Of a stretch of 64,000 bases of DNA, positions 1 to 64,000 are shown piece after piece. This stretch comes from Cellulophaga lytica DSM 7489 (GTDB lineage Bacteria > Bacteroidota > Bacteroidia > Flavobacteriales > Flavobacteriaceae). Numbering within the stretch: the first letter of the stretch is position 1; the number at the start of each line of letters is the position of its first letter. The notes below the pieces were generated by a model. That model saw only the letters and a program-made list of their open reading frames with translations, was not told where the DNA came from and made no database searches. Made by a program: the position numbers and the translations under genes. Location of the stretch: contig NC_015167.1 of NCBI RefSeq assembly GCF_000190595.1, forward strand, positions 3,580,501 to 3,644,500, read 5' to 3'.

Positions 1-185
1 GCAACTATATGGCGCAACTTGCAATTGACGCTGCGGACAATGGTAACTATGCTGTATTAGACGAGTTATATCAACTTTTAAAAAATCCTTATAAAGAACA
101 ACCAGAACATCAAAAATGGTTTGCCAAAAGACCAGATTGGGCAAAACATAAGGTTGGTTGCTCTATGTTATCCTGTAGCTCATAA
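1..185 (+). CDS. selO: SelO/YdiU family protein adenylyltransferase, C-terminal fragment
   Basis: Only the last 60 codons are in the window, read in the frame that starts at base 3 and stops at 183-185. The tail has the family's NPY...EQPEH...PDWA...LSCSS ending. SelO enzymes (UPF0061/YdiU) are pseudokinases that transfer AMP from ATP to Ser, Thr or Tyr of proteins. In animals the penultimate-region Cys of this tail is selenocysteine; here it is an ordinary TGT Cys in the terminal CSS. The catalytic domain lies outside the window, so intactness cannot be judged. The next gene starts 27 bp downstream on the same strand and may be cotranscribed. Confidence 0.85.
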
Positions 186-212
186 CTTCTGGTCTAAATT
201 AAAAATAACACT

Positions 213-947
213 ATGAATAAAACAGATTTCAGCAACTTAAAAGCAATGTACATTAATTGTACGCTAAAAAAATCACCATCAATAAGTCATACTTCTAAAC
301 TTATGGAGGTTTCTAAGCAAATAATGAGCAAAGAGAATGTTACTGTAGAACAATTACGACTTGTAGATCACGATGTTGCTACTGGTGTTTACCCAGATAT
401 GACAGAACACGGCTGGGATAAAGATGAATGGCCAGAGCTGTTTAAAAAAATTATAGATGCTGATATACTTATCATTGGCACCCCAATTTGGTTAGGAGAA
501 AAGTCTTCAGTAGCGCAAAAACTTATTGAAAGACTGTATGCTATGAGTGGTATGACTAATGATAAAGGACAATATTTGTTTTACGGAAAAGTAGGTGGTA
601 CCATTATTACAGGTAATGAAGACGGTGTAAAGCACTGTGCTATGGGTATTTTATATGCTATGCAACATATTGGTTATTCTATACCACCACAGGCTGATGC
701 TGGTTGGATAGGTGAAGTTGGACCAGGCCCTAGCTATGGTGACACCGAGTGGAAAGGAGAAAAATTAGACACTCCTGTTGGCTTGCAATCTGACTTTACA
801 AATAGAAATACAACATTTATGACCTACAACCTTATGCACTTAGCTAAAATGCTAAAAGAACAAGGAGGTTACCCTAGTTACGGAAACTCTAGAGAAGGCT
901 GGGATAATGGTAAAAAATGGAACTTTGAAAATCCTGAATACCGCTAA
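213..947 (+). CDS. flavodoxin-fold NAD(P)H-dependent FMN reductase family protein
   Basis: This 244-residue protein has the flavodoxin-like Rossmann fold of FMN-dependent oxidoreductases. Residues ~12-30 hold a phosphate-binding type segment (NCTLKKSPSISHTSKL), ~85-100 hold the ADILIIGTPIWLGEKSS strand-loop that contacts the isoalloxazine ring, and ~125-135 a GGTIITGNEDG turn. Family members reduce quinones, flavins or azo compounds with NAD(P)H through bound FMN, in the cytoplasm. The substrate cannot be inferred. There is no signal peptide or membrane segment. It lies 27 bp after selO and about 110 bp before the DUF427 gene, so a loose redox-related transcription unit is possible. The assignment is by fold and motif only. 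Confidence 0.8.
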   Translation: MNKTDFSNLKAMYINCTLKKSPSISHTSKLMEVSKQIMSKENVTVEQLRLVDHDVATGVYPDMTEHGWDKDEWPELFKKIIDADILIIGTPIWLGEKSSVAQKLIERLYAMSGMTNDKGQYLFYGKVGGTIITGNEDGVKHCAMGILYAMQHIGYSIPPQADAGWIGEVGPGPSYGDTEWKGEKLDTPVGLQSDFTNRNTTFMTYNLMHLAKMLKEQGGYPSYGNSREGWDNGKKWNFENPEYR

Positions 948-1055
948 TAAAACAGCTAATAAACTGCATAGCAACGCTATAGTTGCACTGTAATTTTAAG
1001 CTACTATTTCCGACAAAATCACCAACAATAATAAAAACATTTAAAAACCACATTT

Positions 1056-1337
1056 ATGAAAGCAATTTGGAACAATACCATAATAGCAGAGAGCAATGAC
1101 ACTGTAGTTATAGAAAACAATCATTATTTCCCTAAAGAGAGCATTAAGCAAGAGTTTTTTACACCAACAAATACACACACTACTTGCCCCTGGAAAGGCA
1201 AAGCTCATTATTATACCGTTACTGTAAACGGTAATGAAAATAAAGATGCTGCTTGGCACTATCCAGAAGTTTCTAAAATGGCAAAACCAATAGAAGGTTA
1301 TGTAGCTTTTTGGAAAGGTGTAGAAGTAGTAGAATAG
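1056..1337 (+). CDS. DUF427 domain-containing protein
   Basis: The 93-residue protein matches the single-domain DUF427 family from end to end: an N-terminal MKAIWN segment, the central TTCPWKGKAHYYTV core around residues 47-60 and the downstream AAWHYPEV motif. The function of DUF427 is not established. The CPWKG core with its Cys, Trp and nearby His residues is the conserved face, and some reports place the fold among small-molecule or flavin-binding beta proteins, which I treat as unproven. It is soluble, with no signal peptide. It is the last gene before a 526-bp AT-rich gap and is followed by a nested inverted repeat at 1350-1424. Confidence 0.85.
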   Translation: MKAIWNNTIIAESNDTVVIENNHYFPKESIKQEFFTPTNTHTTCPWKGKAHYYTVTVNGNENKDAAWHYPEVSKMAKPIEGYVAFWKGVEVVE

Positions 1338-1863
1338 TATTTTTTTTGCTTAAAATAGCAGAAGATTCACTTTATTAGATAACCTCAAGCAAAGGTTACC
1401 ATTAGTAAGCAAATGCTATTTTAAAATTGTTATTAGGATGTAAAATATAACGAAAGGTTTTGTTTTTCTATTCACATATAGCGTCAATAAAATTGATATT
1501 TAAATAATTAAATAATAAGTTCAGTTAAAAATTAATAAAAAACTGGATAACAATAATTTAACACGTATTTAAACTATTAAAATAATGCATTTTACAAAAA
1601 AAATACCAATAAGTATATAAGGTATTTTTAAACAGAAAAAAAGCATAAAAAATAGATAGCATTAAAAAAACTTTTCAAGTTTAAATTATAAAAAATTACA
1701 ACACAGATTTATCAGTTTTTAGCACTTAAACCATTACAAAAGGAATATAAAAATTACCTTAACACAAATCTTAAAAAACCATTTTACAAAACCTTGATTC
1801 TATCAAAATCACAATTGCTTTTATTACAATTTTCTAAGCATATAAACACTAAAAAATTAATGA
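1338..1863. other. 526-bp AT-rich intergenic gap with a nested inverted repeat
   Basis: No open reading frame of convincing length is present. The left part (1350-1424) holds a two-tier inverted repeat: an outer perfect 11-bp stem (TTAAAATAGCA at 1350-1360 against its complement at 1414-1424) around an inner 6-bp stem (1380-1385 with 1393-1398). It may form the 3' end of the DUF427 transcript or a small structured RNA. The remaining ~440 bp are very A/T rich with homopolymer runs. I see no complete TTG / TAnnTTTG promoter before the gene at 1864, although one must lie in this interval or differ from consensus. Confidence 0.4.
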
Positions 1864-3084
1864 ATGAAGAGCACTAGATTACATATAAAAAATAAAAATG
1901 GTTTACAGCTACAGGCCTACTTAGAGCTACCTGCCAACCAAAAACCAAACTACTTTGCCATTTTTGCACATTGTTTTACTTGTAGCAGTACATTAACAGC
2001 TGTAAAAAACATTAGCAGGTCTCTTACAACGCACGGTTTTGGGGTTCTTAGGTTTGATTTTACAGGACTTGGGCGCAGTGAAGGAGAATTTGCAGATAGT
2101 CATTTTTCAGCAAATGTAGATGACTTAATTGCGGTAAACAATTACCTAACTGAAAACTATAGCGCTCCTTCCCTATTAGTAGGGCATTCTCTTGGTGGTG
2201 CAGCAGTTATTGTTGCAGCGTCTAAACTAGCAAATATTAAAGCTGTTGCTACTATTGGCGCACCTTCTACCGCTAGTCACGTAACACATTTATTTACCCA
2301 CGATGTTAGCAGTATTCCAGAAAAAGGAAACGTAGAAGTTAACATTGGTGGCAGACCTTTTAAAATAAACAAGGAGTTTGCAGAGGACTTTAGCAAAACA
2401 GACTTACCAAAAATAACAAAAGAACTCCGTAAGCCCATTTTAATTCTACATTCACCTATAGACACCATTGTTGGTGTAGACAATGCACAAGAGCTTTATT
2501 TAAACGCACACCACCCTAAAAGCTTTGTTAGTTTGGATCAAGCAGATCACCTACTAACAAACCCAACCGACAGTATTTATGCTGGTAATGTTATTGGTAC
2601 TTGGGTACAACGTTATTTTGAGCCAAAAGAAAATGAAATGCTATCTACAGAAGGAGAACAACTAGTAGGACATTTAAATTTATTAGAAGATAATTTCACA
2701 ACAACTATACAGACTAAGAAACACACCTTAATTGCAGATGAACCAGAGGATATTGGTGATGATTTTGGCCCGTCTCCTTATGATTTTTTAAGCGCTGGTT
2801 TAGCCGCCTGTACTGTAATGACTTTAAAAATGTACGCGCAGCGCAAAAAATGGGATTTGCAAGAAGTTTTTGTTTATATTACGTATGCAAAAAAACACAG
2901 TGCAGATTTAATGCTTGATGTAGACAAACCAACCAAATATGACCATCTTTCTAAGAAATTAAAGTTTGTTGGAAACCTAGATGATAAACAAAAACAAAGA
3001 CTTAAAGAGATAGCGTCTAAATGCCCTGTTCACAGAACATTACAAAGTGATATTATAATAGATACCGTACTCGTAAATGATTAA
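1864..3084 (+). CDS. bifunctional alpha/beta hydrolase-OsmC family protein
   Basis: A 406-residue fusion. Residues ~1-255 are an alpha/beta hydrolase with the oxyanion segment AHCFTCS, a GHSLGG nucleophile elbow (Ser109), an acid in the [11 protein letters not shown] strand and a His in QADHLL. Residues ~270-406 are an OsmC/Ohr-type domain with the two redox Cys motifs [13 protein letters not shown] and CPVHRTL. OsmC proteins reduce organic hydroperoxides with thiols, so the fusion probably acts on oxidised or acylated small molecules; the true substrate is unknown. An ATG four bases upstream runs into a stop, so 1864 is the start. Its 3' end overlaps egtB by 8 bp, which ties it to the thiol operon. 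Confidence 0.88.
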
Positions 3085-4225
3085 CATAAAAAGTGCTTAC
3101 TTAAACACTCGCAACCAATTTTTAACACTCTGTTCTAATTTAGAAACCGAAGATTATTCCGTACAACCAACAGAATTTGTGTCGCCTCCTAAATGGCATT
3201 TAGCACATACCACTTGGTTTTTTGAGCAATTTGTTTTAAAAGAATTTAGCTCAGAATATACCATTTACAATGACGATTTTGCTTATCTTTTTAATAGCTA
3301 TTACAACAATGCAGGCGAACGTGTTTTACGTCCTAACAGAGGATTAATGACACGCCCAACCGTAAAGGAAGTGTATGCATACAGGAATTATGTAGACAGT
3401 AAAATGGTTGTTTTTTTAGATAGCAATCCTTCTAAAAAAGCTCTAGAAATTATAGAACTTGGTATAAACCATGAACAACAACACCAAGAGTTATTTTACT
3501 ATGATATAAAATACATTTTTGGCAATCAGCCTACATTTCCTACCCTTAAAAATAGTATCGCATTAAATGACATAACACAAAAGCAAGAGTTTATTACTAT
3601 TAAAGAGGGCGTATACCAAATTGGACATAACACAACTGGTTTTAGTTTTGATAATGAACTAGGCGTACACAAAACATATCTTCATCAATTTAAAATTAGC
3701 AACAATTTAACCACTAATGCAGAATACATTGCATTTATAGAAGCTGGCGGTTACTCCAACTTTAACCTATGGCACGCAGAAGGCTGGGATTTTATTACCA
3801 AAAACAACATTACTGCTCCTTTATACTGGCACAAAGTTAAAGACACCTGGCACTACTATACATTAAATGGTTTTAAGCCTGTAGAGCCAAATAAGCCAGT
3901 TACACACATTAGTATGTATGAAGCCTATGCCTATGCAGAATGGAAGCAAATGCGCCTACCTACAGAGTTTGAGTGGGAAATTGCTGCAGAGCACCTAAAT
4001 TACGGTCAGCTTTGGGAATGGACCAACAGCGCCTATTTACCTTACCCTAACTTCTCTAAAGCTCCTGGTGCTTTAGGTGAATACAATGGTAAGTTTATGA
4101 TTAACCAACACGTGCTTAGAGGAGCCTCTATAGCAACACCAGAAAACCACAGTAGAAAAACATACAGAAACTTTTTTCAGGCAGATATGCGCTGGTTATT
4201 TTCTGGAATAAGACTTGCACAATAA
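3077..4225 (+). CDS. egtB: ergothioneine biosynthesis protein EgtB (sulfoxide synthase)
   Basis: 382 residues in the EgtB layout. An N-terminal DinB-like four-helix domain carries the iron ligands WHLAHTTW (His44) and HEQQHQE (His132, His136). A C-terminal FGE-sulfatase-like domain (~175-382) has the signature run [31 protein letters not shown] and [18 protein letters not shown]. EgtB is a mononuclear iron enzyme that uses O2 to join hercynine to cysteine or gamma-glutamylcysteine. A methyltransferase domain, as in ovothiol synthase OvoA, is absent and the methyltransferase is encoded next door, so EgtB is the better call. No EgtA, EgtC or EgtE gene is in the window, so the sulfur donor cannot be fixed. 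Confidence 0.9.
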
Positions 4226-4226
4226 T

Positions 4227-5165
4227 ATGGATTATACCTTTGACAAAGATATATTAGATGGCCTTACTGCGCCAAAAAAACACCTATCTTCCAAATACTT
4301 TTATGACGATGCTGGAAGCAGAATTTTTCAGGAAATTATGCATATGCAATCATATTATTTAACAGATAGTGAATTTGAGATTTTATCACTTCAAGCCAAA
4401 CAAATTGTAGATGCATTACAATTTAACGTACCGTTTAACATTATAGAATTTGGTGCTGGTGACGGATTTAAAACCTTTAAACTATTAGAATATTTAGAGA
4501 AAAACAACATTGCTTTTCATTACATTCCTATAGACATTAGCAAAGAAGCTATAGATATGCTTACAGATAAGATAAAAGAACGCTTACCAAATGTATCTAT
4601 TAAGCCAAAAATTGGTGATTATTTTAAAATGCTTAAAGAGCTTAAACAGGACACTACACCCAGTTTACTGCTGTTTTTAGGTAGTAACATAGGTAATTAT
4701 ACTTATGATGAAGCAACAGAACTACTACAGCTTTTTAATAAAAATATGAAACCTAAAGATAAGTTGCTAATTGGTATAGACCTAAAAAAGAACCCTATTA
4801 CCATACACAATGCATATTTTGATAAAGACGGAATAACAAAACGTTTTAACCTTAACCTTTTGCTACGAATTAACGGAGAGCTAGAAGCAGATTTTAAAAT
4901 TGATGATTTTGACTTTTATTGCCACTACAACCCTACTAACGGAGAAGTTAAAAGCTATATAGTAAGCTTAAAAAAGCAACAAGTTTACTTAAAAAAACTA
5001 GATAAAGTAATCAGTTTTAATCAGAATGAGCTTATTTGGACAGAATTATCTAAAAAATATGATCTTACTGAGATTGAAGAGTTAGCACTAAAAACAAACT
5101 ACACTGTTGCAACCAACTTTTTAGATTGCAAACATTACTTTACTGACAGTCTATGGGTTAAATAA
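4227..5165 (+). CDS. egtD: L-histidine N(alpha)-methyltransferase EgtD
   Basis: This SAM-dependent enzyme trimethylates histidine to hercynine, the first step of ergothioneine synthesis. With the ATG at 4227 it has 312 residues, the family's usual length. Seen are the N-terminal KYFYDDAGSRIFQEI segment, the SAM-binding motif EFGAGDG (residues 74-80), the LFLGSNIGNYT motif near residue 150 and the C-terminal LDCKHYFTDSLWVK tail. A TTG at 4215 is in frame upstream but lies inside egtB, so the ATG just after the egtB stop is preferred. The gene sits 1 bp after egtB and 13 bp before an aldo/keto reductase, which implies cotranscription. Confidence 0.92.
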   Translation: MDYTFDKDILDGLTAPKKHLSSKYFYDDAGSRIFQEIMHMQSYYLTDSEFEILSLQAKQIVDALQFNVPFNIIEFGAGDGFKTFKLLEYLEKNNIAFHYIPIDISKEAIDMLTDKIKERLPNVSIKPKIGDYFKMLKELKQDTTPSLLLFLGSNIGNYTYDEATELLQLFNKNMKPKDKLLIGIDLKKNPITIHNAYFDKDGITKRFNLNLLLRINGELEADFKIDDFDFYCHYNPTNGEVKSYIVSLKKQQVYLKKLDKVISFNQNELIWTELSKKYDLTEIEELALKTNYTVATNFLDCKHYFTDSLWVK

Positions 5166-5178
5166 AAGTATATAAAAA

Positions 5179-6132
5179 TTGAAAAACACAAAACTTGGAT
5201 TAGGTCTAGCAGCATTAGGAAGACCAGATTATATAAACATTAGAACAACTAATGTAAATAAGTCTGTTGCAGCATTTAAAGAAAACGCCTTTACTATGCT
5301 AGACCACGCCTACGAGTTAGGAATACGGTATTTTGACACTGCACCATCATACGGTAAAGGAGAACAATTTTTACTAGACTGGAAAAATCAAAGAGGACAC
5401 AAAGACCTTGTTTTAGGCACTAAATGGGGTTATACCTATGTTGCCAATTGGGAAATAGGTTTTAATGGCAAGCATGAAATTAAAGAGCACTCTTTAGCTA
5501 AACTAAAAGAGCAATGGCAAACATCAAAAAACTTATTACCAGAATTAGGCATATACCAAGTACACTCGGCTACCTTAGAAAGTGGAATTTTAGACAACAC
5601 TAATGTCTTAGAAGAGCTGTACACTATAAAAAAAGAAACAGGGTTAACTATTGGTATATCTACTAGCGGAACACAACAAAGCAATGTAATAGAAAAAGCT
5701 TTAGGCATAAAAGTTAACGGAGAAGATTTATTTACAAGTTTCCAAGTAACGTACAACGTTTTAGAGCAGTCTACCTACCCTATTTTAAAGCAATTATTAA
5801 AAGAAAACAAAACAGTAATTGTAAAAGAGTTTTTGGCTAACGGTAGAGTTTTTAAGAGTGATGCTTTTAAAAACTATCAAAAAAATTATAAAACGCTGGA
5901 AGCGCTAGCTAACAACCATAATGTAAGTGTAGATGCAATTGCATTACGTTTTATTATTGATGCATTAGAGCCAACCTATTTGCTAAGTGGTGCATCAAAC
6001 ACAGTACAATTAGACAGTAATTACAAAGCTTTAGATATTGTTTTAAGTAAAAGCGATTTAGAAAAATTAAAACAACTAAAAACTAACCCTAATAATTACT
6101 GGGAAGAACGTAGCTCTCTAGAATGGAACTAA
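5179..6132 (+). CDS. aldo/keto reductase
   Basis: 317 residues with the full AKR catalytic tetrad: Asp53 and Tyr58 in RYFDTAPSYGKG, Lys82 in GTKWGY and His129 in YQVHS. The enzyme should reduce a carbonyl with NADPH in the cytoplasm. The start is a TTG at 5179: KNTKLGLGLAALGRPDY is the first beta-strand of the barrel, and the next ATG lies about 40 residues in and would delete it. It follows egtD by 13 bp, so it may act on an intermediate or by-product of the thiol pathway, but this is inference from position. Its C-terminus overlaps the 3' end of the convergent gene at 6129 by 4 bp. Confidence 0.87.
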   Translation: MKNTKLGLGLAALGRPDYINIRTTNVNKSVAAFKENAFTMLDHAYELGIRYFDTAPSYGKGEQFLLDWKNQRGHKDLVLGTKWGYTYVANWEIGFNGKHEIKEHSLAKLKEQWQTSKNLLPELGIYQVHSATLESGILDNTNVLEELYTIKKETGLTIGISTSGTQQSNVIEKALGIKVNGEDLFTSFQVTYNVLEQSTYPILKQLLKENKTVIVKEFLANGRVFKSDAFKNYQKNYKTLEALANNHNVSVDAIALRFIIDALEPTYLLSGASNTVQLDSNYKALDIVLSKSDLEKLKQLKTNPNNYWEERSSLEWN

Positions 6133-7043
6133 GAAGTATGTTTTTTATCTTTTGTAAAACCGTATAAATTCTGTTTTACAAATCCTTTAGGAAAATGCTC
6201 ATCTCCTTTAAAACCTAAACGTACAGTACCACTATCTTCAGGAATATAATTTGTTTTAAAAATATAATCCCACAAACTTAAACTAATTCCAAAATTAACC
6301 CCGTAAGACCCCTTTGGCAATGTATATGCATGGTGATACAAATGCATTACAGGATTATTAAATATATATTTTAACGGTCCCCACGTTATTTTAATATTAG
6401 AATGGTTAAAGTGCCCTATTGTTATAGCAAAAAAGTGAACCACAAAAGCTTGCTCAGGTTCAAAACCTCCTAAAATTAATACTCCAAAGGTTTTTAATGG
6501 TTTATACAATACGTTTTCCATCCAATGGTAACGCAAGTGAGCTGCAAAACCCATTTCTTTTACACTATGGTGTACTTTGTGAAAATTCCACAATACTGGC
6601 AACTTATGCAACAATACGTGTGTAAACCACTGTACAAAGTCTAAAACAATAAAAAATACCAAAAGTTGCAAGCCCATACTCCACTTAGATATATCTACAA
6701 CAGCCAAGCTTTTTACCGTAATACCAAAAGAACCAAAAAACAACTCTAAAATTTTATAAAAACCACTTATTATTATTGAAAAAACAAAGAAGTTAAAAAA
6801 CATATAAAAAAAATCTAACCAAAAATCTTTTCTAAATATTGATTGGTTTTTTCGCCAAGGAAACATAATTTCTAATCCCCAAACAAGTAAAGATATAAGT
6901 AGTAAACCCCAAAAGTAATTGGTATACCAAGGCACATCAAAAACAATAGATTTCCATGTCCAACTTAATGATCCTGAAAACGCATTTGTAAAAGCTTCTA
7001 AATAATTATTCATAACAAAAATAAGAGTCGTAAATATCTGCAT
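6129..7043 (-). CDS. sterol desaturase / fatty acid hydroxylase family membrane protein
   Basis: 304 residues with several hydrophobic segments and the di-iron histidine clusters of the fatty acid hydroxylase superfamily: HVLLH, WNFHKVHHS, HLRYHW, HFNHSN and HLYHH. Members insert hydroxyl groups or double bonds into lipids, sterols or carotenoids at the inner membrane. The substrate is not readable from sequence. Two starts are possible: ATG at 7043 or ATG at 7013 (MNNYLEAF, 294 residues); the shorter one begins where family similarity begins, the longer keeps more upstream coding potential. The gene converges on the aldo/keto reductase with a 4-bp overlap of ends. Confidence 0.85.
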   Translation of the reverse strand: MQIFTTLIFVMNNYLEAFTNAFSGSLSWTWKSIVFDVPWYTNYFWGLLLISLLVWGLEIMFPWRKNQSIFRKDFWLDFFYMFFNFFVFSIIISGFYKILELFFGSFGITVKSLAVVDISKWSMGLQLLVFFIVLDFVQWFTHVLLHKLPVLWNFHKVHHSVKEMGFAAHLRYHWMENVLYKPLKTFGVLILGGFEPEQAFVVHFFAITIGHFNHSNIKITWGPLKYIFNNPVMHLYHHAYTLPKGSYGVNFGISLSLWDYIFKTNYIPEDSGTVRLGFKGDEHFPKGFVKQNLYGFTKDKKHTS

Positions 7044-7162
7044 TTTCTAACAAACAGAATGCAACATTAGTTACATATTAACTGCATTTAACGTCTGCTA
7101 AAAACATTTTTTAACATTTTACCTTTTATTTATTTAAATTTACCCAAAACCAAAAACTATTT

Positions 7163-8302
7163 ATGGCAATCTTAACTTCACTTGGATTAATTTTAATTAC
7201 TTGTATAATAATTTGGAGAGCCTGTGATGGTTTTGAAATGGCTTCTAATTACTTAGGCAGAAATATGAAGGAAGGCATTAAAGGTGCCACTATAAACGCC
7301 ATAGGAAGTAGTTTGCCAGAATTGTTTACAACACTATTTTTTTTATTTGTATTAAAAGATAAAGATGGCTTTTCTGGAGGAATAGGTACAACAGCTGGTA
7401 GTGCTGTTTTTAATGCCATGATTATACCTGCAGTAGTAATATTAGTTGTTATAGGAAAAAAAATAACCTCTAAAATTGAGGTTTCTAAAAAAGTAATATA
7501 TAGAGACGGTATTTCTTTAATTTTAGCAGAACTTGCCTTAATTTTTGTAATAAGCGGTACATCTTTAAATTGGATTCATGGCTTAATTTTAATGGCGCTT
7601 TATTTTGTTTATGTTGGCTATATGCTGCTCAGTCAAGGGCCAGGCGAAGTAGAAAACGATTACGAAGAAGAAGCCGATGGCGGCAACAGAGCAGTTGCTT
7701 TATTTAAAGGAGATTTAGCCACAGTGGTTCTTGGAAATTCTAAAATTAACCAACTAAAAGCCATATTACTATTACTAATATCTGTTTTATTTATTGGTTT
7801 AGCTTGTTTTTGGTTGGTAGAAGCTTGCCAAGAGTTTGGTGCCGCTACTGGTATGCCTATTTATTTTGTATCTGTTGTTTTAGCATCTGCAGCTACAAGT
7901 GTGCCAGATACTATTATATCTTACAAAGACGCTATGAAAGGAAATTATGATGATGCTGTTGCAAATGCGCTAGGCAGTAATATTTTTGATGTTTGCTTTG
8001 CGCTAGGTTTTCCGTTGTTTTTATTTACGTTAATATACGGACCAATAGAAATGAGTGCAGATACTATTGAAAACATTGGTCAGTTACGCGTGTTACTCCT
8101 TATTTTAACTATTATAGTATTTTTTATATTTATTTTTTCTAAAAAAGGAATAAAAGGCATACACGCAAAACTATTACTACTACTTTATGTATTATTTGTA
8201 GTGTACTCTGTTGGTAAAGGATTAAGTTATGACATACCATTAATTAGTGAAGTTTCTAATGGATTATCACAAATATCTCATTGGTTTACAGCATTATTAT
8301 AA
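7163..8302 (+). CDS. sodium:calcium antiporter family (CaCA) protein
   Basis: 379 residues with about ten transmembrane segments arranged as two inverted alpha-repeats. The first repeat has GATINAIGSSLPELFTT (~residues 38-55), the second SAATSVPDTIISY followed by AVANALGSNIFDVC (~residues 235-275). The acidic residues in GSSLPE and TSVPD form the cation site in YrbG/NCX-type exchangers. A charged cytoplasmic loop (ENDYEEEADGGN) separates the halves. The protein should exchange Ca2+ (or another divalent cation) for Na+ or H+ across the inner membrane. It ends 13 bp before a strong bidirectional terminator and faces a channel gene. Confidence 0.88.
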   Translation: MAILTSLGLILITCIIIWRACDGFEMASNYLGRNMKEGIKGATINAIGSSLPELFTTLFFLFVLKDKDGFSGGIGTTAGSAVFNAMIIPAVVILVVIGKKITSKIEVSKKVIYRDGISLILAELALIFVISGTSLNWIHGLILMALYFVYVGYMLLSQGPGEVENDYEEEADGGNRAVALFKGDLATVVLGNSKINQLKAILLLLISVLFIGLACFWLVEACQEFGAATGMPIYFVSVVLASAATSVPDTIISYKDAMKGNYDDAVANALGSNIFDVCFALGFPLFLFTLIYGPIEMSADTIENIGQLRVLLLILTIIVFFIFIFSKKGIKGIHAKLLLLLYVLFVVYSVGKGLSYDIPLISEVSNGLSQISHWFTALL

Positions 8303-8315
8303 TAAAGTATATTAC

Positions 8316-8357
8316 AAAGAAAGGTGCTTATTACAATATAATAAGCACCTTTCTTTT
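8316..8357. terminator. bidirectional terminator between convergent genes
   Basis: A perfect 18-bp stem (8316-8333 paired with 8339-8356) encloses a 5-nt loop and ends in T-rich sequence on both strands. It lies between the CaCA exchanger (ends 8302) and the channel gene on the other strand (ends 8379), so it can stop both transcripts. Confidence 0.9.
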
Positions 8358-8378
8358 GTTACAAAACAAAATTAAGTA

Positions 8379-10316
8379 TTACAATTCGTCTTCAGACAAA
8401 ACAATTAAAAAATCATTTTCTAACAATTCTATTTCTGCGTTTTTAGATAAATTTAAAGTGATACCAAAATTATCATTTAAACTCTTACTTAAGTTACCTT
8501 TTCGTATTCCTAAACAAATTTCATCTCTTTGTTGTGCGCAAAAAATAGCATCAGCAAAACTTATTTTCTGCGGAAAAGTATCAAAATAAAGTGTTGCTGG
8601 TTTTACATAAATTTCACTTCCGTCTTCAGAAAAAATATCGTCATAAAAAGTTTTCATTAGAGCTTCTTCACTTAACTGCGCTAAAATCATTGTAATTAGC
8701 TTATTACTAATTATAAAATCATCTACATTAGTTTGCGTAATAATTTCTTGATTTTCTGAGTTTAAAACTTGCGTTATAATATGTAAACCATCTGCGGTTT
8801 CTACTAGTTTACGTAGTAAAAGCAAAATAATTAAAGTATCAGAATCAATTTTATCTGCAGATTGCTCCTCCATACTCTGAGACAATATTACAACGGTATC
8901 ATAACTGGCAGGTTTAATTTCTTCAAGCTTATGTAGATCTAAAGGGTTAGAGTTGTGTAAATTGATATTAAAATCTGGATACAAACCTTTTATTTCTGTT
9001 ACAACTTCTGTTAACTCATCTGTAGGATTATCAAATAAAATATCAAAATCAGAACCTTCTAACAAATAATCTGTAGCCTCTTCTATAAAAACTTCGGCTA
9101 CTTTATGCCATCCTAAAATTAAAATTCTTTTTTTCTTTTGTTCTAAACGAACATCTATAATTTTTTTATCTCTATTAGGAAAAAAATGTTGTTTTCCTTC
9201 AAAAGAAATAGTAGAATCATCTTCTGCTAAAATTACCACAGAATCTCCATTAGCAAGTACGGTATTTAACGGTGGCCTTAACACCAAACCTTCCTCTTGG
9301 GTATAAATACCAAGCGGAATACCATCTTTTAAATAATAACTTAACTCACCAAAAGGAACATTATTCCATTCATCTTCATAAAAATATATTTCACAACCAT
9401 CAAAAGACAAAATTTCTTTATAAACAGAGTCTAAACCACTGGTTAAAGAAGTTTGTATTAAAAGTTTACCCATAATATTCCAGCTATCAATAGCAATAAT
9501 ATTATCGTCTTCAAAAAAGCTTATAATATCTCTTTTTTCTTTTGTAAAAATCTCTGCAATAATTGGCAGTTCATTTTTACCATTTTGGCAAGCAGTTATT
9601 GCCAAAATAGATTTAACAGATTGTACATCACTAGCTTTCTTTTTACTTAACGTAGCACTTTCAGAACAACTAGCAAGTATAATTATAGACCTGGCAGACT
9701 CTAAATTTATACGCTTAAGCTCATTAATATTGGCATAATCTCCTTGTGTAGTAATTACCTCTGTTGTCATCATATCTGGCAAACGTTTGGTAATTAAATT
9801 ATCCATTTCTTCCTTATCTGTATTAGATAAAATAACTACAGAAGCTTTAGACTCGCTCTCATTTGCTAAAATTAACTCTCTAATTACATCTACAACACGC
9901 TCATTCCATCCTAAAATAATAGTGTGGTTGTTTTCTATAACTTTACCTCTACCTTTTCTAAAATCATACAACATAGTATCTAAAGCCGTAGTAATAAAAC
10001 CAATTAGCATAGACAGTAAAATAACACCTGTTAAACCAGACAAAACCGTTAGTACTTTTAAAAATGTAGGCGCTTCATTATCCTGGTTCATATTTCCAGG
10101 GTCTGTCATTTCTAAAAAAGTAACCCAAATATCTCTAAAAACATTTCCAGTATAATCTAAACTTGGAAAAAGATTTATGAGCAATAAACGCAGTCCAACA
10201 AGAAATATAAATACAATAATAAAAATAATTAAAAGACTCTTAAATATTGATGAGCCTCCTTTGCTTAAAAAACGTTCTGCTTTATAATTTAAGCGTTCAG
10301 AAAAAGAGTTTTTCAT
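8379..10316 (-). CDS. CASTOR/POLLUX-like ion channel with two RCK/TrkA-N domains
   Basis: 645 residues. Two transmembrane helices (~24-48 and ~88-112) flank a short re-entrant region (WVTFLEMTDPGN) in place of a canonical potassium filter. The long cytoplasmic part has two nucleotide-binding RCK-like domains, starting at NHTIILGWNERVVDV (~129) and KRILILGWHKVAEV (~397). This is the layout of the CASTOR/POLLUX/SYM8 channel family, whose plant members act in symbiotic calcium signalling. Bacterial members are poorly characterised. It faces a CaCA exchanger across a shared terminator, so a link with Ca2+ or K+ homeostasis is a reasonable guess. No promoter consensus is obvious upstream. Confidence 0.82.
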   Translation of the reverse strand: MKNSFSERLNYKAERFLSKGGSSIFKSLLIIFIIVFIFLVGLRLLLINLFPSLDYTGNVFRDIWVTFLEMTDPGNMNQDNEAPTFLKVLTVLSGLTGVILLSMLIGFITTALDTMLYDFRKGRGKVIENNHTIILGWNERVVDVIRELILANESESKASVVILSNTDKEEMDNLITKRLPDMMTTEVITTQGDYANINELKRINLESARSIIILASCSESATLSKKKASDVQSVKSILAITACQNGKNELPIIAEIFTKEKRDIISFFEDDNIIAIDSWNIMGKLLIQTSLTSGLDSVYKEILSFDGCEIYFYEDEWNNVPFGELSYYLKDGIPLGIYTQEEGLVLRPPLNTVLANGDSVVILAEDDSTISFEGKQHFFPNRDKKIIDVRLEQKKKRILILGWHKVAEVFIEEATDYLLEGSDFDILFDNPTDELTEVVTEIKGLYPDFNINLHNSNPLDLHKLEEIKPASYDTVVILSQSMEEQSADKIDSDTLIILLLLRKLVETADGLHIITQVLNSENQEIITQTNVDDFIISNKLITMILAQLSEEALMKTFYDDIFSEDGSEIYVKPATLYFDTFPQKISFADAIFCAQQRDEICLGIRKGNLSKSLNDNFGITLNLSKNAEIELLENDFLIVLSEDEL

Positions 10317-10972
10317 AAATAAAGGTTGGTTTGTTTAGTTTTAAAATTTTGATGTATTTTTTTTTCTCAGCTATTAACTTTTTATTCTTTTTGCTGTAAA
10401 AACCTCATAATCCTCTTCATCTAAAACAACAACCTATTATCATTAAATATTAACAAGTTAAAGTTTACGTTTGTAGCTTTTTAAAACTACAAAAACCTAC
10501 ACTAACACTAAGTGCTTACATATCAAAGCATTACATCTTAAAGACTAGATTTTAAGACTGATTGTAAGAGTAAAATGTTTGTATAAACTTCTGTAAATCA
10601 AATTACTATTTAAGTTAAAATAACAGATTTATTAAAAAGATATTGCACTAAAGGTAAATTTCTTAACTAAATGTTAATACAAAAGTTAAAAAGAAGAATT
10701 ATTGATGAATAAAACATAGTGTTTATGTTAATAAAAGAAATGAAGTATCAAAATCTAACCTAAAACAGCAATTAATCAAGATTTTACACATTATTTAATT
10801 CACACAACTTTAATAGTAAATATGAAAATACTCTTAAAAAAGAATATAATTTAAATTTAATTTATAATTATTAAGCGCTAAAACTGCTTTTTTAACAAAC
10901 AATAATATCTGTATAGTTATATCCTCTTTTTTTAGTACTTTTCAGATTACAAGAACAATTAAAAATCCAAAT
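10317..10972. other. 656-bp AT-rich intergenic gap between divergent genes
   Basis: This gap separates the divergent channel gene and the M28 peptidase gene. I see no convincing ORF, RNA gene or long inverted repeat. A TACGTTTG at 10466-10473 matches the flavobacterial -7 hexamer pattern on the plus strand but has no TTG at the proper distance, and a weaker TACTTTTC lies at 10936-10943, close to the peptidase start. Promoters for both flanking genes must be here. Confidence 0.4.
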
Positions 10973-12535
10973 ATGAAAAAACTAGCATTTATAGCCTTAG
11001 CTCTGGCTATAAGCTGTAATTCTACTCAGAAAACTACAGGAGAAAAGAAAACGGAAAAAGCTGTAGAGGCCAATCCAGAAACTTATGGTAAAACTATTAC
11101 TGAAGCCGAATTAAAAGCTCACTTATACACGTATGCATCTGACGAGTTTGAAGGACGTGAAACAGGTAAACCAGGACAAAAGAAAGCTATAGAGTACATA
11201 AAAAAAGAATACGTAGGCTTAGGTATTAAACCTGCAAAAGCAGATGGTAACTATTTTCAGGATGTTCCCTTAGAAATTTCTAAGCTTCCTACAGGTTCAC
11301 TTAGCGTTAACGGTAAAGAATATAAATTAGGAGAGGATTATGTTGCTACAAGTGCTGCTACTGGCGACTACACTAATGTTGTATATGTTGGTTACGGTAT
11401 AGATGAAGAAAACTACTCTGATTACAAAAACTTAGACGTTGCAGATAAAATTGTTGTAGCTAAAGTTGGTGAGCCTAAAAATGAAGACGGTACATATGTA
11501 GTATCTGGCTCTACAAAAAAATCTTTATGGAGTAATGCTTCTGAAGCTTTAGCAAAACGTGTAGAAGTTGCTAAAGAAAAAGGTGCCACAGGTATTATTT
11601 TTTATGATGAAAGCAACTACCCAAGATACCAACAATATTTTGCTCAAATGCAAAAAAGTGGTAGAGAAAGAATTTCTCCTAAACCAGCTACACCTAACAA
11701 ATTTGCCACTATTTTAGTTAATAGTTCTTTAGCAAATGCTATTGTTGCAAACATTGCTACAGACAACACTCCTAAGGTTGTTAGCACTACTTTAAATGTA
11801 GATTTAAAAAGTGGAAACAAAGATGTTAAGTCTGAGAATGTTGTAGCTTACATTAAAGGTTCTGAAAAACCAAATGAATACCTTGTAATATCTTCTCATT
11901 TAGACCATATTGGTGTATCTGCAGACGGACAAATTAATAATGGTGCTGATGATGATGGTTCTGGAACTGTTGCTTTATTAGAAATTGCTGAAGCATTTAA
12001 AAAAGCAGAATTAGATGGTAATGGCCCTAAACGTTCTGTTGTATTTTTACATGTAACTGGTGAAGAAAAAGGTTTACTAGGATCTCAACACTATACAGAT
12101 GTAGACCCAATTTTTCCTTTAGAAAACACTGTTGCCAACCTTAATATTGATATGGTTGGTAGAATAGATCCTAAGCGTGAAGGAGACAGAAACTACATTT
12201 ACCTTATTGGTTCTGATAAATTAAGTACTGAATTACATAACTTATCTGAAGAAGTAAACAAAAAATACACAAACGTTGTTTTAGACTATACTTATAATGA
12301 TGAGAACGACCCTAACCGTTTTTACTACAGAAGTGACCACTACAACTTTGCAAAAAATAATATTCCAATTATTTTTTATTTTAATGGTACTCATGACGAT
12401 TACCACCAACCGTCTGATACGCCAGATAAAATTAACTATGACTTGTTAGAAAACAGAACTAGATTGGTTTTTTATACAGCATGGGAAATTGCAAACAGAG
12501 CAAACAGATTAGTTGTAGACAAAGCTACAGAATAA
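10973..12535 (+). CDS. M28 family metallopeptidase lipoprotein (with PA domain)
   Basis: 520 residues. A lipoprotein signal (MKKLAFIALALAISC) puts the mature N-terminus at the Cys, followed by a Lys/Glu-rich linker. A protease-associated (PA) insert occupies ~residues 120-250. The di-zinc aminopeptidase core follows with SSHLDHIG, NNGADDDGSG, HVTGEEKGLLGS, NIDMVGR and THDDYHQPSDTPDKI, which provide the five metal ligands and the Glu base. It should cleave N-terminal residues from peptides at the cell surface or in the periplasm, for peptide nutrition. Family and metal site are clear; exact specificity is not. A strong hairpin terminator follows. Confidence 0.92.
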   Translation: MKKLAFIALALAISCNSTQKTTGEKKTEKAVEANPETYGKTITEAELKAHLYTYASDEFEGRETGKPGQKKAIEYIKKEYVGLGIKPAKADGNYFQDVPLEISKLPTGSLSVNGKEYKLGEDYVATSAATGDYTNVVYVGYGIDEENYSDYKNLDVADKIVVAKVGEPKNEDGTYVVSGSTKKSLWSNASEALAKRVEVAKEKGATGIIFYDESNYPRYQQYFAQMQKSGRERISPKPATPNKFATILVNSSLANAIVANIATDNTPKVVSTTLNVDLKSGNKDVKSENVVAYIKGSEKPNEYLVISSHLDHIGVSADGQINNGADDDGSGTVALLEIAEAFKKAELDGNGPKRSVVFLHVTGEEKGLLGSQHYTDVDPIFPLENTVANLNIDMVGRIDPKREGDRNYIYLIGSDKLSTELHNLSEEVNKKYTNVVLDYTYNDENDPNRFYYRSDHYNFAKNNIPIIFYFNGTHDDYHQPSDTPDKINYDLLENRTRLVFYTAWEIANRANRLVVDKATE

Positions 12536-12557
12536 GGCAAACAACTTAAACACAAAT

Positions 12558-12590
12558 AAAAACCTCTGCTTATTTAGCAGAGGTTTTTTT
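12558..12590 (+). terminator. terminator of the M28 peptidase gene
   Basis: A perfect 13-bp stem (12558-12570 with 12576-12588), 5-nt loop and a T7-type tract end 22 bp after the peptidase stop codon. Confidence 0.92.
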
Positions 12591-12616
12591 ATAGATTAAA
12601 ATTAAGTTTTTAAAAC

Positions 12617-12647
12617 AAAAAAGCCTCATCAAAATTGATAAGGCTTT
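12617..12647 (-). terminator. terminator of tRNA-His
   Basis: On the minus strand a 13-bp stem (plus-strand arms 12620-12632 and 12635-12647) contains one G-U wobble and is followed by six T residues. It lies 7 bp past the 3' end of tRNA-His. On the plus strand the wobble becomes an A-C mismatch, so it is oriented for the tRNA. Confidence 0.8.
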
Positions 12648-12654
12648 GCTTTTG

Positions 12655-12729
12655 GGTGGAAGACCGGGTTCGAACCGGCGACCCTCGGTACCACAAACCG
12701 ATACTCTAACCAGCTGAGCTACATCCACC
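12655..12729 (-). tRNA. tRNA-His (GTG)
   Basis: Read on the minus strand the sequence folds into a full cloverleaf: extra G(-1) opposite C73 typical of tRNA-His, D arm TAGCTCAGCTGGTTAGAG, anticodon stem TCGGT/ACCGA with loop TTGTGGT (anticodon GTG), and T loop TTCGAAC. The acceptor stem contains a U6-U67 mismatch by my alignment. CCA is not encoded. A consensus promoter lies 16 bp upstream and a hairpin terminator directly downstream, so this is a single-gene transcription unit. Confidence 0.96.
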
Positions 12730-12744
12730 ATTTGTAAGCGGATG

Positions 12745-12775
12745 CAAAGATAATTTTTTTTATTTTATCTATCAA
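12745..12775 (-). promoter_or_regulatory. promoter of tRNA-His
   Basis: On the minus strand: TTG at 12775-12773, a 20-nt spacer and TATCTTTG at 12752-12745, matching the flavobacterial TTG-N(17-23)-TAnnTTTG consensus. Transcription would begin about 10 nt before the tRNA. Confidence 0.8.
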
Positions 12776-13004
12776 ACAATTTTGCATCATATTTTCACTA
12801 ATTTAAAAAATAGATTGTAATGTGCTAATTATCAATATTTATCGTAATTTTACCCCTGTGCTTTATTTTTTTAAAGTCGATGATAGGTTAAAAAAAACAG
12901 TTCAAACACACAAAAAATGACATTTCACAACATAAATTAGTCAAAGCATAAGCTTACTTATAAATTCACGTTTAAGTTATACCATAAGAATATTAAAAAA
13001 ATTA

Positions 13005-15071
13005 ATGCCTTCAGAAATTAAAAACAAAGTGTATTTTTTAACTAACAAAAAGCTGTTTTTTAAGTTAGTTTTTACGTGTATACTACTTTTTAGCTGTACA
13101 ATAAATGCTAGCGAGGGCAAAACTCCCAAAGTTAGTAATGATATAGTGCCTAAAGACACTATATATGTAAACACTCTAAATAATAGAGCCAAAAGGTTAC
13201 GTTTTTACAATTCAGACAGTTTATTAAGTTTAGCTAATGAGGCTTTAAAACTTAGTGAACAGTTAGAATATAGCTACGGAATAAGCAATGCCTTGCTACA
13301 CACCGCAAATTATTACTCTGATGCCGGAAATAGTAAAAAGGCTAATAAATTATACAACCAAGCATTAGAAGAAAGTAAAAAAATAAATGATAGCCATTTA
13401 CAGCTATCTATTATGAATAATTTTGCACAGTCTTATTATTACTTTGGAGATTATGCAAATTCTTTAGCCATCTATTTAGAAGGTGTAGAACTGGCAGAAA
13501 AAAGCAACAACAACAGAATGCTTTCTGTTATGAATGAGAACATTGCTAACCTCTACTCTGCCCAAAAAGATTATGACCAAGCCTTACTATTTTTAGAAAA
13601 GTCTTTAAAACTTAATTTAACTTTAAAAAACGATTTTAATTCTGCAAAAACATTATGTAACTATGCCTATCTACAAAGTGAAATAGGAAACATTAATAAC
13701 GCAATGTTTAATATTAATAAAAGTATAAGCATTTTTGAAGAATATAATAACATAAGATGGATAGCCAAATCATACAGAGTTAAAGGAGATATCTATTTAA
13801 AGCAAAAGAAATATGAATGGGCCATTCGTTGGTATGATCAGAGTTTTCATTTATATGACCAAATTAAAAACAACAGAGATAAATTAACCTTATTGAGCGG
13901 ATTGGCGTATGCCCATTTTGGCAACAACAATACAGATACAGCAGAATTATATGCACTTACAGCTTATAACAATTCTAAAGAACTTAATTCTATAAAAAAC
14001 TTAGAAAGTGCTGCAGATATTTTATACAAAATAAATAAACATAAAAAAGATTTTGAAAAATCACTTTTCTTTCACGAATTATATGAAAAAGTAACCGACT
14101 CATTATCCAGAAACGAAAACAAGCGCAGCTTGTTAATGCTACAGACAAAAATAGAAAGAGATAAACAAAAAGAAACTAAAGAAGTAGTAGACAAGTTAGA
14201 AAACGCTAAACTAAGGAGTGCTATATACATAGGTTCATCTATTTTAATAATATGGGCTATTATTACATTTATGATGTCTAGAAGTAGAAAAGCGCATAAA
14301 AAGCTTAACACAGAGTTACAGTTAAAACAGGTTGTTTTAGAAAATAGAGAGGAAGAATTACAAGAAATTAATGAAACCAAAGACAAGTTATTTTCTATAA
14401 TTGCACATGACCTAAGAGGACCAATTGGCGCCTTGTTAGATGTATTAAAAATGATGAAATCTGGTGACTTAGCCATAACTGAATTTAGAGATTTTGTACC
14501 TAAATTAATTAAAGACGTAGACCATATTTCCTTTACCCTAAATAACCTATTATCTTGGGGGCAAACACAAATGAATGGTGCTACTACCAATACAACCCTA
14601 GCAGAATTAAATACACTAGCAGAAAACAATATAAATTTATTAGCAGAAACCGCTAAAAAGAAAAACATTACATTAATTAATGAAATCCCAGAAAATACTA
14701 TAATTTTTTCTGACCCCAACCAAATAGATATTGTTATTAGAAACATAATTAGTAATGCGCTTAAGTTTACACCAAAAGGAGGCAAAATAACAATAGACGC
14801 CCAAGAAAAATACCAATTTATTGAAGTTACTATTAAAGATACAGGTATTGGTATGAGTGAAGAGGATTTAAGCAAAGTATTTGCTTCAAATCAAAGTCAC
14901 ACTACTTTTGGTACTGATAATGAAAAAGGTACTGGTTTAGGAATTTCTTTAAGTAAAGAAATGGTAGAAAATAATGGTGGAAATTTATGGGCAAAAAGTA
15001 AATTAGGAAAAGGAACTATTTTTTATTTTACCGTTCCTAAAGGAGAAGACAATTATCAATACACCCTATAA
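13005..15071 (+). CDS. TPR-containing membrane sensor histidine kinase (first of a tandem pair)
   Basis: 688 residues. An N-terminal signal/anchor segment is followed by ~360 residues of TPR-like helical pairs, presumably periplasmic, then a single transmembrane helix (~405-423), a coiled coil, and a cytoplasmic kinase. The HisKA H-box is IIAHDLRGP (His468). The ATPase domain has the N-box RNIISNALKF, G1 DTGIGM and G2 GTGLGIS. It should autophosphorylate His468 in response to a ligand or protein bound by the TPR part. No response regulator gene adjoins it. The next gene is a close paralog 135 bp downstream in the same orientation, so the pair probably arose by tandem duplication. Confidence 0.9.
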   Translation: MPSEIKNKVYFLTNKKLFFKLVFTCILLFSCTINASEGKTPKVSNDIVPKDTIYVNTLNNRAKRLRFYNSDSLLSLANEALKLSEQLEYSYGISNALLHTANYYSDAGNSKKANKLYNQALEESKKINDSHLQLSIMNNFAQSYYYFGDYANSLAIYLEGVELAEKSNNNRMLSVMNENIANLYSAQKDYDQALLFLEKSLKLNLTLKNDFNSAKTLCNYAYLQSEIGNINNAMFNINKSISIFEEYNNIRWIAKSYRVKGDIYLKQKKYEWAIRWYDQSFHLYDQIKNNRDKLTLLSGLAYAHFGNNNTDTAELYALTAYNNSKELNSIKNLESAADILYKINKHKKDFEKSLFFHELYEKVTDSLSRNENKRSLLMLQTKIERDKQKETKEVVDKLENAKLRSAIYIGSSILIIWAIITFMMSRSRKAHKKLNTELQLKQVVLENREEELQEINETKDKLFSIIAHDLRGPIGALLDVLKMMKSGDLAITEFRDFVPKLIKDVDHISFTLNNLLSWGQTQMNGATTNTTLAELNTLAENNINLLAETAKKKNITLINEIPENTIIFSDPNQIDIVIRNIISNALKFTPKGGKITIDAQEKYQFIEVTIKDTGIGMSEEDLSKVFASNQSHTTFGTDNEKGTGLGISLSKEMVENNGGNLWAKSKLGKGTIFYFTVPKGEDNYQYTL

Positions 15072-15206
15072 TTTGATGATTTATTTTAGTATTCATAATC
15101 TAGCTCTGCAAATAATATACAAATTGTATTTTTAGATTAAAATACTTGTTAAACTCATTCGTTATCAATATATTGCTAGGCATTTTTACCCATTTTTTAC
15201 CAGAAT

Positions 15207-17261
15207 ATGAACGCAGGTTTACATAATTATTTACACAAAAAAATTCTTCTGTTTACTCTTGTATCTTTTTTAGTGATAACTGGTAATTCGCAGACTAAAA
15301 TTGACAGTATTACAGATTTAGTTGAAAAGGCTTCAAAAAACATAAAATCAAAGGAAGACAAAAAACACTATATAGATTTACTCACATCTTTATCAAGCCA
15401 CTACACTTATGATAATATTGATAGCTTAAAATCTATTTCTGAAAGGGTTTACAAACTAAGTAATACCATAAATTATAAAAAAGGAAAAGCAGATGCAATA
15501 GCTCATTTAGCATATTACAATTCTTATCAAGGAAACTCAGAATTAGCACTACAGCAATTAAAGGAAGCTTTAAAACTTGCAAGAGAAGGAGACTACATTA
15601 GAGGACAAATAAATATTTTAAACCAAATAGGATCTGAAAACGCTTACATAGGTAAAAATAGTGATGCGCTAAAAGCATACTTAGAAGGTTCTGACATAGC
15701 ATTGGCCAATAACAACAAAGTACTACTTTCCTTTATAAAAGACAACACTGCAAGCTTATATGCAACTCAAAAAGATTACAAACAAAGTATAGCTCTTTAC
15801 AAAGAGGTTGACAAGTTGAATAAAGAAATTGGAAACCCAATATATATAGCAGAAACACATGCTAATATGTCTGATATATATATTAGAACCAATCAATTAG
15901 ATTTAGCTACAAAATACATAGACAATAGCATAGCTACTTTTGAAAAACATAATGATAAAGAATGGCTATCCTACTGCTACATTAACAAAGCAAGAATTTT
16001 AATACAGCAAAATCAACCCAAATTTGCTTTAAAATGGCTAGATATTAGTGAAAATATTTTAAATGACTTAACAGATGACCGAACTGTAGTGTCTTTAGAA
16101 AATGCAAAAGCCAAAGCTTATTTAGGTTTAAAACAAACAGACAAGGCTGAAGAATCTGTTAATAAAGCTATAGAAATTGGATCTAGGTTTAACTTACTTG
16201 AAGAACTTGAAGAAGCGTACGAAACTCTATACCTAATACACAAACAAAATAATGATACTGATTTAGCTTTAGAGAGCTTAGAGATGTTTAAAAAAACATC
16301 TGACTCTATCTTAAGAAGAGAAAATAGCAACAGTTTAGGCGCTTTTAAAACAAGAACTGAATACGAAAGACAAAAAAGAGATACAGAAGCTGATGCTAAA
16401 AAAGAGATAGATAAGCACCAGAACTATCTTTATATAGCAATTGCTGCCTTGGTAGTATTAAGCTTTATTTTATTACTTATAAAAATTCAGGCTAATACTA
16501 GAAAAAAACTGTATAACCAATTAATAGAGCAAACTAAGGTTTTAAAAAAGAGAGAAAATGAACTAGAAAATATAAACAAGACTAAGGATAAACTCTTCTC
16601 TATTATTGGACACGATTTAAGAAATCCAATTGCAGCATTACAAAGCCTGTTAGATATGTTTGTTGCTAAAGATGTAGAAGCTGAAGACTTTATGCGGTTT
16701 ATACCCAAATTGAAGAGTGATGTAGATGCATTATTTTTTACACTAACAAACCTACTTTCATGGAGTAGAACACAAATGAACGGAGGCTCTACCACGCCAA
16801 GCAATGCAAAAATGTACAACTTAGCACATAACAATATTAATTTACTTGCAGAACTAGCAGAAAATAAAAATATAAAAATAACCAATACAATACCAGAAAA
16901 TGCCATTATTTGGGCAGATAAAAACCAGATGAGCGTTGTGGTGCGTAACTTGCTTAGTAATGCAATAAAGTTTACCAAAACAGGTGGTAATATTATAATT
17001 AACGCAAAAGAAACTACAAATAGTTGGATTATTAGTATACAGGACTCTGGTATAGGTATAAAACCAGAATTAATTGAAGAATTGTTCTCTAATGATAATG
17101 CCATTGCTGTATCTTATGGTACAAACAATGAAAAAGGAACCGGTTTAGGACTTCCTTTATGCAAAGAAATGATTACAAACAACCAAGGTACTATCTGGGT
17201 AGAAAGTACCTTGGGAGAAGGTAGTACTTTTTATTTTGAACTACCAAAAAAAGAGATTTAA
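15207..17261 (+). CDS. TPR-containing membrane sensor histidine kinase (second of a tandem pair)
   Basis: 684 residues with the same layout as the gene before it: signal sequence (cleavage plausible after GNSQ), TPR-like repeats to ~385, one transmembrane helix (~410-428), coiled coil, HisKA with IIGHDLRNP (His469), N-box RNLLSNAIKF, G1 DSGIGI and G2 GTGLGLP. The sensor halves have diverged more than the kinase halves, as expected if the two paralogs read different cues or form heterodimers. The partner regulator is not in the neighbourhood. Its stop codon is 3 bp from the end of the convergent bshB1 gene, with no obvious terminator hairpin between. Confidence 0.9.
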   Translation: MNAGLHNYLHKKILLFTLVSFLVITGNSQTKIDSITDLVEKASKNIKSKEDKKHYIDLLTSLSSHYTYDNIDSLKSISERVYKLSNTINYKKGKADAIAHLAYYNSYQGNSELALQQLKEALKLAREGDYIRGQINILNQIGSENAYIGKNSDALKAYLEGSDIALANNNKVLLSFIKDNTASLYATQKDYKQSIALYKEVDKLNKEIGNPIYIAETHANMSDIYIRTNQLDLATKYIDNSIATFEKHNDKEWLSYCYINKARILIQQNQPKFALKWLDISENILNDLTDDRTVVSLENAKAKAYLGLKQTDKAEESVNKAIEIGSRFNLLEELEEAYETLYLIHKQNNDTDLALESLEMFKKTSDSILRRENSNSLGAFKTRTEYERQKRDTEADAKKEIDKHQNYLYIAIAALVVLSFILLLIKIQANTRKKLYNQLIEQTKVLKKRENELENINKTKDKLFSIIGHDLRNPIAALQSLLDMFVAKDVEAEDFMRFIPKLKSDVDALFFTLTNLLSWSRTQMNGGSTTPSNAKMYNLAHNNINLLAELAENKNIKITNTIPENAIIWADKNQMSVVVRNLLSNAIKFTKTGGNIIINAKETTNSWIISIQDSGIGIKPELIEELFSNDNAIAVSYGTNNEKGTGLGLPLCKEMITNNQGTIWVESTLGEGSTFYFELPKKEI

Positions 17262-17264
17262 CTC

Positions 17265-17981
17265 TTAAATTAAATCACTTAAGCTATTTACACCCGGGTA
17301 ACGTTCTACAGTAAAACCCTCTGCGTGGTCTACCCCTATTAACCGGCCTAAATCTTGAGCTCTGTAAGTTACACTTTGTAAAAAGTTCTGACTGGTAATA
17401 GGTGTTTGTGGCGCCTTACTATTAGTATCATAAAACTGTGTTTTGTAAGCTAAAACAGACTTTACCTTAGTATCTATAAAACCTGTAACATCTACAACAA
17501 AATCTGGCTCAATATTTTTCCATTGTATATAATGATAAACGTGCTTAGGTCTCCATTTTTGTTGCGACTCACCATTTAAGTCTGTTTCAATTTTTAATAA
17601 TCCACTTAAAAAACAAGCATCACTAACTAACTTACTACCTTTACCGTGGTCTATATGCCTATCATCAATAGCATTACACAACACAATATCTGGTTGGTAT
17701 TTACGTACCATTTTTATTATTTGTAATTGATGTGCTTTATCATTTACAAAAAAACCATCCTCAAATGCTAAATTTTCTCGTACACTAACCCCTAAAATCT
17801 TAGCTGCTTCCGCTGCCTCTTCATCTCTAGTTTCTGCCGTACCTCTAGTACCTAACTCACCCCTTGTTAAGTCTACAATACCAACTTTTTTACCGTTGGC
17901 TATTTCTTTTGCTATTGTTGCTCCTGCTCCTAGCTCTGCATCATCTGGGTGTGCCCCAAAAACTAATATATCTAATTTCAT
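17265..17981 (-). CDS. bshB1: bacillithiol biosynthesis deacetylase BshB1
   Basis: 238 residues of the PIG-L/LmbE zinc deacetylase family, with the BshB1-type sequence: zinc motif GAHPDDAELG (His11, Asp13, Asp14), TRGELGTRGTAETRDEEA, and DDRHIDHGKG with the remaining zinc His. BshB1 removes acetate from N-acetylglucosaminyl-malate, the second step of bacillithiol synthesis. Length and motifs match cytoplasmic BshB1 proteins of Firmicutes and Bacteroidota. It lies 13 bp downstream of a trans-sulfuration enzyme gene and should share its promoter at 19181-19208, which joins cysteine or homocysteine metabolism with low-molecular-weight thiol synthesis. Confidence 0.93.
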   Translation of the reverse strand: MKLDILVFGAHPDDAELGAGATIAKEIANGKKVGIVDLTRGELGTRGTAETRDEEAAEAAKILGVSVRENLAFEDGFFVNDKAHQLQIIKMVRKYQPDIVLCNAIDDRHIDHGKGSKLVSDACFLSGLLKIETDLNGESQQKWRPKHVYHYIQWKNIEPDFVVDVTGFIDTKVKSVLAYKTQFYDTNSKAPQTPITSQNFLQSVTYRAQDLGRLIGVDHAEGFTVERYPGVNSLSDLI

Positions 17982-17994
17982 TTTATAGTATAAT

Positions 17995-19146
17995 CTATTT
18001 TACTTTAGCTAATGCTTGTTCTATATCAACTATTAAATCTTCTACTTCTTCAATACCCACAGAAAAACGAATTAAACCATCTTTAATTCCTTGTTTTTCT
18101 CTTTCCTCTGCACTTAATAATGAATGGGATGTTAAGGTTGGAGATAACACTGTACTCTCTACACCCGCTAAACTCATAGATGGCTTTATAAGTTGTAATG
18201 CATTTTGGAAATCCATAGCATCTATGTCGTTCTTAAGCTCAAAAGATAACATACCTCCAAAACCTTTCATTTGAGACTTTGCTAGCTCATGATCTGGATG
18301 CGACTGTAAACCTGGATAATACACCTTTTCTACATTTTTATTTTGATGTAGATATTCTGCCATTTTTTGTGCATTTTCATTTTGTGCTTTTACTCGTATT
18401 CCCATAGTTTTCATACTACGCTCTAACAACCATACTGTATAATCACTTAAACTACCTCCAAAATTTTTAGCTAGCTGAAAAATCTTATCCATATTTTTAG
18501 CTGATGATGCTACAGCACCTGCACAAATGTCTGAATGTCCGCCCATATATTTAGTAGCACTGTGTATTACAACGTCAATACCAAAATCTATTGGATTTTG
18601 ATTAACAGGACTAGCAAATGTATTATCTATCATAGAAACCAAATTATGCTTTTTAGCCAATAAAGCAACAGCTTTTAAATCTGTAATAGTTAGTAAAGGG
18701 TTAGATGGTGTTTCTATATAAATAACCTTGGTATTTTTTTTAATTTTAGCTTCAAAATCTTCAGGTTTTAAGCCGTCTGTTAAAGAGTATTCTATTCCAA
18801 ACTTAGCAAACTCTTCTTCAATTAAATTATAAGTACCTCCATATAATGTTTTTTGCAAAACAATATGATCTCCAGCGTGTAAAAAAGCCATTAATGATGT
18901 GCTTACCGCTGCCATTCCGCTTCCAAAAATTAATCCTGCTTCTGTATGTTCTAATGCTGCAACTTTTTTACATAAGGCTTCTTGGTTTGGAGTATTAAAA
19001 TACCTTGGATATCTTTTTACATCTACACCTTCAAAAGCGTAAGAAGAACTCATATATAATGGAGACACTGCTCCTTTAAACTGCTTATCCTCTACCTCTC
19101 CTGTGTGTGTACAAATTGTATTTAAACCTGCCTTAGATTGCTTCAT
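17995..19146 (-). CDS. trans-sulfuration PLP enzyme (cystathionine gamma-synthase/lyase family)
   Basis: 383 residues of the Cys/Met-metabolism PLP family. Seen are the cofactor phosphate loop GSGMAAVST, YGGTYN, the ETPSNP segment, MIDNTFASP with the PLP-nitrogen Asp174, and the Schiff-base Lys199 in HSATKYMGG, plus the C-terminal ESTVLSPTLTSH. Such enzymes act as cystathionine gamma-synthase, cystathionine gamma-lyase, O-acetylhomoserine sulfhydrylase or methionine gamma-lyase; sequence alone does not decide, and being upstream of bshB1 favours a role in cysteine supply. It is the first gene of a two-gene unit with a good promoter 35 bp upstream of its start. Confidence 0.88.
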   Translation of the reverse strand: MKQSKAGLNTICTHTGEVEDKQFKGAVSPLYMSSSYAFEGVDVKRYPRYFNTPNQEALCKKVAALEHTEAGLIFGSGMAAVSTSLMAFLHAGDHIVLQKTLYGGTYNLIEEEFAKFGIEYSLTDGLKPEDFEAKIKKNTKVIYIETPSNPLLTITDLKAVALLAKKHNLVSMIDNTFASPVNQNPIDFGIDVVIHSATKYMGGHSDICAGAVASSAKNMDKIFQLAKNFGGSLSDYTVWLLERSMKTMGIRVKAQNENAQKMAEYLHQNKNVEKVYYPGLQSHPDHELAKSQMKGFGGMLSFELKNDIDAMDFQNALQLIKPSMSLAGVESTVLSPTLTSHSLLSAEEREKQGIKDGLIRFSVGIEEVEDLIVDIEQALAKVK

Positions 19147-19180
19147 TTTTATTGTTTTAGTTCTATTTTAGTTGGTCTAT

Positions 19181-19208
19181 CAAAGTTACAAATTTAGAAC
19201 CTAAACAA
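19181..19208 (-). promoter_or_regulatory. promoter of the trans-sulfuration enzyme-bshB1 unit
   Basis: On the minus strand: TTG at 19208-19206, 17-nt spacer, TAACTTTG at 19188-19181. This matches the flavobacterial consensus and gives a leader of roughly 30 nt before the ATG at 19146. Confidence 0.75.
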
Positions 19209-19284
19209 CCTAACAAATCTATTTTGCATTACACACCGTATATAAATGTAACAACAGTATAAAAAATTGAATAAATACCAACAA

Positions 19285-20085
19285 ATGACATTTAAAACTA
19301 TAGTTTACAGCATTTTAATATGCAGTTCTTTTATTGCTTGCTCTACAGATAGCGAATCTACTCCTTCTTTTACAGATGGTAATAATGATATTATAACAGA
19401 AGAAATTAAAGAAAGAAACAGAAAAAACGTTGGTTCCTCTGCTAATGATTTACTTTCTAACTCCACTTACAAATCTACTGTTTTTGAAATATTCTACGTA
19501 AAAGATTACAAACCTACAGATGAAACTATAGAGAACTTTAAAAAATTTGTTACAGAACGATTAAATAAATCTAAAGGATGGGAATTACGTCTTGAAGAAA
19601 TAACGGTTCCGGCAAAAACATCCTACACTGTAGATGATATTATTGCTATGGAAAACAACCTGCGTACCCAATACAATACAGATGATAAAATAGCCGTTTT
19701 TGGTATTTATTTAGATGCGGAATATGCTAATAACACAGAAAACGGATCGGTTTTAGGTATTGCTTACCAAAACACATCTTTTGCTATTTTTGAAAACACC
19801 GTTAAATCGTTTAGCAACAAACCCTTGGCTCCTAGCAGGACAGTACTATCTTCTACTGTGCTTAATCATGAATTTGGGCATTTACTTGGTTTAGTTAATG
19901 TTGGTTCTAACATGCAAACAGATCACCAAGACACTGCACACGGCAAACATTGTAATGTAGAAGATTGTTTAATGTTTTGGACAGCAGAAACAGGTGAGGG
20001 ACTTTTAAACTCCATTACTGGAGGTCAAATACCAACGTTAGATCCACAATGTATAGCTGACTTGCAAGCTAATGGCGGAAAGTAA
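19285..20085 (+). CDS. metalloprotease-like lipoprotein
   Basis: 266 residues from the ATG at 19285; an in-frame TTG at 19267 is less likely because the ATG immediately precedes the hydrophobic stretch. The lipobox is SSFIAC with Cys at the mature N-terminus, so the protein is membrane anchored. Near residue 200 the sequence NHEFGHLLGLVNVG gives the HExxHxxG zinc motif of metzincin-type peptidases, and a Cys- and His-rich segment (HGKHCNVEDCLMFW) follows where metzincins carry the Met-turn. Similar proteins are known only as putative membrane metalloproteases. It ends 1 bp before the convergent ccsBA gene. Confidence 0.8.
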   Translation: MTFKTIVYSILICSSFIACSTDSESTPSFTDGNNDIITEEIKERNRKNVGSSANDLLSNSTYKSTVFEIFYVKDYKPTDETIENFKKFVTERLNKSKGWELRLEEITVPAKTSYTVDDIIAMENNLRTQYNTDDKIAVFGIYLDAEYANNTENGSVLGIAYQNTSFAIFENTVKSFSNKPLAPSRTVLSSTVLNHEFGHLLGLVNVGSNMQTDHQDTAHGKHCNVEDCLMFWTAETGEGLLNSITGGQIPTLDPQCIADLQANGGK

Positions 20086-20086
20086 A

Positions 20087-23000
20087 CTACTTAGAATAGT
20101 TTACTTTATACCTCCAGTAACTTATTGCGCCAAGTATTGCTACACCTGCTGCTGTATACCATATAAACATTGGGGTAATTACCTGTGCACCACTAGCATA
20201 ACTATGCAAACCTGCTAAGTAAAAGTTTACCCCAAAATATGTCATCATAATACTTGCAAAAGCTACTATACTAGCAAAATTAAATAACCATCTGCCGCGC
20301 AAGCCAGGTACAATTCTCATATGCACAACAAACGCATAAATCATAATAGATATTAAGGCCCAAGTTTCTTTAGGATCCCAGCCCCAATAACGTCCCCAAC
20401 TTTCATTTGCCCACATACCGCCTAAAAAGTTTCCTATAGTAAGCATAACAAGTCCTGTTGTTAAAACAAGCTCATTAATTATAGTTAACTCTTTTAAGTT
20501 AAGATCCATACGAGCTTTGTTCTTTTTATTTGTTAGTATTATTAAAATTAACGATGTAACACCTAGAATCATCCCCACAGTTAAAGGGCCGTAACTACCC
20601 ACAATTACAGCAACGTGTATCATTAACCAATAACTATCTAATACAGGCACTAGGTTAGATATAGATGGATCTACCCAGTTTTGGTGTGCTATCCATAACA
20701 ACATTGCGGTTACAAATGTAGCTGCGGCAATAGTTAAATTACTTTTACGCGCAAACAGTAAACCCATTCCTAAGGTTGCCCAAGCCACATAAATAATACT
20801 CTCATAAGCATCACTCCAAGGAGCGTGCCCAGAAATATACCAACGCAAAATTAAGCCTGCCGTATGCCATATAAACAATAAGTATATTGTTCCTTTAAAA
20901 AAGTACACAGCCACACGCCAAATACTACGGTCTTTAAAAATTTGAAAAACAAGAATAAAGAACAACAACAAGCCTACAACCGCATAAGACTTATATAGGA
21001 CATTAAAAATATTTAGCTTATTGTACACTACCTCTATTTCTATTTTTCTGTCTGATGGTAATACTTCTTTTCCGTGGTTTATTTGATTTTGTTTTAAACC
21101 AGCTAACATTGTATCAGCTTTTGTATAATCTTCAGATTCTCTTGCTTTTTGCAATTCTAATAAATAATAAGGTATAGCATTTTTTATAAAATTATCGTAC
21201 AATTCTTCTTGCACAGGAAACTGACCATTATTACTTCTATACTCTAAAGCAGATATCCATTTATTATTATCTACACCTAGTAACGGAAAAATCTTTAAAA
21301 TTTCTCCACTTAAAGCTCTGTTTAAAAGCCCTAATCTAATATTAACATCTTTATAATCTTGCTGAAATTTATTAGGGTTATTAGTTGCAGTAGCTTCTAC
21401 CAAAAACGGATCTAACTTGTAACTTTGCTTTTCATCAAAAAAGTCCATTAAAGTTGCATATCGTTGCCCAGCTGGCACACCTATAACTTTACGTATACTA
21501 TCATTATATCCTTTTTTATCAATAGCAATAATGTGTGCATTAGCCCACAATTGTTGGTTAGACATCATTGATAAAAACACTTGATCTGATGTTAAGCCTA
21601 AATACTTATCTTTTAAACTTAGCTTACGTAATAGCTCTGATGTAAAAGTGTTTATAGGTTTCATACGCCCACCTTCATCTTGTATTACTAGCTTACCAAA
21701 TTCCTCTGCATGTTCTTTAGGTACCGCAGTTGCTAAAATAATAGAGTCTACAACCTCTGGACTTGGTACAGCTGAGTGATTATGGCCATCACCAGGACTA
21801 TGATCTTGTGCATTTACACTTTGAGAAGTTAAACTTAATAAAGCACCTAAAATTAAAACAGATGTAAGTTTTGCTTTTTTAGCTTTAATTTTATTTAAAG
21901 AAGCTCCTAAATCTTTAAACCTTGTTTTTCCAAAAAACATAATCCCCATTAAACCTGCATATAACATAAAATAACCAATATAAGTAATCCAAGTTCCCCA
22001 TTGGTCATGATTAACTGATAACCTTGTTCCTAACTCATCAGGATCAAAACTAGCTTGAAAAAAACGATAACCTCTATGGTCTAATATATGATTCATAAAA
22101 ATATCATAGTCAAAAGGTTTTTCATCTTCAATAGTTACCTTACTCATAAAAGATGCATAACCTTTTTCTGTACCAGGATACTTTTCAGCTATAAAATCAT
22201 TTAATTTAATAGCAAAAGGCAACTCATGAATTTTAGATCCGTAAGACATTCTAAATTCTAAATCGCCAATTTTAAACGGATCAGAATACTGCATCATTCC
22301 TTTAGATCCTAATAGTTTTTTACGTACAGTATTGCCATTTACAGTAACATCTAAAATTAGCGCATCTGGCATATTTTCTGTACGCTCTTCGTCTGGAATA
22401 CGTATAATTCCGTTTTTACCTTTAACCAAAGAATCTGGCATAACAAACTGCATATTTGCCATTTGGTATAAAGAACGCAATTGTAGTTTTTGTACTGTAT
22501 CTTTTTTAACACCACCTTCTAACCTGTCTGCCATACGCATAAATGTCCCTTCAAAAGGAGATTGTATTGTATAACTAGAGTCTGTTGCAGTAATATTAAT
22601 AGCTCCTTCTGTAGGCTTATTTAAAGCAAATAACACATTGTGTATACTTTGCACTACACCTTCTTCTAAATAATGATCATGGCGTCCACCACTACTAGAT
22701 TCTACTATTTTTAAAAAGTTTTTTCCTTCATCTCCAATTATTAAACCTTCTTTAGCACCATCTATAAAACCAGCATATGCTATAGTATATTCCGTTTTAT
22801 CAAAATTAGTGTGTATTGGTAAGTCAGATTTTAATGCTTCTGCTGTAACAAGAATAGGATATTCACTCTTTTTTTGCATTTTTACACCATCTTTTTCACC
22901 ATACACAATTGTAGAGATGTATGTTTTATCTGAAAAGAATACGTTTTCTGTTTCACCTTCACGTATAGGCATCATTCCTTCATAACTAATATACCTAGTT

Positions 23001-23284
23001 ACAAAAGCACCAATAATAATAAAAATCCAAGAAAGGTGTAATAATAATACTGCCCATTTTTCTTTACGTAACAAGTTGTATCTAGCTATGTTTCCTATAA
23101 AATTAATTACAAAAAAGACCATAATAGCCTCAAACCAAACTGTGTTGTAAATCCATATTCTTGCTGTATCAGTGCTATACCAGCTTTCAATAAATGTCCC
23201 AAAAGCCATTGCGGTAGCAAATGCTATGAATAAAAATGACATTAAACGTGTAGAAAAAAAGAACTTCTTAATTAAATTTATCAT
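20087..23284 (-). CDS. ccsBA: fused cytochrome c biogenesis protein CcsBA (ResB-ResC)
   Basis: 1065 residues. The N-terminal half is ResB/CcsB-like: transmembrane segments near 12-32, 52-70 and 80-100, a long periplasmic region and a further helix near 430. A charged and His-rich linker (DHSPGDGHNHSA) follows. The C-terminal ~350 residues are CcsA/ResC with multiple helices and the haem-handling WWD motif WGRYWGWDPKETW, plus the His residues in HTAGLILRWYISGHAPWSDAYES and LMIHVAVI. System II CcsBA exports haem and ligates it to CxxCH of apocytochromes c on the outer face of the inner membrane. Fusion of the two subunits is common in Bacteroidota and epsilon-proteobacteria. Confidence 0.95.
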   Translation of the reverse strand: MINLIKKFFFSTRLMSFLFIAFATAMAFGTFIESWYSTDTARIWIYNTVWFEAIMVFFVINFIGNIARYNLLRKEKWAVLLLHLSWIFIIIGAFVTRYISYEGMMPIREGETENVFFSDKTYISTIVYGEKDGVKMQKKSEYPILVTAEALKSDLPIHTNFDKTEYTIAYAGFIDGAKEGLIIGDEGKNFLKIVESSSGGRHDHYLEEGVVQSIHNVLFALNKPTEGAINITATDSSYTIQSPFEGTFMRMADRLEGGVKKDTVQKLQLRSLYQMANMQFVMPDSLVKGKNGIIRIPDEERTENMPDALILDVTVNGNTVRKKLLGSKGMMQYSDPFKIGDLEFRMSYGSKIHELPFAIKLNDFIAEKYPGTEKGYASFMSKVTIEDEKPFDYDIFMNHILDHRGYRFFQASFDPDELGTRLSVNHDQWGTWITYIGYFMLYAGLMGIMFFGKTRFKDLGASLNKIKAKKAKLTSVLILGALLSLTSQSVNAQDHSPGDGHNHSAVPSPEVVDSIILATAVPKEHAEEFGKLVIQDEGGRMKPINTFTSELLRKLSLKDKYLGLTSDQVFLSMMSNQQLWANAHIIAIDKKGYNDSIRKVIGVPAGQRYATLMDFFDEKQSYKLDPFLVEATATNNPNKFQQDYKDVNIRLGLLNRALSGEILKIFPLLGVDNNKWISALEYRSNNGQFPVQEELYDNFIKNAIPYYLLELQKARESEDYTKADTMLAGLKQNQINHGKEVLPSDRKIEIEVVYNKLNIFNVLYKSYAVVGLLLFFILVFQIFKDRSIWRVAVYFFKGTIYLLFIWHTAGLILRWYISGHAPWSDAYESIIYVAWATLGMGLLFARKSNLTIAAATFVTAMLLWIAHQNWVDPSISNLVPVLDSYWLMIHVAVIVGSYGPLTVGMILGVTSLILIILTNKKNKARMDLNLKELTIINELVLTTGLVMLTIGNFLGGMWANESWGRYWGWDPKETWALISIMIYAFVVHMRIVPGLRGRWLFNFASIVAFASIMMTYFGVNFYLAGLHSYASGAQVITPMFIWYTAAGVAILGAISYWRYKVNYSK

Positions 23285-23391
23285 CTTGGATAATAGTAAA
23301 TGAATTGGTTTGCAAAAATACGCCCTTTTTGTGTTTTTTTATACCTAAAACAACAATAAATGTGTTAATGAAAACCTAATGTTTAAACTGT

Positions 23392-23793
23392 TTATGAACT
23401 AGTGTTTTGTCTAGCGTTAAAAATATGAATGTGAATATTAGACCCCATATTACGAGCTCTGTTTTTAGCTATATTAACATTGTCTCCTTCAAAAAGTTCA
23501 TCTAACGTTTCTAACCAATAATTTAACCAGATACCAAAATGCATTTCGTTAATTGTATTATTGGTGTAATTATCTACTTTATTGTGTACCGCTATAGGGT
23601 TACCTTTATAAGTACCACGCTCTATAAATAACTGATTGCTCCAAAAATTAGTAAGATGCTGTAAATGGTGATCCCAATCTGTTATTATACCATTAAAAAT
23701 AGGACCTAAAGTTTCATCTTTGCGTATTTTACCATAAAAAGATGAAACTAATAAAAATACATTCTCTTTGGTTGTGAGCTCAAGTTTTTTCAT
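23392..23793 (-). CDS. group III truncated haemoglobin
   Basis: 133 residues with the 2-on-2 globin layout of group III: LVSSFYGKIRKDETLGPIF, the WDHHLQHLTNFWSNQL helix and the proximal-His region YKGNPIAVHNKV. The family binds O2 or NO at haem b in the cytoplasm; roles in microaerobic respiration or NO detoxification have been suggested for relatives. It is 107 bp upstream-adjacent to ccsBA on the same strand, a sensible partner for respiratory haem proteins. A TAnnTTTG-type -7 element lies at 23852-23845 on the minus strand, without a clear TTG partner. Confidence 0.9.
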   Translation of the reverse strand: MKKLELTTKENVFLLVSSFYGKIRKDETLGPIFNGIITDWDHHLQHLTNFWSNQLFIERGTYKGNPIAVHNKVDNYTNNTINEMHFGIWLNYWLETLDELFEGDNVNIAKNRARNMGSNIHIHIFNARQNTSS

Positions 23794-23890
23794 ATTACAA
23801 ATACTATTTAATACATTAGCAAATAATTAAGCCTGTATTAGTTACAAAACTAAACAACAAAGCCTTAATAACAGTTAAAAAAGTAAAATT

Positions 23891-24265
23891 ATGTTTAATA
23901 GTATACCGCTTAAAAAGTATATTTATCACACCCTTTTTTTGGTGTTATTAACTTGTAATATTAGTTGTTCTAATGAAGACGACTCTAGCTCTACAGAGGA
24001 AAATGCAGCAAAAGGCAACTGTATAGAAAATGGTGCTAAAATTACCATTGCAGGCAATCATAGTCACACTCTAAACATTACAATACAAGACATTACAAAT
24101 GGCACACAAAAAAATTATACATTAGATGGTGCTACAGGACATACACATATGCTTACCATAACCGCAGAACATTTTACAAACTTAAAGACTAATAATGCTG
24201 TTACACTTGCAACAAGTACCAATGCAGGACACACGCACGCTGTAACAATTGGCTGTAAAGAATAA
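23891..24265 (+). CDS. small lipoprotein with three HxH repeats, unknown function
   Basis: 124 residues. A lipoprotein signal ends in CNISC, followed by an acidic/Ser linker (SNEDDSSSTEE). The mature part has three copies of a short beta-like unit: GNHSHTLNI, GHTHMLTI and GHTHAVTI, spaced about 32 and 28 residues, and two further Cys residues that could pair (in KGNCIEN and at the extreme C-terminus, TIGCKE). The regular HxH pairs suggest binding of copper, zinc or another metal at the periplasmic or surface face, but this is inference. I do not recognise a named family. It is divergent from the haemoglobin gene and 34 bp before the DUF2520 gene. Confidence 0.75.
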   Translation: MFNSIPLKKYIYHTLFLVLLTCNISCSNEDDSSSTEENAAKGNCIENGAKITIAGNHSHTLNITIQDITNGTQKNYTLDGATGHTHMLTITAEHFTNLKTNNAVTLATSTNAGHTHAVTIGCKE

Positions 24266-24299
24266 TTTTTTTTAAATAGATTAGCTGTACTTTTGTAGT

Positions 24300-25064
24300 A
24301 TGATTAGCGTAGTAATTATAGGAATAGGGAATATTGGCACACATTTATATACTGCCTTTAACAAGTTAAGCAATGTTACCGTTACAATGCTATACAACCG
24401 CACAGAAAAAGCATTATTGCCTTTTAAAAATGAGGTAAATACAACTACTGATTTTACAAAATTACCAAACGCTAATGTATACATTATTGCAACTGCTGAT
24501 GATAGTATTGCTAAAGTATCTACACAATTACAACTGCAAAACAAATTAGTTGTACACACTTCTGGCAGTGTACCAATAAGCGTTTTAAATGATAAAAACC
24601 GCAAAGGATCTTTTTACCCATTACAAACCTTTAGCAAAGGAGCTATTGTAGATTTTAAAAGCATTCCTGTTTGTATAGAAGCAGAAAATAAGACTGATGA
24701 AGCCTTACTTCTTCAACTAGCAGAAAGTGTTTCTAACAGTGTACATAAAATATCATCGGAACAACGAAAATCCATACATTTGGCTGCGGTTTTTGTAAAT
24801 AATTTTAGCAATCATATGTACCAAATTGGGCAAGAGATTTGTGAAGAAAACAAAGTTCCTTTCTCAATTTTATCACCTTTAATACAAGAAACCGTTGCAA
24901 AACTAAATACCTTATCTCCTTACAATGCACAAACAGGACCTGCAAAACGTAATGATATTGGTACAATGCAACGCCATATAACAGAACTAACTAACAATAC
25001 GCATAAAGAAATATACAGCGTTATAAGCAAATCTATTACCAATACTTATGGAAAAAAGTTATAA
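24300..25064 (+). CDS. Rossmann-like DUF2520 domain protein
   Basis: 254 residues. An N-terminal NAD(P)-binding fold begins with IIGIGNIGTHL, and a helical DUF2520 C-terminal domain (~125-245) resembles the dimerisation domain of ProC-like dehydrogenases, with HLAAVFVNNFSNHMY and TGPAKRNDIGTMQRH. The family is conserved in Bacteroidota next to kdsC and maf, as here, but its substrate is unknown. It overlaps kdsC by 17 bp. A TACTTTTG -7 element ends only 4 bp before the ATG, so the message, if started from it, would be almost leaderless. Confidence 0.87.
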   Translation: MISVVIIGIGNIGTHLYTAFNKLSNVTVTMLYNRTEKALLPFKNEVNTTTDFTKLPNANVYIIATADDSIAKVSTQLQLQNKLVVHTSGSVPISVLNDKNRKGSFYPLQTFSKGAIVDFKSIPVCIEAENKTDEALLLQLAESVSNSVHKISSEQRKSIHLAAVFVNNFSNHMYQIGQEICEENKVPFSILSPLIQETVAKLNTLSPYNAQTGPAKRNDIGTMQRHITELTNNTHKEIYSVISKSITNTYGKKL

Positions 25065-25575
25065 AGAATACCTACACAATATTACCACTTTTGTTTTTGA
25101 TGTAGATGGCGTTTTTACAGACGGATCTGTACTTATTACAGAAAACGGAGAATTACTACGTAAAATGAATGTTAAAGATGGTTACGCACTAAAAACCGCA
25201 ATACAAAAAGGCTTTAATGTTTGTATAATTTCTGGCGGTACTAGCGAAGGTGTACGTACTAGATTTAAAGGTTTAGGCGTTAAAGATATTTACTTAGGCG
25301 CTCACCTAAAAATAGAACCTATAAAAGAGTACTTATCTACTAATAATATAGATCCTAAAAATGTTTTGTATATGGGTGATGATATGCCAGATGTTCCTCC
25401 TATGAAACTTGTTGGTATGCCTACTTGTCCGCAAGATGCTATACCTGAAATTAAAGCCGTAAGTAAGTATATTTCTCAAAAAAACGGAGGTAATGGTTGT
25501 GCCAGAGATGTTATTGAGCAGGTTTTAAAAGCACAAGGCAAGTGGAATGATAATTATAGCGCTAAAAACGACTAA
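25048..25575 (+). CDS. kdsC: HAD phosphatase, KdsC-like (KDO 8-phosphate phosphatase)
   Basis: 175 residues without a cap domain, as in KdsC. Motif I is FDVDGVFTDG with the nucleophile and acid Asp pair, motif II is IISGG, and motif IV is MGDDMPDVP. It should release phosphate from 3-deoxy-D-manno-octulosonate 8-phosphate in lipopolysaccharide inner-core synthesis. A related sugar-acid phosphatase activity cannot be excluded because HAD C0 enzymes are similar. The start at 25048 overlaps the DUF2520 gene, and maf starts at the base after the stop codon, so the three genes are translationally linked. Confidence 0.87.
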   Translation: MEKSYKEYLHNITTFVFDVDGVFTDGSVLITENGELLRKMNVKDGYALKTAIQKGFNVCIISGGTSEGVRTRFKGLGVKDIYLGAHLKIEPIKEYLSTNNIDPKNVLYMGDDMPDVPPMKLVGMPTCPQDAIPEIKAVSKYISQKNGGNGCARDVIEQVLKAQGKWNDNYSAKND

Positions 25576-26166
25576 ATGCTTTCTGAAAAACTAAAAGATT
25601 ACAACATTATATTGGCTTCTGGCTCTCCTAGAAGGCATCAGTTTTTTAAAGAATTAGATATTAACTTTAAAGTTGATGTTAGACCTATTGAAGAGGTTTT
25701 TCCTAATCATTTAAAAGCCGAAGAAATTACAAATTATTTAGCTGCACTAAAAGCTGAACCATTTAAGGCATCTCTCCAAGAAAAAGATATTTTAATAACA
25801 TCAGACACCATTGTTTGGCATAATAACGAGCAATTAGGAAAACCAAAAGATGCTGCAGATGCTATTAAAATGCTTACAAAATTGTCTGACTCTTGGCACC
25901 AAGTAGCTACATCTGTCTGTTTCACATCAAAAAACAAACAAATTACAGAAAGTCATATTACTAAAGTAAAATTTAAAGCACTTAGCTTAGAAGAAATTAC
26001 ATATTACGTAGAAAACTATAAACCACTAGATAAAGCTGGTGCTTACGGTATACAAGAGTGGATTGGCCTAATTGCCATTGAAGAAATTATTGGCTCCTAC
26101 CCTAACGTTGTTGGCCTACCTACGCATTTAGTTTATAAAACTTTGTTAACTATAGCAAATGCATAA
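25576..26166 (+). CDS. maf: Maf-like nucleotide pyrophosphatase
   Basis: 196 residues with the Maf signature: ILASGSPRRHQFF near the N-terminus, SDTIVWHNNEQLGKP with the catalytic Asp, and DKAGAYGIQEW. Maf proteins hydrolyse modified or non-canonical nucleoside triphosphates (dTTP/UTP or m7GTP types) to monophosphates and so clean the nucleotide pool. It directly abuts kdsC. A 28-bp palindrome begins at its last base and may mark the end or a weak attenuator before the next gene. Confidence 0.92.
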   Translation: MLSEKLKDYNIILASGSPRRHQFFKELDINFKVDVRPIEEVFPNHLKAEEITNYLAALKAEPFKASLQEKDILITSDTIVWHNNEQLGKPKDAADAIKMLTKLSDSWHQVATSVCFTSKNKQITESHITKVKFKALSLEEITYYVENYKPLDKAGAYGIQEWIGLIAIEEIIGSYPNVVGLPTHLVYKTLLTIANA

Positions 26167-26193
26167 CATTTTAAGTAATTTTACTTAAAATGT
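26166..26193. repeat. 28-bp perfect palindrome after maf
   Basis: Both 13-bp arms match exactly around a TT centre. It starts on the last base of the maf stop codon and lies 7 bp before the next ATG. The T-rich but interrupted tail means it could be a weak terminator, an mRNA stabilising hairpin, or an operator for the downstream lipoprotein gene. Confidence 0.6.
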
Positions 26194-26200
26194 ATTTGTT

Positions 26201-27136
26201 ATGAAAAAATTAGTTGAACTAGGTATAATAGCCGCTACACTATTAGTATCTAATGCGTGTAAAGAAAAAATACAAACCCAAGATGTTGCTGCTGTAACTC
26301 CTGAAAAGGTTATTGAAAAAAAAGAACCAAAACCACTGTCTAATCAATTTAAAAAGTATTGGTACAATGGTACTGCAGAAATAACATCATATAATTTAGA
26401 ACAAGCTAGGTATGGCGAGTTAAGAAAAGGGTCTGCTGTTTTGGTTTTTGTAACAGAGCCTTTTAGCGCTAAAAAACAGGTAAAAGCAGATAACCCAGAC
26501 AAAACAAGCGTTCCTGTTTTAAAATTAAACAGCACTAAAAAATTCTATACTGGTATTTATCCATACTCTGTTATGTCTAGCACCTTTTATCCTGTTGGCG
26601 ATAATTCTGCTTCATTAAAAATCACAAACTCTGTACAAGAATGGTGCGGACAAGTTTTTTTTCAGTTAAATAACAAAGATAAATTTGAAGTTTCATCTTT
26701 TTCTTATTTTGAAAGTGAAGGAGATAAAAATTTTAGTTTAGATAAAAACATTTTAGAGAACGATTTATGGGCTAAAATTAGAATTAACCCAGATAGTTTA
26801 CCAACAGGCAAATTACAAATTATACCTTCTTTTCAATATATAAGGTTTTCTCATAAAAAACTTAAGGCATACACCGCAAACATTACTAAAACTCAAAAAG
26901 ACAACGTAACCGTTTATAGCATAGATTACCCTGACTTAAAACGTAACTTAACAATAACATACACTACTGCTTTTCCGCACACTATAGAAAGCTTTACAGA
27001 AACACATAAAAGTGGCTTTGGAACAGATATTAAAACGCTAACCACAAAAGCAACATTAAACAAAAGGATAAACACAGCTTATTGGCAACAAAACAGCAAT
27101 AAGGACTTACATTTTAGAGATAGTTTAGGATTATGA
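26201..27136 (+). CDS. lipoprotein of unknown function
   Basis: 311 residues with a lipoprotein signal ending in SNAC at about residue 20. The mature protein has no motif I recognise. It is rich in beta-strand-like alternation, with a central EWCGQVFFQLN segment and a C-terminal HFRDSLGL. Similar genes sit after maf in other Flavobacteriaceae and some databases have carried over a misleading Maf label; nothing in the sequence supports a nucleotide pyrophosphatase activity. It overlaps the MscS gene by 4 bp (ATGA), so it is translationally coupled and may be an envelope partner of it. Confidence 0.75.
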   Translation: MKKLVELGIIAATLLVSNACKEKIQTQDVAAVTPEKVIEKKEPKPLSNQFKKYWYNGTAEITSYNLEQARYGELRKGSAVLVFVTEPFSAKKQVKADNPDKTSVPVLKLNSTKKFYTGIYPYSVMSSTFYPVGDNSASLKITNSVQEWCGQVFFQLNNKDKFEVSSFSYFESEGDKNFSLDKNILENDLWAKIRINPDSLPTGKLQIIPSFQYIRFSHKKLKAYTANITKTQKDNVTVYSIDYPDLKRNLTITYTTAFPHTIESFTETHKSGFGTDIKTLTTKATLNKRINTAYWQQNSNKDLHFRDSLGL

Positions 27137-27675
27137 ATGAATTTATAGACACACACCAACAACAACTTATTAATAGCTTAATTTGTTTTATTGCCTTTTT
27201 TATTATTCGCTACCTAACTGCTAAAGCAATACATAAAATAGGAAGAATAAGCGACATTAACAGAGTGCGCACCAAGTTAATTATTAGATATATAACCATA
27301 TTATTTATGGCTATAAGCTTTATAGTTATTGTTTACATTTGGCAAGTAAATTTTGAAGATCTTGGAATTATTTTTTCATCTGTATTTGCCGTATTAGGTG
27401 TTGCATTATTTGCATCATGGTCTATATTAAGTAATATTACTGCTGGCGTTATTTTATTTTTCTCTTTCCCTTTTAAAATAGGAGATCGTATAAAAATACT
27501 AGATGGAGATTTTGCTGAAGAAGTAGACATTTTAGACATTAAGGCTTACCATATTTACCTTAAAAAAGACAACGGGGAACTCCTTACCTACCCAAACAAT
27601 TTACTTTTACAAAAAGGTGTTGTACTTATTAATAGAGATGATAATGACGATACTACAGAAGGAGATTACATTTAA
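27133..27675 (+). CDS. small mechanosensitive channel (MscS) family protein
   Basis: 180 residues. Three transmembrane helices (~12-30, ~55-75, ~85-110) end in the pore-lining segment AVLGVALFASWSILSNITAGVILFF and the FPFKIGDRIKI start of the MscS beta domain. The usual long C-terminal cytoplasmic vestibule is shortened to ~65 residues, so this is a compact MscS-like protein that may lack the full cage. It should open under membrane tension to release osmolytes. It overlaps the lipoprotein gene by 4 bp and precedes corA by 11 bp. Confidence 0.85.
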   Translation: MNEFIDTHQQQLINSLICFIAFFIIRYLTAKAIHKIGRISDINRVRTKLIIRYITILFMAISFIVIVYIWQVNFEDLGIIFSSVFAVLGVALFASWSILSNITAGVILFFSFPFKIGDRIKILDGDFAEEVDILDIKAYHIYLKKDNGELLTYPNNLLLQKGVVLINRDDNDDTTEGDYI

Positions 27676-27686
27676 AAAGTTGCTGT

Positions 27687-28730
27687 ATGAAAAGAAAAAA
27701 CAGGCGTAAAGTAAATCCGTATTCTGATAAAAAAAGTTTTAATATTGAAGAGTTTAAAGCAAATTCATCTTTAATAACCTACTCTAAAGAAAGTTATCAT
27801 TTATTAAAAGGAGAAGAATTAAATCAAATATCTATAACAAAAGATACCTCTGTTATTTCTTGGTTAAACATCTATGGTTTTCAGCATTCGCAAGCTGTAC
27901 GCAAAATAATTGCAGACAATAATATGGATGAATTTTTAATAAACCTTGTTATAGATAACAACCATAGAAATAAAGTAATAGAACTAGATGATTGCTTTTT
28001 TTTAACATTAAAATCTCCTTATTATTCTTCAGAAAGTAACGAAACAAAGTTTGAGCAAATGGTTTTTGTTGTTGGCGAAACCTACGTTTGGAGCATACAA
28101 GAGGTAGAAGGAGATCATTTTCAACATTTAAGAGAACGTATAGAAAAAAACCTAGGTATTATTAGAAAAAAAGGTGCAGACTACCTGTTTTACCTACTAA
28201 TGGAAGCTATAATAGACAATTATTACATTGCTTATGATAAACTTACCGAAGCTAATATTGGTCTAGACAATTTAAATGAAACCAAACCAACACCTGAGTT
28301 TGCTTTAAAAGTTGAAAACAACAAAAGACAACTTAACCAAATTAAAAGAATGACTATTAGCATTAAAGATGCTATAAACCAACTAGAAAATATTGATTGT
28401 TTTGAGTTTGACATAAAGTATTTTATAGAAATTAAAGAACAAATTGGTTTAATGAGTGATGAAATTGATTTTAACCTAAACCAATTAGATAGCACTTTAA
28501 ACCTAATGTTTAGTATACAAAACCATAGGTTAAACGAGGTAATGAAAACCTTAACTATATTTTCTGTAATTTTTATTCCGCTTACTTTTTTAGCTGGCAT
28601 TTACGGTATGAACTTTAAAAATATGCCAGAACTACAAACTGAATATGGCTATTTTATATTATTAGGTGTTATGGTTTTGGTGTCTATAGTATCTATAATA
28701 TTCATCAAAAGAAAAAAATGGTTTTCATAA
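27687..28730 (+). CDS. corA: CorA-like magnesium transporter
   Basis: 347 residues. A large N-terminal cytoplasmic alpha/beta domain and long stalk helix (to ~280) lead to two C-terminal transmembrane helices with the signature YGMNFKNMPE between them. The GMN tripeptide is the selectivity element of CorA pentamers, which import Mg2+ (also Co2+ or Ni2+) through the inner membrane. It is the last gene of the run beginning at 24300. No hairpin terminator is visible after it. Confidence 0.93.
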   Translation: MKRKNRRKVNPYSDKKSFNIEEFKANSSLITYSKESYHLLKGEELNQISITKDTSVISWLNIYGFQHSQAVRKIIADNNMDEFLINLVIDNNHRNKVIELDDCFFLTLKSPYYSSESNETKFEQMVFVVGETYVWSIQEVEGDHFQHLRERIEKNLGIIRKKGADYLFYLLMEAIIDNYYIAYDKLTEANIGLDNLNETKPTPEFALKVENNKRQLNQIKRMTISIKDAINQLENIDCFEFDIKYFIEIKEQIGLMSDEIDFNLNQLDSTLNLMFSIQNHRLNEVMKTLTIFSVIFIPLTFLAGIYGMNFKNMPELQTEYGYFILLGVMVLVSIVSIIFIKRKKWFS

Positions 28731-28800
28731 TTTCTCATCAAAATTTAAAATTGTTAACAAACCTCTTAAAAACGGTGTTAAAGAACCTTTAAAATTCTCT

Positions 28801-28828
28801 TTGTAAAGCGTAGAACTTGTTATATTTG
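28801..28828 (+). promoter_or_regulatory. promoter of the PIG-L deacetylase gene
   Basis: TTG at 28801-28803, 17-nt spacer and TATATTTG at 28821-28828 fit the flavobacterial consensus. The ATG at 28852 is 23 bp after the -7 element. Confidence 0.75.
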
Positions 28829-28851
28829 GACATCAACCAAAATTAACATTT

Positions 28852-31350
28852 ATGCGCCAACTATTGGTATCCTGCGTAATTTCTCTATTATGCATTAACT
28901 TAGGATTTTCTCAAGCCCCAAAAAAAAATTCATCTACAGAAATTTATCACTCTTTACAAAAGCTAAACTTTTTAGGTTCTGCGTTATACATTGCTGCTCA
29001 TCCAGATGATGAAAATACCAGATTAATATCATACCTATCTAACAACGTAAAAGCCAAAACAGCATATTTATCTTTAACTCGCGGAGATGGCGGACAAAAC
29101 TTAATTGGACCAGAAATTAGAGAGCAATTAGGTGTTTTACGTACTCAAGAATTGCTTGGTGCACGTAGTAAAGATGGTGGAGAGCAATTTTTCTCTAGAG
29201 CAAATGATTTTGGTTACTCTAAACACCCAGATGAAACTTTAGCCATTTGGAATAAAAAAGAAGTTTTAGGAGATGTTGTACAAATTATTAGGCAATATAA
29301 GCCAGATGTTATTATAAACAGATTTAACCACAGAACTCCTGGTACTACACACGGTCACCACACTACTTCTGCAATGCTAAGCGTAGAGGCTTTTGATTTG
29401 GTAAATGATGCTAATGCATATCCAGAACAATTAAAACTAACCGAAACTTGGCAACCAAAACGTATGTTTTTTAATACTTCATGGTGGTTTTATGGTAGTG
29501 AAGAAGCTTTTAATAAAGCTGACAAAAGTAAATTAATGAAATTAGATGTTGGTGTCTTTTACCCAATACTAGGTGTTTCTAATAATGAAATTGCTGCACT
29601 TGCTAGCAGTCAACATTTATGCCAAGGTTTTGGTAGAATATCTACAAGAGGTAGCCAAGATGAGTATATTGAGCTTTTAAAAGGTGATATGCCTAAAGGC
29701 GATGATATTTTTGAAGGCATTAATACTACTTGGTCTAGAATAGATGGTGGTGATGCTATTGGAAAAATACTAAACAAGGTTGAAGAAAATTTTAATTTCA
29801 AAAATCCGTCTTCACATTTACCAGAGCTTATAGAGGCTTATAAATTACTACAAAAATCTACAGATAAACACTGGAAAAATATTAAATCTAAAGAACTAGA
29901 AAATATTATTACTGCTGTAGCTGGTTTGTATTTAGAAGCAAATGCTAATTATACCAATAGTACGCCTTCTGGTAATTTTAAAGTATCTATAGAAGCGTTA
30001 AACAGAAGCACTGCAAATATTGTTTTAAAATCTGTAAACGTTGGTACTACTACCCTAACGCCTAATATTTTGTTAGAAAACAACACAAAGGAAAACCTAA
30101 CTTTAGATGTTGCTGTACCTGAAAACACAAAATACACTAGCCCTTATTGGTTAATGGAAAAAGGTACACTAGGTATGTACACTGTAAAAGATAAAAAACT
30201 AATAGGCAAACCAGAGACACCAAGAGCTTTTAATGCAGATTTTGAACTTAGTATTAACAATTACACTTTAACTATTACCAAACCTGTTGTTTATCACTAC
30301 TCTAAACCAGATAAAGGAGAATTGTACAGACCTTTTGAAGTTTTACCGGAAGCTAGTGTTGGTATAAAAGATAAAGTTATTATTTTTTCTGATGAATCTT
30401 CAAAACAAATACCAGTAACAGTTAAGGCTTTAGCAGATGATATTTCTGGTGAAATAGAATTAACTTTTTCTAAAGGATGGAAAGTAGCTAATGCAAAACA
30501 AAATTTTAATATTAAAAAACGTGGAGACTCAAAAACAATTATATTTACTGTTACGCCTCCAAATAGCGAATCTGAAGGTTCTATTTTACCAGTTGTAAAA
30601 ATTAATGGCAAAGAACTTAATAAAGAGCTTGTAGTTATATCTTATGATCATATACCTACACAATCTGTTTTATTACCGTCTGAAGCTAAAGTAGTACGTT
30701 TAGACATTAAAAAAACAGGAAAAAACATTGGTTACATTACTGGTGCAGGAGATAAAATCCCTGAGAGTTTAGAGCAAATTGGCTACAATGTTTCTATCAT
30801 AGACCCTAACAACATCAATACTGCTTCATTAAAAGGTTTTGATGCTATTGTGGTTGGTATTAGAGCTTATAATGTAGTAGACCAATTAAAATTTAAACAA
30901 CACTTTTTATTAGACTATGTTAAAAACGGAGGTAATTTAGTAATACAATATAATACAGCTGGCCGCAGCAAACTAGGTGTAGATAACATTGCCCCTTACC
31001 CATTAGAACTTTCTAGAGACAGAGTTACTAATGAGTTTGCAGAAGTTACCATTTTAGCAAAAGATCATCCTGTGGTAAACACTCCAAACAAAATTACTCC
31101 TAACGACTTTAATAATTGGGTACAAGAACGTGGTTTATACTTTCCTAACAAATGGGGTAAAGAGTTTACTCCTATTTTAGCAATGGCAGATAAAGGAGAA
31201 GAGGCAAAAAAAGGTAGTATTTTAATTGCTGCTTATGGAAAAGGAAATTACGTATATACAGGAATTAGCTTTTTTAGAGAATTACCTGCTGGTGTACCAG
31301 GGGCATATAAATTATTTGCCAATTTATTATCACTTCCTAAAAAAAAATAA
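28852..31350 (+). CDS. secreted PIG-L family deacetylase, large multidomain form
   Basis: 832 residues with a cleavable signal peptide (cleavage near GFSQ). The zinc deacetylase domain (~35-270) has AAHPDDEN, a TRGDGGQN segment and HRTPGTTHGHHTT. Beyond it are beta-sandwich-like modules (~380-640) and a C-terminal domain (~645-830) with a class I glutaminase-like fold (YDVIVVGIRAYN type sequence, YVKNGGNLVIQYNT). The large Bacteroidota members are presumed to deacetylate N-acetylglucosamine-type substrates or sugar antibiotics outside the cytoplasm, which remains unproven. A 33-codon ORF and a sodium symporter gene follow at 6 and 109 bp, suggesting uptake of the released product. Confidence 0.85.
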   Translation: MRQLLVSCVISLLCINLGFSQAPKKNSSTEIYHSLQKLNFLGSALYIAAHPDDENTRLISYLSNNVKAKTAYLSLTRGDGGQNLIGPEIREQLGVLRTQELLGARSKDGGEQFFSRANDFGYSKHPDETLAIWNKKEVLGDVVQIIRQYKPDVIINRFNHRTPGTTHGHHTTSAMLSVEAFDLVNDANAYPEQLKLTETWQPKRMFFNTSWWFYGSEEAFNKADKSKLMKLDVGVFYPILGVSNNEIAALASSQHLCQGFGRISTRGSQDEYIELLKGDMPKGDDIFEGINTTWSRIDGGDAIGKILNKVEENFNFKNPSSHLPELIEAYKLLQKSTDKHWKNIKSKELENIITAVAGLYLEANANYTNSTPSGNFKVSIEALNRSTANIVLKSVNVGTTTLTPNILLENNTKENLTLDVAVPENTKYTSPYWLMEKGTLGMYTVKDKKLIGKPETPRAFNADFELSINNYTLTITKPVVYHYSKPDKGELYRPFEVLPEASVGIKDKVIIFSDESSKQIPVTVKALADDISGEIELTFSKGWKVANAKQNFNIKKRGDSKTIIFTVTPPNSESEGSILPVVKINGKELNKELVVISYDHIPTQSVLLPSEAKVVRLDIKKTGKNIGYITGAGDKIPESLEQIGYNVSIIDPNNINTASLKGFDAIVVGIRAYNVVDQLKFKQHFLLDYVKNGGNLVIQYNTAGRSKLGVDNIAPYPLELSRDRVTNEFAEVTILAKDHPVVNTPNKITPNDFNNWVQERGLYFPNKWGKEFTPILAMADKGEEAKKGSILIAAYGKGNYVYTGISFFRELPAGVPGAYKLFANLLSLPKKK

Positions 31351-31356
31351 AACACT

Positions 31357-31458
31357 ATGAAAGATAAATTTATTTGGAAAAAAGAATATTCTTGGGTGTT
31401 ACTATTAAACTTAATGTATGCCATTGTTTTTTTTATAATAATGAAAATTTACAATTAG
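31357..31458 (+). CDS. 33-residue single-span membrane peptide preceding a symporter
   Basis: An ATG at 31357 opens a 33-codon frame ending at TAG 31456-31458. A basic/aromatic N-terminus (MKDKFIWKKEYSWV) leads into a hydrophobic segment of about 17 residues (VLLLNLMYAIVFFIIMK). It is 6 bp after the deacetylase stop and 1 bp before the symporter ATG, spacing typical of translated genes. The positive-inside pattern predicts the N-terminus in the cytoplasm. Some SSS family transporters (PanF, with YhdT) are preceded by a small membrane protein, so it may be an accessory subunit. Coding potential rests on spacing and composition only. Confidence 0.6.
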   Translation: MKDKFIWKKEYSWVLLLNLMYAIVFFIIMKIYN

Positions 31459-31459
31459 T

Positions 31460-33169
31460 ATGGCAGAAATAGATTGGTATTTACTTATTGGAACGCTACT
31501 ATTTATTGTTGGTTTTGGCGTGTACAAAACAAAAGGAAGTAAAAATGTAAACGATTATGTTTTAGGTGGCAACCAGTCTAAATGGTGGACAATTGGGTTG
31601 TCTGTAATGGCTACACAAGCTAGCGCAATTACATTTTTATCTACTCCAGGACAAGCCTATAACTCAGGAATGGGCTTTGTGCAATTTTACTTTGGTTTAC
31701 CATTAGCTATGGTAGTAATATGTATGGTTTTTGTACCATTATATCACAAACTAAAGGTATACACTGCTTATGAGTTTTTAGAAAACAGGTTTGATGTTAA
31801 AACCAGAACACTTGCTGCATTTTTATTTCTAATTCAGCGTGGCTTAGCTGCTGGTATAACCATTTACGCTCCTTCTATTATTTTATCTGCAGTACTAGGT
31901 TGGGATTTAAGAATTTTGAATATTTTAATTGGTATTCTGGTTATAATTTACACCGTATCTGGCGGTACAAAGGCAGTAAGCGTTACCCAAAAACAGCAAA
32001 TGTTTATTATTATGCTGGGTATGTTTGTGGCTTTTTATTTTATTTTAGATTATTTACCAGACGATATTACATTTAGCAAAGCCTTAAAGGTTGCTAGTGC
32101 AAGTGATAAATTAAATATTTTAGACTTTAGTTTAGACACACAGAGTAGGTACACTGTTTGGAGCGGATTAACTGGTGGATTTTTCCTGTTTATGTCTTAT
32201 TTTGGTACAGATCAAAGTCAGGTACAGCGTTATTTATCTGGTAAATCAGTAAGAGAGAGTCAGCTTGGTTTAATTTTTAATGGGATTTTAAAAATTCCAA
32301 TGCAATTTTTTATTTTATTGGTTGGTGTAATGGTATTTGTGTTTTATCAATACAACGTATCTCCTTTAAACTTTAACCCTGCTGCTACTGCTAAAGTAGA
32401 AAACTCTATTCACGCAGAAGACTACAAACTTTTACAGGAAGAACACAAGTACATAACAGAGCAAAAAATAGTTGCTCAAAATAAATTATCTGTAGCAATA
32501 GACCAAAACAATATTGAGGCGCAAAAGAAAGCTAAAAATGAAATTATAACCCTAAATGAGCAAGAAAAGTTAGGTAGAGATGCAGGTAAAAATTTAATTA
32601 AGCAAGCAGATGATTCTGTAGAAACAAATGATACAGATTATGTTTTTATTCATTTTATATTAAACTACTTACCACAAGGAATTATAGGTCTTTTACTTGC
32701 CGTAATATTGTCTGCTGCTATGTCTTCAACAGCATCAGAACTTAATGCTTTGGGTACTATTAGCGCTTTAGATATCTATAAAAGGAGTATTAAACAAGGA
32801 GAAACAGAAGAACACTACGTTAAAGCATCTAAAGTACTAACACTAATTTGGGGTATTTTAGCCATATTAATTGCCTGTGTAGCTAGCTTGTTTGATAATT
32901 TAATACAATTGGTTAACATTATAGGTTCTATTTTTTACGGTAACGTGTTGGGCATCTTTTTACTAGCGTTCTTTTTTAAATATGTAAAAGGTAATGCCGT
33001 ATTTGTTGCTGCAATTATTACGCAGGTTATTGTAATATTTGGTTGGGCTTTTGATTGGATGTCTTACCTATGGCTAAATGCCTTTGGCTGTGCTTTAGTA
33101 ATTTCTATAGCAATAATGTTAGAGGGTTTTGACCGAATGATGAAAACCGAAAACGAAATGAAAATATAA
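31460..33169 (+). CDS. sodium:solute symporter (SSS) family protein
   Basis: 569 residues with the 13-14 helices of the SSS family. An N-terminal helix is followed by the YVLGGNQSKWWTIGLS segment, the Na2-site region near ATQASAITFLSTPGQAYNSGMGF, and FLLFMSYFGTDQSQVQRYLSG in the core. A charged insert (~335-400: AEDYKLLQEEHKY...) lies between two helices and looks like a coiled cytoplasmic loop. It should cotransport Na+ with a sugar or other organic solute. The adjacent deacetylase suggests an amino sugar or similar product. A bidirectional terminator follows. Confidence 0.92.
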   Translation: MAEIDWYLLIGTLLFIVGFGVYKTKGSKNVNDYVLGGNQSKWWTIGLSVMATQASAITFLSTPGQAYNSGMGFVQFYFGLPLAMVVICMVFVPLYHKLKVYTAYEFLENRFDVKTRTLAAFLFLIQRGLAAGITIYAPSIILSAVLGWDLRILNILIGILVIIYTVSGGTKAVSVTQKQQMFIIMLGMFVAFYFILDYLPDDITFSKALKVASASDKLNILDFSLDTQSRYTVWSGLTGGFFLFMSYFGTDQSQVQRYLSGKSVRESQLGLIFNGILKIPMQFFILLVGVMVFVFYQYNVSPLNFNPAATAKVENSIHAEDYKLLQEEHKYITEQKIVAQNKLSVAIDQNNIEAQKKAKNEIITLNEQEKLGRDAGKNLIKQADDSVETNDTDYVFIHFILNYLPQGIIGLLLAVILSAAMSSTASELNALGTISALDIYKRSIKQGETEEHYVKASKVLTLIWGILAILIACVASLFDNLIQLVNIIGSIFYGNVLGIFLLAFFFKYVKGNAVFVAAIITQVIVIFGWAFDWMSYLWLNAFGCALVISIAIMLEGFDRMMKTENEMKI

Positions 33170-33188
33170 TATAAAATTTCATCTACAA

Positions 33189-33224
33189 AAAAGCCCGTAA
33201 AACAATTGTTTTACGGGCTTTTAC
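33189..33224. terminator. bidirectional terminator
   Basis: A 34-bp perfect inverted repeat (17-bp arms at 33189-33205 and 33206-33222, with a few central bases as loop) contains a GC-rich core and ends in A/T tracts on both sides. It serves the symporter gene and the convergent DUF2911 gene. Confidence 0.9.
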
Positions 33225-33241
33225 TATTTTAATAATAGAGC

Positions 33242-34087
33242 TTATTTAGCTCCCCACTCTTTTAAAGAGTCTTCGTTCATTTTTATGTAATCTGCATTAC
33301 CAGCTTCTTTAGAACCAGCTAAAGATTTTTTAGCAGTTTCAATGGCTTTTTTCTTATCACCAGCCTTAGCATAAATTAAAGACAATTGTCTTAATTGGTA
33401 AAAAGCAGGTTTCTCCATCATACTCATAGCTTTCTCCATCCAAGTTTTTGCTTGGTTAATATCTTTACCAGCTTCTTTATAATAAACAGCAGCAGCATAG
33501 TAGTCTTGTGCACTTGGGCCATTCATTGTTTTAGTAATTGCAGCAGTAACTGTTTTATCTGTTGGCACATCAAACTTAGCACCTACATATACATCTTCCC
33601 ATAAAATACCTAATACAGCAGAACTAGCTGTTAAATCATCAAAAGTCATTGTAAAAGTTTCAATTTTCATAGGCATTTTTACAACATCTGCTTTAACTGT
33701 AGCAGCAACTTTAGCATTGTCCCAAGCTTTAGGTGTTCCCCAATTGTTAGTATCTGCATAAAAAATAATTTCCCAAGAGCTTTCCCCTGGTTTAGTAAAC
33801 ACCGCATAAGAACCAGCTTTTACTTCTTTACCACCTATAATAACGTTGTTACTAAAAGTAATTGTTGTGTTTTTGTTAGCTCCTGTTCTCCACAATTTAG
33901 AAAAAGGTACTAGGTTACCAAAAACTTCTCTTCCTCTCATAGATGGTCTAGAGTATTCTAAAGTAACATCTGTTAAACCTACTTTTTGTTCTATTTTAGT
34001 AAACGGACTAGGTTGTGGTGTTTCAATTTGTGCTTGTACTCCTGTTAAGGCAAACACAGCAACTAATACTAATGCAATTTTTTTCAT
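33242..34087 (-). CDS. secreted DUF2911 domain protein
   Basis: 281 residues with a signal peptide (cleavage near VQAQ). DUF2911 spans ~25-170 with the family motifs VTLEYSRPSMRGREVFG, WRTGANKNTTITF, GGKEVKAGSYAVFT and WGTPKAWDNA. The C-terminal ~100 residues form TPR-like helices (AAVYYKEAGKDINQAKTWMEKA, KAGDKKKAIETAKKSL). The function is unknown; the domain is a beta-rich periplasmic or surface module frequent in Bacteroidota. A TAATTTTG -7 element is at 34121-34114 on the minus strand, though no TTG lies in the expected window. Its transcript ends at the shared terminator. Confidence 0.85.
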   Translation of the reverse strand: MKKIALVLVAVFALTGVQAQIETPQPSPFTKIEQKVGLTDVTLEYSRPSMRGREVFGNLVPFSKLWRTGANKNTTITFSNNVIIGGKEVKAGSYAVFTKPGESSWEIIFYADTNNWGTPKAWDNAKVAATVKADVVKMPMKIETFTMTFDDLTASSAVLGILWEDVYVGAKFDVPTDKTVTAAITKTMNGPSAQDYYAAAVYYKEAGKDINQAKTWMEKAMSMMEKPAFYQLRQLSLIYAKAGDKKKAIETAKKSLAGSKEAGNADYIKMNEDSLKEWGAK

Positions 34088-34194
34088 TTGATTTATAGTT
34101 TTTTAAGTTTCTTCAAAATTAAGGCACACCTATCCCTTTAAATGTTAACAAAACCTTAAATTTTATTACATAAAATTACTTAAAAAGCAACACA

Positions 34195-35046
34195 CTAATT
34201 GGCGTTTAACTTATAAATACTTGCGCTAGCACCTAATTTTGTAAAAGACTCAGAAGATAAATAATAAGTGCCATCTGTATAAGTAGTTACCCCTTCCATT
34301 TGCACAAAACCCAAGTCTAACTGTGTCTTTTTAACAGTCCCTGCAAACAAATTATTAGCACTACTATTTTCTATTTCAACCACAAACGGCATCATAAACA
34401 TATTATAACCAACCAAAAGTACGCTGTTATCTTGTTTATTATAAGTTGCACCCGTTACCAAGCCTTTTGTGTTGTATTCACCCACTTTTGTTGCCACATA
34501 TTTACCTGGTTTTACAGGAATTTTATAAGCGCTAGTTTTCTTCTCTCTCCATTGCTTAGTTAAAATATAAAGCTCGTTATTTTTACAAAACATAGCTTCT
34601 GCATCAAAATTACTACTGCTTTTACGCGTGTTATTTTTTTTATCTGGATAGCTAAAATAAATTTTTTCTGCTGTTACTTTACTTAATGTTCTTATATCTT
34701 TTTTAGATAATTTATATACCACAAGGTCTTCTCTGTCTCCCCAATAATTTCCAAAATCACCCACATAAATATAATTTTGGTCTTGGGCCAAATCTTCCCA
34801 ATCAATATTTTTAGCATTTACAACTTCTATCTCTTTCTCTACCTTAAATGTTTTTTTATTAAGTTGATATAAGATTGGTGCATTACCAGAATCGTTGTGA
34901 GAAATTAAAGTATCATCAAAATAAAGTAAACCTGATGACTCTGAAACAGCTTCTGGTAAAACGCCTACTAAAGAACTGGTAAATTGACCAAAAAAAGCGC
35001 CTAATGCCAAAGCAGAAATATACAACAGTGTTAACTTAACCTTCAT
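34195..35046 (-). CDS. secreted beta-propeller-like protein of unknown function
   Basis: 283 residues with an N-terminal hydrophobic signal segment. The remainder alternates short strands in a pattern like NHL/SdiA-regulated-type propellers: ESSGLLYFDDTLISHNDSGN, DWEDLAQDQNYIYVGDFGNYWGDR, FDAEAMFCKNNELYILTKQW and MEGVTTYTDGTYYLSSES. These strings resemble the repeated (I/V)EGL/AEAM turns of such propellers. The enzymatic role, if any, is unknown. A TAGCTTTG -7 element is present at 35082-35075 on the minus strand. It is divergent from the TetR-like gene at 35235. Confidence 0.65.
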   Translation of the reverse strand: MKVKLTLLYISALALGAFFGQFTSSLVGVLPEAVSESSGLLYFDDTLISHNDSGNAPILYQLNKKTFKVEKEIEVVNAKNIDWEDLAQDQNYIYVGDFGNYWGDREDLVVYKLSKKDIRTLSKVTAEKIYFSYPDKKNNTRKSSSNFDAEAMFCKNNELYILTKQWREKKTSAYKIPVKPGKYVATKVGEYNTKGLVTGATYNKQDNSVLLVGYNMFMMPFVVEIENSSANNLFAGTVKKTQLDLGFVQMEGVTTYTDGTYYLSSESFTKLGASASIYKLNAN

Positions 35047-35171
35047 TAATAAATACTTAATTTATAATTAGATGCAAAGCTACGTGTAACTTATAAGACT
35101 ATAAATAGTTTTAAGTAAAAGCTAACATTTTAGAGTTCAAAATAGCAGTAAAACAGACATAAAAATAATTT

Positions 35172-35215
35172 TGTCTAATCTTTTACTGAAATAGTTAGAC
35201 ATTTTTGTATCTTTG
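35172..35215 (+). promoter_or_regulatory. inverted repeat and -7 element upstream of the TetR-like gene
   Basis: TGTCTAA at 35172-35178 and its complement TTAGACA at 35195-35201 form a perfect 7-bp inverted repeat separated by 16 bp. A consensus -7 element TATCTTTG lies at 35208-35215, and the ATG is at 35235. The repeat covers the region between -33 and -10, a common place for an autorepressor operator. Confidence 0.55.
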
Positions 35216-35234
35216 TTTTAGAAATACAAAAATT

Positions 35235-35894
35235 ATGGCAAAGAAAAAGAAGATTACAGCAGAGGATATTATAAGTTTTTATATGAATTATGTATTAGAA
35301 AACGAAAAGCAACCGTCTTCTGTATACAAGTTTTCTAAGTCAAATAATTTTGATGAGGCTATTTTTTATAATTTCTTCAACTCTTTTGAAACATTAGAAA
35401 AAGAAGTTTTTAACGCTTTTTACAATTACACTATTAAAGCTTTAGAAGCAGATAAAGCATATTTAGACTTTAATAACAGAACAAAATTATTAAGCTTTTA
35501 CTATACTTTTTTTGAGATGCTTACCGCAAACAGAAGTTATGTAGTATATGCTTTAAGTAAGCATAAGAACAAATTAAAGTATGTAGGTATTTTGTCTAAA
35601 CTTAAAGAAAGTTTCACAAATTATATTACACATTTAGAAATTGAAACAATTGATCTTAAGCAAGAAAAATTAGAAAAAATTCAGCAAAAAACACTTAATG
35701 AATCTGCTTGGATACAATTGCTAATTACAATAAAGTTTTGGTTAGATGATACTTCATCTTCATTTGAAAAAACAGATATATTTATTGAAAAAAGTGTTAA
35801 TACCACGTTTGATTTACTAGACACTAAACCCTTACAAAGTATTATAGATCTAGGAAAGTTTATTTATAAAGAAAAAATTAATATGAACTTGTAA
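35235..35894 (+). CDS. TetR family-like transcriptional regulator
   Basis: 219 residues from the ATG at 35235; an in-frame TTG at 35205 would put the start before the predicted transcription start. The N-terminal ~50 residues form a TetR-type three-helix DNA-binding domain (KKITAEDIISFYMNYVLEN... EAIFYNFFNSFETLEKEVF), where the YNFFNSFETLEK string corresponds to the YxyFxsKexL recognition segment. The all-helical C-terminus should bind an effector and dimerise. It is the first gene of a 12-gene cluster and precedes the AarF-type kinase by 4 bp, so it probably controls the cluster. The effector is unknown. Confidence 0.78.
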   Translation: MAKKKKITAEDIISFYMNYVLENEKQPSSVYKFSKSNNFDEAIFYNFFNSFETLEKEVFNAFYNYTIKALEADKAYLDFNNRTKLLSFYYTFFEMLTANRSYVVYALSKHKNKLKYVGILSKLKESFTNYITHLEIETIDLKQEKLEKIQQKTLNESAWIQLLITIKFWLDDTSSSFEKTDIFIEKSVNTTFDLLDTKPLQSIIDLGKFIYKEKINMNL

Positions 35895-35898
35895 GCCT

Positions 35899-37209
35899 AT
35901 GAAAACTATAGACACAATACCTACATCTAAAATACAACGTGCTAGCAAGTTGGTTACTACAGGCGCAAAAGTTGGTGTTAATTACTTAAAATACTACGGA
36001 GATAAATTAACAAAAACTGAAATAGAAGCTAAAGAGCGTTTAAATAAAAACAATGCAGAAGATATTTATGATAGTTTAAAACAGCTTAAAGGGAGTGCTT
36101 TAAAAGTTGCGCAAATGTTAAGTATGGAAAAAAGTATACTGCCACAAGCGTACGTAGAGAAGTTTTCGTTAGCGCAATTTTCTGTTCCACCATTGTCTGC
36201 TCCTTTAGTACAAAAAACATTTAAAAAATATTTTGGCAAAACTCCAAATGAAATTTTTGATACGTTTAATGTTAACTCTGTAAACGCAGCCAGTATAGGA
36301 CAAGTACATTATGCAGAAGCTAACGGCAAAAAATTAGCCGTAAAAATTCAGTACCCTGGTGTAGCAGACAGCATTTCTACAGATTTAGCTATGGTTAAAC
36401 CTATAGCTATAAAAATGTTTAATATAAAAGGAAAAGACTCAGATAAATATTTTGCAGAAGTAGAAAACAAGCTTATTGAAGAAACCAATTACCTGTTAGA
36501 GATTAAGCAAAGTAAAGAAATGGCTAGAGCCTGTGAGCATATACCAAACTTAAGATTTCCGGAGTATTATGAACAATTTTCATCGGAACGTATTATTACT
36601 ATGGATTGGATGACTGGCGAGCACTTAAGCGAGTTTACTGCCCATAATACAAACCAAAATAAAGCTAACATAATTGGCCAAGCACTATGGGACTTTTATA
36701 TGTACCAAATGCACGTACTACGCAAAGTACATGCAGATCCGCACCCCGGAAATTTTTTAATTTCTAAAGAGGGTAATTTAATTGCTTTAGATTTTGGATG
36801 TATTAAAGAGGTACCTAGCAATTTTTACACTCCTTATTTTGAACTGGCTAAACCAGAGATTATAAACAATCCTGTTTTATTTTCACAAAAAATGCATCAG
36901 TTAGAAATATTAAAAAAAGAAGACTCTAAAGAAGAAGTTGCTTTTTTCTCTGATCTTTTTTTTGAAATGTTAAGTTTATTCACAAAACCTTTTCACAATA
37001 AAACGTTTGATTTCTCTGACCCTGTTTTCTTTAACCAAATTGCAGAACTTGGCGAAAAATATAGCAAAAGTACAGAGCTACGTAAAATGAACGGAAACAG
37101 AGGTTCTAAACACTTTATTTACATAAACAGAACATTTTTTGGACTTTATAACCTAATGTTTGATTTAAAATCTAAAGACATTAAAATAAACAACTATTTA
37201 TCGCTCTAA
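35899..37209 (+). CDS. AarF/ABC1/UbiB-family atypical kinase
   Basis: 436 residues. The family-specific KxGQ-type motif reads LKVAQMLSME near residue 70, so Ala replaces the usual Gly. The Ala-rich nucleotide loop is NAASIGQVHYA, followed by the lysine of LAVKIQYPG, HADPHPGNFL (catalytic loop) and LDFGCIKE (metal-binding DFG). UbiB/ADCK proteins have ATPase activity and support isoprenoid-quinone synthesis or lipid transport at the membrane. A menaquinone link is plausible in this organism. It is placed 4 bp after the regulator and 5 bp before a flavin reductase, within one operon. Confidence 0.88.
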   Translation: MKTIDTIPTSKIQRASKLVTTGAKVGVNYLKYYGDKLTKTEIEAKERLNKNNAEDIYDSLKQLKGSALKVAQMLSMEKSILPQAYVEKFSLAQFSVPPLSAPLVQKTFKKYFGKTPNEIFDTFNVNSVNAASIGQVHYAEANGKKLAVKIQYPGVADSISTDLAMVKPIAIKMFNIKGKDSDKYFAEVENKLIEETNYLLEIKQSKEMARACEHIPNLRFPEYYEQFSSERIITMDWMTGEHLSEFTAHNTNQNKANIIGQALWDFYMYQMHVLRKVHADPHPGNFLISKEGNLIALDFGCIKEVPSNFYTPYFELAKPEIINNPVLFSQKMHQLEILKKEDSKEEVAFFSDLFFEMLSLFTKPFHNKTFDFSDPVFFNQIAELGEKYSKSTELRKMNGNRGSKHFIYINRTFFGLYNLMFDLKSKDIKINNYLSL

Positions 37210-37214
37210 AAAAA

Positions 37215-37829
37215 ATGATAAAACATAGTACAAACAATATAAAAGAACTAGAGCACTTGTATAAAATTAATTTAATAAATAGTGCTACAGGTTACAAATC
37301 TGCCAACTTAATTGGCACAAAATCTGTAAAAGGCCAAGAAAATATTGCTGTCTTTAGTTCAGTAATTCACCTTGGGTCTAATCCTGCATTATTAGGTTTT
37401 ATTTGCAGGCCAACAACAGTACCTAGGCATACTTACAAAAATATAATAGAAACTAAAACATACACAATAAACCACATACACCAAGATATTTTAGAAGATG
37501 CACACCATACTTCTGCTAAATATCCAGAAGATGTATCTGAGTTTACTAAAACAAAACTAATACCCGAATATAAAGACAATTGCACTGCTCCATTTTTAAA
37601 AGATGCTCCTGTACAATTGCAATTAAAATTTATAGAAGAGTTGCCTATTGCTGCTAATGATACCATTTTAGTGATTGGAGAAATTATTAATTTATATGTA
37701 AAAGAAAATCTTTTGCAACAAGATGGATTGATAGATTTAGCAAAAGGTAATGTGGCTGCCATTAACGGATTAGATACTTATGCTGTACCAAAAACAAATA
37801 CAAGATTTGAATACCAAAGACCAAAATAA
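37215..37829 (+). CDS. flavin reductase-like domain protein
   Basis: 204 residues of the split-barrel flavin-binding family. Seen are NLIGTKSVKGQENIAVFSSVIHLGSNPALLGFICRP, the PRHTYKNIIETKTYTIN segment and the HHTSAKYPEDVSEF motif, which together line the FMN site in this subgroup. It may reduce flavin for a partner oxygenase or act directly on a substrate; no partner monooxygenase is in the cluster. It lies 5 bp after the AarF gene and 3 bp before the SDR gene. Confidence 0.86.
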   Translation: MIKHSTNNIKELEHLYKINLINSATGYKSANLIGTKSVKGQENIAVFSSVIHLGSNPALLGFICRPTTVPRHTYKNIIETKTYTINHIHQDILEDAHHTSAKYPEDVSEFTKTKLIPEYKDNCTAPFLKDAPVQLQLKFIEELPIAANDTILVIGEIINLYVKENLLQQDGLIDLAKGNVAAINGLDTYAVPKTNTRFEYQRPK

Positions 37830-37832
37830 CAA

Positions 37833-39257
37833 ATGAAAATACTAGTAACAGGTACAACAGGCTATATAGGCAAAAGATTGGTGCCCCTTTTAATAGAAGA
37901 GGGCCACAAAGTTGTATGTGTTGTTAGAGATAAATTAAGAGCAGAAGAATGGTATAGAAACGAACCTTTAATTACTGTTGTTGAAGCTGACTTTTTACAA
38001 AAAGATACGCTATCAACAATACCAAAAGATATAGACATAGCTTATTATTTAATTCACTCTATGTCCAATTCCTCAAGTAATTTTAAATCTCTAGAAGAAG
38101 AATGTGCTATTAATTTTAAAAATTATATAGAAGAAACAAACACCCAGCAAGTAATTTATTTAAGCGGTATTACCAACGACCCAAAACTATCTATGCACCT
38201 ATCTTCTAGAAAGTTGGTAGAAGAAACACTTGCATCTAACAAATATGCTCTTACTACATTTAGAGCTGGTATTATTGTGGGATCTGGTAGTTCTTCCTTT
38301 GAAATTATTAGAGATTTGGTTGAAAAATTACCCATTATGGTTGCTCCTAAATGGTTAGATACTAAAACACAACCATTAGCTGTTAGAGATGTACTTCTAT
38401 TTTTATCTAAAGCAATAGTAAAAAAAGAATTATACAATAAAGGCATAGACATTTTTGGCCCAGATGTACTAACTTACAAACAAATGCTATTGCAATTTGC
38501 AGAGGTTAGAGGTCTTAAAAGAAGTATAATTACTGTACCTGTAATGACTCCTAAACTATCGTCTTACTGGTTATATTTTGTTACTTCTACATCGTACAAA
38601 TTAGCAACTACATTGGTAAAAAGTATGGGTGTAGAAATTATTGGTAAACCAAGTGATATTAATTCCATTTTAAATATAAAACCAATTACATACAAAGAAG
38701 CTGTACAATTAGCTTTTGAAAAAATAGAACAAAATAGTATTTTATCTAGTTGGAAAGACTCCATTATAAGTAGCGGAAGGCTAAAAGCCAACTTACACAA
38801 ATATATAAACGTACCAAAATATGGTTGTTTTACAGATTATAAAGAGCGTAAGGTTACTAATAAAACAAAGACTATTAATAAAATTTGGGCTATAGGTGGC
38901 CCCACAGGATGGTATTATGGTACTATTTTATGGAAATTTAGAGGCTATTTAGACAAGTTATTTGGCGGCATAGGCTTACGTAGAGGAAGAACTAGCTCTA
39001 CAGATTTAAGTGCTGGTGATGCTCTTGATTTTTGGCGTGTAATATTTGCAGATAAAGAACAACAAAAATTGTTGTTGTACGCTGAAATGAAGTTACCTGG
39101 AGAGGCTTGGTTAGAATTTAAGATTGAAGAAAACATACTTAAACAAACAGCAACATTTAGACCAAGAGGTTTAGCTGGTAGGTTGTACTGGTATAGCGTA
39201 CTCCCTTTTCATATGTTTATTTTTAATGGAATGATTAACAAATTAGTGGCAAAATGA
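37833..39257 (+). CDS. SDR family oxidoreductase with C-terminal DUF2867
   Basis: 474 residues. An atypical/extended SDR domain (~1-310) opens with VTGTTGYIGKRL and contains YLSGITND and the substrate-side FRAGIIVGSGSSS. The C-terminal ~150 residues are DUF2867, with GGPTGWYYGTILWKFRGYLDKLFGG type sequence, GDALDFWRV, and ending in LPFHMFIFNGMIN. The fusion is common in Bacteroidota and in light/oxidative-stress gene clusters; the substrate is unknown. It overlaps the TIGR03643 gene by 4 bp. Confidence 0.87.
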   Translation: MKILVTGTTGYIGKRLVPLLIEEGHKVVCVVRDKLRAEEWYRNEPLITVVEADFLQKDTLSTIPKDIDIAYYLIHSMSNSSSNFKSLEEECAINFKNYIEETNTQQVIYLSGITNDPKLSMHLSSRKLVEETLASNKYALTTFRAGIIVGSGSSSFEIIRDLVEKLPIMVAPKWLDTKTQPLAVRDVLLFLSKAIVKKELYNKGIDIFGPDVLTYKQMLLQFAEVRGLKRSIITVPVMTPKLSSYWLYFVTSTSYKLATTLVKSMGVEIIGKPSDINSILNIKPITYKEAVQLAFEKIEQNSILSSWKDSIISSGRLKANLHKYINVPKYGCFTDYKERKVTNKTKTINKIWAIGGPTGWYYGTILWKFRGYLDKLFGGIGLRRGRTSSTDLSAGDALDFWRVIFADKEQQKLLLYAEMKLPGEAWLEFKIEENILKQTATFRPRGLAGRLYWYSVLPFHMFIFNGMINKLVAK

Positions 39258-39529
39258 GCTTAAGCATACAACAAATAGATCGTGTAATAGAAATGGCGTG
39301 GGAAGATAGAACCACTTTTGATGCTATTAAATTTCAGTTTGGCTTGTCTGAAAAAGAAGTGATTACATTAATGCGCACAGAAATGAAACCAAGTAGTTTT
39401 AAAATGTGGCGCAAACGGGTTCAAGGACGCAAAACAAAGCACGCAAAACTAAGAACATTCGTTAGCGGTCGCTTTAAATGTAGCAGACAAAAGCATATTA
39501 CCAATAACACTATAAGTAAAAGATATTAA
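39254..39529 (+). CDS. TIGR03643 family protein (DUF2805)
   Basis: 91 residues matching the small TIGR03643 family: QIDRVIEMAWEDRTTFDAI, FGLSEKEVITLMR, and MKPSSFKMWRKRVQGRKTKH. The first ~60 residues look like a helix-turn-helix fold, so a nucleic acid-binding role is possible but unproven. This family recurs beside photolyase, SDR and FolE genes in many bacteria. It overlaps the SDR gene by 4 bp. The basic C-terminus (RKTKHAKLRTFVSGRFKCSRQK) fits RNA or DNA contact. Confidence 0.88.
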   Translation: MSLSIQQIDRVIEMAWEDRTTFDAIKFQFGLSEKEVITLMRTEMKPSSFKMWRKRVQGRKTKHAKLRTFVSGRFKCSRQKHITNNTISKRY

Positions 39530-39586
39530 ATAAACTGTTTTTTATTAATAATAAGTAGTTTATTGCCATAATTATTATATATTATA

Positions 39587-40273
39587 ATGAGTATAGATAC
39601 AATAAATTTAGCAAGCATTTCTAACAATATCTCTGTAGAAGATATTGGAGACGATCACTTGTTTACAGGTTTAGAAACACCTTTAAGACCAGATGCTTTT
39701 GCATTGTCTGATGAAGAAAAAAAGGAAAAAATAGAAAACCTTTTTGGGCAAATTATGGACGTTATGGGCTTAGATTTAACAGACGATTCTTTGCAAGGAA
39801 CACCAAAACGTGTTGCAAAAATGTACATTGATGAAATTTTTTGTGGTTTAAACCCTAAAAATAAGCCAAAAATTGCTTTATTTGAAAATAAATACCAATA
39901 TAACCAAATACTTGTTGAAAAAAACATTACTTTTTACTCTAATTGTGAGCATCATTTTGTTCCAATTATTGGCAAAGCACATGTAGCGTACAAATCTTCT
40001 GGCAATGTAATAGGCTTGTCTAAATTAAACAGAATTGTACAATACTACGCTAAAAGACCACAAGTTCAAGAGCGCTTAACCAACCAAATTGGCGTGGAGC
40101 TCCAAAAAATATTAAATACAGAAGACGTTGCTGTCATTATAGATGCCAAACATTTATGTGTAGCATCTAGAGGTGTAAAAGATGACACCTCTACAACAGT
40201 AACTGCTTTTTATGGTGGTGAGTTTAACAACGCCACAAAAATAACAGAAATACAAAACTATTTAAAACATTAA
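39587..40273 (+). CDS. folE: GTP cyclohydrolase I
   Basis: 228 residues: a ~40-residue N-terminal extension, then the FolE core with the zinc Cys and His in YSNCEHHFVPI and HLCVASRGV, GLSKLNRIVQYYAKRPQ, and QERLTNQI. It converts GTP to 7,8-dihydroneopterin triphosphate, the entry to tetrahydrofolate, tetrahydropterin and photolyase (MTHF) cofactor synthesis. In this cluster a second, stress-linked copy of folE is possible; whether another copy exists in the genome cannot be seen. A 57-bp gap separates it from the TIGR03643 gene and contains an 8-bp inverted repeat (39529-39536 with 39557-39564) that might be regulatory. Confidence 0.94.
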   Translation: MSIDTINLASISNNISVEDIGDDHLFTGLETPLRPDAFALSDEEKKEKIENLFGQIMDVMGLDLTDDSLQGTPKRVAKMYIDEIFCGLNPKNKPKIALFENKYQYNQILVEKNITFYSNCEHHFVPIIGKAHVAYKSSGNVIGLSKLNRIVQYYAKRPQVQERLTNQIGVELQKILNTEDVAVIIDAKHLCVASRGVKDDTSTTVTAFYGGEFNNATKITEIQNYLKH

Positions 40274-40277
40274 CAAT

Positions 40278-40499
40278 ATGGAGATTATAGATAAAGCATT
40301 AGAGTTTGAGAAAAGAAAGATGAAGTCATTATCTAACAGCGAAAGAGTTGAAATTTCTCGTGAAGCTAAATCCCTTATTCTTGAGCTTAATACAATTTAT
40401 AAAGAAAATAAGGACGAAGAAATTATGGATTTAATGAAACGTCTTACTGCAATAAAACGTAAAGTAGAGAAAAGGCTAAATATGCAGCCACTACCATAG
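40278..40499 (+). CDS. small coiled-coil protein of unknown function
   Basis: 73 residues, 4 bp after folE. It is highly charged and almost entirely helical by composition (EKRKMKSLSNSERVEISREAK, LMKRLTAIKRKVEKRLN), with heptad-like spacing but no enzyme motif, signal peptide or membrane segment. It may be an assembly or regulatory partner of a neighbouring protein. Its coupling to folE and its codon use like its neighbours favour a real gene. I do not recognise the family. Confidence 0.7.
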   Translation: MEIIDKALEFEKRKMKSLSNSERVEISREAKSLILELNTIYKENKDEEIMDLMKRLTAIKRKVEKRLNMQPLP

Positions 40500-40595
40500 T
40501 GTAGTTAACAAAAAACACCCTAAAATATTTGTACATAATTGGCAAACTATACTTGTCCAACAGGTATTCCTTTGCTCTAATTTAAAATAATACTA

Positions 40596-41279
40596 ATGAA
40601 AACTACTGTTATTGTTGGGGGTAGCAAAGGAATAGGATTTGCTATTACTAAAGAGCTTATTAGCACACAAAAAGTTATTGTTATTAGCAGAACTGCACCA
40701 AAGTTAGAGCACCAAAACCTAACACATTTTAGCTGTGATATACTTACAGATAATTTACCAGAAATAGATGCTATAGACAACCTTATTTACTGTCCTGGCA
40801 GCATTAATTTAAAACCTATTGGACGTTTAAGTATAGATGACTTTAAGGAAGATTTTGAAATTAATGTTATTGGCGCTGTAAAAACCATTAAACATTATTT
40901 AAATATTTTAAAAAATGGTACAAACCCATCTATAGTACTATTTAGTACCGTTGCCACAAAACTTGGTATGCCATACCACGCTAGTATTGCTACCGCAAAA
41001 TCTGGTGTAGAAGGTTTAGTTAAATCTTTAGGAGCAGAATTAGCACCTACCATACGTGTTAACGCTATTGCACCTACAGTAACTAATACAGATTTAGCTG
41101 CTAAATTATTGCGTAATGATAAAATGATTGAAAATATTAAAGAAAGACATCCTTTAAAGCGTTTTTTAGACCCTACAGATGTTGCACATATGGCCAGCTT
41201 TTTAATTAGTGAAAAAACACAAAGCATTTCTGGCCAAATACTGGAAGTAGATTGTGGAATTGTAAATTTTAAACTCTAA
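40596..41279 (+). CDS. SDR family protein lacking the catalytic Tyr
   Basis: 227 residues of classical SDR fold: GGSKGIG nucleotide loop, DNLIYCPGS in place of NNAG, Asn90 in INVIGAV, Ser117 in LFSTVAT, and the lysine of the YxxxK motif at Lys135 in HASIATAKSGVEGL. The position four residues before that lysine is Ile131, not Tyr; the only nearby Tyr is Tyr127. So either Tyr127 takes over or the protein does not perform normal SDR redox catalysis. SDRs with this HASIAxAK signature recur in light-responsive clusters with folE. It starts 96 bp after the small protein and precedes the GPx gene by 1 bp. Confidence 0.85.
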   Translation: MKTTVIVGGSKGIGFAITKELISTQKVIVISRTAPKLEHQNLTHFSCDILTDNLPEIDAIDNLIYCPGSINLKPIGRLSIDDFKEDFEINVIGAVKTIKHYLNILKNGTNPSIVLFSTVATKLGMPYHASIATAKSGVEGLVKSLGAELAPTIRVNAIAPTVTNTDLAAKLLRNDKMIENIKERHPLKRFLDPTDVAHMASFLISEKTQSISGQILEVDCGIVNFKL

Positions 41280-41280
41280 A

Positions 41281-41829
41281 ATGAAACCATTACTTATGAT
41301 AACATTACTCACTATATTTTCTTCATGCTCATCTAAACATAAAGCAAAACCCAACACTAGTATTTACAACATTAAAGTAATGGGTTTAGAAGGAAAACCT
41401 ATTAATTTGGAAGATTACAAAGGTAAAAAGATACTTTTTGTAAACGTTGCCTCTAAATGTGGTTTTACAGGTCAGTATGAAGAATTACAGAAACTTTATG
41501 ATACCTATAAAAACAATTTAATGATAATTGGTGCACCTTGTAACCAATTTGGCGGTCAAGAATCTGGCACAGAAGAAGAAATTAAAACTTTTTGCCAGAG
41601 AAATTATGGTGTTACATTTTTAATGACTGAAAAATTAGAAGTTAAAGGCAGTAACCAACACCCATTATATGCCTGGCTTACTAAAAAAGAGCTTAACGGT
41701 AATACAAATACTTCTGTTAAATGGAATTTTCAGAAATATTTAATTGATGAAGACGGGAATTTTGTAAACTACTACTACTCTACTACAAGTCCCTTAAGCA
41801 AAAAAATAACAAAACATTTAAAACCATAA
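41281..41829 (+). CDS. glutathione peroxidase family lipoprotein
   Basis: 182 residues. A lipoprotein signal ends in IFSSC (Cys16), so the enzyme should be anchored in the membrane facing the periplasm. The GPx core has the peroxidatic Cys60 in NVASKCGFTGQY, the Gln in PCNQFGGQES, a possible resolving Cys in TFCQRNYG, and the Trp/Asn in VKWNFQKYL. Non-selenium GPx of this type use thioredoxin-like reductants to reduce hydroperoxides. Membrane anchoring is unusual against the cytoplasmic norm and suits lipid peroxide repair. It is tightly coupled to the SDR gene and to the next small gene (2-bp gap). Confidence 0.9.
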   Translation: MKPLLMITLLTIFSSCSSKHKAKPNTSIYNIKVMGLEGKPINLEDYKGKKILFVNVASKCGFTGQYEELQKLYDTYKNNLMIIGAPCNQFGGQESGTEEEIKTFCQRNYGVTFLMTEKLEVKGSNQHPLYAWLTKKELNGNTNTSVKWNFQKYLIDEDGNFVNYYYSTTSPLSKKITKHLKP

Positions 41830-41831
41830 AT

Positions 41832-42017
41832 ATGTTTGGATTATTTAAAAAGAAATCACCTGTAGAAAAATTACAAGAGCAATACAAAAAACTGATGAAA
41901 GAATACCATGCTCTTTCTGTTAGTAACCGTAGCGCTAGTGATGCTAAATTTGCAGAAGCAGAGGTTATACAAGACAAAATAGCGCTGTTAATGAAAAATG
42001 AAAATGAAATTAGCTAA
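41832..42017 (+). CDS. Lacal_2735-type small protein
   Basis: 61 residues that begin MFGLFKKKSPVEKLQEQYKKL and continue with the SVSNRSASDAKFAEAEVI stretch typical of the small Bacteroidota family named after Lacal_2735. It is a charged helical hairpin without enzyme motifs; the MFxLFKKK start could peripherally bind membrane. Function is unknown. The family often accompanies stress genes. It lies 2 bp after the GPx gene and overlaps tspO by 20 bp. Confidence 0.8.
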   Translation: MFGLFKKKSPVEKLQEQYKKLMKEYHALSVSNRSASDAKFAEAEVIQDKIALLMKNENEIS

Positions 42018-42465
42018 ATATATTACTCTATTTTTAATACTAAATTTTAGTGCTTTAGCATTAGGTGTATTGTTAATGGATAACGGAGCGCAATCTAATT
42101 GGTACTTACAACTAAATAAAGCTCCTTGGACGCCTCCAGGATGGGTTTTTGGTGCTGCCTGGACCTTCATTATGATTTGTTTTGCAGCTTATTTAGGTTT
42201 TTTAGCCAAACAGAGTAAAAACTTTAAGTTTATTTTACTATTTGCCATACAATGGTTTTTAAATGTTGGATGGAATTTTGCCTTTTTTAATCAACATTAC
42301 ATAAGTATAGGTTTAGTACTAATTACAGCATTAACTTTACTAGTAATTTATATGTTTTACAAGTACAAGTCTATAGTTAAAAATATATCAATATTAATTT
42401 TACCATATATTATTTGGTTGTGCATAGCTACATCATTAAATGCATATATTTTAATTTATAACTAA
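41998..42465 (+). CDS. tspO: TspO/MBR family protein
   Basis: 155 residues with five transmembrane helices and the family's aromatic motifs: WYLQLNKAPWTPPGWVFGAAWT around residue 35-57 and LNVGWNFAFFNQH near 95-107. TspO binds porphyrins and other tetrapyrroles and links to photo-oxidative stress and haem turnover in bacteria. Its presence with FolE, SDRs and GPx fits a photo-oxidative or lipid-oxidation response. It overlaps the small upstream gene by 20 bp and is 2 bp before the SRPBCC gene. Confidence 0.93.
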   Translation: MKMKLAKYITLFLILNFSALALGVLLMDNGAQSNWYLQLNKAPWTPPGWVFGAAWTFIMICFAAYLGFLAKQSKNFKFILLFAIQWFLNVGWNFAFFNQHYISIGLVLITALTLLVIYMFYKYKSIVKNISILILPYIIWLCIATSLNAYILIYN

Positions 42466-42467
42466 AT

Positions 42468-42932
42468 ATGAAAATCTATACATTACATAAAAAACAAAAA
42501 TTACCTATTACTATAGATCAAGCCTGGGAGTTTTTATCTAAACCAGAAAATTTAAAAACAATTACGCCAGATTATATGGGCTTCTTCATTTTATCTGGTG
42601 CAGATAGGCCAATGTATCAAGGACAAATAATACAATACATAGTAACACCTGTACTAGGTATAAAAACCAAATGGGTAACAGAAATTACGCATATGGTAAA
42701 AAATAAGTATTTTGTAGACGAGCAAAGATTTGGCCCTTATGCGTTATGGCACCATAAACATTTTATTAAGGAAGTAGAAGGTGGTATAGAAATGGAGGAT
42801 ATTATAGATTATAAAGTACCTTTTGGAATATTAGGACAATTAATACATCCTTTTTTAGTAAAACCCAAACTAGAAGAAATTTTTGAATACAGAAAAGAAA
42901 AATTAGAGTCCTTATTCGGTATTTTAAAGTAA
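42468..42932 (+). CDS. SRPBCC superfamily ligand-binding protein
   Basis: 154 residues of the START/Bet v1-like fold. The N-terminal KLPITIDQAWEFLSKPENLKTITPDYMGF motif is the signature of the subgroup often labelled cell-division inhibitor-like, and WVTEITHM, FVDEQRFGPYALWHHKHF and DIIDYKVPFG follow. The cavity should bind a hydrophobic ligand. In light/oxidative-stress clusters of other bacteria the same subgroup sits next to SDR and folE genes. It closes the run of coupled genes; a 106-bp gap follows. Confidence 0.88.
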   Translation: MKIYTLHKKQKLPITIDQAWEFLSKPENLKTITPDYMGFFILSGADRPMYQGQIIQYIVTPVLGIKTKWVTEITHMVKNKYFVDEQRFGPYALWHHKHFIKEVEGGIEMEDIIDYKVPFGILGQLIHPFLVKPKLEEIFEYRKEKLESLFGILK

Positions 42933-43038
42933 AAAAAGTAACACTACTCTAAAAATAGTAGCTCCTTTATTGTTTTTTTACTATTTTAAATGATAGTACG
43001 TAAACTAAAAACTAACCACAACCCTAAATTACCACCAA

Positions 43039-43479
43039 ATGATTGATATTATAAGGCTTATGTTTGAGTTTGGTTCGCTAATTGTTTTTAGTTTACTCCA
43101 TATTATTATATACCCATCATTTAATTATTTCTCTAAAGAAGAATTAGTAAATTGGTATAGAGATAAGAGAGACCAAATATACTTATTTGCTATACTTTTA
43201 GGACCTATACACCTTACTTCTATAATTTTGCAGTTGGTACACAAACAAGACTTATACACCATTGTTAGCTCTATAACTATTTGTGCATTGTGGGTACAAC
43301 ATTACGTAATTATTGAGGCAAACCACGCTATAATAATTAAAGGTGTTGGTTCTTTAGAAAAAGCCAAACGTGCTATAAAAAACAACAACCTAATAAGAAT
43401 TATTATATTAACATTCTTATTAGGTTGGACTATTTTAAAAACTGTACAGAGTACAAATTTTTGGTTAGTTACAAACTAG
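43039..43479 (+). CDS. integral membrane protein of unknown function
   Basis: 146 residues with four predicted transmembrane helices (~6-26, ~50-68, ~75-95, ~118-136). A short Arg/Lys-rich loop (WYRDKRDQ) and KAKRAIKN set the topology with both termini probably outside or both inside. No catalytic motif is visible. It starts 106 bp after the SRPBCC gene and ends 1 bp short of the convergent murA gene. I do not recognise the family. Confidence 0.7.
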   Translation: MIDIIRLMFEFGSLIVFSLLHIIIYPSFNYFSKEELVNWYRDKRDQIYLFAILLGPIHLTSIILQLVHKQDLYTIVSSITICALWVQHYVIIEANHAIIIKGVGSLEKAKRAIKNNNLIRIIILTFLLGWTILKTVQSTNFWLVTN

Positions 43480-44787
43480 TTAAACTCGCGTAATTTTTGC
43501 TCCAATAGCTCTTAAACGCTCGTCTATATTTTCATAACCTCGGTCTATTTGTTCTATGTTGTGTATTGTAGAGGTTCCTTTTGCAGATAATGCAGCAATT
43601 AACAAAGATACCCCTGCTCTAATATCTGGAGACACCATTGTTGTTGCTTTTAATGTAGATTTAAAATCGTGACCAATAACTGTTGCCCTGTGCGGATCAC
43701 ACAAAATAACTTTTGCTCCCATATCTAGTAATTTATCTACAAAAAACAAACGGCTTTCAAACATTTTTTGGTGTATTAACACTTCACCTCTTGCCTGTGT
43801 AGCTACAACTAATATAATACTTAACAAATCTGGTGTTAAGCCTGGCCAAGGTGCATCTGCAATTGTTAAAATAGAACCATCTATATAATTTTGTATTTCA
43901 TACCCATCTTTATGCTCTGGTATATAAATATCATCACCTTTACGTTCTAGTGTAATACCTAATTTTCTAAATACAGTTGGTATTTGCCCAAGATCATCCC
44001 AACTAACATTTTTAATAGTAAGCTCACTTTTTGTCATAGCAGCAAGACCAATCCAGCTACCAATTTCAATCATATCTGGTAACATTCTGTGTTCTGTACC
44101 TCCAAGCTCATCTACACCTTCAATAACCAATAAATTAGAGCCTACACCTGTAATTTTTGCCCCCATACGGTTAAGCATTTTACATAGCTGTTGTAAATAT
44201 GGTTCACAGGCTGCGTTGTATATTGTAGTTGTTCCTTCTGCTAAAACAGCTGCCATTACTATGTTTGCTGTTCCTGTTACAGAGGCTTCATCTAAAAGCA
44301 TGTAAGTACCTTTTAACTTATCTGCCTCTACTCCGTAAAAATACTCTTCTTTATTGTATCTAAATTTAGCGCCTAGGTTAATAAAACCTTCAAAATGCGT
44401 ATCTAATCTTCTACGGCCAATTTTATCTCCGCCTGGCTTTGGTATGTATCCTTTACCAAAACGTGCTAATAACGGCCCAACAAGCATAATAGAACCACGT
44501 AAACCACGACCATCTTCCTTAAATTGGTCTGACTGTAAGTAATCTAAATTTACATCATCTGCCTTAAAGGTGTAAGATCCTTTACCTCTTTTCTGGATTT
44601 TCACACCCAAATCTTCTAATAAAGCTATAAGTTTATTTACATCTACAATATCTGGTATGTTATTAATTTGCACCTCTTCTGGTGTTAATAATACCGCACA
44701 TAGTATTTGTAATGCTTCGTTTTTTGCTCCTTGCGGAGTAATTTCTCCTTGCAGACGTTGACCGCCTTCAATTTTAAATGTCCCCAT
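43480..44787 (-). CDS. murA: UDP-N-acetylglucosamine 1-carboxyvinyltransferase MurA, Asp variant
   Basis: 435 residues with the inside-out alpha/beta barrel of EPSP-type transferases: GAKNEALQ (Lys22, Asn23), LARFGKGYIPKPGG, and DIRAGVSLLIAAL. MurA transfers enolpyruvate from PEP to UDP-GlcNAc, the first committed step of peptidoglycan synthesis. In the mobile loop, the position of the Escherichia coli Cys115 is Asp121 (GGDKIGRRRLD instead of GGCTIGARPVD). This residue is the fosfomycin target, so the enzyme should be intrinsically insensitive. The gene follows the DUF4290 gene by 15 bp on the minus strand. Confidence 0.95.
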   Translation of the reverse strand: MGTFKIEGGQRLQGEITPQGAKNEALQILCAVLLTPEEVQINNIPDIVDVNKLIALLEDLGVKIQKRGKGSYTFKADDVNLDYLQSDQFKEDGRGLRGSIMLVGPLLARFGKGYIPKPGGDKIGRRRLDTHFEGFINLGAKFRYNKEEYFYGVEADKLKGTYMLLDEASVTGTANIVMAAVLAEGTTTIYNAACEPYLQQLCKMLNRMGAKITGVGSNLLVIEGVDELGGTEHRMLPDMIEIGSWIGLAAMTKSELTIKNVSWDDLGQIPTVFRKLGITLERKGDDIYIPEHKDGYEIQNYIDGSILTIADAPWPGLTPDLLSIILVVATQARGEVLIHQKMFESRLFFVDKLLDMGAKVILCDPHRATVIGHDFKSTLKATTMVSPDIRAGVSLLIAALSAKGTSTIHNIEQIDRGYENIDERLRAIGAKITRV

Positions 44788-44802
44788 TAAAGACTATATT
44801 AT

Positions 44803-45462
44803 TTAGTACCGTTTTTTACCTCGGTTGTTGTTATTTCTCTGATTATTTTTTCCGTTTGTATATCTAGTGTTAGATTTTGCAACCCTATTCTTTAAAAACT
44901 GACCACTATCTGTTAGTGTTTCATTTTTTGCTGCTAAATCTATTCTGCCATTACTTAACTCATATAAATGATTAAAAATAGCACTATCATCTACAACATC
45001 TTTATTCCAATTTAGGTAGCACTTTTTCATGTGATTAGCAATTGCATACTCTAAACCATCTCTCATATCTCCTTTTTCCCATTCTACAGCAACATCTATC
45101 ATACGCTTAATGTTATTACCGTAAAATCTGTATTTCGGAAAGTTTTGAGGATATTCTAATGGTTCTGGACGCTCTTGCAACATTTCCTTTGTTGTTATTG
45201 GAAAAGGAGATTCTACGTCTAATTTAAAATCTGACATTATAAATAACTGATCCCAAAGCTTATGCTGAAAATCTGGCACATCTCTAAGGTGAGGCTGCAA
45301 ATTACCCATAACGCTAATTATAGCTTTAGCCACTTTGTTGCGTTCTTCTGCATCTTCTATAGATACTGCGTAGTCTACCATTTTTTGAAAATGACGACCA
45401 TATTCTGGAATAATGAGCTGGTCTCGCTCAGTATTATACTGTAAGTTTTCTACTAAATTCAA
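44803..45462 (-). CDS. DUF4290 domain protein
   Basis: 219 residues. The DUF4290 region (~1-165) has NLQYNTERDQLIIPEYGRHFQKM, LRDVPDFQHKLWDQLFIMS and YPQNFPKYRFYGNNIKRMID. The tail from ~180 is Asn/Arg/Lys-rich (TRYTNGKNNQRNNNNRGKKRY) and probably disordered, suggesting binding to RNA or an acidic surface. The family is found mostly in Bacteroidota next to murA, as here, so a cell-wall or division link is likely though undefined. It should be cotranscribed with murA. Confidence 0.88.
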   Translation of the reverse strand: MNLVENLQYNTERDQLIIPEYGRHFQKMVDYAVSIEDAEERNKVAKAIISVMGNLQPHLRDVPDFQHKLWDQLFIMSDFKLDVESPFPITTKEMLQERPEPLEYPQNFPKYRFYGNNIKRMIDVAVEWEKGDMRDGLEYAIANHMKKCYLNWNKDVVDDSAIFNHLYELSNGRIDLAAKNETLTDSGQFLKNRVAKSNTRYTNGKNNQRNNNNRGKKRY

Positions 45463-45565
45463 ACTAAAAAAGATTTATGCTAATTTATATTCTAAACGTG
45501 AAGTTATACGCTTAGGTTCTGCAAAGTACTAAAATAAATAAAACAAACACCATTTATAGGTGGTT

Positions 45566-45853
45566 TTATAAAGATATTACTCCTTTTATTTTACCAACTT
45601 CTTTATATTTTGCTATAACAGCATCCGGATTTTTTAAATTCACAGTTACAGAAACGCTTGTATATTTACCGTTTTTAGACTTTTTAGACTCTATAACTGC
45701 TCCTGTATTATTAAAAACTTCTTCTATTTGCTTAAATTTTTCTACATCTGTAGGAATAATAAATTTATACAGGTAATTAGATGGCCAACTGTTGTTTAAC
45801 TCTAGTTGTTCCTTTAACCTTGCATAAAATTCTTCTGGATTATCCTTGTTCAT
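45566..45853 (-). CDS. DUF493 family protein
   Basis: 95 residues matching DUF493/YbeD from end to end: EEFYARLKEQLE, YLYKFIIPTDVEKF, and SKNGKYTSVSVTVNLKNPDAVIAKY. The fold is ACT-like ferredoxin alpha/beta and may bind a small ligand or a partner enzyme; in proteobacteria YbeD is linked to lipoate metabolism, but no such genes are near here. A TATATTTG -7 element lies at 45874-45867 on the minus strand. Confidence 0.87.
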   Translation of the reverse strand: MNKDNPEEFYARLKEQLELNNSWPSNYLYKFIIPTDVEKFKQIEEVFNNTGAVIESKKSKNGKYTSVSVTVNLKNPDAVIAKYKEVGKIKGVISL

Positions 45854-45901
45854 ACTTTATTTTTTACAAATATAATGTAATACTGTATTTTATACTACTT
45901 T

Positions 45902-45930
45902 TTGTGTAGTTCCTATTTTAGTTATCTTTG
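45902..45930 (+). promoter_or_regulatory. promoter of the NadR-like ATPase-recQ-fmt unit
   Basis: TTG at 45902-45904, 18-nt spacer and TATCTTTG at 45923-45930 give a consensus promoter 18 bp before the TTG start codon at 45949. Confidence 0.8.
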
Positions 45931-45948
45931 TAACATTAATTTTGCATA

Positions 45949-46491
45949 TTGAAACCAAAAAAGATAGTTATTACAGGCGGTCCTAGTACAGGAAAAACAA
46001 CAGTTATTAATAAAATAGATGCCCTTGGGTATACTTGTTTACATGAAATATCTAGAGATGTTACCTTAGCTGCCAGAGAAGAAGGTATTACGCAACTTTT
46101 TTTAACTAATCCTTTATTATTTAGTGATAAGTTGTTAGAAGGGCGCATAAAACAATACCAAAATGCCAATGAGCTAAACAAGGATATTGTTTTTCTTGAT
46201 CGTGGTGTACCAGACGTTGTTGCTTATTTAAACGGAACAGACATTGCTTATGGTGATAATTACAACCAAGCTTGTACAAATACAAAATATGATGTTGTTT
46301 TTATATTTCCGCCTTGGGAAGAAATTCACTCTAACGACAATGAAAGGTATGAGGATTTTGAAGAAGCTAAAAGGCTGCATAATTTGTTAGATAAAACATA
46401 TAGAGATTTTGGCTACACTCCTATTATTGTACCAACAGGTACTGTAGAAGAGCGTACTAATTTTATTTTAAAAACTCTAAATATTAGCTAG
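45949..46491 (+). CDS. AAA_28 / NadR-like P-loop ATPase
   Basis: 180 residues from a TTG start at 45949; this start keeps the first strand KPKKIVITGGPSTGKTT whose Walker A loop is residues 10-17. DRGVPDVVAYL is the Walker B-type segment, and FPPWEEIHSNDNERYEDFEEA with HNLLDKTYRDFG matches the lid and C-terminal helices of the AAA_28 family. Relatives include the kinase part of NadR (nicotinamide riboside kinase), so a nucleoside or nucleotide kinase is plausible but not proven. The recQ GTG overlaps its stop codon by 1 bp. Confidence 0.82.
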   Translation: MKPKKIVITGGPSTGKTTVINKIDALGYTCLHEISRDVTLAAREEGITQLFLTNPLLFSDKLLEGRIKQYQNANELNKDIVFLDRGVPDVVAYLNGTDIAYGDNYNQACTNTKYDVVFIFPPWEEIHSNDNERYEDFEEAKRLHNLLDKTYRDFGYTPIIVPTGTVEERTNFILKTLNIS

Positions 46492-48389
46492 TGCATAAGA
46501 GTCCGCAAGATATTTTACAACAATACTGGGGCTATGCCAGCTTTAGGGGCTCGCAACAAAAAATAATTACTGCTGTTTTAGAGCAAAAAGATGTTTTAGC
46601 TTTATTACCTACCGGAGGAGGAAAATCTGTTTGCTACCAAGTACCCGCTCTATTACAAGAGGGCATTTGCATTGTAGTATCTCCCTTAATTGCTTTAATT
46701 GAAGACCAAGTAAATAGCTTAAAAGATAAAGGCATAAAGGCATTGGCACTTACCGGAGGTATTTCTTTTGAAGAGGTAAACAACCTTTTAGATAATTGCG
46801 TTTTTGGCAACTACAAATTTTTGTACTTATCACCAGAGCGTTTACAACAAGACTTGGTTAAAGAGCGCTTACAACAAATGAATGTAAACCTCATTGCAAT
46901 TGATGAGGCACATTGTATTTCTCAATGGGGAAACGATTTTAGGCCTGCATACCAAAATTGTAGTACACTAAGAGACATTTTTCCTATTGTACCAGTTATT
47001 GCTTTAACTGCTACAGCTACTAAAAAAGTAGCATTAGATATTACAGAAAATCTTCAGTTTAGAAACTCTTTAACTATAAAAGATTCTTTCTCTAGAGATA
47101 ATATTACATATAAGGTTTTATGGACAGAGGATAAAATGTACCAATTAAAACAACTTTGTGCACAAACCAATAATAGTGCTATTGTGTATGTTAGAACCAG
47201 AAGATTAGCAGAACAAATATCTAACTACCTAAACACAAACGGATTTGCTACTACTTTTTTTCACGGTGGTGTTCCTAAAAAAGATAAAAAAACAGTACTA
47301 AATAACTGGCTAAATAATACTACCAAAATTATAGTAGCTACCAATGCTTTTGGTATGGGTATAGATAAACCAGATGTTCGTTTGGTTGTACACTACCAAA
47401 TTCCAGATAGTATAGAAAATTATTACCAAGAAGCTGGTAGAGCTGGTAGAGACCAACAAGAGTCTAGTGCTATTTTACTTTTAAACAAAGAAGATGAAAA
47501 CCAGGTTAAACAACAATTTTTAAGTGTTTTACCAAATATTGCTTTTTTAAAACACCTATATAATAAGTTAAACAACTATTTTCAGATATCATATGGTGAG
47601 GATACACAACAGACTTTTCAATTAAACTTTAATAATTTTTGCAATACATATAAGTTAAAAGGAATGCTAACTTATAATGCACTAAAAATATTAGATCAAC
47701 ACTCCGTAATATCATTAGTAGAAAACTACAATAAACAAGCCACTGTACAATTTATAGCTAATAAGCCTACACTTAACCAATACCTAAGTACCCACCACAA
47801 ACTTGTACCAATTATACAAGCGTTATTAAGAACCTATGGTGGTATTTTTGAGTATCCTATTAAAATTAACACCTCTTTACTAGCTAAAAAAATTACAGTT
47901 GATGAGAATACAATTCTTCAAGCATTAGAAAAGCTTCAAAAAGATGAAATTGTAAATTACACTGCACAAAATAGCGATTTAGAACTTACATTTTTAGTTC
48001 CTAGAGAAGATGACCAAACAATTAATTCATTCTCTAAAAAAGTAAAAGAATTACAACAGGTTAAAATAAATAATATTGATGCTATACTGCAGTACATTAA
48101 TAATGATAAAATTTGCAGAAATGTACAACTACTAGCCTATTTTGGTGAAAAAAAAGAAAAATGCGGCAAGTGCGATGTGTGTATTAGTAAAGGCCCCAGC
48201 ACTAGCAATAGTATTTTAGAGCTCATAACATCAGAAATAATAGATAAACTAAAAAATAACAATTTAAGTTCTAGAGAATTAATACAATTATTGCCTTACA
48301 GACAAGAAACAGTTTTAGAAGCTTTACAACTTTTATTAGAAGATAACAAAATAGATATTAACACAGAAAATAAATATACCCTACAATAA
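46491..48389 (+). CDS. recQ: RecQ family ATP-dependent DNA helicase
   Basis: 632 residues from a GTG start that overlaps the previous stop. RecA-like motor motifs are motif I LPTGGGKSVCYQVP (~40-53), motif II DEAHCISQWGNDFRP, motif III LTATAT, and motif VI QEAGRAGRDQQES. A zinc-binding region has CRNVQLLAYFGEKKEKCGKCDVC. The RQC winged helix is divergent and the HRDC domain is absent, so it is the shorter Bacteroidota RecQ type. It should unwind DNA 3' to 5' in recombination repair. It is 1 bp before fmt. Confidence 0.95.
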   Translation: MHKSPQDILQQYWGYASFRGSQQKIITAVLEQKDVLALLPTGGGKSVCYQVPALLQEGICIVVSPLIALIEDQVNSLKDKGIKALALTGGISFEEVNNLLDNCVFGNYKFLYLSPERLQQDLVKERLQQMNVNLIAIDEAHCISQWGNDFRPAYQNCSTLRDIFPIVPVIALTATATKKVALDITENLQFRNSLTIKDSFSRDNITYKVLWTEDKMYQLKQLCAQTNNSAIVYVRTRRLAEQISNYLNTNGFATTFFHGGVPKKDKKTVLNNWLNNTTKIIVATNAFGMGIDKPDVRLVVHYQIPDSIENYYQEAGRAGRDQQESSAILLLNKEDENQVKQQFLSVLPNIAFLKHLYNKLNNYFQISYGEDTQQTFQLNFNNFCNTYKLKGMLTYNALKILDQHSVISLVENYNKQATVQFIANKPTLNQYLSTHHKLVPIIQALLRTYGGIFEYPIKINTSLLAKKITVDENTILQALEKLQKDEIVNYTAQNSDLELTFLVPREDDQTINSFSKKVKELQQVKINNIDAILQYINNDKICRNVQLLAYFGEKKEKCGKCDVCISKGPSTSNSILELITSEIIDKLKNNNLSSRELIQLLPYRQETVLEALQLLLEDNKIDINTENKYTLQ

Positions 48390-48390
48390 T

Positions 48391-49338
48391 ATGAGTAATT
48401 TACGTATTGTTTTTATGGGAACGCCAGACTTTGCCGTTACCATTTTAAATAGTTTAATACAACACAAATACAATGTGGTTGGTGTAATTACAGCTCCAGA
48501 CAAGCCAGCTGGGCGTGGTAGAAAAATACACACTTCTGCAGTAAAACAATATGCAGAGAAAAACAACCTTACTATTTTACAACCTACAAACCTAAAGGCC
48601 CCTGCTTTTATAGAAGAATTAAAAGCTCTTGAGGCTAACTTACAAATTGTTGTTGCATTTAGGATGTTACCTAAAGTGGTTTGGCAAATGCCTAAATATG
48701 GCACATTTAATTTGCACGCTTCTTTATTACCACAATACCGCGGTGCCGCTCCTATTAATTGGGCTATTATAAACGGGGAAACAGAAACTGGTGTTACTAC
48801 TTTTTTTATAGATGATAAAATTGACACAGGAGAAACTATTCTACATAAAAAAACAAACATTTCTGCTACTGAAAATGCAGGCGCATTGCACGACAAGCTT
48901 ATGCATTTAGGAGCAGAACTTGTTATAGAAACTGTAGAGTTAATAGAAAAAGAAGAAGTAACTACAAAAAAGCAAGAAGAAAATAGCAATTTAAAATTAG
49001 CTTACAAGATACATAAAGACACCTGTAAAATAGATTGGACAGCAGATGCCACAAAAACCTACAACTTAATAAGAGGTCTTAGTCCTTACCCTGCAGCTTG
49101 GACTACTTTATATAATAATCATAGTAAAATAGATTTAAAAATTTACACTACAGAATTAATAGAAGAAACACATAACCTAAACCCCGGAAAATTAGTTTTT
49201 GATAAAAAAACTATAAAAGTAGCCGTACCTAATGGGTACATAAAATTGTTAGAAATACAGCTTTCTGGTAAGCGAAGAATGAAAACTAGCGATGTTTTAA
49301 ACGGTTTACAATTAAAAGAAACCGCATATTTAGACTAG
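48391..49338 (+). CDS. fmt: methionyl-tRNA formyltransferase
   Basis: 315 residues with the formyltransferase catalytic segment GTFNLHASLLPQYRGAAPINWAIINGETETGVTTF (Asn, His and the SLLP loop) and a C-terminal OB-like domain from ~205. It formylates the initiator Met-tRNA with 10-formyl-THF, enabling initiation. The start ATG is 1 bp after recQ. The neighbourhood recQ-fmt-HU is a common Flavobacteriia arrangement. No terminator hairpin follows; the HU gene has its own promoter. Confidence 0.96.
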   Translation: MSNLRIVFMGTPDFAVTILNSLIQHKYNVVGVITAPDKPAGRGRKIHTSAVKQYAEKNNLTILQPTNLKAPAFIEELKALEANLQIVVAFRMLPKVVWQMPKYGTFNLHASLLPQYRGAAPINWAIINGETETGVTTFFIDDKIDTGETILHKKTNISATENAGALHDKLMHLGAELVIETVELIEKEEVTTKKQEENSNLKLAYKIHKDTCKIDWTADATKTYNLIRGLSPYPAAWTTLYNNHSKIDLKIYTTELIEETHNLNPGKLVFDKKTIKVAVPNGYIKLLEIQLSGKRRMKTSDVLNGLQLKETAYLD

Positions 49339-49437
49339 CTAAGCCCATTTTTAACATAAAAAGACGTAGAAAAAGCCCTACTTTATTAACAAACAGTCTT
49401 AGTTATTAACAAAATGATGCATTTCCCTGCAATTTAC

Positions 49438-49467
49438 TTGCGTTAACGTTAAATCCATATAAATTTG
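49438..49467 (+). promoter_or_regulatory. promoter of the HU gene
   Basis: TTG at 49438-49440, exactly 19-nt spacer and TAAATTTG at 49460-49467. This is the closest match to the flavobacterial consensus in the window, fitting a highly expressed gene. The leader of ~42 nt ends in an AATTTAATTTAATT stretch before the ATG. Confidence 0.85.
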
Positions 49468-49514
49468 TTAGTAGAATATAAGTTATTAAAAACAACAATT
49501 AATTTAATTTAATT

Positions 49515-49787
49515 ATGAACAAAACAGAATTAATCGATGCTATGGCAGCTGACGCTGGCATCACTAAAGCAGCAGCAAAAAAAGCATTAGAATCTTTTTT
49601 AGGAAACGTAGAAGGATCACTTAAAAAAGGTGACAGAGTTTCTTTAGTTGGTTTTGGATCTTGGTCTGTGACTAGAAGAGAAGCAAGAGACGGTAGAAAC
49701 CCACAGACTGGTAAAACTATCAAGATTGCAGCTAAAAACGTTGTTAAATTTAAAGCAGGTACTGAGTTAAGCAACTCTGTAAACTAA
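49515..49787 (+). CDS. hup: HU family DNA-binding protein
   Basis: 90 residues with the HU dimer fold: NKTELIDAMAADAGITKAAAKKAL helices and the signature GFGSWSVTRREARDGRNPQTGKTIKI leading into the DNA-grasping arm with the Pro that kinks DNA. HU bends and compacts chromosomal DNA. It has a strong consensus promoter and a strong terminator, so it is monocistronic and abundant. Confidence 0.97.
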   Translation: MNKTELIDAMAADAGITKAAAKKALESFLGNVEGSLKKGDRVSLVGFGSWSVTRREARDGRNPQTGKTIKIAAKNVVKFKAGTELSNSVN

Positions 49788-49807
49788 GCTTTACTTTTGT
49801 AAAATAT

Positions 49808-49840
49808 AAAAGCGCTTCTACCTGTAGAAGCGCTTTTTTT
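49808..49840 (+). terminator. terminator of the HU gene
   Basis: A perfect 13-bp stem (49808-49820 with 49825-49837), tetraloop CCTG and T tract, 21 bp after the HU stop codon. Confidence 0.93.
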
Positions 49841-49900
49841 GTGTGGTTACCTTTTATATCTCATAAAAATTATTTAATTTAATTGAATAAACACTATAAT

Positions 49901-50461
49901 ATGCCAATAAACCAACCACAAAAAGGAAACCTCCTTATAGCAGAACCATCACTAACTGGTGATGTTTCTTTTAATAGGTCTATAGTATTATTAGCAGAAC
50001 ACAATAATGATGGCTCTGTAGGCTTTATTCTAAACAAGCCTTTAGAATATACCATTAATGACCTTGTAGATGATATAAAACCCTCTTTTAGAGTTTATAA
50101 CGGCGGCCCCGTAGAACAAGACAACCTTTACTTTATACATAAGGTACCAGACCTTATAGAAGGCAGTATAGAAATATCTAATGGTATTTTTTGGGGTGGT
50201 GACTTCCAAAAAATTGTTGGTTTAATCAACAACAACATTATTACCCAAAATGATATTCGTTTTTTCTTAGGATATTCTGGTTGGGATTCTATGCAATTAG
50301 ACTATGAGTTAACGTCAAAATCTTGGATAATTGCCACAAACGAGCACAAAAGTCTAATTTTAGAAAAATGCACCAATAACCTATGGAAAGAAAAAATGGA
50401 CCAATTAGGAGGTGATTACCTTTTATGGTCTAATGCTCCAGAAAACCCTGCTTTAAACTAA
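49901..50461 (+). CDS. YqgE/AlgH family protein (UPF0301)
   Basis: 186 residues from the ATG at 49901, the family's usual length; a TTG 18 bp upstream is in frame but less likely. The family signature is visible: KGNLLIAEPSLTGDVSFNRSIVLLAEH, GSVGFILNKPLE and FFLGYSGWDSMQLDYEL. The biochemical role of UPF0301 is not settled. The gene ends in a 4-bp overlap with the 3' end of the convergent aminotransferase gene. Confidence 0.9.
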   Translation: MPINQPQKGNLLIAEPSLTGDVSFNRSIVLLAEHNNDGSVGFILNKPLEYTINDLVDDIKPSFRVYNGGPVEQDNLYFIHKVPDLIEGSIEISNGIFWGGDFQKIVGLINNNIITQNDIRFFLGYSGWDSMQLDYELTSKSWIIATNEHKSLILEKCTNNLWKEKMDQLGGDYLLWSNAPENPALN

Positions 50462-51303
50462 GACAACCTAGCTATTGCATTTAGTTTTCCTAATAAATCT
50501 TTAGCAACAGTATTAGCGTATTCTTTTTTCCTGTATTTTGTAATGGATTGTATGCCTGTAATTGCATTTGTTACAAACAACTCATCTGCTTTTTGCAGTT
50601 CAAAAGGAGATATAGATGCTTCTTCAAGCGTATAATTCTCTAATTTCTCTAAACTTGCAATTAATTTTTTACGTGTAATACCATTTAAACAACCATCTTT
50701 TAGTGGTGGTGTTTTTATTGTATTTCCTTTAACTAAAAACAAATTACCATTTAAAGCCTCTACAACTTGTTTTTGGTTGTTAAGTAACAAACAGTTGTTA
50801 TAACCATTTTCCTTAGCGTAAATGCTACCTAAAACGTTTATAAGTTTGTTGTTAGACTTTAATGTAGACAATAAACCTGTATTTACATAATGATCTTTAA
50901 AAAGCTCTACCTCATAATGCTCATTAGAGTGTACATAAAAAGCATTTTCTAATACTTTTGCTTCTATAATAAAACTAACATTATTAGAATTTGGCAAGTA
51001 CAAACCTCCATTGTTTCTAAAAACCGTTAATCGTATACGCAAAGCTTCATTTTGTACATTACTAGCTTCAATAGTATTTAAAATTTGTTCTTCTAAATAC
51101 TCCATTGTAAAATTCATTGGTATTTCCATACGCAAAATACGCATAGAAGCCATTAAGCGTAAATAATGATCTTCCCAAAAATAAATTTTTCCATTTACAA
51201 CACGTAAACTTTCAAACAATGAGTCGCCATAACGCAATCCTCTGTTTTCTTCATTTAAAAATAAAGTATTGTTTTCTACTAGTTCTCCGTTAAAATTTAT
51301 CAT
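50458..51303 (-). CDS. aminotransferase class IV
   Basis: 281 residues with the fold-type IV PLP signature: FNGELVENNTLFLNEENRGLRYGDSLFESLRV, the Schiff-base lysine in STLKSNNKLINVLGSIYA, and the phosphate-binding LNGITRKKLIASLEK with FVTNAITGIQSI. Members include branched-chain aminotransferase, D-alanine aminotransferase and aminodeoxychorismate lyase. The short length and lack of a BCAT signature favour the last two types, without a decision. A terminator-like hairpin (51304-51331) lies just before its ATG, probably ending the START-like gene. Confidence 0.86.
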   Translation of the reverse strand: MINFNGELVENNTLFLNEENRGLRYGDSLFESLRVVNGKIYFWEDHYLRLMASMRILRMEIPMNFTMEYLEEQILNTIEASNVQNEALRIRLTVFRNNGGLYLPNSNNVSFIIEAKVLENAFYVHSNEHYEVELFKDHYVNTGLLSTLKSNNKLINVLGSIYAKENGYNNCLLLNNQKQVVEALNGNLFLVKGNTIKTPPLKDGCLNGITRKKLIASLEKLENYTLEEASISPFELQKADELFVTNAITGIQSITKYRKKEYANTVAKDLLGKLNAIARLS

Positions 51304-51331
51304 AAAAAAAGCCTTGAAAAAAATTCAAGGC
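51304..51331 (-). terminator. terminator of the START-like gene
   Basis: On the minus strand an 8-bp stem (plus arms 51311-51318 and 51324-51331) with 5-nt loop is followed by seven T residues. It stands between the START-like gene and the aminotransferase gene, whose ATG is next to the T tract. A TATCTTTG -7 element (51339-51332) sits directly upstream of the hairpin. Confidence 0.7.
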
Positions 51332-51357
51332 CAAAGATATTGTTTATTTCATAATTT

Positions 51358-51741
51358 CTAGGCAGATCCTAAGACTTGTTTTAAACTAGAAATTTGATTT
51401 GTCCATAATAATTTACCTTCCTCTACTTCATCTTCCTCAGCAAAGTCAGAAATAAATAAAGACACGTCTGATGTAATATCATCTACCTTAATACGAAGTT
51501 CAAAATAACAATCATCATCGTCATCTTCCCAAGCAAAACGAATAAATTCATCACTTTTTTTCTTTAATAAATTAGCAACTTCTTCAGATCCGTCCCAAAT
51601 AAATGTAAATTTTTCTCCTCTTGAGTTAACGTTGTCTGCAAACCATTCTGATAAGCCAGATGGTGTAGATATATATTGGTAAAGCATTTGTGGTGAGGAT
51701 TGTATCACAAACTCTAGTTCATAGTTAATTTTATCGCTCAT
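51358..51741 (-). CDS. START-like domain protein
   Basis: 127 residues from the ATG at 51741; a TTG at 51765 would add 8 residues. The fold is a single SRPBCC/START-like barrel: ELEFVIQSSPQMLYQYISTPSGLSEWFAD followed by FTFIWDGSEE, FIRFAWEDDDDDCYFELRI and an acidic central stretch (DFAEEDEVEEGKLLW). This small protein is conserved in Bacteroidota. Function is unknown; the hydrophobic cavity could bind lipid. It is divergent from tRNA-Met across a region with a 24-bp palindrome. Confidence 0.85.
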   Translation of the reverse strand: MSDKINYELEFVIQSSPQMLYQYISTPSGLSEWFADNVNSRGEKFTFIWDGSEEVANLLKKKSDEFIRFAWEDDDDDCYFELRIKVDDITSDVSLFISDFAEEDEVEEGKLLWTNQISSLKQVLGSA

Positions 51742-51811
51742 TCTCGTAATGTTTAGAAAAGGCAATATATATATTTCTGTATGATAAAAAAACTAAAACA
51801 GCTATAATATT

Positions 51812-51835
51812 TTTATCAAAATTAATTTTGATAAA
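51812..51835. repeat. 24-bp perfect palindrome between the START-like gene and tRNA-Met
   Basis: The sequence 51812-51835 is identical to its reverse complement, with a TTAA centre flanked by CAAAA and TTTTG. Its right half supplies the TTG of the tRNA-Met promoter and its left half supplies CAA for the opposite strand. It therefore can act as a shared -33 region or as an operator that controls both directions. Confidence 0.6.
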
Positions 51836-51858
51836 CAGAAAAAAGATATATATATTTG
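51828..51858 (+). promoter_or_regulatory. promoter of tRNA-Met
   Basis: TTG at 51828-51830, 20-nt spacer and TATATTTG at 51851-51858 match the flavobacterial consensus. The tRNA begins 22 bp after the -7 element. Confidence 0.8.
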
Positions 51859-51879
51859 CACCCGTTAAAAAAAACACCT

Positions 51880-51953
51880 GGCGAGGTAGCTCAGTTGGTT
51901 AGAGCGTCGGATTCATAACCCGGAGGTCACGAGTTCAACTCTCGTTCTCGCTA
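51880..51953 (+). tRNA. tRNA-Met (CAT), elongator type, used as an integration site
   Basis: A full cloverleaf: acceptor GGCGAGG paired to the 3' strand with G-T pairs at both ends, D arm TAGCTCAGTTGGTTAGAGC, anticodon loop TTCATAA (anticodon 51914-51916, CAT) and T loop TTCAACT. The base-paired first nucleotide rules out initiator tRNA. The closing pair of the anticodon stem is A-C by my alignment. The 3' 44 bp (51911-51954) recur exactly at 54184-54227, so this tRNA is the attachment site of the downstream island and its 3' half now comes from the element side. Confidence 0.95.
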
Positions 51954-51954
51954 C
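51911..51954 (+). repeat. attL: 44-bp direct repeat inside tRNA-Met
   Basis: From the anticodon arm through the 3' end of the tRNA plus one base, this segment is identical to 54184-54227. Flanking bases differ on both sides. Tyrosine recombinases typically cross over at an anticodon or T arm and leave such a duplication, with the tRNA kept functional on one side. Confidence 0.92.
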
Positions 51955-51958
51955 TAAA

Positions 51959-51986
51959 CAAAACCCCCTAAATACAGGGGGTTTTG
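51959..51986 (+). terminator. element-borne terminator placed after tRNA-Met
   Basis: A perfect 11-bp stem with a C5/G5 core (51959-51969 with 51976-51986) and 6-nt loop lies 5 bp after the tRNA. It is part of the inserted DNA, so the element restores transcription termination of the tRNA it splits from its native terminator. Confidence 0.88.
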
Positions 51987-52027
51987 CTTTATATGACCTT
52001 TCGGGATAAACTATCAAAAAAGGAAAA

Positions 52028-52051
52028 CAGCACCCAAAAGAGTACCCAAAT
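52028..52051 (+). repeat. left arm-type tandem repeat
   Basis: Two adjacent 12-bp units: CAGCACCCAAAA (52028-52039) and GAGTACCCAAAT (52040-52051). They begin 73 bp inside attL. The same unit occurs twice at the right end in the same orientation. This resembles arm-type integrase-binding sites of tyrosine recombinase attP sites. Confidence 0.75.
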
Positions 52052-52249
52052 TTATATTGTTAAACTATATACAGTTGCAAATATTACATACTATAAAAAC
52101 TACAACTGAATTAATTTTACAATAATTAGAAAAACTTACGGAATCCAGTAATGAACTTAAATAATTTTATTACATATTTGATTTAATTTTTAAAATAAAA
52201 TGTAATTAACTTTACAAATCGATTTTAAATTCACAACTTAATTTAGATA

Positions 52250-53092
52250 ATGTACGTAATTAAGCTTTCAGGCTCTATAAACACAAATAACTACGGAATA
52301 AATAAATTACTTAATTTCTACAATACTGCAAAAAAATACAGTTATACCCATATATCTATAGATTTTTATGATTTAAAATGGATTGACGCTAATTTATGCG
52401 CCGTTTTTCAAGGTATAATATTTAAGCTCAATAAGGAAAGGGGACTAAACTTCTCTACTGATGAAATTTTCTTAAAACAAAAATTTGATATTTTAATTAG
52501 AAATGGTTTTTATTTATTTGATGAAAATGCAAGTGATGCTAGAAGCTCAACAGTAACTTTAAGAAAATTTTATAAAAATGAATCTCATAATTTTTTAGAT
52601 TATTTAGATAATGACCTTTTAAGCCATAGAAGTTTAAAGGAAAATGAAGATTTAAAGGAAAATATACTTGGTAATTTATTAGAAGTTTTTGAAAACTATG
52701 AAATACATTCAAAAACTGAGTATCCAGTTTTTGTCTGCGGACAATATTACCCAACAAAGAAAATTTTAAAATTTACATTAGCCGATATTGGTGTTGGCTT
52801 TTTAGAACCGATAAGTATTAAAAAAAAGGAAATAAAGACCAGTATTGAAGCTATACGTTGGGCTATAATGAATGGAAATTCTACTAAGGATTTAATTCAC
52901 AAAAACACTCCCGGTGGTCTAGGCCTTTTTGACTTACATCAATTTATGATAAAGAACAAAGGAAAACTAGAAATAGTAACAGGTAACGTATATTGGACTT
53001 CAAAACATCAAGAAATGAATTTTAATACATATAAAACATTAAATAATAATTTATTAGGAACTACAATAAATTTGGTTTTTAATTGTTATTAA
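52250..53092 (+). CDS. STAS-like plus GHKL-type ATPase protein of the island
   Basis: 280 residues. Residues ~1-100 resemble a STAS domain: HISIDFYDLKWIDANLCAVFQGII has the pattern of the anti-sigma-antagonist strand-loop-helix. Residues ~130-280 form a GHKL (histidine kinase-like) ATPase: N-box LLEVFENYEIHS (Glu145, Asn149), G1 box ADIGVGF (Asp179, Gly181, Gly183), G2 box NTPGGLGLFDLHQF (Gly222-Gly225), and a closing GTTINLVF strand. There is no HisKA dimerisation domain or phosphoacceptor His, so it is not a normal sensor kinase. It could be a serine kinase or ATP-driven switch as in SpoIIAB/RsbW-type partner switching. It is the first gene of the cassette. Confidence 0.8.
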   Translation: MYVIKLSGSINTNNYGINKLLNFYNTAKKYSYTHISIDFYDLKWIDANLCAVFQGIIFKLNKERGLNFSTDEIFLKQKFDILIRNGFYLFDENASDARSSTVTLRKFYKNESHNFLDYLDNDLLSHRSLKENEDLKENILGNLLEVFENYEIHSKTEYPVFVCGQYYPTKKILKFTLADIGVGFLEPISIKKKEIKTSIEAIRWAIMNGNSTKDLIHKNTPGGLGLFDLHQFMIKNKGKLEIVTGNVYWTSKHQEMNFNTYKTLNNNLLGTTINLVFNCY

Positions 53093-53102
53093 AATAATTT
53101 TG
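53072..53102 (+). promoter_or_regulatory. internal promoter before the DUF4325-PIN pair
   Basis: TTG at 53072-53074 (inside the end of the ATPase gene), 20-nt spacer and TAATTTTG at 53095-53102 fit the consensus. The leader to the ATG at 53148 would be ~40 nt. The last two genes could thus be expressed apart from the ATPase. Confidence 0.65.
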
Positions 53103-53147
53103 CACTATATTTAAACTAAAACACACAACTACCTACATATACCTCAT

Positions 53148-53468
53148 ATGAAAAATATTGATATTTCTTTATTTTTAAATAATAATAATGCAATAAGTCA
53201 TTCTCAAGGAACTACTCTTTACGAAGAAATAAAAGACCTTCCTATTGGTACTTATAAATTATCATTTATCAACATAACAAGAACTACAACTAGTTTCTTG
53301 AATGCCTCTATAGGCAAACTTGCTGTTCTTAATCCTTCTATGATAAATTCTTTTATTTTTGAATCTAATAATCCTAGAATTGAATCTAAAATAAATAGTG
53401 TTTTAAGAAATGCTAAAAACTACCATTCTCATGATGAAAATATTGAGAACGCTCTATTAGCAATTTAA
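53148..53468 (+). CDS. DUF4325 STAS-like protein of the island
   Basis: 106 residues. The core SFINITRTTTSFLNASIGKLAVLNP (~39-63) matches the STAS-like DUF4325 domain, where a conserved T-x-SF-x-(N/D)-A segment forms the loop that in SpoIIAA-type proteins holds the phosphorylated Ser/Thr. Thr47, Thr48 and Ser49 are candidate acceptors. DUF4325 proteins are found beside GHKL ATPases in bacterial accessory regions and are thought to be partner-switch components. It starts 55 bp after the ATPase gene and is 4 bp before the PIN gene, so the two are probably coexpressed. Confidence 0.8.
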   Translation: MKNIDISLFLNNNNAISHSQGTTLYEEIKDLPIGTYKLSFINITRTTTSFLNASIGKLAVLNPSMINSFIFESNNPRIESKINSVLRNAKNYHSHDENIENALLAI

Positions 53469-53472
53469 ATTA

Positions 53473-54069
53473 ATGGCCTATAACATAAGAAACCTCAGAA
53501 ACCACAATGTTGGTGATTATGACTATTTTTTAGATGCTAATATTTGGATTAAAAAATTAAAACCAAAGTTAGGTCATATTAACAAAAAAGATAAAACATA
53601 CTCTGACTTATTTGATAAAATAGTTGAATGTCATAATTCAAAAATATTTATTACTCCTCTGTTAATTTCAGAAATACTAAACGTATGTTTACATATTGAT
53701 TTTCAGAATTTTTTAACTGACATAAAAAAATCGTTCAGCAATAAAAATGAAGAAAAACATTATATGAAATTTAACTATCGTCCTAGCCAAGAATATAGAG
53801 ATTCCTATTTAAATTTACTTGATGATATTAGTGCATTTGAACACAAATTACACTCAGCTGAAGATTCCTTTAATAAGGTAAATTTATCCAATCTCTTAGC
53901 TTTTCCTGAAAAATTAGATTTCAATGACTTTTATTATCAAAATATTTTTAATAATACTAGCATTAAATTTATAACTGATGATGAAGATTTTTGCGTTCAA
54001 AACATAGATGTGTTCTCACTTAACCAAAGATTAATTGATGCTGGAAATAAGTATGTAATAAAAAAATAA
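53473..54069 (+). CDS. PIN-domain nuclease of the island
   Basis: 198 residues with the acidic PIN/PINc arrangement: Asp21 in YDYFLDANIWIKKL, Glu67 in FITPLLISEILNVCL, Asp152 in KLDFNDFYYQNIF and Asp169/Asp170/Asp172 in KFITDDEDFCVQNI. This order (D, E, D, TDDxDF) is that of VapC-like and larger PIN ribonucleases, which use Mg2+ or Mn2+ to cut RNA. Between the Glu and the third Asp lies an ~80-residue helical insert (DIKKSFSNKNEEKHYMKF...), longer than in VapC toxins, that may form a target- or partner-binding lid. It is the likely effector of the cassette. No VapB-type antitoxin is visible. Confidence 0.82.
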   Translation: MAYNIRNLRNHNVGDYDYFLDANIWIKKLKPKLGHINKKDKTYSDLFDKIVECHNSKIFITPLLISEILNVCLHIDFQNFLTDIKKSFSNKNEEKHYMKFNYRPSQEYRDSYLNLLDDISAFEHKLHSAEDSFNKVNLSNLLAFPEKLDFNDFYYQNIFNNTSIKFITDDEDFCVQNIDVFSLNQRLIDAGNKYVIKK

Positions 54070-54080
54070 CTTATAAATAT

Positions 54081-54104
54081 CAGCACCCAAAACAGCACCC
54101 AAAA
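54081..54104 (+). repeat. right arm-type tandem repeat
   Basis: Two identical 12-bp units CAGCACCCAAAA (54081-54092 and 54093-54104), in the same orientation as the left pair, ending 79 bp before attR. In the excised circle the two pairs would flank the 44-bp core at nearly equal distances. Confidence 0.78.
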
Positions 54105-54183
54105 CTATAATTTTTAACAAATTTACATTATTACAACACACTAACTATCAATGAAATACAGAGTAACAAAAATAAAGGGTAAA

Positions 54184-54227
54184 ATTCATAACCCGGAGGT
54201 CACGAGTTCAACTCTCGTTCTCGCTAC
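54184..54227 (+). repeat. attR: 44-bp copy of the tRNA-Met 3' half
   Basis: Identical to 51911-51954. It lacks the acceptor 5' strand, D arm and half of the anticodon stem, so it is not a functional tRNA. It marks where the native tRNA 3' end was before insertion. Confidence 0.92.
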
Positions 54228-54233
54228 AACATT

Positions 54234-54269
54234 AAAAGCGATTTAGTAAAAACTAAATCGCTTTTTTTT
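54234..54269 (+). terminator. native tRNA-Met terminator, displaced by the island
   Basis: A perfect 14-bp stem (54234-54247 with 54252-54265), AAAA loop and T8 tract begin 7 bp after attR. In the uninserted chromosome it would stand right behind tRNA-Met. Confidence 0.9.
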
Positions 54270-54362
54270 ATGCTTCAATTTTTTAAGCTTTACTTCTTTA
54301 ATCATTTTTAAACATATTCTAATTTCATACCTTTATAGTTATTTAATTATATCTTTATTTAG

Positions 54363-54659
54363 ATGAGTAAATTTTCAGAAATTATAAACAAAGACATTCC
54401 TGTTTTAGTAGACTTTTATGCAGAATGGTGCGGGCCTTGCAAAACAATGAGTCCTATTTTAAAACAAGTAAAAGACAATTTACAAGACAAGGTTTCTATT
54501 GTTAAAATAGATGTAGATAAAAACCAAAAACTAGCTGCTAAATACCAAGTAAAGGGCGTGCCTACTTTAGTGCTTTTTAAAAACGGCAAACAAGTTTGGA
54601 GACAGTCTGGAGTGTTACAAAAAAACGAATTACTATCTATTATTACACAAGCTAACTAA
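54363..54659 (+). CDS. trxA: thioredoxin
   Basis: 98 residues with the redox motif WCGPC (Cys23, Cys26), the VLVDFYAEWCGPC strand, the buried Asp in DVDKN and the cis-Pro of KGVPTLVLFKNG. It reduces disulfides of cytoplasmic proteins. Its start is 94 bp after the displaced tRNA terminator, and its stop overlaps the ATG of the methyltransferase gene by 1 bp. Confidence 0.95.
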   Translation: MSKFSEIINKDIPVLVDFYAEWCGPCKTMSPILKQVKDNLQDKVSIVKIDVDKNQKLAAKYQVKGVPTLVLFKNGKQVWRQSGVLQKNELLSIITQAN

Positions 54660-55246
54660 TGAACCTTACTGAAGATTATTGGGACAATAGGTATAAAAAA
54701 AGCGATATTGGTTGGGATATTGGTGAAATTTCTACACCTTTAAAAAATTATTTTGACCAATTAAAAAATAAAGAAACACGTATTTTAATACCTGGTGGCG
54801 GAAATAGTTATGAAGCAGAATACTTGCATAAAAACGGATTTAAAAATATTTATGTAGTTGATGTCTCTAAAACAGCGCTAAATAATTTTAATGCTAGAGT
54901 ACCTAATTTTCCTAAACAACACCTTCTCCACTCTAACTTTTTTGATTTAGACTTTAATTTTGATTTAATTATAGAACAAACATTTTTCTGTGCTATTAAC
55001 CCTAAGCTAAGACTAGATTATACTGTAAAAGCACATAGTTTATTACATAAAAACGGAAAAGTAGCCGGTTTACTATTTAATATTCCATTAAATACTAATG
55101 AACCACCTTTTGGAGGATCTAAAAATGAATATCTTACGTACTTTAAGCCATATTTTGAAATAAAAACTATGGAAGAAGCATACAACTCTATAAAGCCAAG
55201 AGCAGGAAAAGAGTTGTTTTTTATCATTACTAAAAAAGAAAAATAA
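54659..55246 (+). CDS. TPMT-family SAM-dependent methyltransferase
   Basis: 195 residues of the thiopurine S-methyltransferase family: YWDNRYKKSDIGWDIGEISTPLKNYFD, SAM loop LIPGGGNSYEAEYL, and the acidic VVDVSKTAL end of strand 2. The family methylates thiols, selenium or tellurium compounds, halides or thiocyanate, often as detoxification. The 1-bp overlap with thioredoxin supports a thiol-linked function, but the substrate is not identified. Confidence 0.87.
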   Translation: MNLTEDYWDNRYKKSDIGWDIGEISTPLKNYFDQLKNKETRILIPGGGNSYEAEYLHKNGFKNIYVVDVSKTALNNFNARVPNFPKQHLLHSNFFDLDFNFDLIIEQTFFCAINPKLRLDYTVKAHSLLHKNGKVAGLLFNIPLNTNEPPFGGSKNEYLTYFKPYFEIKTMEEAYNSIKPRAGKELFFIITKKEK

Positions 55247-55325
55247 TTGCTTTAAGCAAGAAGTTAATTTTCTTTTAAACTCTAATTTTATAAAATTTCT
55301 AAAAGCTTTTAAATAATAAGCTTTT

Positions 55326-55370
55326 TGTAATAAATGTTACATAGTTTTTAGCATCTGTGTTGTATTTTTA
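55326..55370 (+). promoter_or_regulatory. CRP/FNR-type site and -7 element upstream of cydAB
   Basis: TGTAA-N6-TTACA at 55326-55341 is a perfect palindrome of the CRP/FNR superfamily type. A TATTTTTA element at 55363-55370 resembles the -7 box (final A instead of G). If transcription starts near 55375, the palindrome is centred at about -41.5, the classic activator position, which would give oxygen- or redox-dependent control of cydAB. Confidence 0.6.
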
Positions 55371-55390
55371 TAGTCTAAACTTACAAGCAT

Positions 55391-56722
55391 ATGGAGGACA
55401 TGCTATTTTATGATAGAATGCAGTTTGCGTTTACTATCACATTTCATTATTTATTTCCGCAATTAACAATGGGCTTATCTTTAATGATTGTCTATTTTAA
55501 ATGGAAATTTCTTAGAACAAATACTCTAAAATATAATGAAGCTGCTAAATTTTGGATGAAAATTTTTGCACTTAACTTTGCTATGGGTGTTGTAACTGGC
55601 ATACCAATGGAATTTCAGTTTGGCACCAATTGGGCTAAATTTTCTGAGTTAACCGGAGGTATTATTGGTCAGACCTTAGCTATGGAAGGTATGTTTTCTT
55701 TCTTTTTAGAATCTTCCTTTTTAGGTCTGTTTTTATTTGGAGAAAAACTTTTAGGACACAAACTACATTTTGTTACTGGGTTTCTTGTTTTTTTAGGTTC
55801 TTGGGCAAGCGGATACTTAATTATAGCTACGCACTCTTGGATGCAATATCCTGTAGGATATGAAATATTAGAAAATGGTAAGTTTGTTTTAAACAATTTT
55901 GGAGCTCTTTTTTCTAATCCATGGTTGCTACCTTCCTACTTACATAACCAAGCGGCATCTTTGGTAACTTCTTCATTTGTTGTAGCTGCTATAGGAGCTT
56001 TTTATCTTTTAAACAATAAACATAATGAGTTTGGCAAACTCTTTTTAAAAACAGGTGTTATTTTTGGTTTAATTTCTAGTTTATTAGTTGCTTTCCCTAC
56101 AGGAGATTTGGTTGCTAAAAACGTAGCAAAACACCAGCCAGTTACTTTTGCTGCTATGGAAGGTATTTTTGAAACTGAAGATGGAGGTTCTGAAATTGTA
56201 CTTATTGGTCAACCCAATATGCTTGAAAAAAAATTGGACAATAAAATTGCGGTACCAAACATATTAAGCTTTTTAACATACCAAGACTGGAATGCAGAAA
56301 TTAAAGGCTTAAATGAGTTTACTAAAGATGTACATCCTACAAATGTACCTGGTCTGTATTACGCTTACCACATAATGGTGGGTTTAGGTACAATTTTTAT
56401 TGGTTTAATGCTTATAGCTGTTGTACAACTATTTCGCAAAAAACTTTACAAAACAAAATGGATATTATGGTTTCTTATGTTTATGATACCTTTTCCGTAT
56501 ATAGCTAACACTACCGGTTGGTACACAGCAGAGTTAGGAAGACAACCTTGGCTTGTTTATAATTTACTGCGTACTGCAGATGGGGCTTCGCCAACAGTTT
56601 CATCTGGTAATACACTATTCACCTTATTGGGCTTTATTGGCCTATACTTGCTACTTGGCTTGCTATTTTTAATGCTTGCAGGAAAAATTATTAATAAAGG
56701 GCCACAACTTAACAACCACTAA
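55391..56722 (+). CDS. cydA: cytochrome bd ubiquinol/menaquinol oxidase subunit I
   Basis: 443 residues, nine predicted transmembrane helices, and the haem ligands of subunit I: His in TITFHYLFPQLTMG (haem b595), the KHQPVTFAAMEG stretch with the conserved Glu, and GRQPW near residue 395 in the GRxPW motif. The Q-loop is of the short (CioA-like) kind. The enzyme oxidises quinol and reduces O2 with high affinity, aiding growth at low oxygen and resistance to NO or sulfide. cydB begins 2 bp later. An FNR-type site lies upstream. Confidence 0.95.
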   Translation: MEDMLFYDRMQFAFTITFHYLFPQLTMGLSLMIVYFKWKFLRTNTLKYNEAAKFWMKIFALNFAMGVVTGIPMEFQFGTNWAKFSELTGGIIGQTLAMEGMFSFFLESSFLGLFLFGEKLLGHKLHFVTGFLVFLGSWASGYLIIATHSWMQYPVGYEILENGKFVLNNFGALFSNPWLLPSYLHNQAASLVTSSFVVAAIGAFYLLNNKHNEFGKLFLKTGVIFGLISSLLVAFPTGDLVAKNVAKHQPVTFAAMEGIFETEDGGSEIVLIGQPNMLEKKLDNKIAVPNILSFLTYQDWNAEIKGLNEFTKDVHPTNVPGLYYAYHIMVGLGTIFIGLMLIAVVQLFRKKLYKTKWILWFLMFMIPFPYIANTTGWYTAELGRQPWLVYNLLRTADGASPTVSSGNTLFTLLGFIGLYLLLGLLFLMLAGKIINKGPQLNNH

Positions 56723-56724
56723 TT

Positions 56725-57801
56725 ATGGAACTATTTTGGTATATCGTTTTAATGACAATGCTTGCTATTTATGTAATTTTAGATGGTTACGATTTTGGAG
56801 CAGGAATTATACACTTATTTTTTGCTAAAAAAGAAAAGGATAAAAAAGCAATTACTAATGCTATTGGTCCTTTTTGGGATGCTAATGAAGTATGGTTAAT
56901 AGCTTCTGGAGGTGTTTTATTTTTTGCTTTTCCAACATTATATGCATCGTCTTTTAGTGGATTTTATTTGCCATTAATTATAATTTTGTGGTTACTTATT
57001 TTTAGAGCAATTGGCTTAGAGCTTAGAGGTCAAATACACAATAAAATTTGGGAAGCCATATGGGATAAAGCTTTTGGTATTGCTAGCTTACTTTTAGCTC
57101 TATTTTTTGGTGTAGCTTTGGGTAATGTTGTTAGAGGTGTAAATTTAGGTAATGTTGTAGATGGTGTTTCTACACATGAAGCACATTATTTCTTTTTACC
57201 TTTATGGAACCCTAGTTTTAGTCCACACGCAGAAGAATTAGGTATTATAGATTGGTTTACCCTACTATTAGGTATTATTGGTGTAGTTGCGCTTACAATA
57301 CACGGTGCAAACTGGATTATATTTAAAACTAATTCTGATATCAATGAAAAACTTAAAAAAGTAATTTTTAATTTAAATATTGTTTTAGTAGTACTGGTAA
57401 TACTATCATTACTGGTTTGGCATATAATAGAGCCACATCCTTTTCACAACTTTATAGATATGCCTTGGTTGTGGATTTTTCCAATAATAACATTTACAGG
57501 TTTATTTGGCTTATTTAAAGTAAAATCTTTTAAAAAGCACGGAATAGGCTTTTTATTTTCTACCTTATTTTTATTTGGCGGACTTACATCTACCGTAGCT
57601 TCAATTTTTCCTAAAGTTTTGCCATCTACAAACTCTATAAATCCAGACTTAACACTCTACAATGTTGCTGCAGATGAATACGGACTCTCTGTTGGTGTTT
57701 ATTGGTTTGCTATTGCAGTTGTACTAGTTGCTATTTATATGGTTATACAATACAAGGTTTTTAAAGGAAAAATGGATAATGTAGGCTACGGGGAACATTA
57801 A
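56725..57801 (+). CDS. cydB: cytochrome bd oxidase subunit II
   Basis: 358 residues with about eight transmembrane helices and the subunit II hallmarks: YVILDGYDFGAGIIH at the N-terminus and GPFWDANEVWLIASGGVLFFAFP, whose Trp-Asp-Asn-Glu cluster is conserved across CydB. It forms a dimer with CydA and completes the oxidase. A small CydX-type subunit gene is not evident after it. The intergenic region to the next gene (57802-57924) has a regulator operator rather than a terminator hairpin. Confidence 0.95.
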   Translation: MELFWYIVLMTMLAIYVILDGYDFGAGIIHLFFAKKEKDKKAITNAIGPFWDANEVWLIASGGVLFFAFPTLYASSFSGFYLPLIIILWLLIFRAIGLELRGQIHNKIWEAIWDKAFGIASLLLALFFGVALGNVVRGVNLGNVVDGVSTHEAHYFFLPLWNPSFSPHAEELGIIDWFTLLLGIIGVVALTIHGANWIIFKTNSDINEKLKKVIFNLNIVLVVLVILSLLVWHIIEPHPFHNFIDMPWLWIFPIITFTGLFGLFKVKSFKKHGIGFLFSTLFLFGGLTSTVASIFPKVLPSTNSINPDLTLYNVAADEYGLSVGVYWFAIAVVLVAIYMVIQYKVFKGKMDNVGYGEH

Positions 57802-57883
57802 AAAAGACTACAAATAATTAAACCTCTAAAAACCAAACAACTACAATATTTAAATTATAAATAAACTTTTAAGTACGTTTTTT

Positions 57884-57944
57884 AGCTACAATTAATTGCA
57901 ATTATTGTTTACATTTGTAGCATTATGATTTTTATTGCTACAAA
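57884..57944 (+). promoter_or_regulatory. likely autoregulatory operator of the XRE-S24 gene
   Basis: Three copies of a 7-bp word: GCTACAA at 57885-57891, its complement TTGTAGC at 57915-57921 and GCTACAA at 57937-57943. The last two extend to a perfect 9-bp inverted repeat (57914-57922 with 57936-57944) around the ATG at 57925. The middle copy overlaps the -7 element TACATTTG at 57910-57917. Binding there would block transcription. Confidence 0.6.
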
Positions 57945-58698
57945 CATTCGCCATTTAAGAAGCTTAAAAGGTGTTACACAACAAAGCTTAGCCATAGACT
58001 TAGGTATAACAAGAGCCCGTGTAAGTTCTTATGAAGAAGGTCGTTCTGCTCCTACTATTGAGACTCTTATACAACTGTCTGATTATTTTAAGTTACCCAT
58101 AGATGTCTTAGTACGTAATGATCTAAGCAAAGCTACAGATGCATCTTTTATAGAAATTGGCAACCAGCGTGTACTTTTTCCTATACAAGTAGATGATAGT
58201 AATGACAATTTAATAGAAATTGTACCTGTTGCTGCTTCTGCTGGCTATTTAGCTGGCTATGATGATCCAGAGTATATAGAGCAATTATCTAAAATTAAAC
58301 TTCCTTTTTTACCCACTGGTAAACACAGAGCTTTTCCTATTAAGGGCGACTCTATGCTGCCTATGAAAAATGGCGCATTTGTAATTGGCAAGTTTATAGA
58401 AGACAGAAGAGATATTACCAGTGGTAAAACATATGTTTTAGTTACACTTAATGATGGTATGGTTTACAAAAGAGTTTATAATCAAATTGAAAAAAACAAT
58501 ACTCTAAAATTAGTATCAGACAACAACGCATATGAGCCTTATGAAGTAGCTATTGATGAAGTGTTAGAGATTTGGGAATTTACCTGTAGTATTAACACTC
58601 AAGAATATACAGAAGATGAACTTAAAATAAGTAGCATAATTACAATGTTTAATACACTTGGTGTAGAGTTAAAAGCATTAGAAAAATCTTTAAAATGA
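57925..58698 (+). CDS. XRE-family repressor with S24 LexA-like peptidase domain
   Basis: 257 residues. An XRE helix-turn-helix spans ~5-62 (NIRHLRSLKGVTQQSLAIDLGITRARVSSYEEG). The S24 domain (~98-225) has the cleavage-region sequence VAASAGYLAGY (candidate Ala106-Gly107 bond), the catalytic Ser143 in GDSMLPM and the general-base Lys182 in NDGMVYKRV. It should therefore be a self-cleaving repressor induced by DNA damage, like LexA or phage CI. It overlaps the nuclease gene by 4 bp and has repeats around its own start that look like operators. Confidence 0.88.
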   Translation: MIFIATNIRHLRSLKGVTQQSLAIDLGITRARVSSYEEGRSAPTIETLIQLSDYFKLPIDVLVRNDLSKATDASFIEIGNQRVLFPIQVDDSNDNLIEIVPVAASAGYLAGYDDPEYIEQLSKIKLPFLPTGKHRAFPIKGDSMLPMKNGAFVIGKFIEDRRDITSGKTYVLVTLNDGMVYKRVYNQIEKNNTLKLVSDNNAYEPYEVAIDEVLEIWEFTCSINTQEYTEDELKISSIITMFNTLGVELKALEKSLK

Positions 58699-60038
58699 TG
58701 TACACAATTATTGATGTAGAAACTACCGGCCAAACTAATAAAATTACTGAAATTTCTATATTTAAGTTTGATGGTGATAAGGTTGTAGATGAGTTTACGT
58801 CTTTAGTTAATCCAGAAGATGTAATTCCTTACTACATTACTACACTAACAGGTATAGACAACGCTATGGTTGCAAACGCTCCTACCTTTGCAGAAATTGC
58901 CCAACAAGTATTAGATATTACAGAAGATACCATTTTTGTAGCTCATAACGTAAATTTTGATTATAATGTTATACGTAACGAGTTTAAAGCTGTAGACAAA
59001 GATTTTAGACGTAAAAAATTATGCACAGTAAGACTTTCTCGTAAGCTATTACCTGGACATAACTCCTATAGTTTAGGCAAACTATGCAAAGATTTAGACA
59101 TTGCTATAGAAGGCAGACACAGAGCCAGAGGTGATGCCGAAGCTACTGTAACTTTATTTAAGATTTTAGTTAATAAAGAAGGTTCTGAAACTGTTTTTAA
59201 TAGCTTTCTAAAAAAGACATCAAAAGAAGGTACATTGCCATCTCATTTACCAACAGAAGTTTTTAATAAAATACCTAATACACCTGGTATTTATTACTTT
59301 AAAAACAAAAAAGGTAAAATTATATACATAGGTAAAGCTGTTGATTTAAAAAAAAGAGTGCTTTCTCATTTTTACAGCAAAACACAGAAATCTTTAGATA
59401 TGTGTAGAGAAACAGCTGATATAGATTTTGAACTTTCTGGTAGTGAGCTTGTTGCTTTACTAATGGAGGATGCTGCTATAAAACAACATTACCCAGAGTA
59501 TAACCAGCTAGCAAAAAGAACCCTTAAAAACTATGCTGTTTTTAGCTATACAGACCGTAAAGGAATAATACATTTAGCTTACAACTCCGTAAAAAACAGT
59601 CCTAATCCCTTAAAAATTTTTTCTAATGTAAGGCAATGTAGAGCTTATGTAGAAGAGCTGTGTTTTTTATTTAATTTGTGCCCTAAATACTGTCATCTAC
59701 AAGAAGGTGTACAAGCCTGCAACCACCATAAAATTAGTGCTTGCAATGGTATTTGTAGACAAAATGAAACTCCAGAAGAGTATAACTTAAGAGTAGACAA
59801 AGCCATACAACATATTAAAGATGTAGCTAAAATAAAAGTACTTAAAGAAAAAGGTAGAACCGAAGATGAAGAAGCGTTTGTATTATTAAAAAATGGCAGT
59901 TATATGGGATATGGTTTTATAAGTAAAACTGAAATTATTACAAACAATGAACAGTTAGAAAACTACTTAATACCACAAAAAGACAACTTAGATATTCAAA
60001 AAATATTACGTGGTTTTACAAATAAAAAATTAGTATAA
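58695..60038 (+). CDS. DnaQ-like exonuclease fused to UvrC-type GIY-YIG nuclease
   Basis: 447 residues. The N-terminal ~170 residues are a DEDDh exonuclease: IDVETTG, AHNVNFDYNVI and HRARGDAEAT supply the acidic metal ligands and catalytic His. Residues ~195-280 are a GIY-YIG domain with IPNTPGIYYFKNKKGKIIYIGKAVDLKKRVLSHF, as in UvrC/Cho. The C-terminal part holds a Cys-rich patch (CPKYCH, CNHH, CNGIC), a possible zinc site. Cho-type nucleases incise damaged DNA. The overlap with a LexA-like repressor points to an SOS-type repair unit. The start is the ATG in ATGATGTAC that overlaps the regulator stop. Confidence 0.88.
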   Translation: MMYTIIDVETTGQTNKITEISIFKFDGDKVVDEFTSLVNPEDVIPYYITTLTGIDNAMVANAPTFAEIAQQVLDITEDTIFVAHNVNFDYNVIRNEFKAVDKDFRRKKLCTVRLSRKLLPGHNSYSLGKLCKDLDIAIEGRHRARGDAEATVTLFKILVNKEGSETVFNSFLKKTSKEGTLPSHLPTEVFNKIPNTPGIYYFKNKKGKIIYIGKAVDLKKRVLSHFYSKTQKSLDMCRETADIDFELSGSELVALLMEDAAIKQHYPEYNQLAKRTLKNYAVFSYTDRKGIIHLAYNSVKNSPNPLKIFSNVRQCRAYVEELCFLFNLCPKYCHLQEGVQACNHHKISACNGICRQNETPEEYNLRVDKAIQHIKDVAKIKVLKEKGRTEDEEAFVLLKNGSYMGYGFISKTEIITNNEQLENYLIPQKDNLDIQKILRGFTNKKLV

Positions 60039-60039
60039 A

Positions 60040-60426
60040 TTAATTACCGTCTACATATACCCAGTGACCGTTTTCTTTGCAAAAATTAGACGTTTCATGT
60101 AAAATAATGATGCTAGAATCTTCCATATAGTATGCTTTAAACTCTACTATACCTGTATCATCAGTTTTTGTTCCTTTATCTATATCTAACACAGATAATT
60201 TTATCCAATGTACAGAGTTTGTCCATTTTTCTATTTCATTACGCTCCCTTTTTTTTGGTCTAGTTTTGCTGTAATGACTTTTGTATAAATAATCCATATT
60301 AGCCAATACAAACGCACTGTACCTAGAACGCATTAACTGCTCCGCTGTTTCTACATTTGTAATATCTAAATGGGCCTTTTTACAACAATTTTCATAAAGT
60401 TGAGTAGGTGTACAAGGACATTGCAT
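60040..60426 (-). CDS. YchJ-like SEC-C motif protein
   Basis: 128 residues with an N-terminal Cys cluster (CPC, CC in MQCPCTPTQLYENCCKKAH) of SEC-C/YchJ type and the family segment MRSRYSAFVLANMDYLYKSHY followed by an NTF2-like barrel (WIKLSVLDID, VEFKAYYM, FCKENGHWVYVDG). YchJ proteins may bind zinc and are of unknown function, possibly linked to protein export or chaperoning. It ends 1 bp from the convergent nuclease gene. Confidence 0.85.
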   Translation of the reverse strand: MQCPCTPTQLYENCCKKAHLDITNVETAEQLMRSRYSAFVLANMDYLYKSHYSKTRPKKRERNEIEKWTNSVHWIKLSVLDIDKGTKTDDTGIVEFKAYYMEDSSIIILHETSNFCKENGHWVYVDGN

Positions 60427-60697
60427 ATTTTTTTGGGGTATTTACAGTAAACAACTGATAATTAAGCCCTAAAAGTAATAAATTGTTTTTACAATTATAA
60501 TATAACTAATATTTTTTTAATTAAACTAAATAATTAAAAAAAGGAAGAATTAAGAAGTATTTTATCGAAAATAAGTAAAAAGAAAAACATTTATTACCTA
60601 CTATAATTGTTAATTTCATTAAAATAGTTATTTTTAGAATATTCTATTCCCCCAAGAAATAGCAATAACGCTTAATTAGCTTATAAATTAATTTAGA

Positions 60698-62992
60698 ATG
60701 CATAACGCAATTGAAAAAAATCCTAAAATTAAAAATACGTTAGACCGTATAAATAACGTGGCACGTATTGGTATTTGGGAGCTTAACCTAGAAACCAAAG
60801 ATTATACTTTGGATAAAATTACAAGTGACATTTTAGATTTAAAAGATAGAAATAAAATAAACTTAAAAGAGACCATTACTCTTTTTACAGATAAAGTACA
60901 TAGAAAAAATATTAAAGAAGGTATGACTAACCTCATTACCAATGGTGTTAGTTTTGACAAAGAGGTTGCTTTAGAAACAGTTACAGGAAAAAAAATATGG
61001 GCTCGTAAAATTGGGCTTGCAGATAAAAAAAATGGTGTTGTAACTCGTGTTTACGGTATTTTTCAGGAAATTACAGAAGCAAAAAAAACAGAACAACAAT
61101 TACACTCTGTTAACAGTGAATTAAAATCTATAATAAACTCTAGTGCCGTTTCTATTGTTTCTATTGACAAACAAGGAGGTGTTATGCAGTTTAACTCTGG
61201 TGCAGAAAAACTTTTAGGATTTTCTGCTAATGAAGTAATTGGAAACTTACCTCCTACTTCAATTCTTTTAGAAGAAGAGTTAGCCAACTTTAGTAAAGAA
61301 TTTGCTTCTAAATTTGGAAAAGAACATATAAAAAATTACAATCCTTTTTATGAATTAGGAATACAAGATATTAAAGATACAAGAGAATGGACATTTCGTA
61401 AAAAAAATGGAACTCTTTTTCCTGTAGAACTTTCCCTAACTCCACTTAAAAATGATTTAGATGAATACCTAGGTATTTTGGGTATTTTTTACGATATAAC
61501 AGACCGTAAAAAAGCAGAAGCTGAACTCCTTAAAAAAAATCAGCTTCTAAGCTACGCAGAACAAATTACCATGATGGGTAATTGGAGCTGGAATATGGTA
61601 AATAATGACATTACTTGGTCTGCCAATATGTATAATATTTTTGGTAGAGACCCAAATACATTAAAAAATGTAACTTTTGACACGTATTTTAATCATATTC
61701 ATCCAGAAGACCGCAAAGAGGTTTCTAACTTTATTGATATAACTGTAAAAGAAGGTAAGTTTACAGATGTTTTACACCGTATTGTATTAGAAGATGGTAC
61801 TACAAAAACGGTACATTTATTAGGAGAACTTATTACCAATGAGTTAGGAGAACCCATAGAAATGATGGGAACCTGCCAAGATGTAACGCAGTTACGTATG
61901 GCAGAATTAAAGTTTAGAGGACTGTTAGAATCTGCACCAGATGCAATGCTAATTGTAAATGAGGAAGGTTGTATACAAATTAGTAATAAACAGGCCGAAA
62001 AGTTGTTTGGCTACTCATCTCTAGAATTAAAAAATAAACCTGTAGAACTTCTTATACCAGAGAAGTTTATGCATACATACAAAACCAATAATAATAACTT
62101 TTTTACAACTATTAAAACTAGTGAAGCAGAAAAAAGTGAAGATTTATATGCATTACATAAAAATGGAGAAAAAATACCAATTCAAATAAGTTTATCTCCC
62201 TTAGAGACAGAAGAAGGTTTACTTATTTCTGTTGCCATAAGAGATATTACAGAGCAAAAACACGCAGAGTATAAAATATTAAAAGCCAAAGAAAGACTTG
62301 AAGTTTTAACCGATAACCTATTAAATAAAAACAGACAGCTAGCAGATTTTGCGCATATAACATCACATAACTTAAGAGCTCCAGTAAGTAATTTAAACTC
62401 TCTTTTAGGTTTTTATAATAGCGCTACAGATGAAGAGGATAAAGCAGAGATTTTTAGCAAGTTTGAAATTGTTATTGGCCATTTAACAGAAACATTAGAC
62501 ACACTTGTAGAAGCCTTAAAGACTTCTAATGGAGCACCAACCGAGCTTAAAAAATTAAAATTTGAAGACATTTTAAATAAAACTAAGGAAATTTTAACTG
62601 GTGAAATAGAAGCTACAAACGCAACAATAGTTAGCGATTTCTCTTCTGTAAATACAGTACTATATAGCAAGTTATATTTAGAAAGTATTTTTTTAAACCT
62701 AATTAGTAACGCAATTAAATATAAATCACCAGATAGAGACCCTGTAATAGAGATAAAAACAACTTTAATAAAAAACAGAATAACCTTAACCATAAAAGAT
62801 AATGGCTTAGGTATAGACTTAGAAAAACACGGCCACAAATTATTTGGCTTAAACAAAGTTTTTCATAGACATCCAGAAGCAAAAGGTATAGGCTTATTTA
62901 TGACCAAAGTACAAATAGAATCTCTTGGCGGCTCAATTAGCGCTAAAAGCCACGTTAATAAAGGAACAACCTTTATAGTAACCCTAAACTAA
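60698..62992 (+). CDS. multi-PAS sensor histidine kinase (soluble)
   Basis: 764 residues without transmembrane helices. Four PAS/PAC units can be seen: ~17-128, ~133-270 (GVMQFNSGAEKLLGFSANEVIG), ~280-400 (GNWSWNMVNNDITWSANMYNIFGRD, a PAS3-type fold) and ~405-525 (PDAMLIVNEEGCIQISNKQAEKLFGYS). HisKA carries HITSHNLRAP (His557). The ATPase has NLISNAIKYKSP, DNGLGIDLEKHG and KGIGLFMTKVQIESLGG. It lies 6 bp before a stand-alone receiver, so the pair forms a two-component relay sensing an intracellular signal such as light, oxygen or a small ligand. Confidence 0.9.
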   Translation: MHNAIEKNPKIKNTLDRINNVARIGIWELNLETKDYTLDKITSDILDLKDRNKINLKETITLFTDKVHRKNIKEGMTNLITNGVSFDKEVALETVTGKKIWARKIGLADKKNGVVTRVYGIFQEITEAKKTEQQLHSVNSELKSIINSSAVSIVSIDKQGGVMQFNSGAEKLLGFSANEVIGNLPPTSILLEEELANFSKEFASKFGKEHIKNYNPFYELGIQDIKDTREWTFRKKNGTLFPVELSLTPLKNDLDEYLGILGIFYDITDRKKAEAELLKKNQLLSYAEQITMMGNWSWNMVNNDITWSANMYNIFGRDPNTLKNVTFDTYFNHIHPEDRKEVSNFIDITVKEGKFTDVLHRIVLEDGTTKTVHLLGELITNELGEPIEMMGTCQDVTQLRMAELKFRGLLESAPDAMLIVNEEGCIQISNKQAEKLFGYSSLELKNKPVELLIPEKFMHTYKTNNNNFFTTIKTSEAEKSEDLYALHKNGEKIPIQISLSPLETEEGLLISVAIRDITEQKHAEYKILKAKERLEVLTDNLLNKNRQLADFAHITSHNLRAPVSNLNSLLGFYNSATDEEDKAEIFSKFEIVIGHLTETLDTLVEALKTSNGAPTELKKLKFEDILNKTKEILTGEIEATNATIVSDFSSVNTVLYSKLYLESIFLNLISNAIKYKSPDRDPVIEIKTTLIKNRITLTIKDNGLGIDLEKHGHKLFGLNKVFHRHPEAKGIGLFMTKVQIESLGGSISAKSHVNKGTTFIVTLN

Positions 62993-62998
62993 AAAATT

Positions 62999-63403
62999 AT
63001 GAAAAACCATTTTAACGTATGTATTATTGATGATGATGATATCTATCAATTTACAATAGTGAAAACAATTAAAGCATTAGGCTTGGCAAAAAAAATTATG
63101 GTTTTTTCTGATGGAGAAGAAGCAAAAGATTTTATGCTAGATAATATTAAAAATAATTATGAACTTCCCGATGTTATTTTTTTAGATAACAATATGCCCA
63201 TAATGGATGGTTTTCAATTTATGGAAGAATACGTAAAATTTAAACCTCAATTAGACAAAAAAATTACGGTTTATATGGTTTCATCTTCTGTAGACCCTGT
63301 AGATATAGAACGTGCTAATAATGTATCTGAAATTAATGGTTACATTATTAAACCTATAAAACCAGGACAGTTAAAATCTATTATAGAAAACTTAAATGCT
63401 TAA
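62999..63403 (+). CDS. stand-alone response regulator receiver protein
   Basis: 134 residues of one CheY-like domain and no output domain. The acid pocket is CIIDDDDIYQF, the phosphorylation site Asp63 in IFLDNNMPIMDG, the switch Ser in YMVSSSVDP and the conserved Lys118 in GYIIKPIKP. It may pass the phosphate on or act by protein contact. It follows the PAS kinase by 6 bp and is the clear cognate partner. A strong bidirectional terminator overlaps its stop codon. Confidence 0.92.
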   Translation: MKNHFNVCIIDDDDIYQFTIVKTIKALGLAKKIMVFSDGEEAKDFMLDNIKNNYELPDVIFLDNNMPIMDGFQFMEEYVKFKPQLDKKITVYMVSSSVDPVDIERANNVSEINGYIIKPIKPGQLKSIIENLNA

Positions 63404-63443
63404 AAAGTAAAAAGACCGTTATATTACGGTCTTTTTACTTTTT
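63402..63443. terminator. bidirectional terminator overlapping the response regulator stop
   Basis: A perfect 18-bp stem (63402-63419 with 63426-63443) with a 6-nt loop begins within the stop codon of the receiver gene and ends 7 bp before the convergent purC. T-rich tracts are present on both strands. Confidence 0.92.
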
Positions 63444-63450
63444 AAGTATA

Positions 63451-64000
63451 CTATAGTGTTTGCAAACACTCTAAAACATTAGTTTCTATCCTTTTTTGAA
63501 TATTTGAGATGTCTGCTTTAACAAAAGTTTCTCCTGTTATATTTTCATATAACTCTATATACCTCTCAGACACAGACGCTATATACTCATCTGTCATTTC
63601 TGGCAATGTTTGTCCTTCTAACCCCTGAAAATTATTGCTTATTAGCCATTGGCGTACAAACTCTTTAGACAATTGTTTTTGTGGCTCTCCTTTTTCTTGT
63701 CTTTCTTTATAACCATCTGCATAAAAATAACGAGAAGAATCTGGAGTATGTATTTCATCAATCAAAACAATTTTACCGTCTTTAGTTTTACCAAATTCAT
63801 ACTTAGTATCTACTAAAATTAAACCTCGTTTTGCTGCTATTTCTGTTCCTCTTTTAAATAAAGCAAAAGTGTAATCTTCTAACTGCTTATAATCGGTTTC
63901 AGAAACTATACCTCTTTTTATAATATCTTCTCTAGAAATATCCTCGTCGTGGTCTCCCATTTCTGCTTTAGTAGCAGGTGTTATAATTGGAGAAGGAAAT
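63451..64000 (-). CDS. purC: phosphoribosylaminoimidazole-succinocarboxamide synthase, C-terminal part
   Basis: The reading frame stays open to the window edge; 183 codons are visible. Seen are the [15 protein letters not shown] substrate/ATP segment, [41 protein letters not shown] with the ATP- and Mg-binding Glu/Asp, and KEFVRQWL. PurC ligates aspartate to CAIR in purine synthesis. The N-terminal P-loop region is outside the window, so the true start is not visible; the Met at 63960 is internal, not the start. The gene converges on the response regulator across a shared terminator. Confidence 0.95.

Follow-up and report, generated by a model that had tools for sequence, protein, structure and literature searches.

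The segment at positions 51955–54227 of the window, the 64,000-nucleotide stretch of the Cellulophaga lytica DSM 7489 genome that was analysed, is, with a probability of roughly 80%, a non-autonomous, integrase-less islet that an arm-binding tyrosine integrase placed in the 3' end of a tRNA-Met gene. As judged from sequence comparison, its three genes match a vapKSC-like operon of kinase VapK, antitoxin VapS and toxin VapC. The features concerned, all on the forward strand, are the following:

51880..51954, +, intact tRNA-Met (CAT), the integration target (ARAGORN)
51911..51954, +, attL core, the 3' 44 nt of tRNA-Met (exact 44-bp repeat)
51959..51986, +, putative terminator hairpin supplied by the element and replacing the tRNA's own (11-bp stem, 6-nt loop)
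52030..52050, +, left arm-type paired repeat GCACCCAAAAGAGTACCCAAA (motif scan)
52250..53092, +, vapK-like gene for a predicted STAS + GHKL-type kinase, 280 aa (alignment A1; first gene of the conserved trio)
53148..53468, +, vapS-like gene for a predicted STAS antitoxin, 106 aa, DUF4325-like (profile A3)
53473..54069, +, vapC-like gene for a predicted PIN ribonuclease toxin, 198 aa (profile A2)
54083..54103, +, right arm-type paired repeat GCACCCAAAACAGCACCCAAA (motif scan)
54184..54227, +, attR core, duplicate of the 3' 44 nt of the tRNA (exact repeat)
54234..54265, +, putative host tRNA-Met terminator, displaced by the insertion (14-bp stem, 4-nt loop, directly 3' of the distal core)
54363..54659, +, thioredoxin-like gene, the chromosomal neighbour outside the element (adjoins the empty site in relatives)

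The duplicated tRNA-Met core and the empty site

The original prediction had described an intact tRNA-Met followed, at an offset of 2273 bp, by an exact copy of its 3' half. Both cores are indeed identical at 44/44 positions, and a BLAST search with the tRNA against the whole 3.77-Mb genome recovered the full 44-bp core in these two copies only. When an exact 14-nt seed was searched for in the 17.7–19.8 kb downstream of each of the 38 tRNA genes of the genome, tRNA-Met was the sole one with its 3' part repeated downstream. The islet has a G+C content of 0.250, whereas 122 same-size segments across the 64 kb, the islet itself included, average 0.310 (sd 0.018). In the same survey of tRNA genes, two others were found to be tandem tRNA copies, and for one a 19-nt stretch of the 5' part recurs close to a neighbouring tRNA.

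The 75-nt tRNA-Met is identical in 15 of the 17 congeners and has 2 and 4 mismatches in the remaining two. The two nearest congeners, G011 and G015, have the empty site that the original prediction had proposed to look for, with the tRNA leading into a homologous terminator and then into the thioredoxin gene (90% and 88% identity, respectively); this gene was not found within 1.5 kb of tRNA-Met in the other 15 congeners. A homologue of the hairpin at 54234 lies directly 3' of tRNA-Met in G005, G011 and G015 (with an imperfect stem in G015), which bears out the earlier view that the orphan terminator beyond the distal core fits the tRNA. At E ≤ 1e-6 no second tRNA match was found in 16 of the 17 congeners, the seventeenth (G002) having a larger island of its own at tRNA-Met, and neither the three genes without a repeat nor a tRNA fragment without the genes was encountered in these relatives. 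That the repeat arose by chance or as a by-product of tRNA duplication, the three genes being ordinary residents, can practically be discounted: the genome does have tandem tRNA copies, but the empty sites in relatives contradict this explanation, as does a 44-bp exact repeat with arms on its inner sides only. In the proposed course of events, an arm-binding tyrosine integrase would have inserted the islet into the tRNA-Met 3' end, with the tRNA kept whole, its 44-bp 3' half duplicated at the far end and the old terminator pushed beyond that copy.

Arm-type repeats at both ends

Pairs of GYACCCAAA repeats are located on the inner side of both ends of the islet, the right pair lying 103 nt ahead of the TCATAACCC of the core. 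With at most one mismatch, this motif matches the own genome just at the two islet ends, and the 17 congeners contain 0 matches to it; the reversed control gave 0 matches. Since a loose pair detector (at most one mismatch, spacing 10–13) was positive in 31 of 170 bins, repeat pairs alone prove nothing; the GYAC pair is much rarer than such loose pairs, being present in 3 of 207 bins on the + strand.

Close counterparts are the integrase-bearing elements inserted at the same tRNA-Met in G002 and G031, which have paired GTAC repeats at both ends and, at the equivalent place, an element-borne terminator. Measured across the joined site, the arm-to-arm distance is 220 bp in the islet vs 219 and 216 bp in these elements, a comparison that involves two elements only and thus an arm geometry drawn from three elements in all. 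Their arms read GTACAGAAT or GTACAACAT and not GYACCCAAA, and they differ from the islet, as does a group of related loci with integrases of ~443 aa, in carrying an integrase. That of G031 is intact, with the domains Arm-DNA-bind_5, SAM-like and Phage_integrase, and that of G002 is frameshifted and closest to the 404-aa integrases of loci L149 and L152. The paired-arm layout is also present in 22 of the 25 loci encoding ~443-aa integrases, and in 24 of them the tRNA fragment TCATAACCC[GA][GA]AGGTC stands in front of the integrase. Like tRNA-integrating elements that use arm-binding tyrosine integrases, the islet has a core repeat together with arm repeats at either end, spaced in the conserved manner. 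Because the paired arm-like repeats lie inside both ends with the geometry of the integrase-bearing elements, it may still be a substrate that a suitable integrase could excise and move, and it would not move by itself. The islet arms are positioned ~24 bp further along relative to the tRNA than those of the integrase-bearing elements, and the attP-like substrate retained by the islet therefore probably serves a different integrase from those known at tRNA-Met.

The vapKSC-like cargo

The identity of the cargo had not been part of the original prediction. The order kinase – STAS protein – PIN protein is that of vapKSC, which, according to the accessible part of its description, is a DNA-damage-linked toxin-antitoxin and anti-phage operon that protects E. 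coli from a phage (EMBO J 2026, PMC13373217). In the model given there, the kinase VapK, in which F54 is the ssDNA-binding aromatic residue, is switched on by single-stranded DNA that arises through phage infection or DNA damage; VapK then phosphorylates VapS, and the RNase VapC is freed and halts cell growth (PMC13373217). Besides the gene order, the likeness lies in a STAS protein with a Ser/Thr phosphosite and a PIN protein with a catalytic aspartate. The profile A3 of the vapS-like protein hits Escherichia VapS (PDB 9z7o, chain A) with an E-value of 3.2e-10, and its Thr48 aligns with the phosphosite Ser48, a column with S or T in all five aligned rows; the match to DUF4325 (0.004) is below the Pfam cut-off. 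Profile A2 of the vapC-like protein finds Escherichia VapC (PDB 9z7o, chain C) at 8.5e-6 over profile positions 7–192. The acidic residues D21, E67, D149, D152, D169 and D170 are invariant in A2, Asp21 aligning with the catalytic Asp28 of VapC; the PIN match (0.046) is again below the Pfam cut-off, and the AlphaFold model is moderate (pLDDT 64.9). In the vapK-like protein, N149, D179, G181 and the GGLGL motif are invariant among the five sequences of alignment A1. No Pfam, NCBIfam or convincing PDB match was obtained for it, and its assignment as VapK is therefore based on these motifs and the operon context; at 280 aa, the putative STAS + GHKL-like kinase leaves no space for an N-terminal HTH.

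The trio is present, with its order unchanged, in three other genomes of the family and, at another place, in congener G004. A phylum sample yielded 26 distinct loci outside the own genome, and the trio is present at 15 of these, with the first gene split at one of the 15. The cargo proteins are 30–43% identical to the other family copies aligned. In contrast to the described vapKSC, the operon makes up the whole cargo of an islet in a tRNA gene, which the accessible part of PMC13373217 does not mention as a setting; the accessible parts of two defence papers (PMC13092281, PMC12137116) likewise hold nothing bearing on vapKSC-like genes.

A small, tRNA-integrated element with genes of anti-phage type could also be a phage satellite (PICI, PICMI or tycheposon-like) packaged by a helper phage, and relatives of the first gene are present in phage genomes, as seen from its match to phrog_3364 (5.2e-30) and to two phage records at 28–30% identity. 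Nevertheless, this origin is very improbable: no replication, packaging, capsid, regulatory or helper-hijacking gene was recognised among the three genes, IMG/VR lacks a 32-bp stretch of the core, and none of 50,697 phage records matches the islet at the DNA level.

The missing integrase and the origin of the islet

None of the three ORFs matches a recombinase family, and the islet thus lacks the integrase gene of their own that elements with arm-binding tyrosine integrases have. A tblastn search of 51955–54183 with 33 integrase frames, chosen by motif from 35 integrase/Xer loci, found no remnant (best E 0.078); the same queries recovered the broken G002 integrase at 5.6e-90. The earlier statement that no recombinase lies inside is thereby upheld. 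No integrase with matching arms was found in the own genome, the 17 congeners, 396 other family genomes, IMG/VR or genome_contigs, the family genomes being a sample and the collections incomplete, with two scans requiring exact matches and IMG/VR and genome_contigs scanned once each. The original prediction had proposed to look for the same core and arm repeats beside an integrase at other loci; with no cognate integrase found in these collections, the mobilising enzyme is hypothetical.

GYACCCAAA-type arms are not located near any of the five tyrosine recombinases of the own genome. Rejected as helpers for this reason were the mobile-looking integrases among them, one of 372 aa, preceded by an ORF that is presumably mnmE, and one of 438 aa, adjoining tRNA-Arg. 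Arm-motif matches were obtained in 11 of the 397 genomes of the family sample, the own genome among them; of the ten others, eight lie within ORFs, that of G160 is located shortly upstream of an ORF, and that of G288 is next to a tRNA-Ser for which no 14-nt repeat was seen within 9.7 kb. One of the eight, the match in G357, falls within the gene of a 301-aa tyrosine recombinase and is taken as chance, since it is coding sequence for the C-terminal motif of this recombinase, which does not match Arm-DNA-bind, and no tRNA turned up in the locus. All 13 matches in IMG/VR fall at one spot near the start of a conserved phage ORF (~395 aa where complete), and the single match in genome_contigs comes from a Rhodobacteraceae MAG, where it is upstream of a tRNA-Leu. 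No plasmid DNA similar to the islet was found.

Further islands were seen in a survey of the tRNA core in 359 family genomes, in which, tandem tRNAs being left out, there were at least four same-strand pairs within 20 kb among the matches listed. Two of these (G084 and G193) have 403-aa integrases. G112 contains a 3.6-kb island at the same tRNA with only a 362-aa recombinase-like protein, which matches Phage_int_SAM_1 below the cut-off (0.0067) and is without the HxxR box; no Phage_integrase match was obtained in this island. G217, from another genus, has a 10.7-kb integrase-less island at the sister tRNA-Met, which shows, among the matches listed, that the integrase-less state recurs.

As an integrase-less derivative of tyrosine-recombinase elements, the islet is CIME-like. 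CIMEs arise from ICEs or IMEs by gene loss, and an ICE that accretes at their attR or attL mobilises them in cis. Like CIMEs, such as the ICESt1-related elements of Streptococcus thermophilus, the islet retains attL and attR and contains no integration or transfer genes. It differs in being a single operon of 2.27 kb with no integrase-bearing element in tandem, in keeping arm repeats at both ends, and in having relatives that carry the integrase family of this bacterial family. CALINs and MITEs are described, in the accessible part of PMC11389934, as helper-dependent elements; they share with the islet recombination sites without a recombinase but use integron attC sites or transposon ends, whereas the islet has the tRNA att site of a tyrosine integrase, and helper dependence, a property of theirs, is putative for the islet.

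Two histories would lead to such an islet. Internal deletion may have removed the integrase and other genes from an integrase-bearing element in tRNA-Met, the islet never having moved in its present form, a course to which we give nearly even odds. In-place loss of the integrase would give the same picture; degenerate stages at the same tRNA, namely the frameshifted integrase of G002 and the recombinase-like protein of G112 without HxxR, may be considered as possible intermediates, and CIMEs are described in the accessible part of PMC5704250 as having lost integration and transfer genes while keeping attL and attR. Against this course stand the lack of any integrase remnant in 2.2 kb, the cores still identical at all 44 positions, and the gap of 13 bp from the vapC stop to the right arm, as a random deletion would not be expected to end just before an arm. 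The other history, somewhat less than an even chance in our estimate, is that the integrase-less form itself moved, with a helper integrase specific for GYACCCAAA arms carrying out its excision, transfer and insertion. This would agree with the complete attP-like substrate and its arm-to-arm distance, with the cargo packed between the arms and with the second integrase-less island in G217, but just one copy is known and no helper with these arms turned up in any of the collections. The proposal of a minimal non-autonomous cassette moved in trans therefore stands as regards site-specific insertion into tRNA-Met without an integrase of its own, and lacks the helper as regards movement; movement in trans is plausible, loss in place being about as likely. 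More speculatively, and rather unlikely as a whole, the islet may belong to a class of minimal defence cassettes, not yet described and devoid of an integrase, in which a bare attP substrate (core and two arm pairs) surrounds one defence operon. Such cassettes would travel between related bacteria served in trans by helper integrases, and the helper of this islet would recognise GYACCCAAA arms whose position differs by ~24 bp from that of the arms used by known integrases at this tRNA.

With one defence operon between two att sites, the non-autonomous islet is a genomic island of very small size whose recombination sites are complete, and it indicates that a phage-defence-linked toxin-antitoxin system can occupy a tRNA hotspot with no integrase of its own. 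Cells that lose the islet may also be penalised by the toxin, so that an integrase-less element could stay in place, and the toxin may thus account for its not being lost. The arm repeats can serve directly as a key in searching for the missing integrase, and the shifted core, together with an arm-to-arm distance like that of the integrase-bearing elements, gives a testable rule by which integrase-less islands may be recognised in other genomes.

Boundaries of the islet and its empty site in relatives

The islet at window positions 51955–54227 is a site-specific insertion with a whole tRNA-Met, two att cores and no integrase. The original prediction, which had placed an exact copy of the 44-bp 3' half of an intact tRNA-Met 2273 bp further on, was confirmed in both coordinates and repeat; the same prediction had taken the stretch for a non-autonomous cassette moved in trans.

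Features of the tRNA-Met locus (window positions)
51880–51954, tRNA-Met(CAT)
51911–51954 and 54184–54227, exact 44-bp repeat (cores attL and attR)
52030, left arm pair, GCACCCAAAAGAGTACCCAAA
54083, right arm pair, GCACCCAAAACAGCACCCAAA

Throughout the genome of C. lytica DSM 7489 (3,765,936 bases in one contig, window at 3580501–3644500), the 44-bp stretch has two full-length matches, both at this locus. Among the 38 tRNA genes, each followed for 17.7–19.8 kb downstream, this tRNA-Met alone has its 3' part repeated; the other repeats seen come from tRNAs copied in tandem (two cases) and from a 19-nt match to the 5' part of a tRNA. An element-borne terminator is located directly 3' of tRNA-Met, and the orphan terminator previously noticed past the distal core proved, on reading the sequence that follows the tRNA, to be the old tRNA-Met terminator; the two terminators, one after the tRNA and one after the distal core, thus fit an insertion. 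A 31-codon ORF (MKYRVTKIKGK..., 54151–54246) begins in the interval separating the right arm from the core, crosses attR into the flank and may be the initial part of a lost gene.

The tRNA-Met was present in all 17 congener genomes searched, and the sequence 3' of it was read in each. Sixteen gave one tRNA-Met match only (E ≤ 1e-6) and hence have no second core; in the seventeenth, G002, the core recurs exactly on another contig, where it bounds a larger, different island. In the nearest relatives, G011 and G015, whose adjoining START-domain protein is 99 and 100% identical, tRNA-Met leads directly to a hairpin homologous to that at 54234 and then to the thioredoxin gene found 3' of the islet in the window, which is the uninterrupted order anticipated for an empty site. 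G005 has the same hairpin after tRNA-Met, the thioredoxin gene being absent from the 1.5 kb examined, and in several other congeners (G010 and G014 among them) the sequence 3' of tRNA-Met is unlike that of the window, so that these attest the absence of a second core only. One congener, G004, carries a gene related to the first one of the islet at another place, with the second and third genes beside it; the trio is therefore not a resident of the tRNA-Met locus.

Arm repeats and the search for an integrase

Just inside each islet end is a pair of arm-like 9-bp repeats with a 12-bp period. Allowing one mismatch at most, the pattern has two matches in the genome, both at the islet ends, and none in the 17 congeners; a reversed control likewise gave 0. 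These pairs look like arm-type integrase sites. At the same tRNA, an element of another genome, G031, has its cores 69 kb apart, arms GTACAGAATAAGTACAGAAT at both ends and, at the right end, a 443-aa integrase with Arm-DNA-bind_5, SAM-like and Phage_integrase domains. In the G002 element both ends bear arms GGTACAACATAGGTACAACA, and the integrase is frameshifted and nearest to the 404-aa integrases of loci L149 and L152. The G031 integrase used as query matched in 88 of 397 family genomes (E ≤ 1e-40). Among 25 loci read from this search (L124–L148), 24 carry a fragment matching TCATAACCC[GA][GA]AGGTC ahead of the integrase start, at a distance of 158–197 nt in 22 and 315 nt in two. A G(T/C)AC pair lies between integrase start and core in 22 of the 25 loci; among 207 control bins of the window (+ strand), 3 contain such a pair.

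The right-to-left arm distance in the circle is 220 for the islet, 216 for the G002 element and 219 for that of G031. However, the left arm lies 75 nt from the tRNA end in the islet versus 49 and 51 in the G002 and G031 elements, and between right arm and core there are 103 nt versus 125 and 126. The geometry is thus kept and displaced by ~24 bp relative to the tRNA, from which, on the basis of these three elements, we infer a displaced crossover by a distinct integrase for the islet.

As had been noted from the sequence, no recombinase is encoded between the cores: Pfam, PADLOC and PHROGs revealed no integrase in the three genes, and tblastn with 33 motif-picked frames, drawn from 35 integrase and Xer loci, found no integrase remnant in 51955–54183 (best E 0.078), the same frames recovering the frameshifted integrase of G002 at 5.6e-90. 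Five tyrosine recombinases are encoded in the genome; the two longer ones look mobile, with no GYACCCAAA arms around either. The arm repeats were also sought next to an integrase elsewhere, and the family sample, IMG/VR and genome_contigs yielded no noncoding matching arm pair beside one; the genome_contigs scan used the exact arm pair plus the tRNA T-arm in one orientation, which a variant helper would escape. The one arm match touching a recombinase, in family genome G357, was rejected as coding sequence within the 301-aa recombinase gene. Just past the window, a 372-aa tyrosine recombinase (L016, G000:C1:3644000–3663900) follows an ORF resembling mnmE; together with several more ORFs of integrative-element kind, judged by eye, it is probably a separate element.

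The tight packing, with the vapC stop 13 bp ahead of the right arm, and the perfect identity of the 44-bp cores slightly favour an integrase-less unit that moved as it stands. That a second islet copy and a helper were both absent in the searches made speaks against such movement and is in keeping with the alternative, namely that the integrase was lost after arrival of the element. From knowledge of the family, arms and cores would serve as recombination substrate.

Other islands at tRNA-Met

Islands with att sites and without integrase are a known kind, described as CIMEs (PMC5704250), and helper-dependent elements are reviewed in PMC11389934. Four core pairs less than 20 kb apart were picked among the matches listed, in family genomes G084, G112, G193 and G217. 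The 10.7-kb island of G217, at a sister tRNA-Met, is marked by an exact repeat of 45 bp and, towards each end, by GTACC-type repeats; there is no Phage_integrase on its contig (13 matches elsewhere in that genome), and the integrase tblastn queries found nothing in the island (best E 0.60). The 3.6-kb island of G112, at the orthologous tRNA, encodes ParDE, part of a transposase and a 362-aa recombinase-like protein lacking the HxxR box, and those of G084 and G193 carry 403-aa integrases. Judging from G217 and G112, the islet is not the only island to lack a functional integrase gene, and it is the smallest such island seen here.

At the left end of the G002 island, at the same tRNA-Met (L047, G002:C1:1–6000), is a CRISPR type II locus comprising a Cas9 end with RuvC_III, an unmatched 343-aa ORF, Cas1 and Cas2; defence cargo is thus recurrent at tRNA-Met. 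At G031:C1:3461089 and beyond (L052, L123), one more element-type terminator and a further arm pair come after the second core of the 69-kb element, an arrangement suggestive of a second element, or what is left of one, in tandem; no third core was found in the ~19 kb searched.

The vapKSC-like cargo

The operon name vapKSC was given in EMBO J 2026 (PMC13373217), where VapC is reported to be neutralised by VapS, S48E abolishing neutralisation. According to that source, the Escherichia operon gives about two logs of protection against phage Bas42, and mutating VapC D28, VapS S48 or VapK F54 removes it; that ssDNA activates VapK directly is the authors' inference, and another immune gene lies <10 kb from 103 of 289 vapKSC loci. 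vapKSC is thus a published system; a literature search for it returned nothing beyond this paper.

By sequence comparison, the islet carries a vapKSC-like trio that retains key residues. Profiles of the second and third genes matched the Escherichia VapS and VapC chains of PDB 9z7o at 3.2e-10 and 8.5e-6, and in the alignments Thr48 of the second protein falls on VapS Ser48 and Asp21 of the third on VapC Asp28. None of the three proteins was recognised by PADLOC-DB 2023 or NCBIfam 2026 beyond a weak match of the first to DrmA (8.7e-4) and a weak, irrelevant one of the second (0.027). The first gene is present in 6 of 397 family genomes, C. lytica DSM 7489 included; three of the other five have the trio in the same order and two the first two genes only. 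Profile search gave matches in 25 of 335 phylum genomes, again with our genome counted. Outside it, 15 of 26 distinct loci have the trio in order (the first gene split in one), and the remaining loci either have a PIN-like ORF third, unscored by profile, or lack the third or second gene.

Ten neighbour proteins of trio loci, hand-picked by eye and hence giving no rate, all match defence models (≤1e-5): type I specificity and methylation subunits, type II/IIG methyltransferase, PglX, type III restriction and dCTPase. Functional coupling of vapKSC-like trios with restriction is possible. At L203, L204, L205 and L213 the trio lies directly 3' of a type I restriction specificity gene, and at L203, L204, L208 and L213 it lies 5' of a gene whose start resembles RhuM. 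C. lytica DSM 7489 also has a second, solitary and distant vapK-related gene of 329 aa (L215, G000:C1:2482886–2483326), with a weak HATPase_c_2 match and neither vapS nor vapC beside it.

As far as these searches go, what is new is the combination of a 2.27-kb islet whose arm sites are intact with a cargo consisting of one vapKSC-like operon and nothing else. Going by what is known of the family, this operon would abort infection once single-stranded DNA accumulates.
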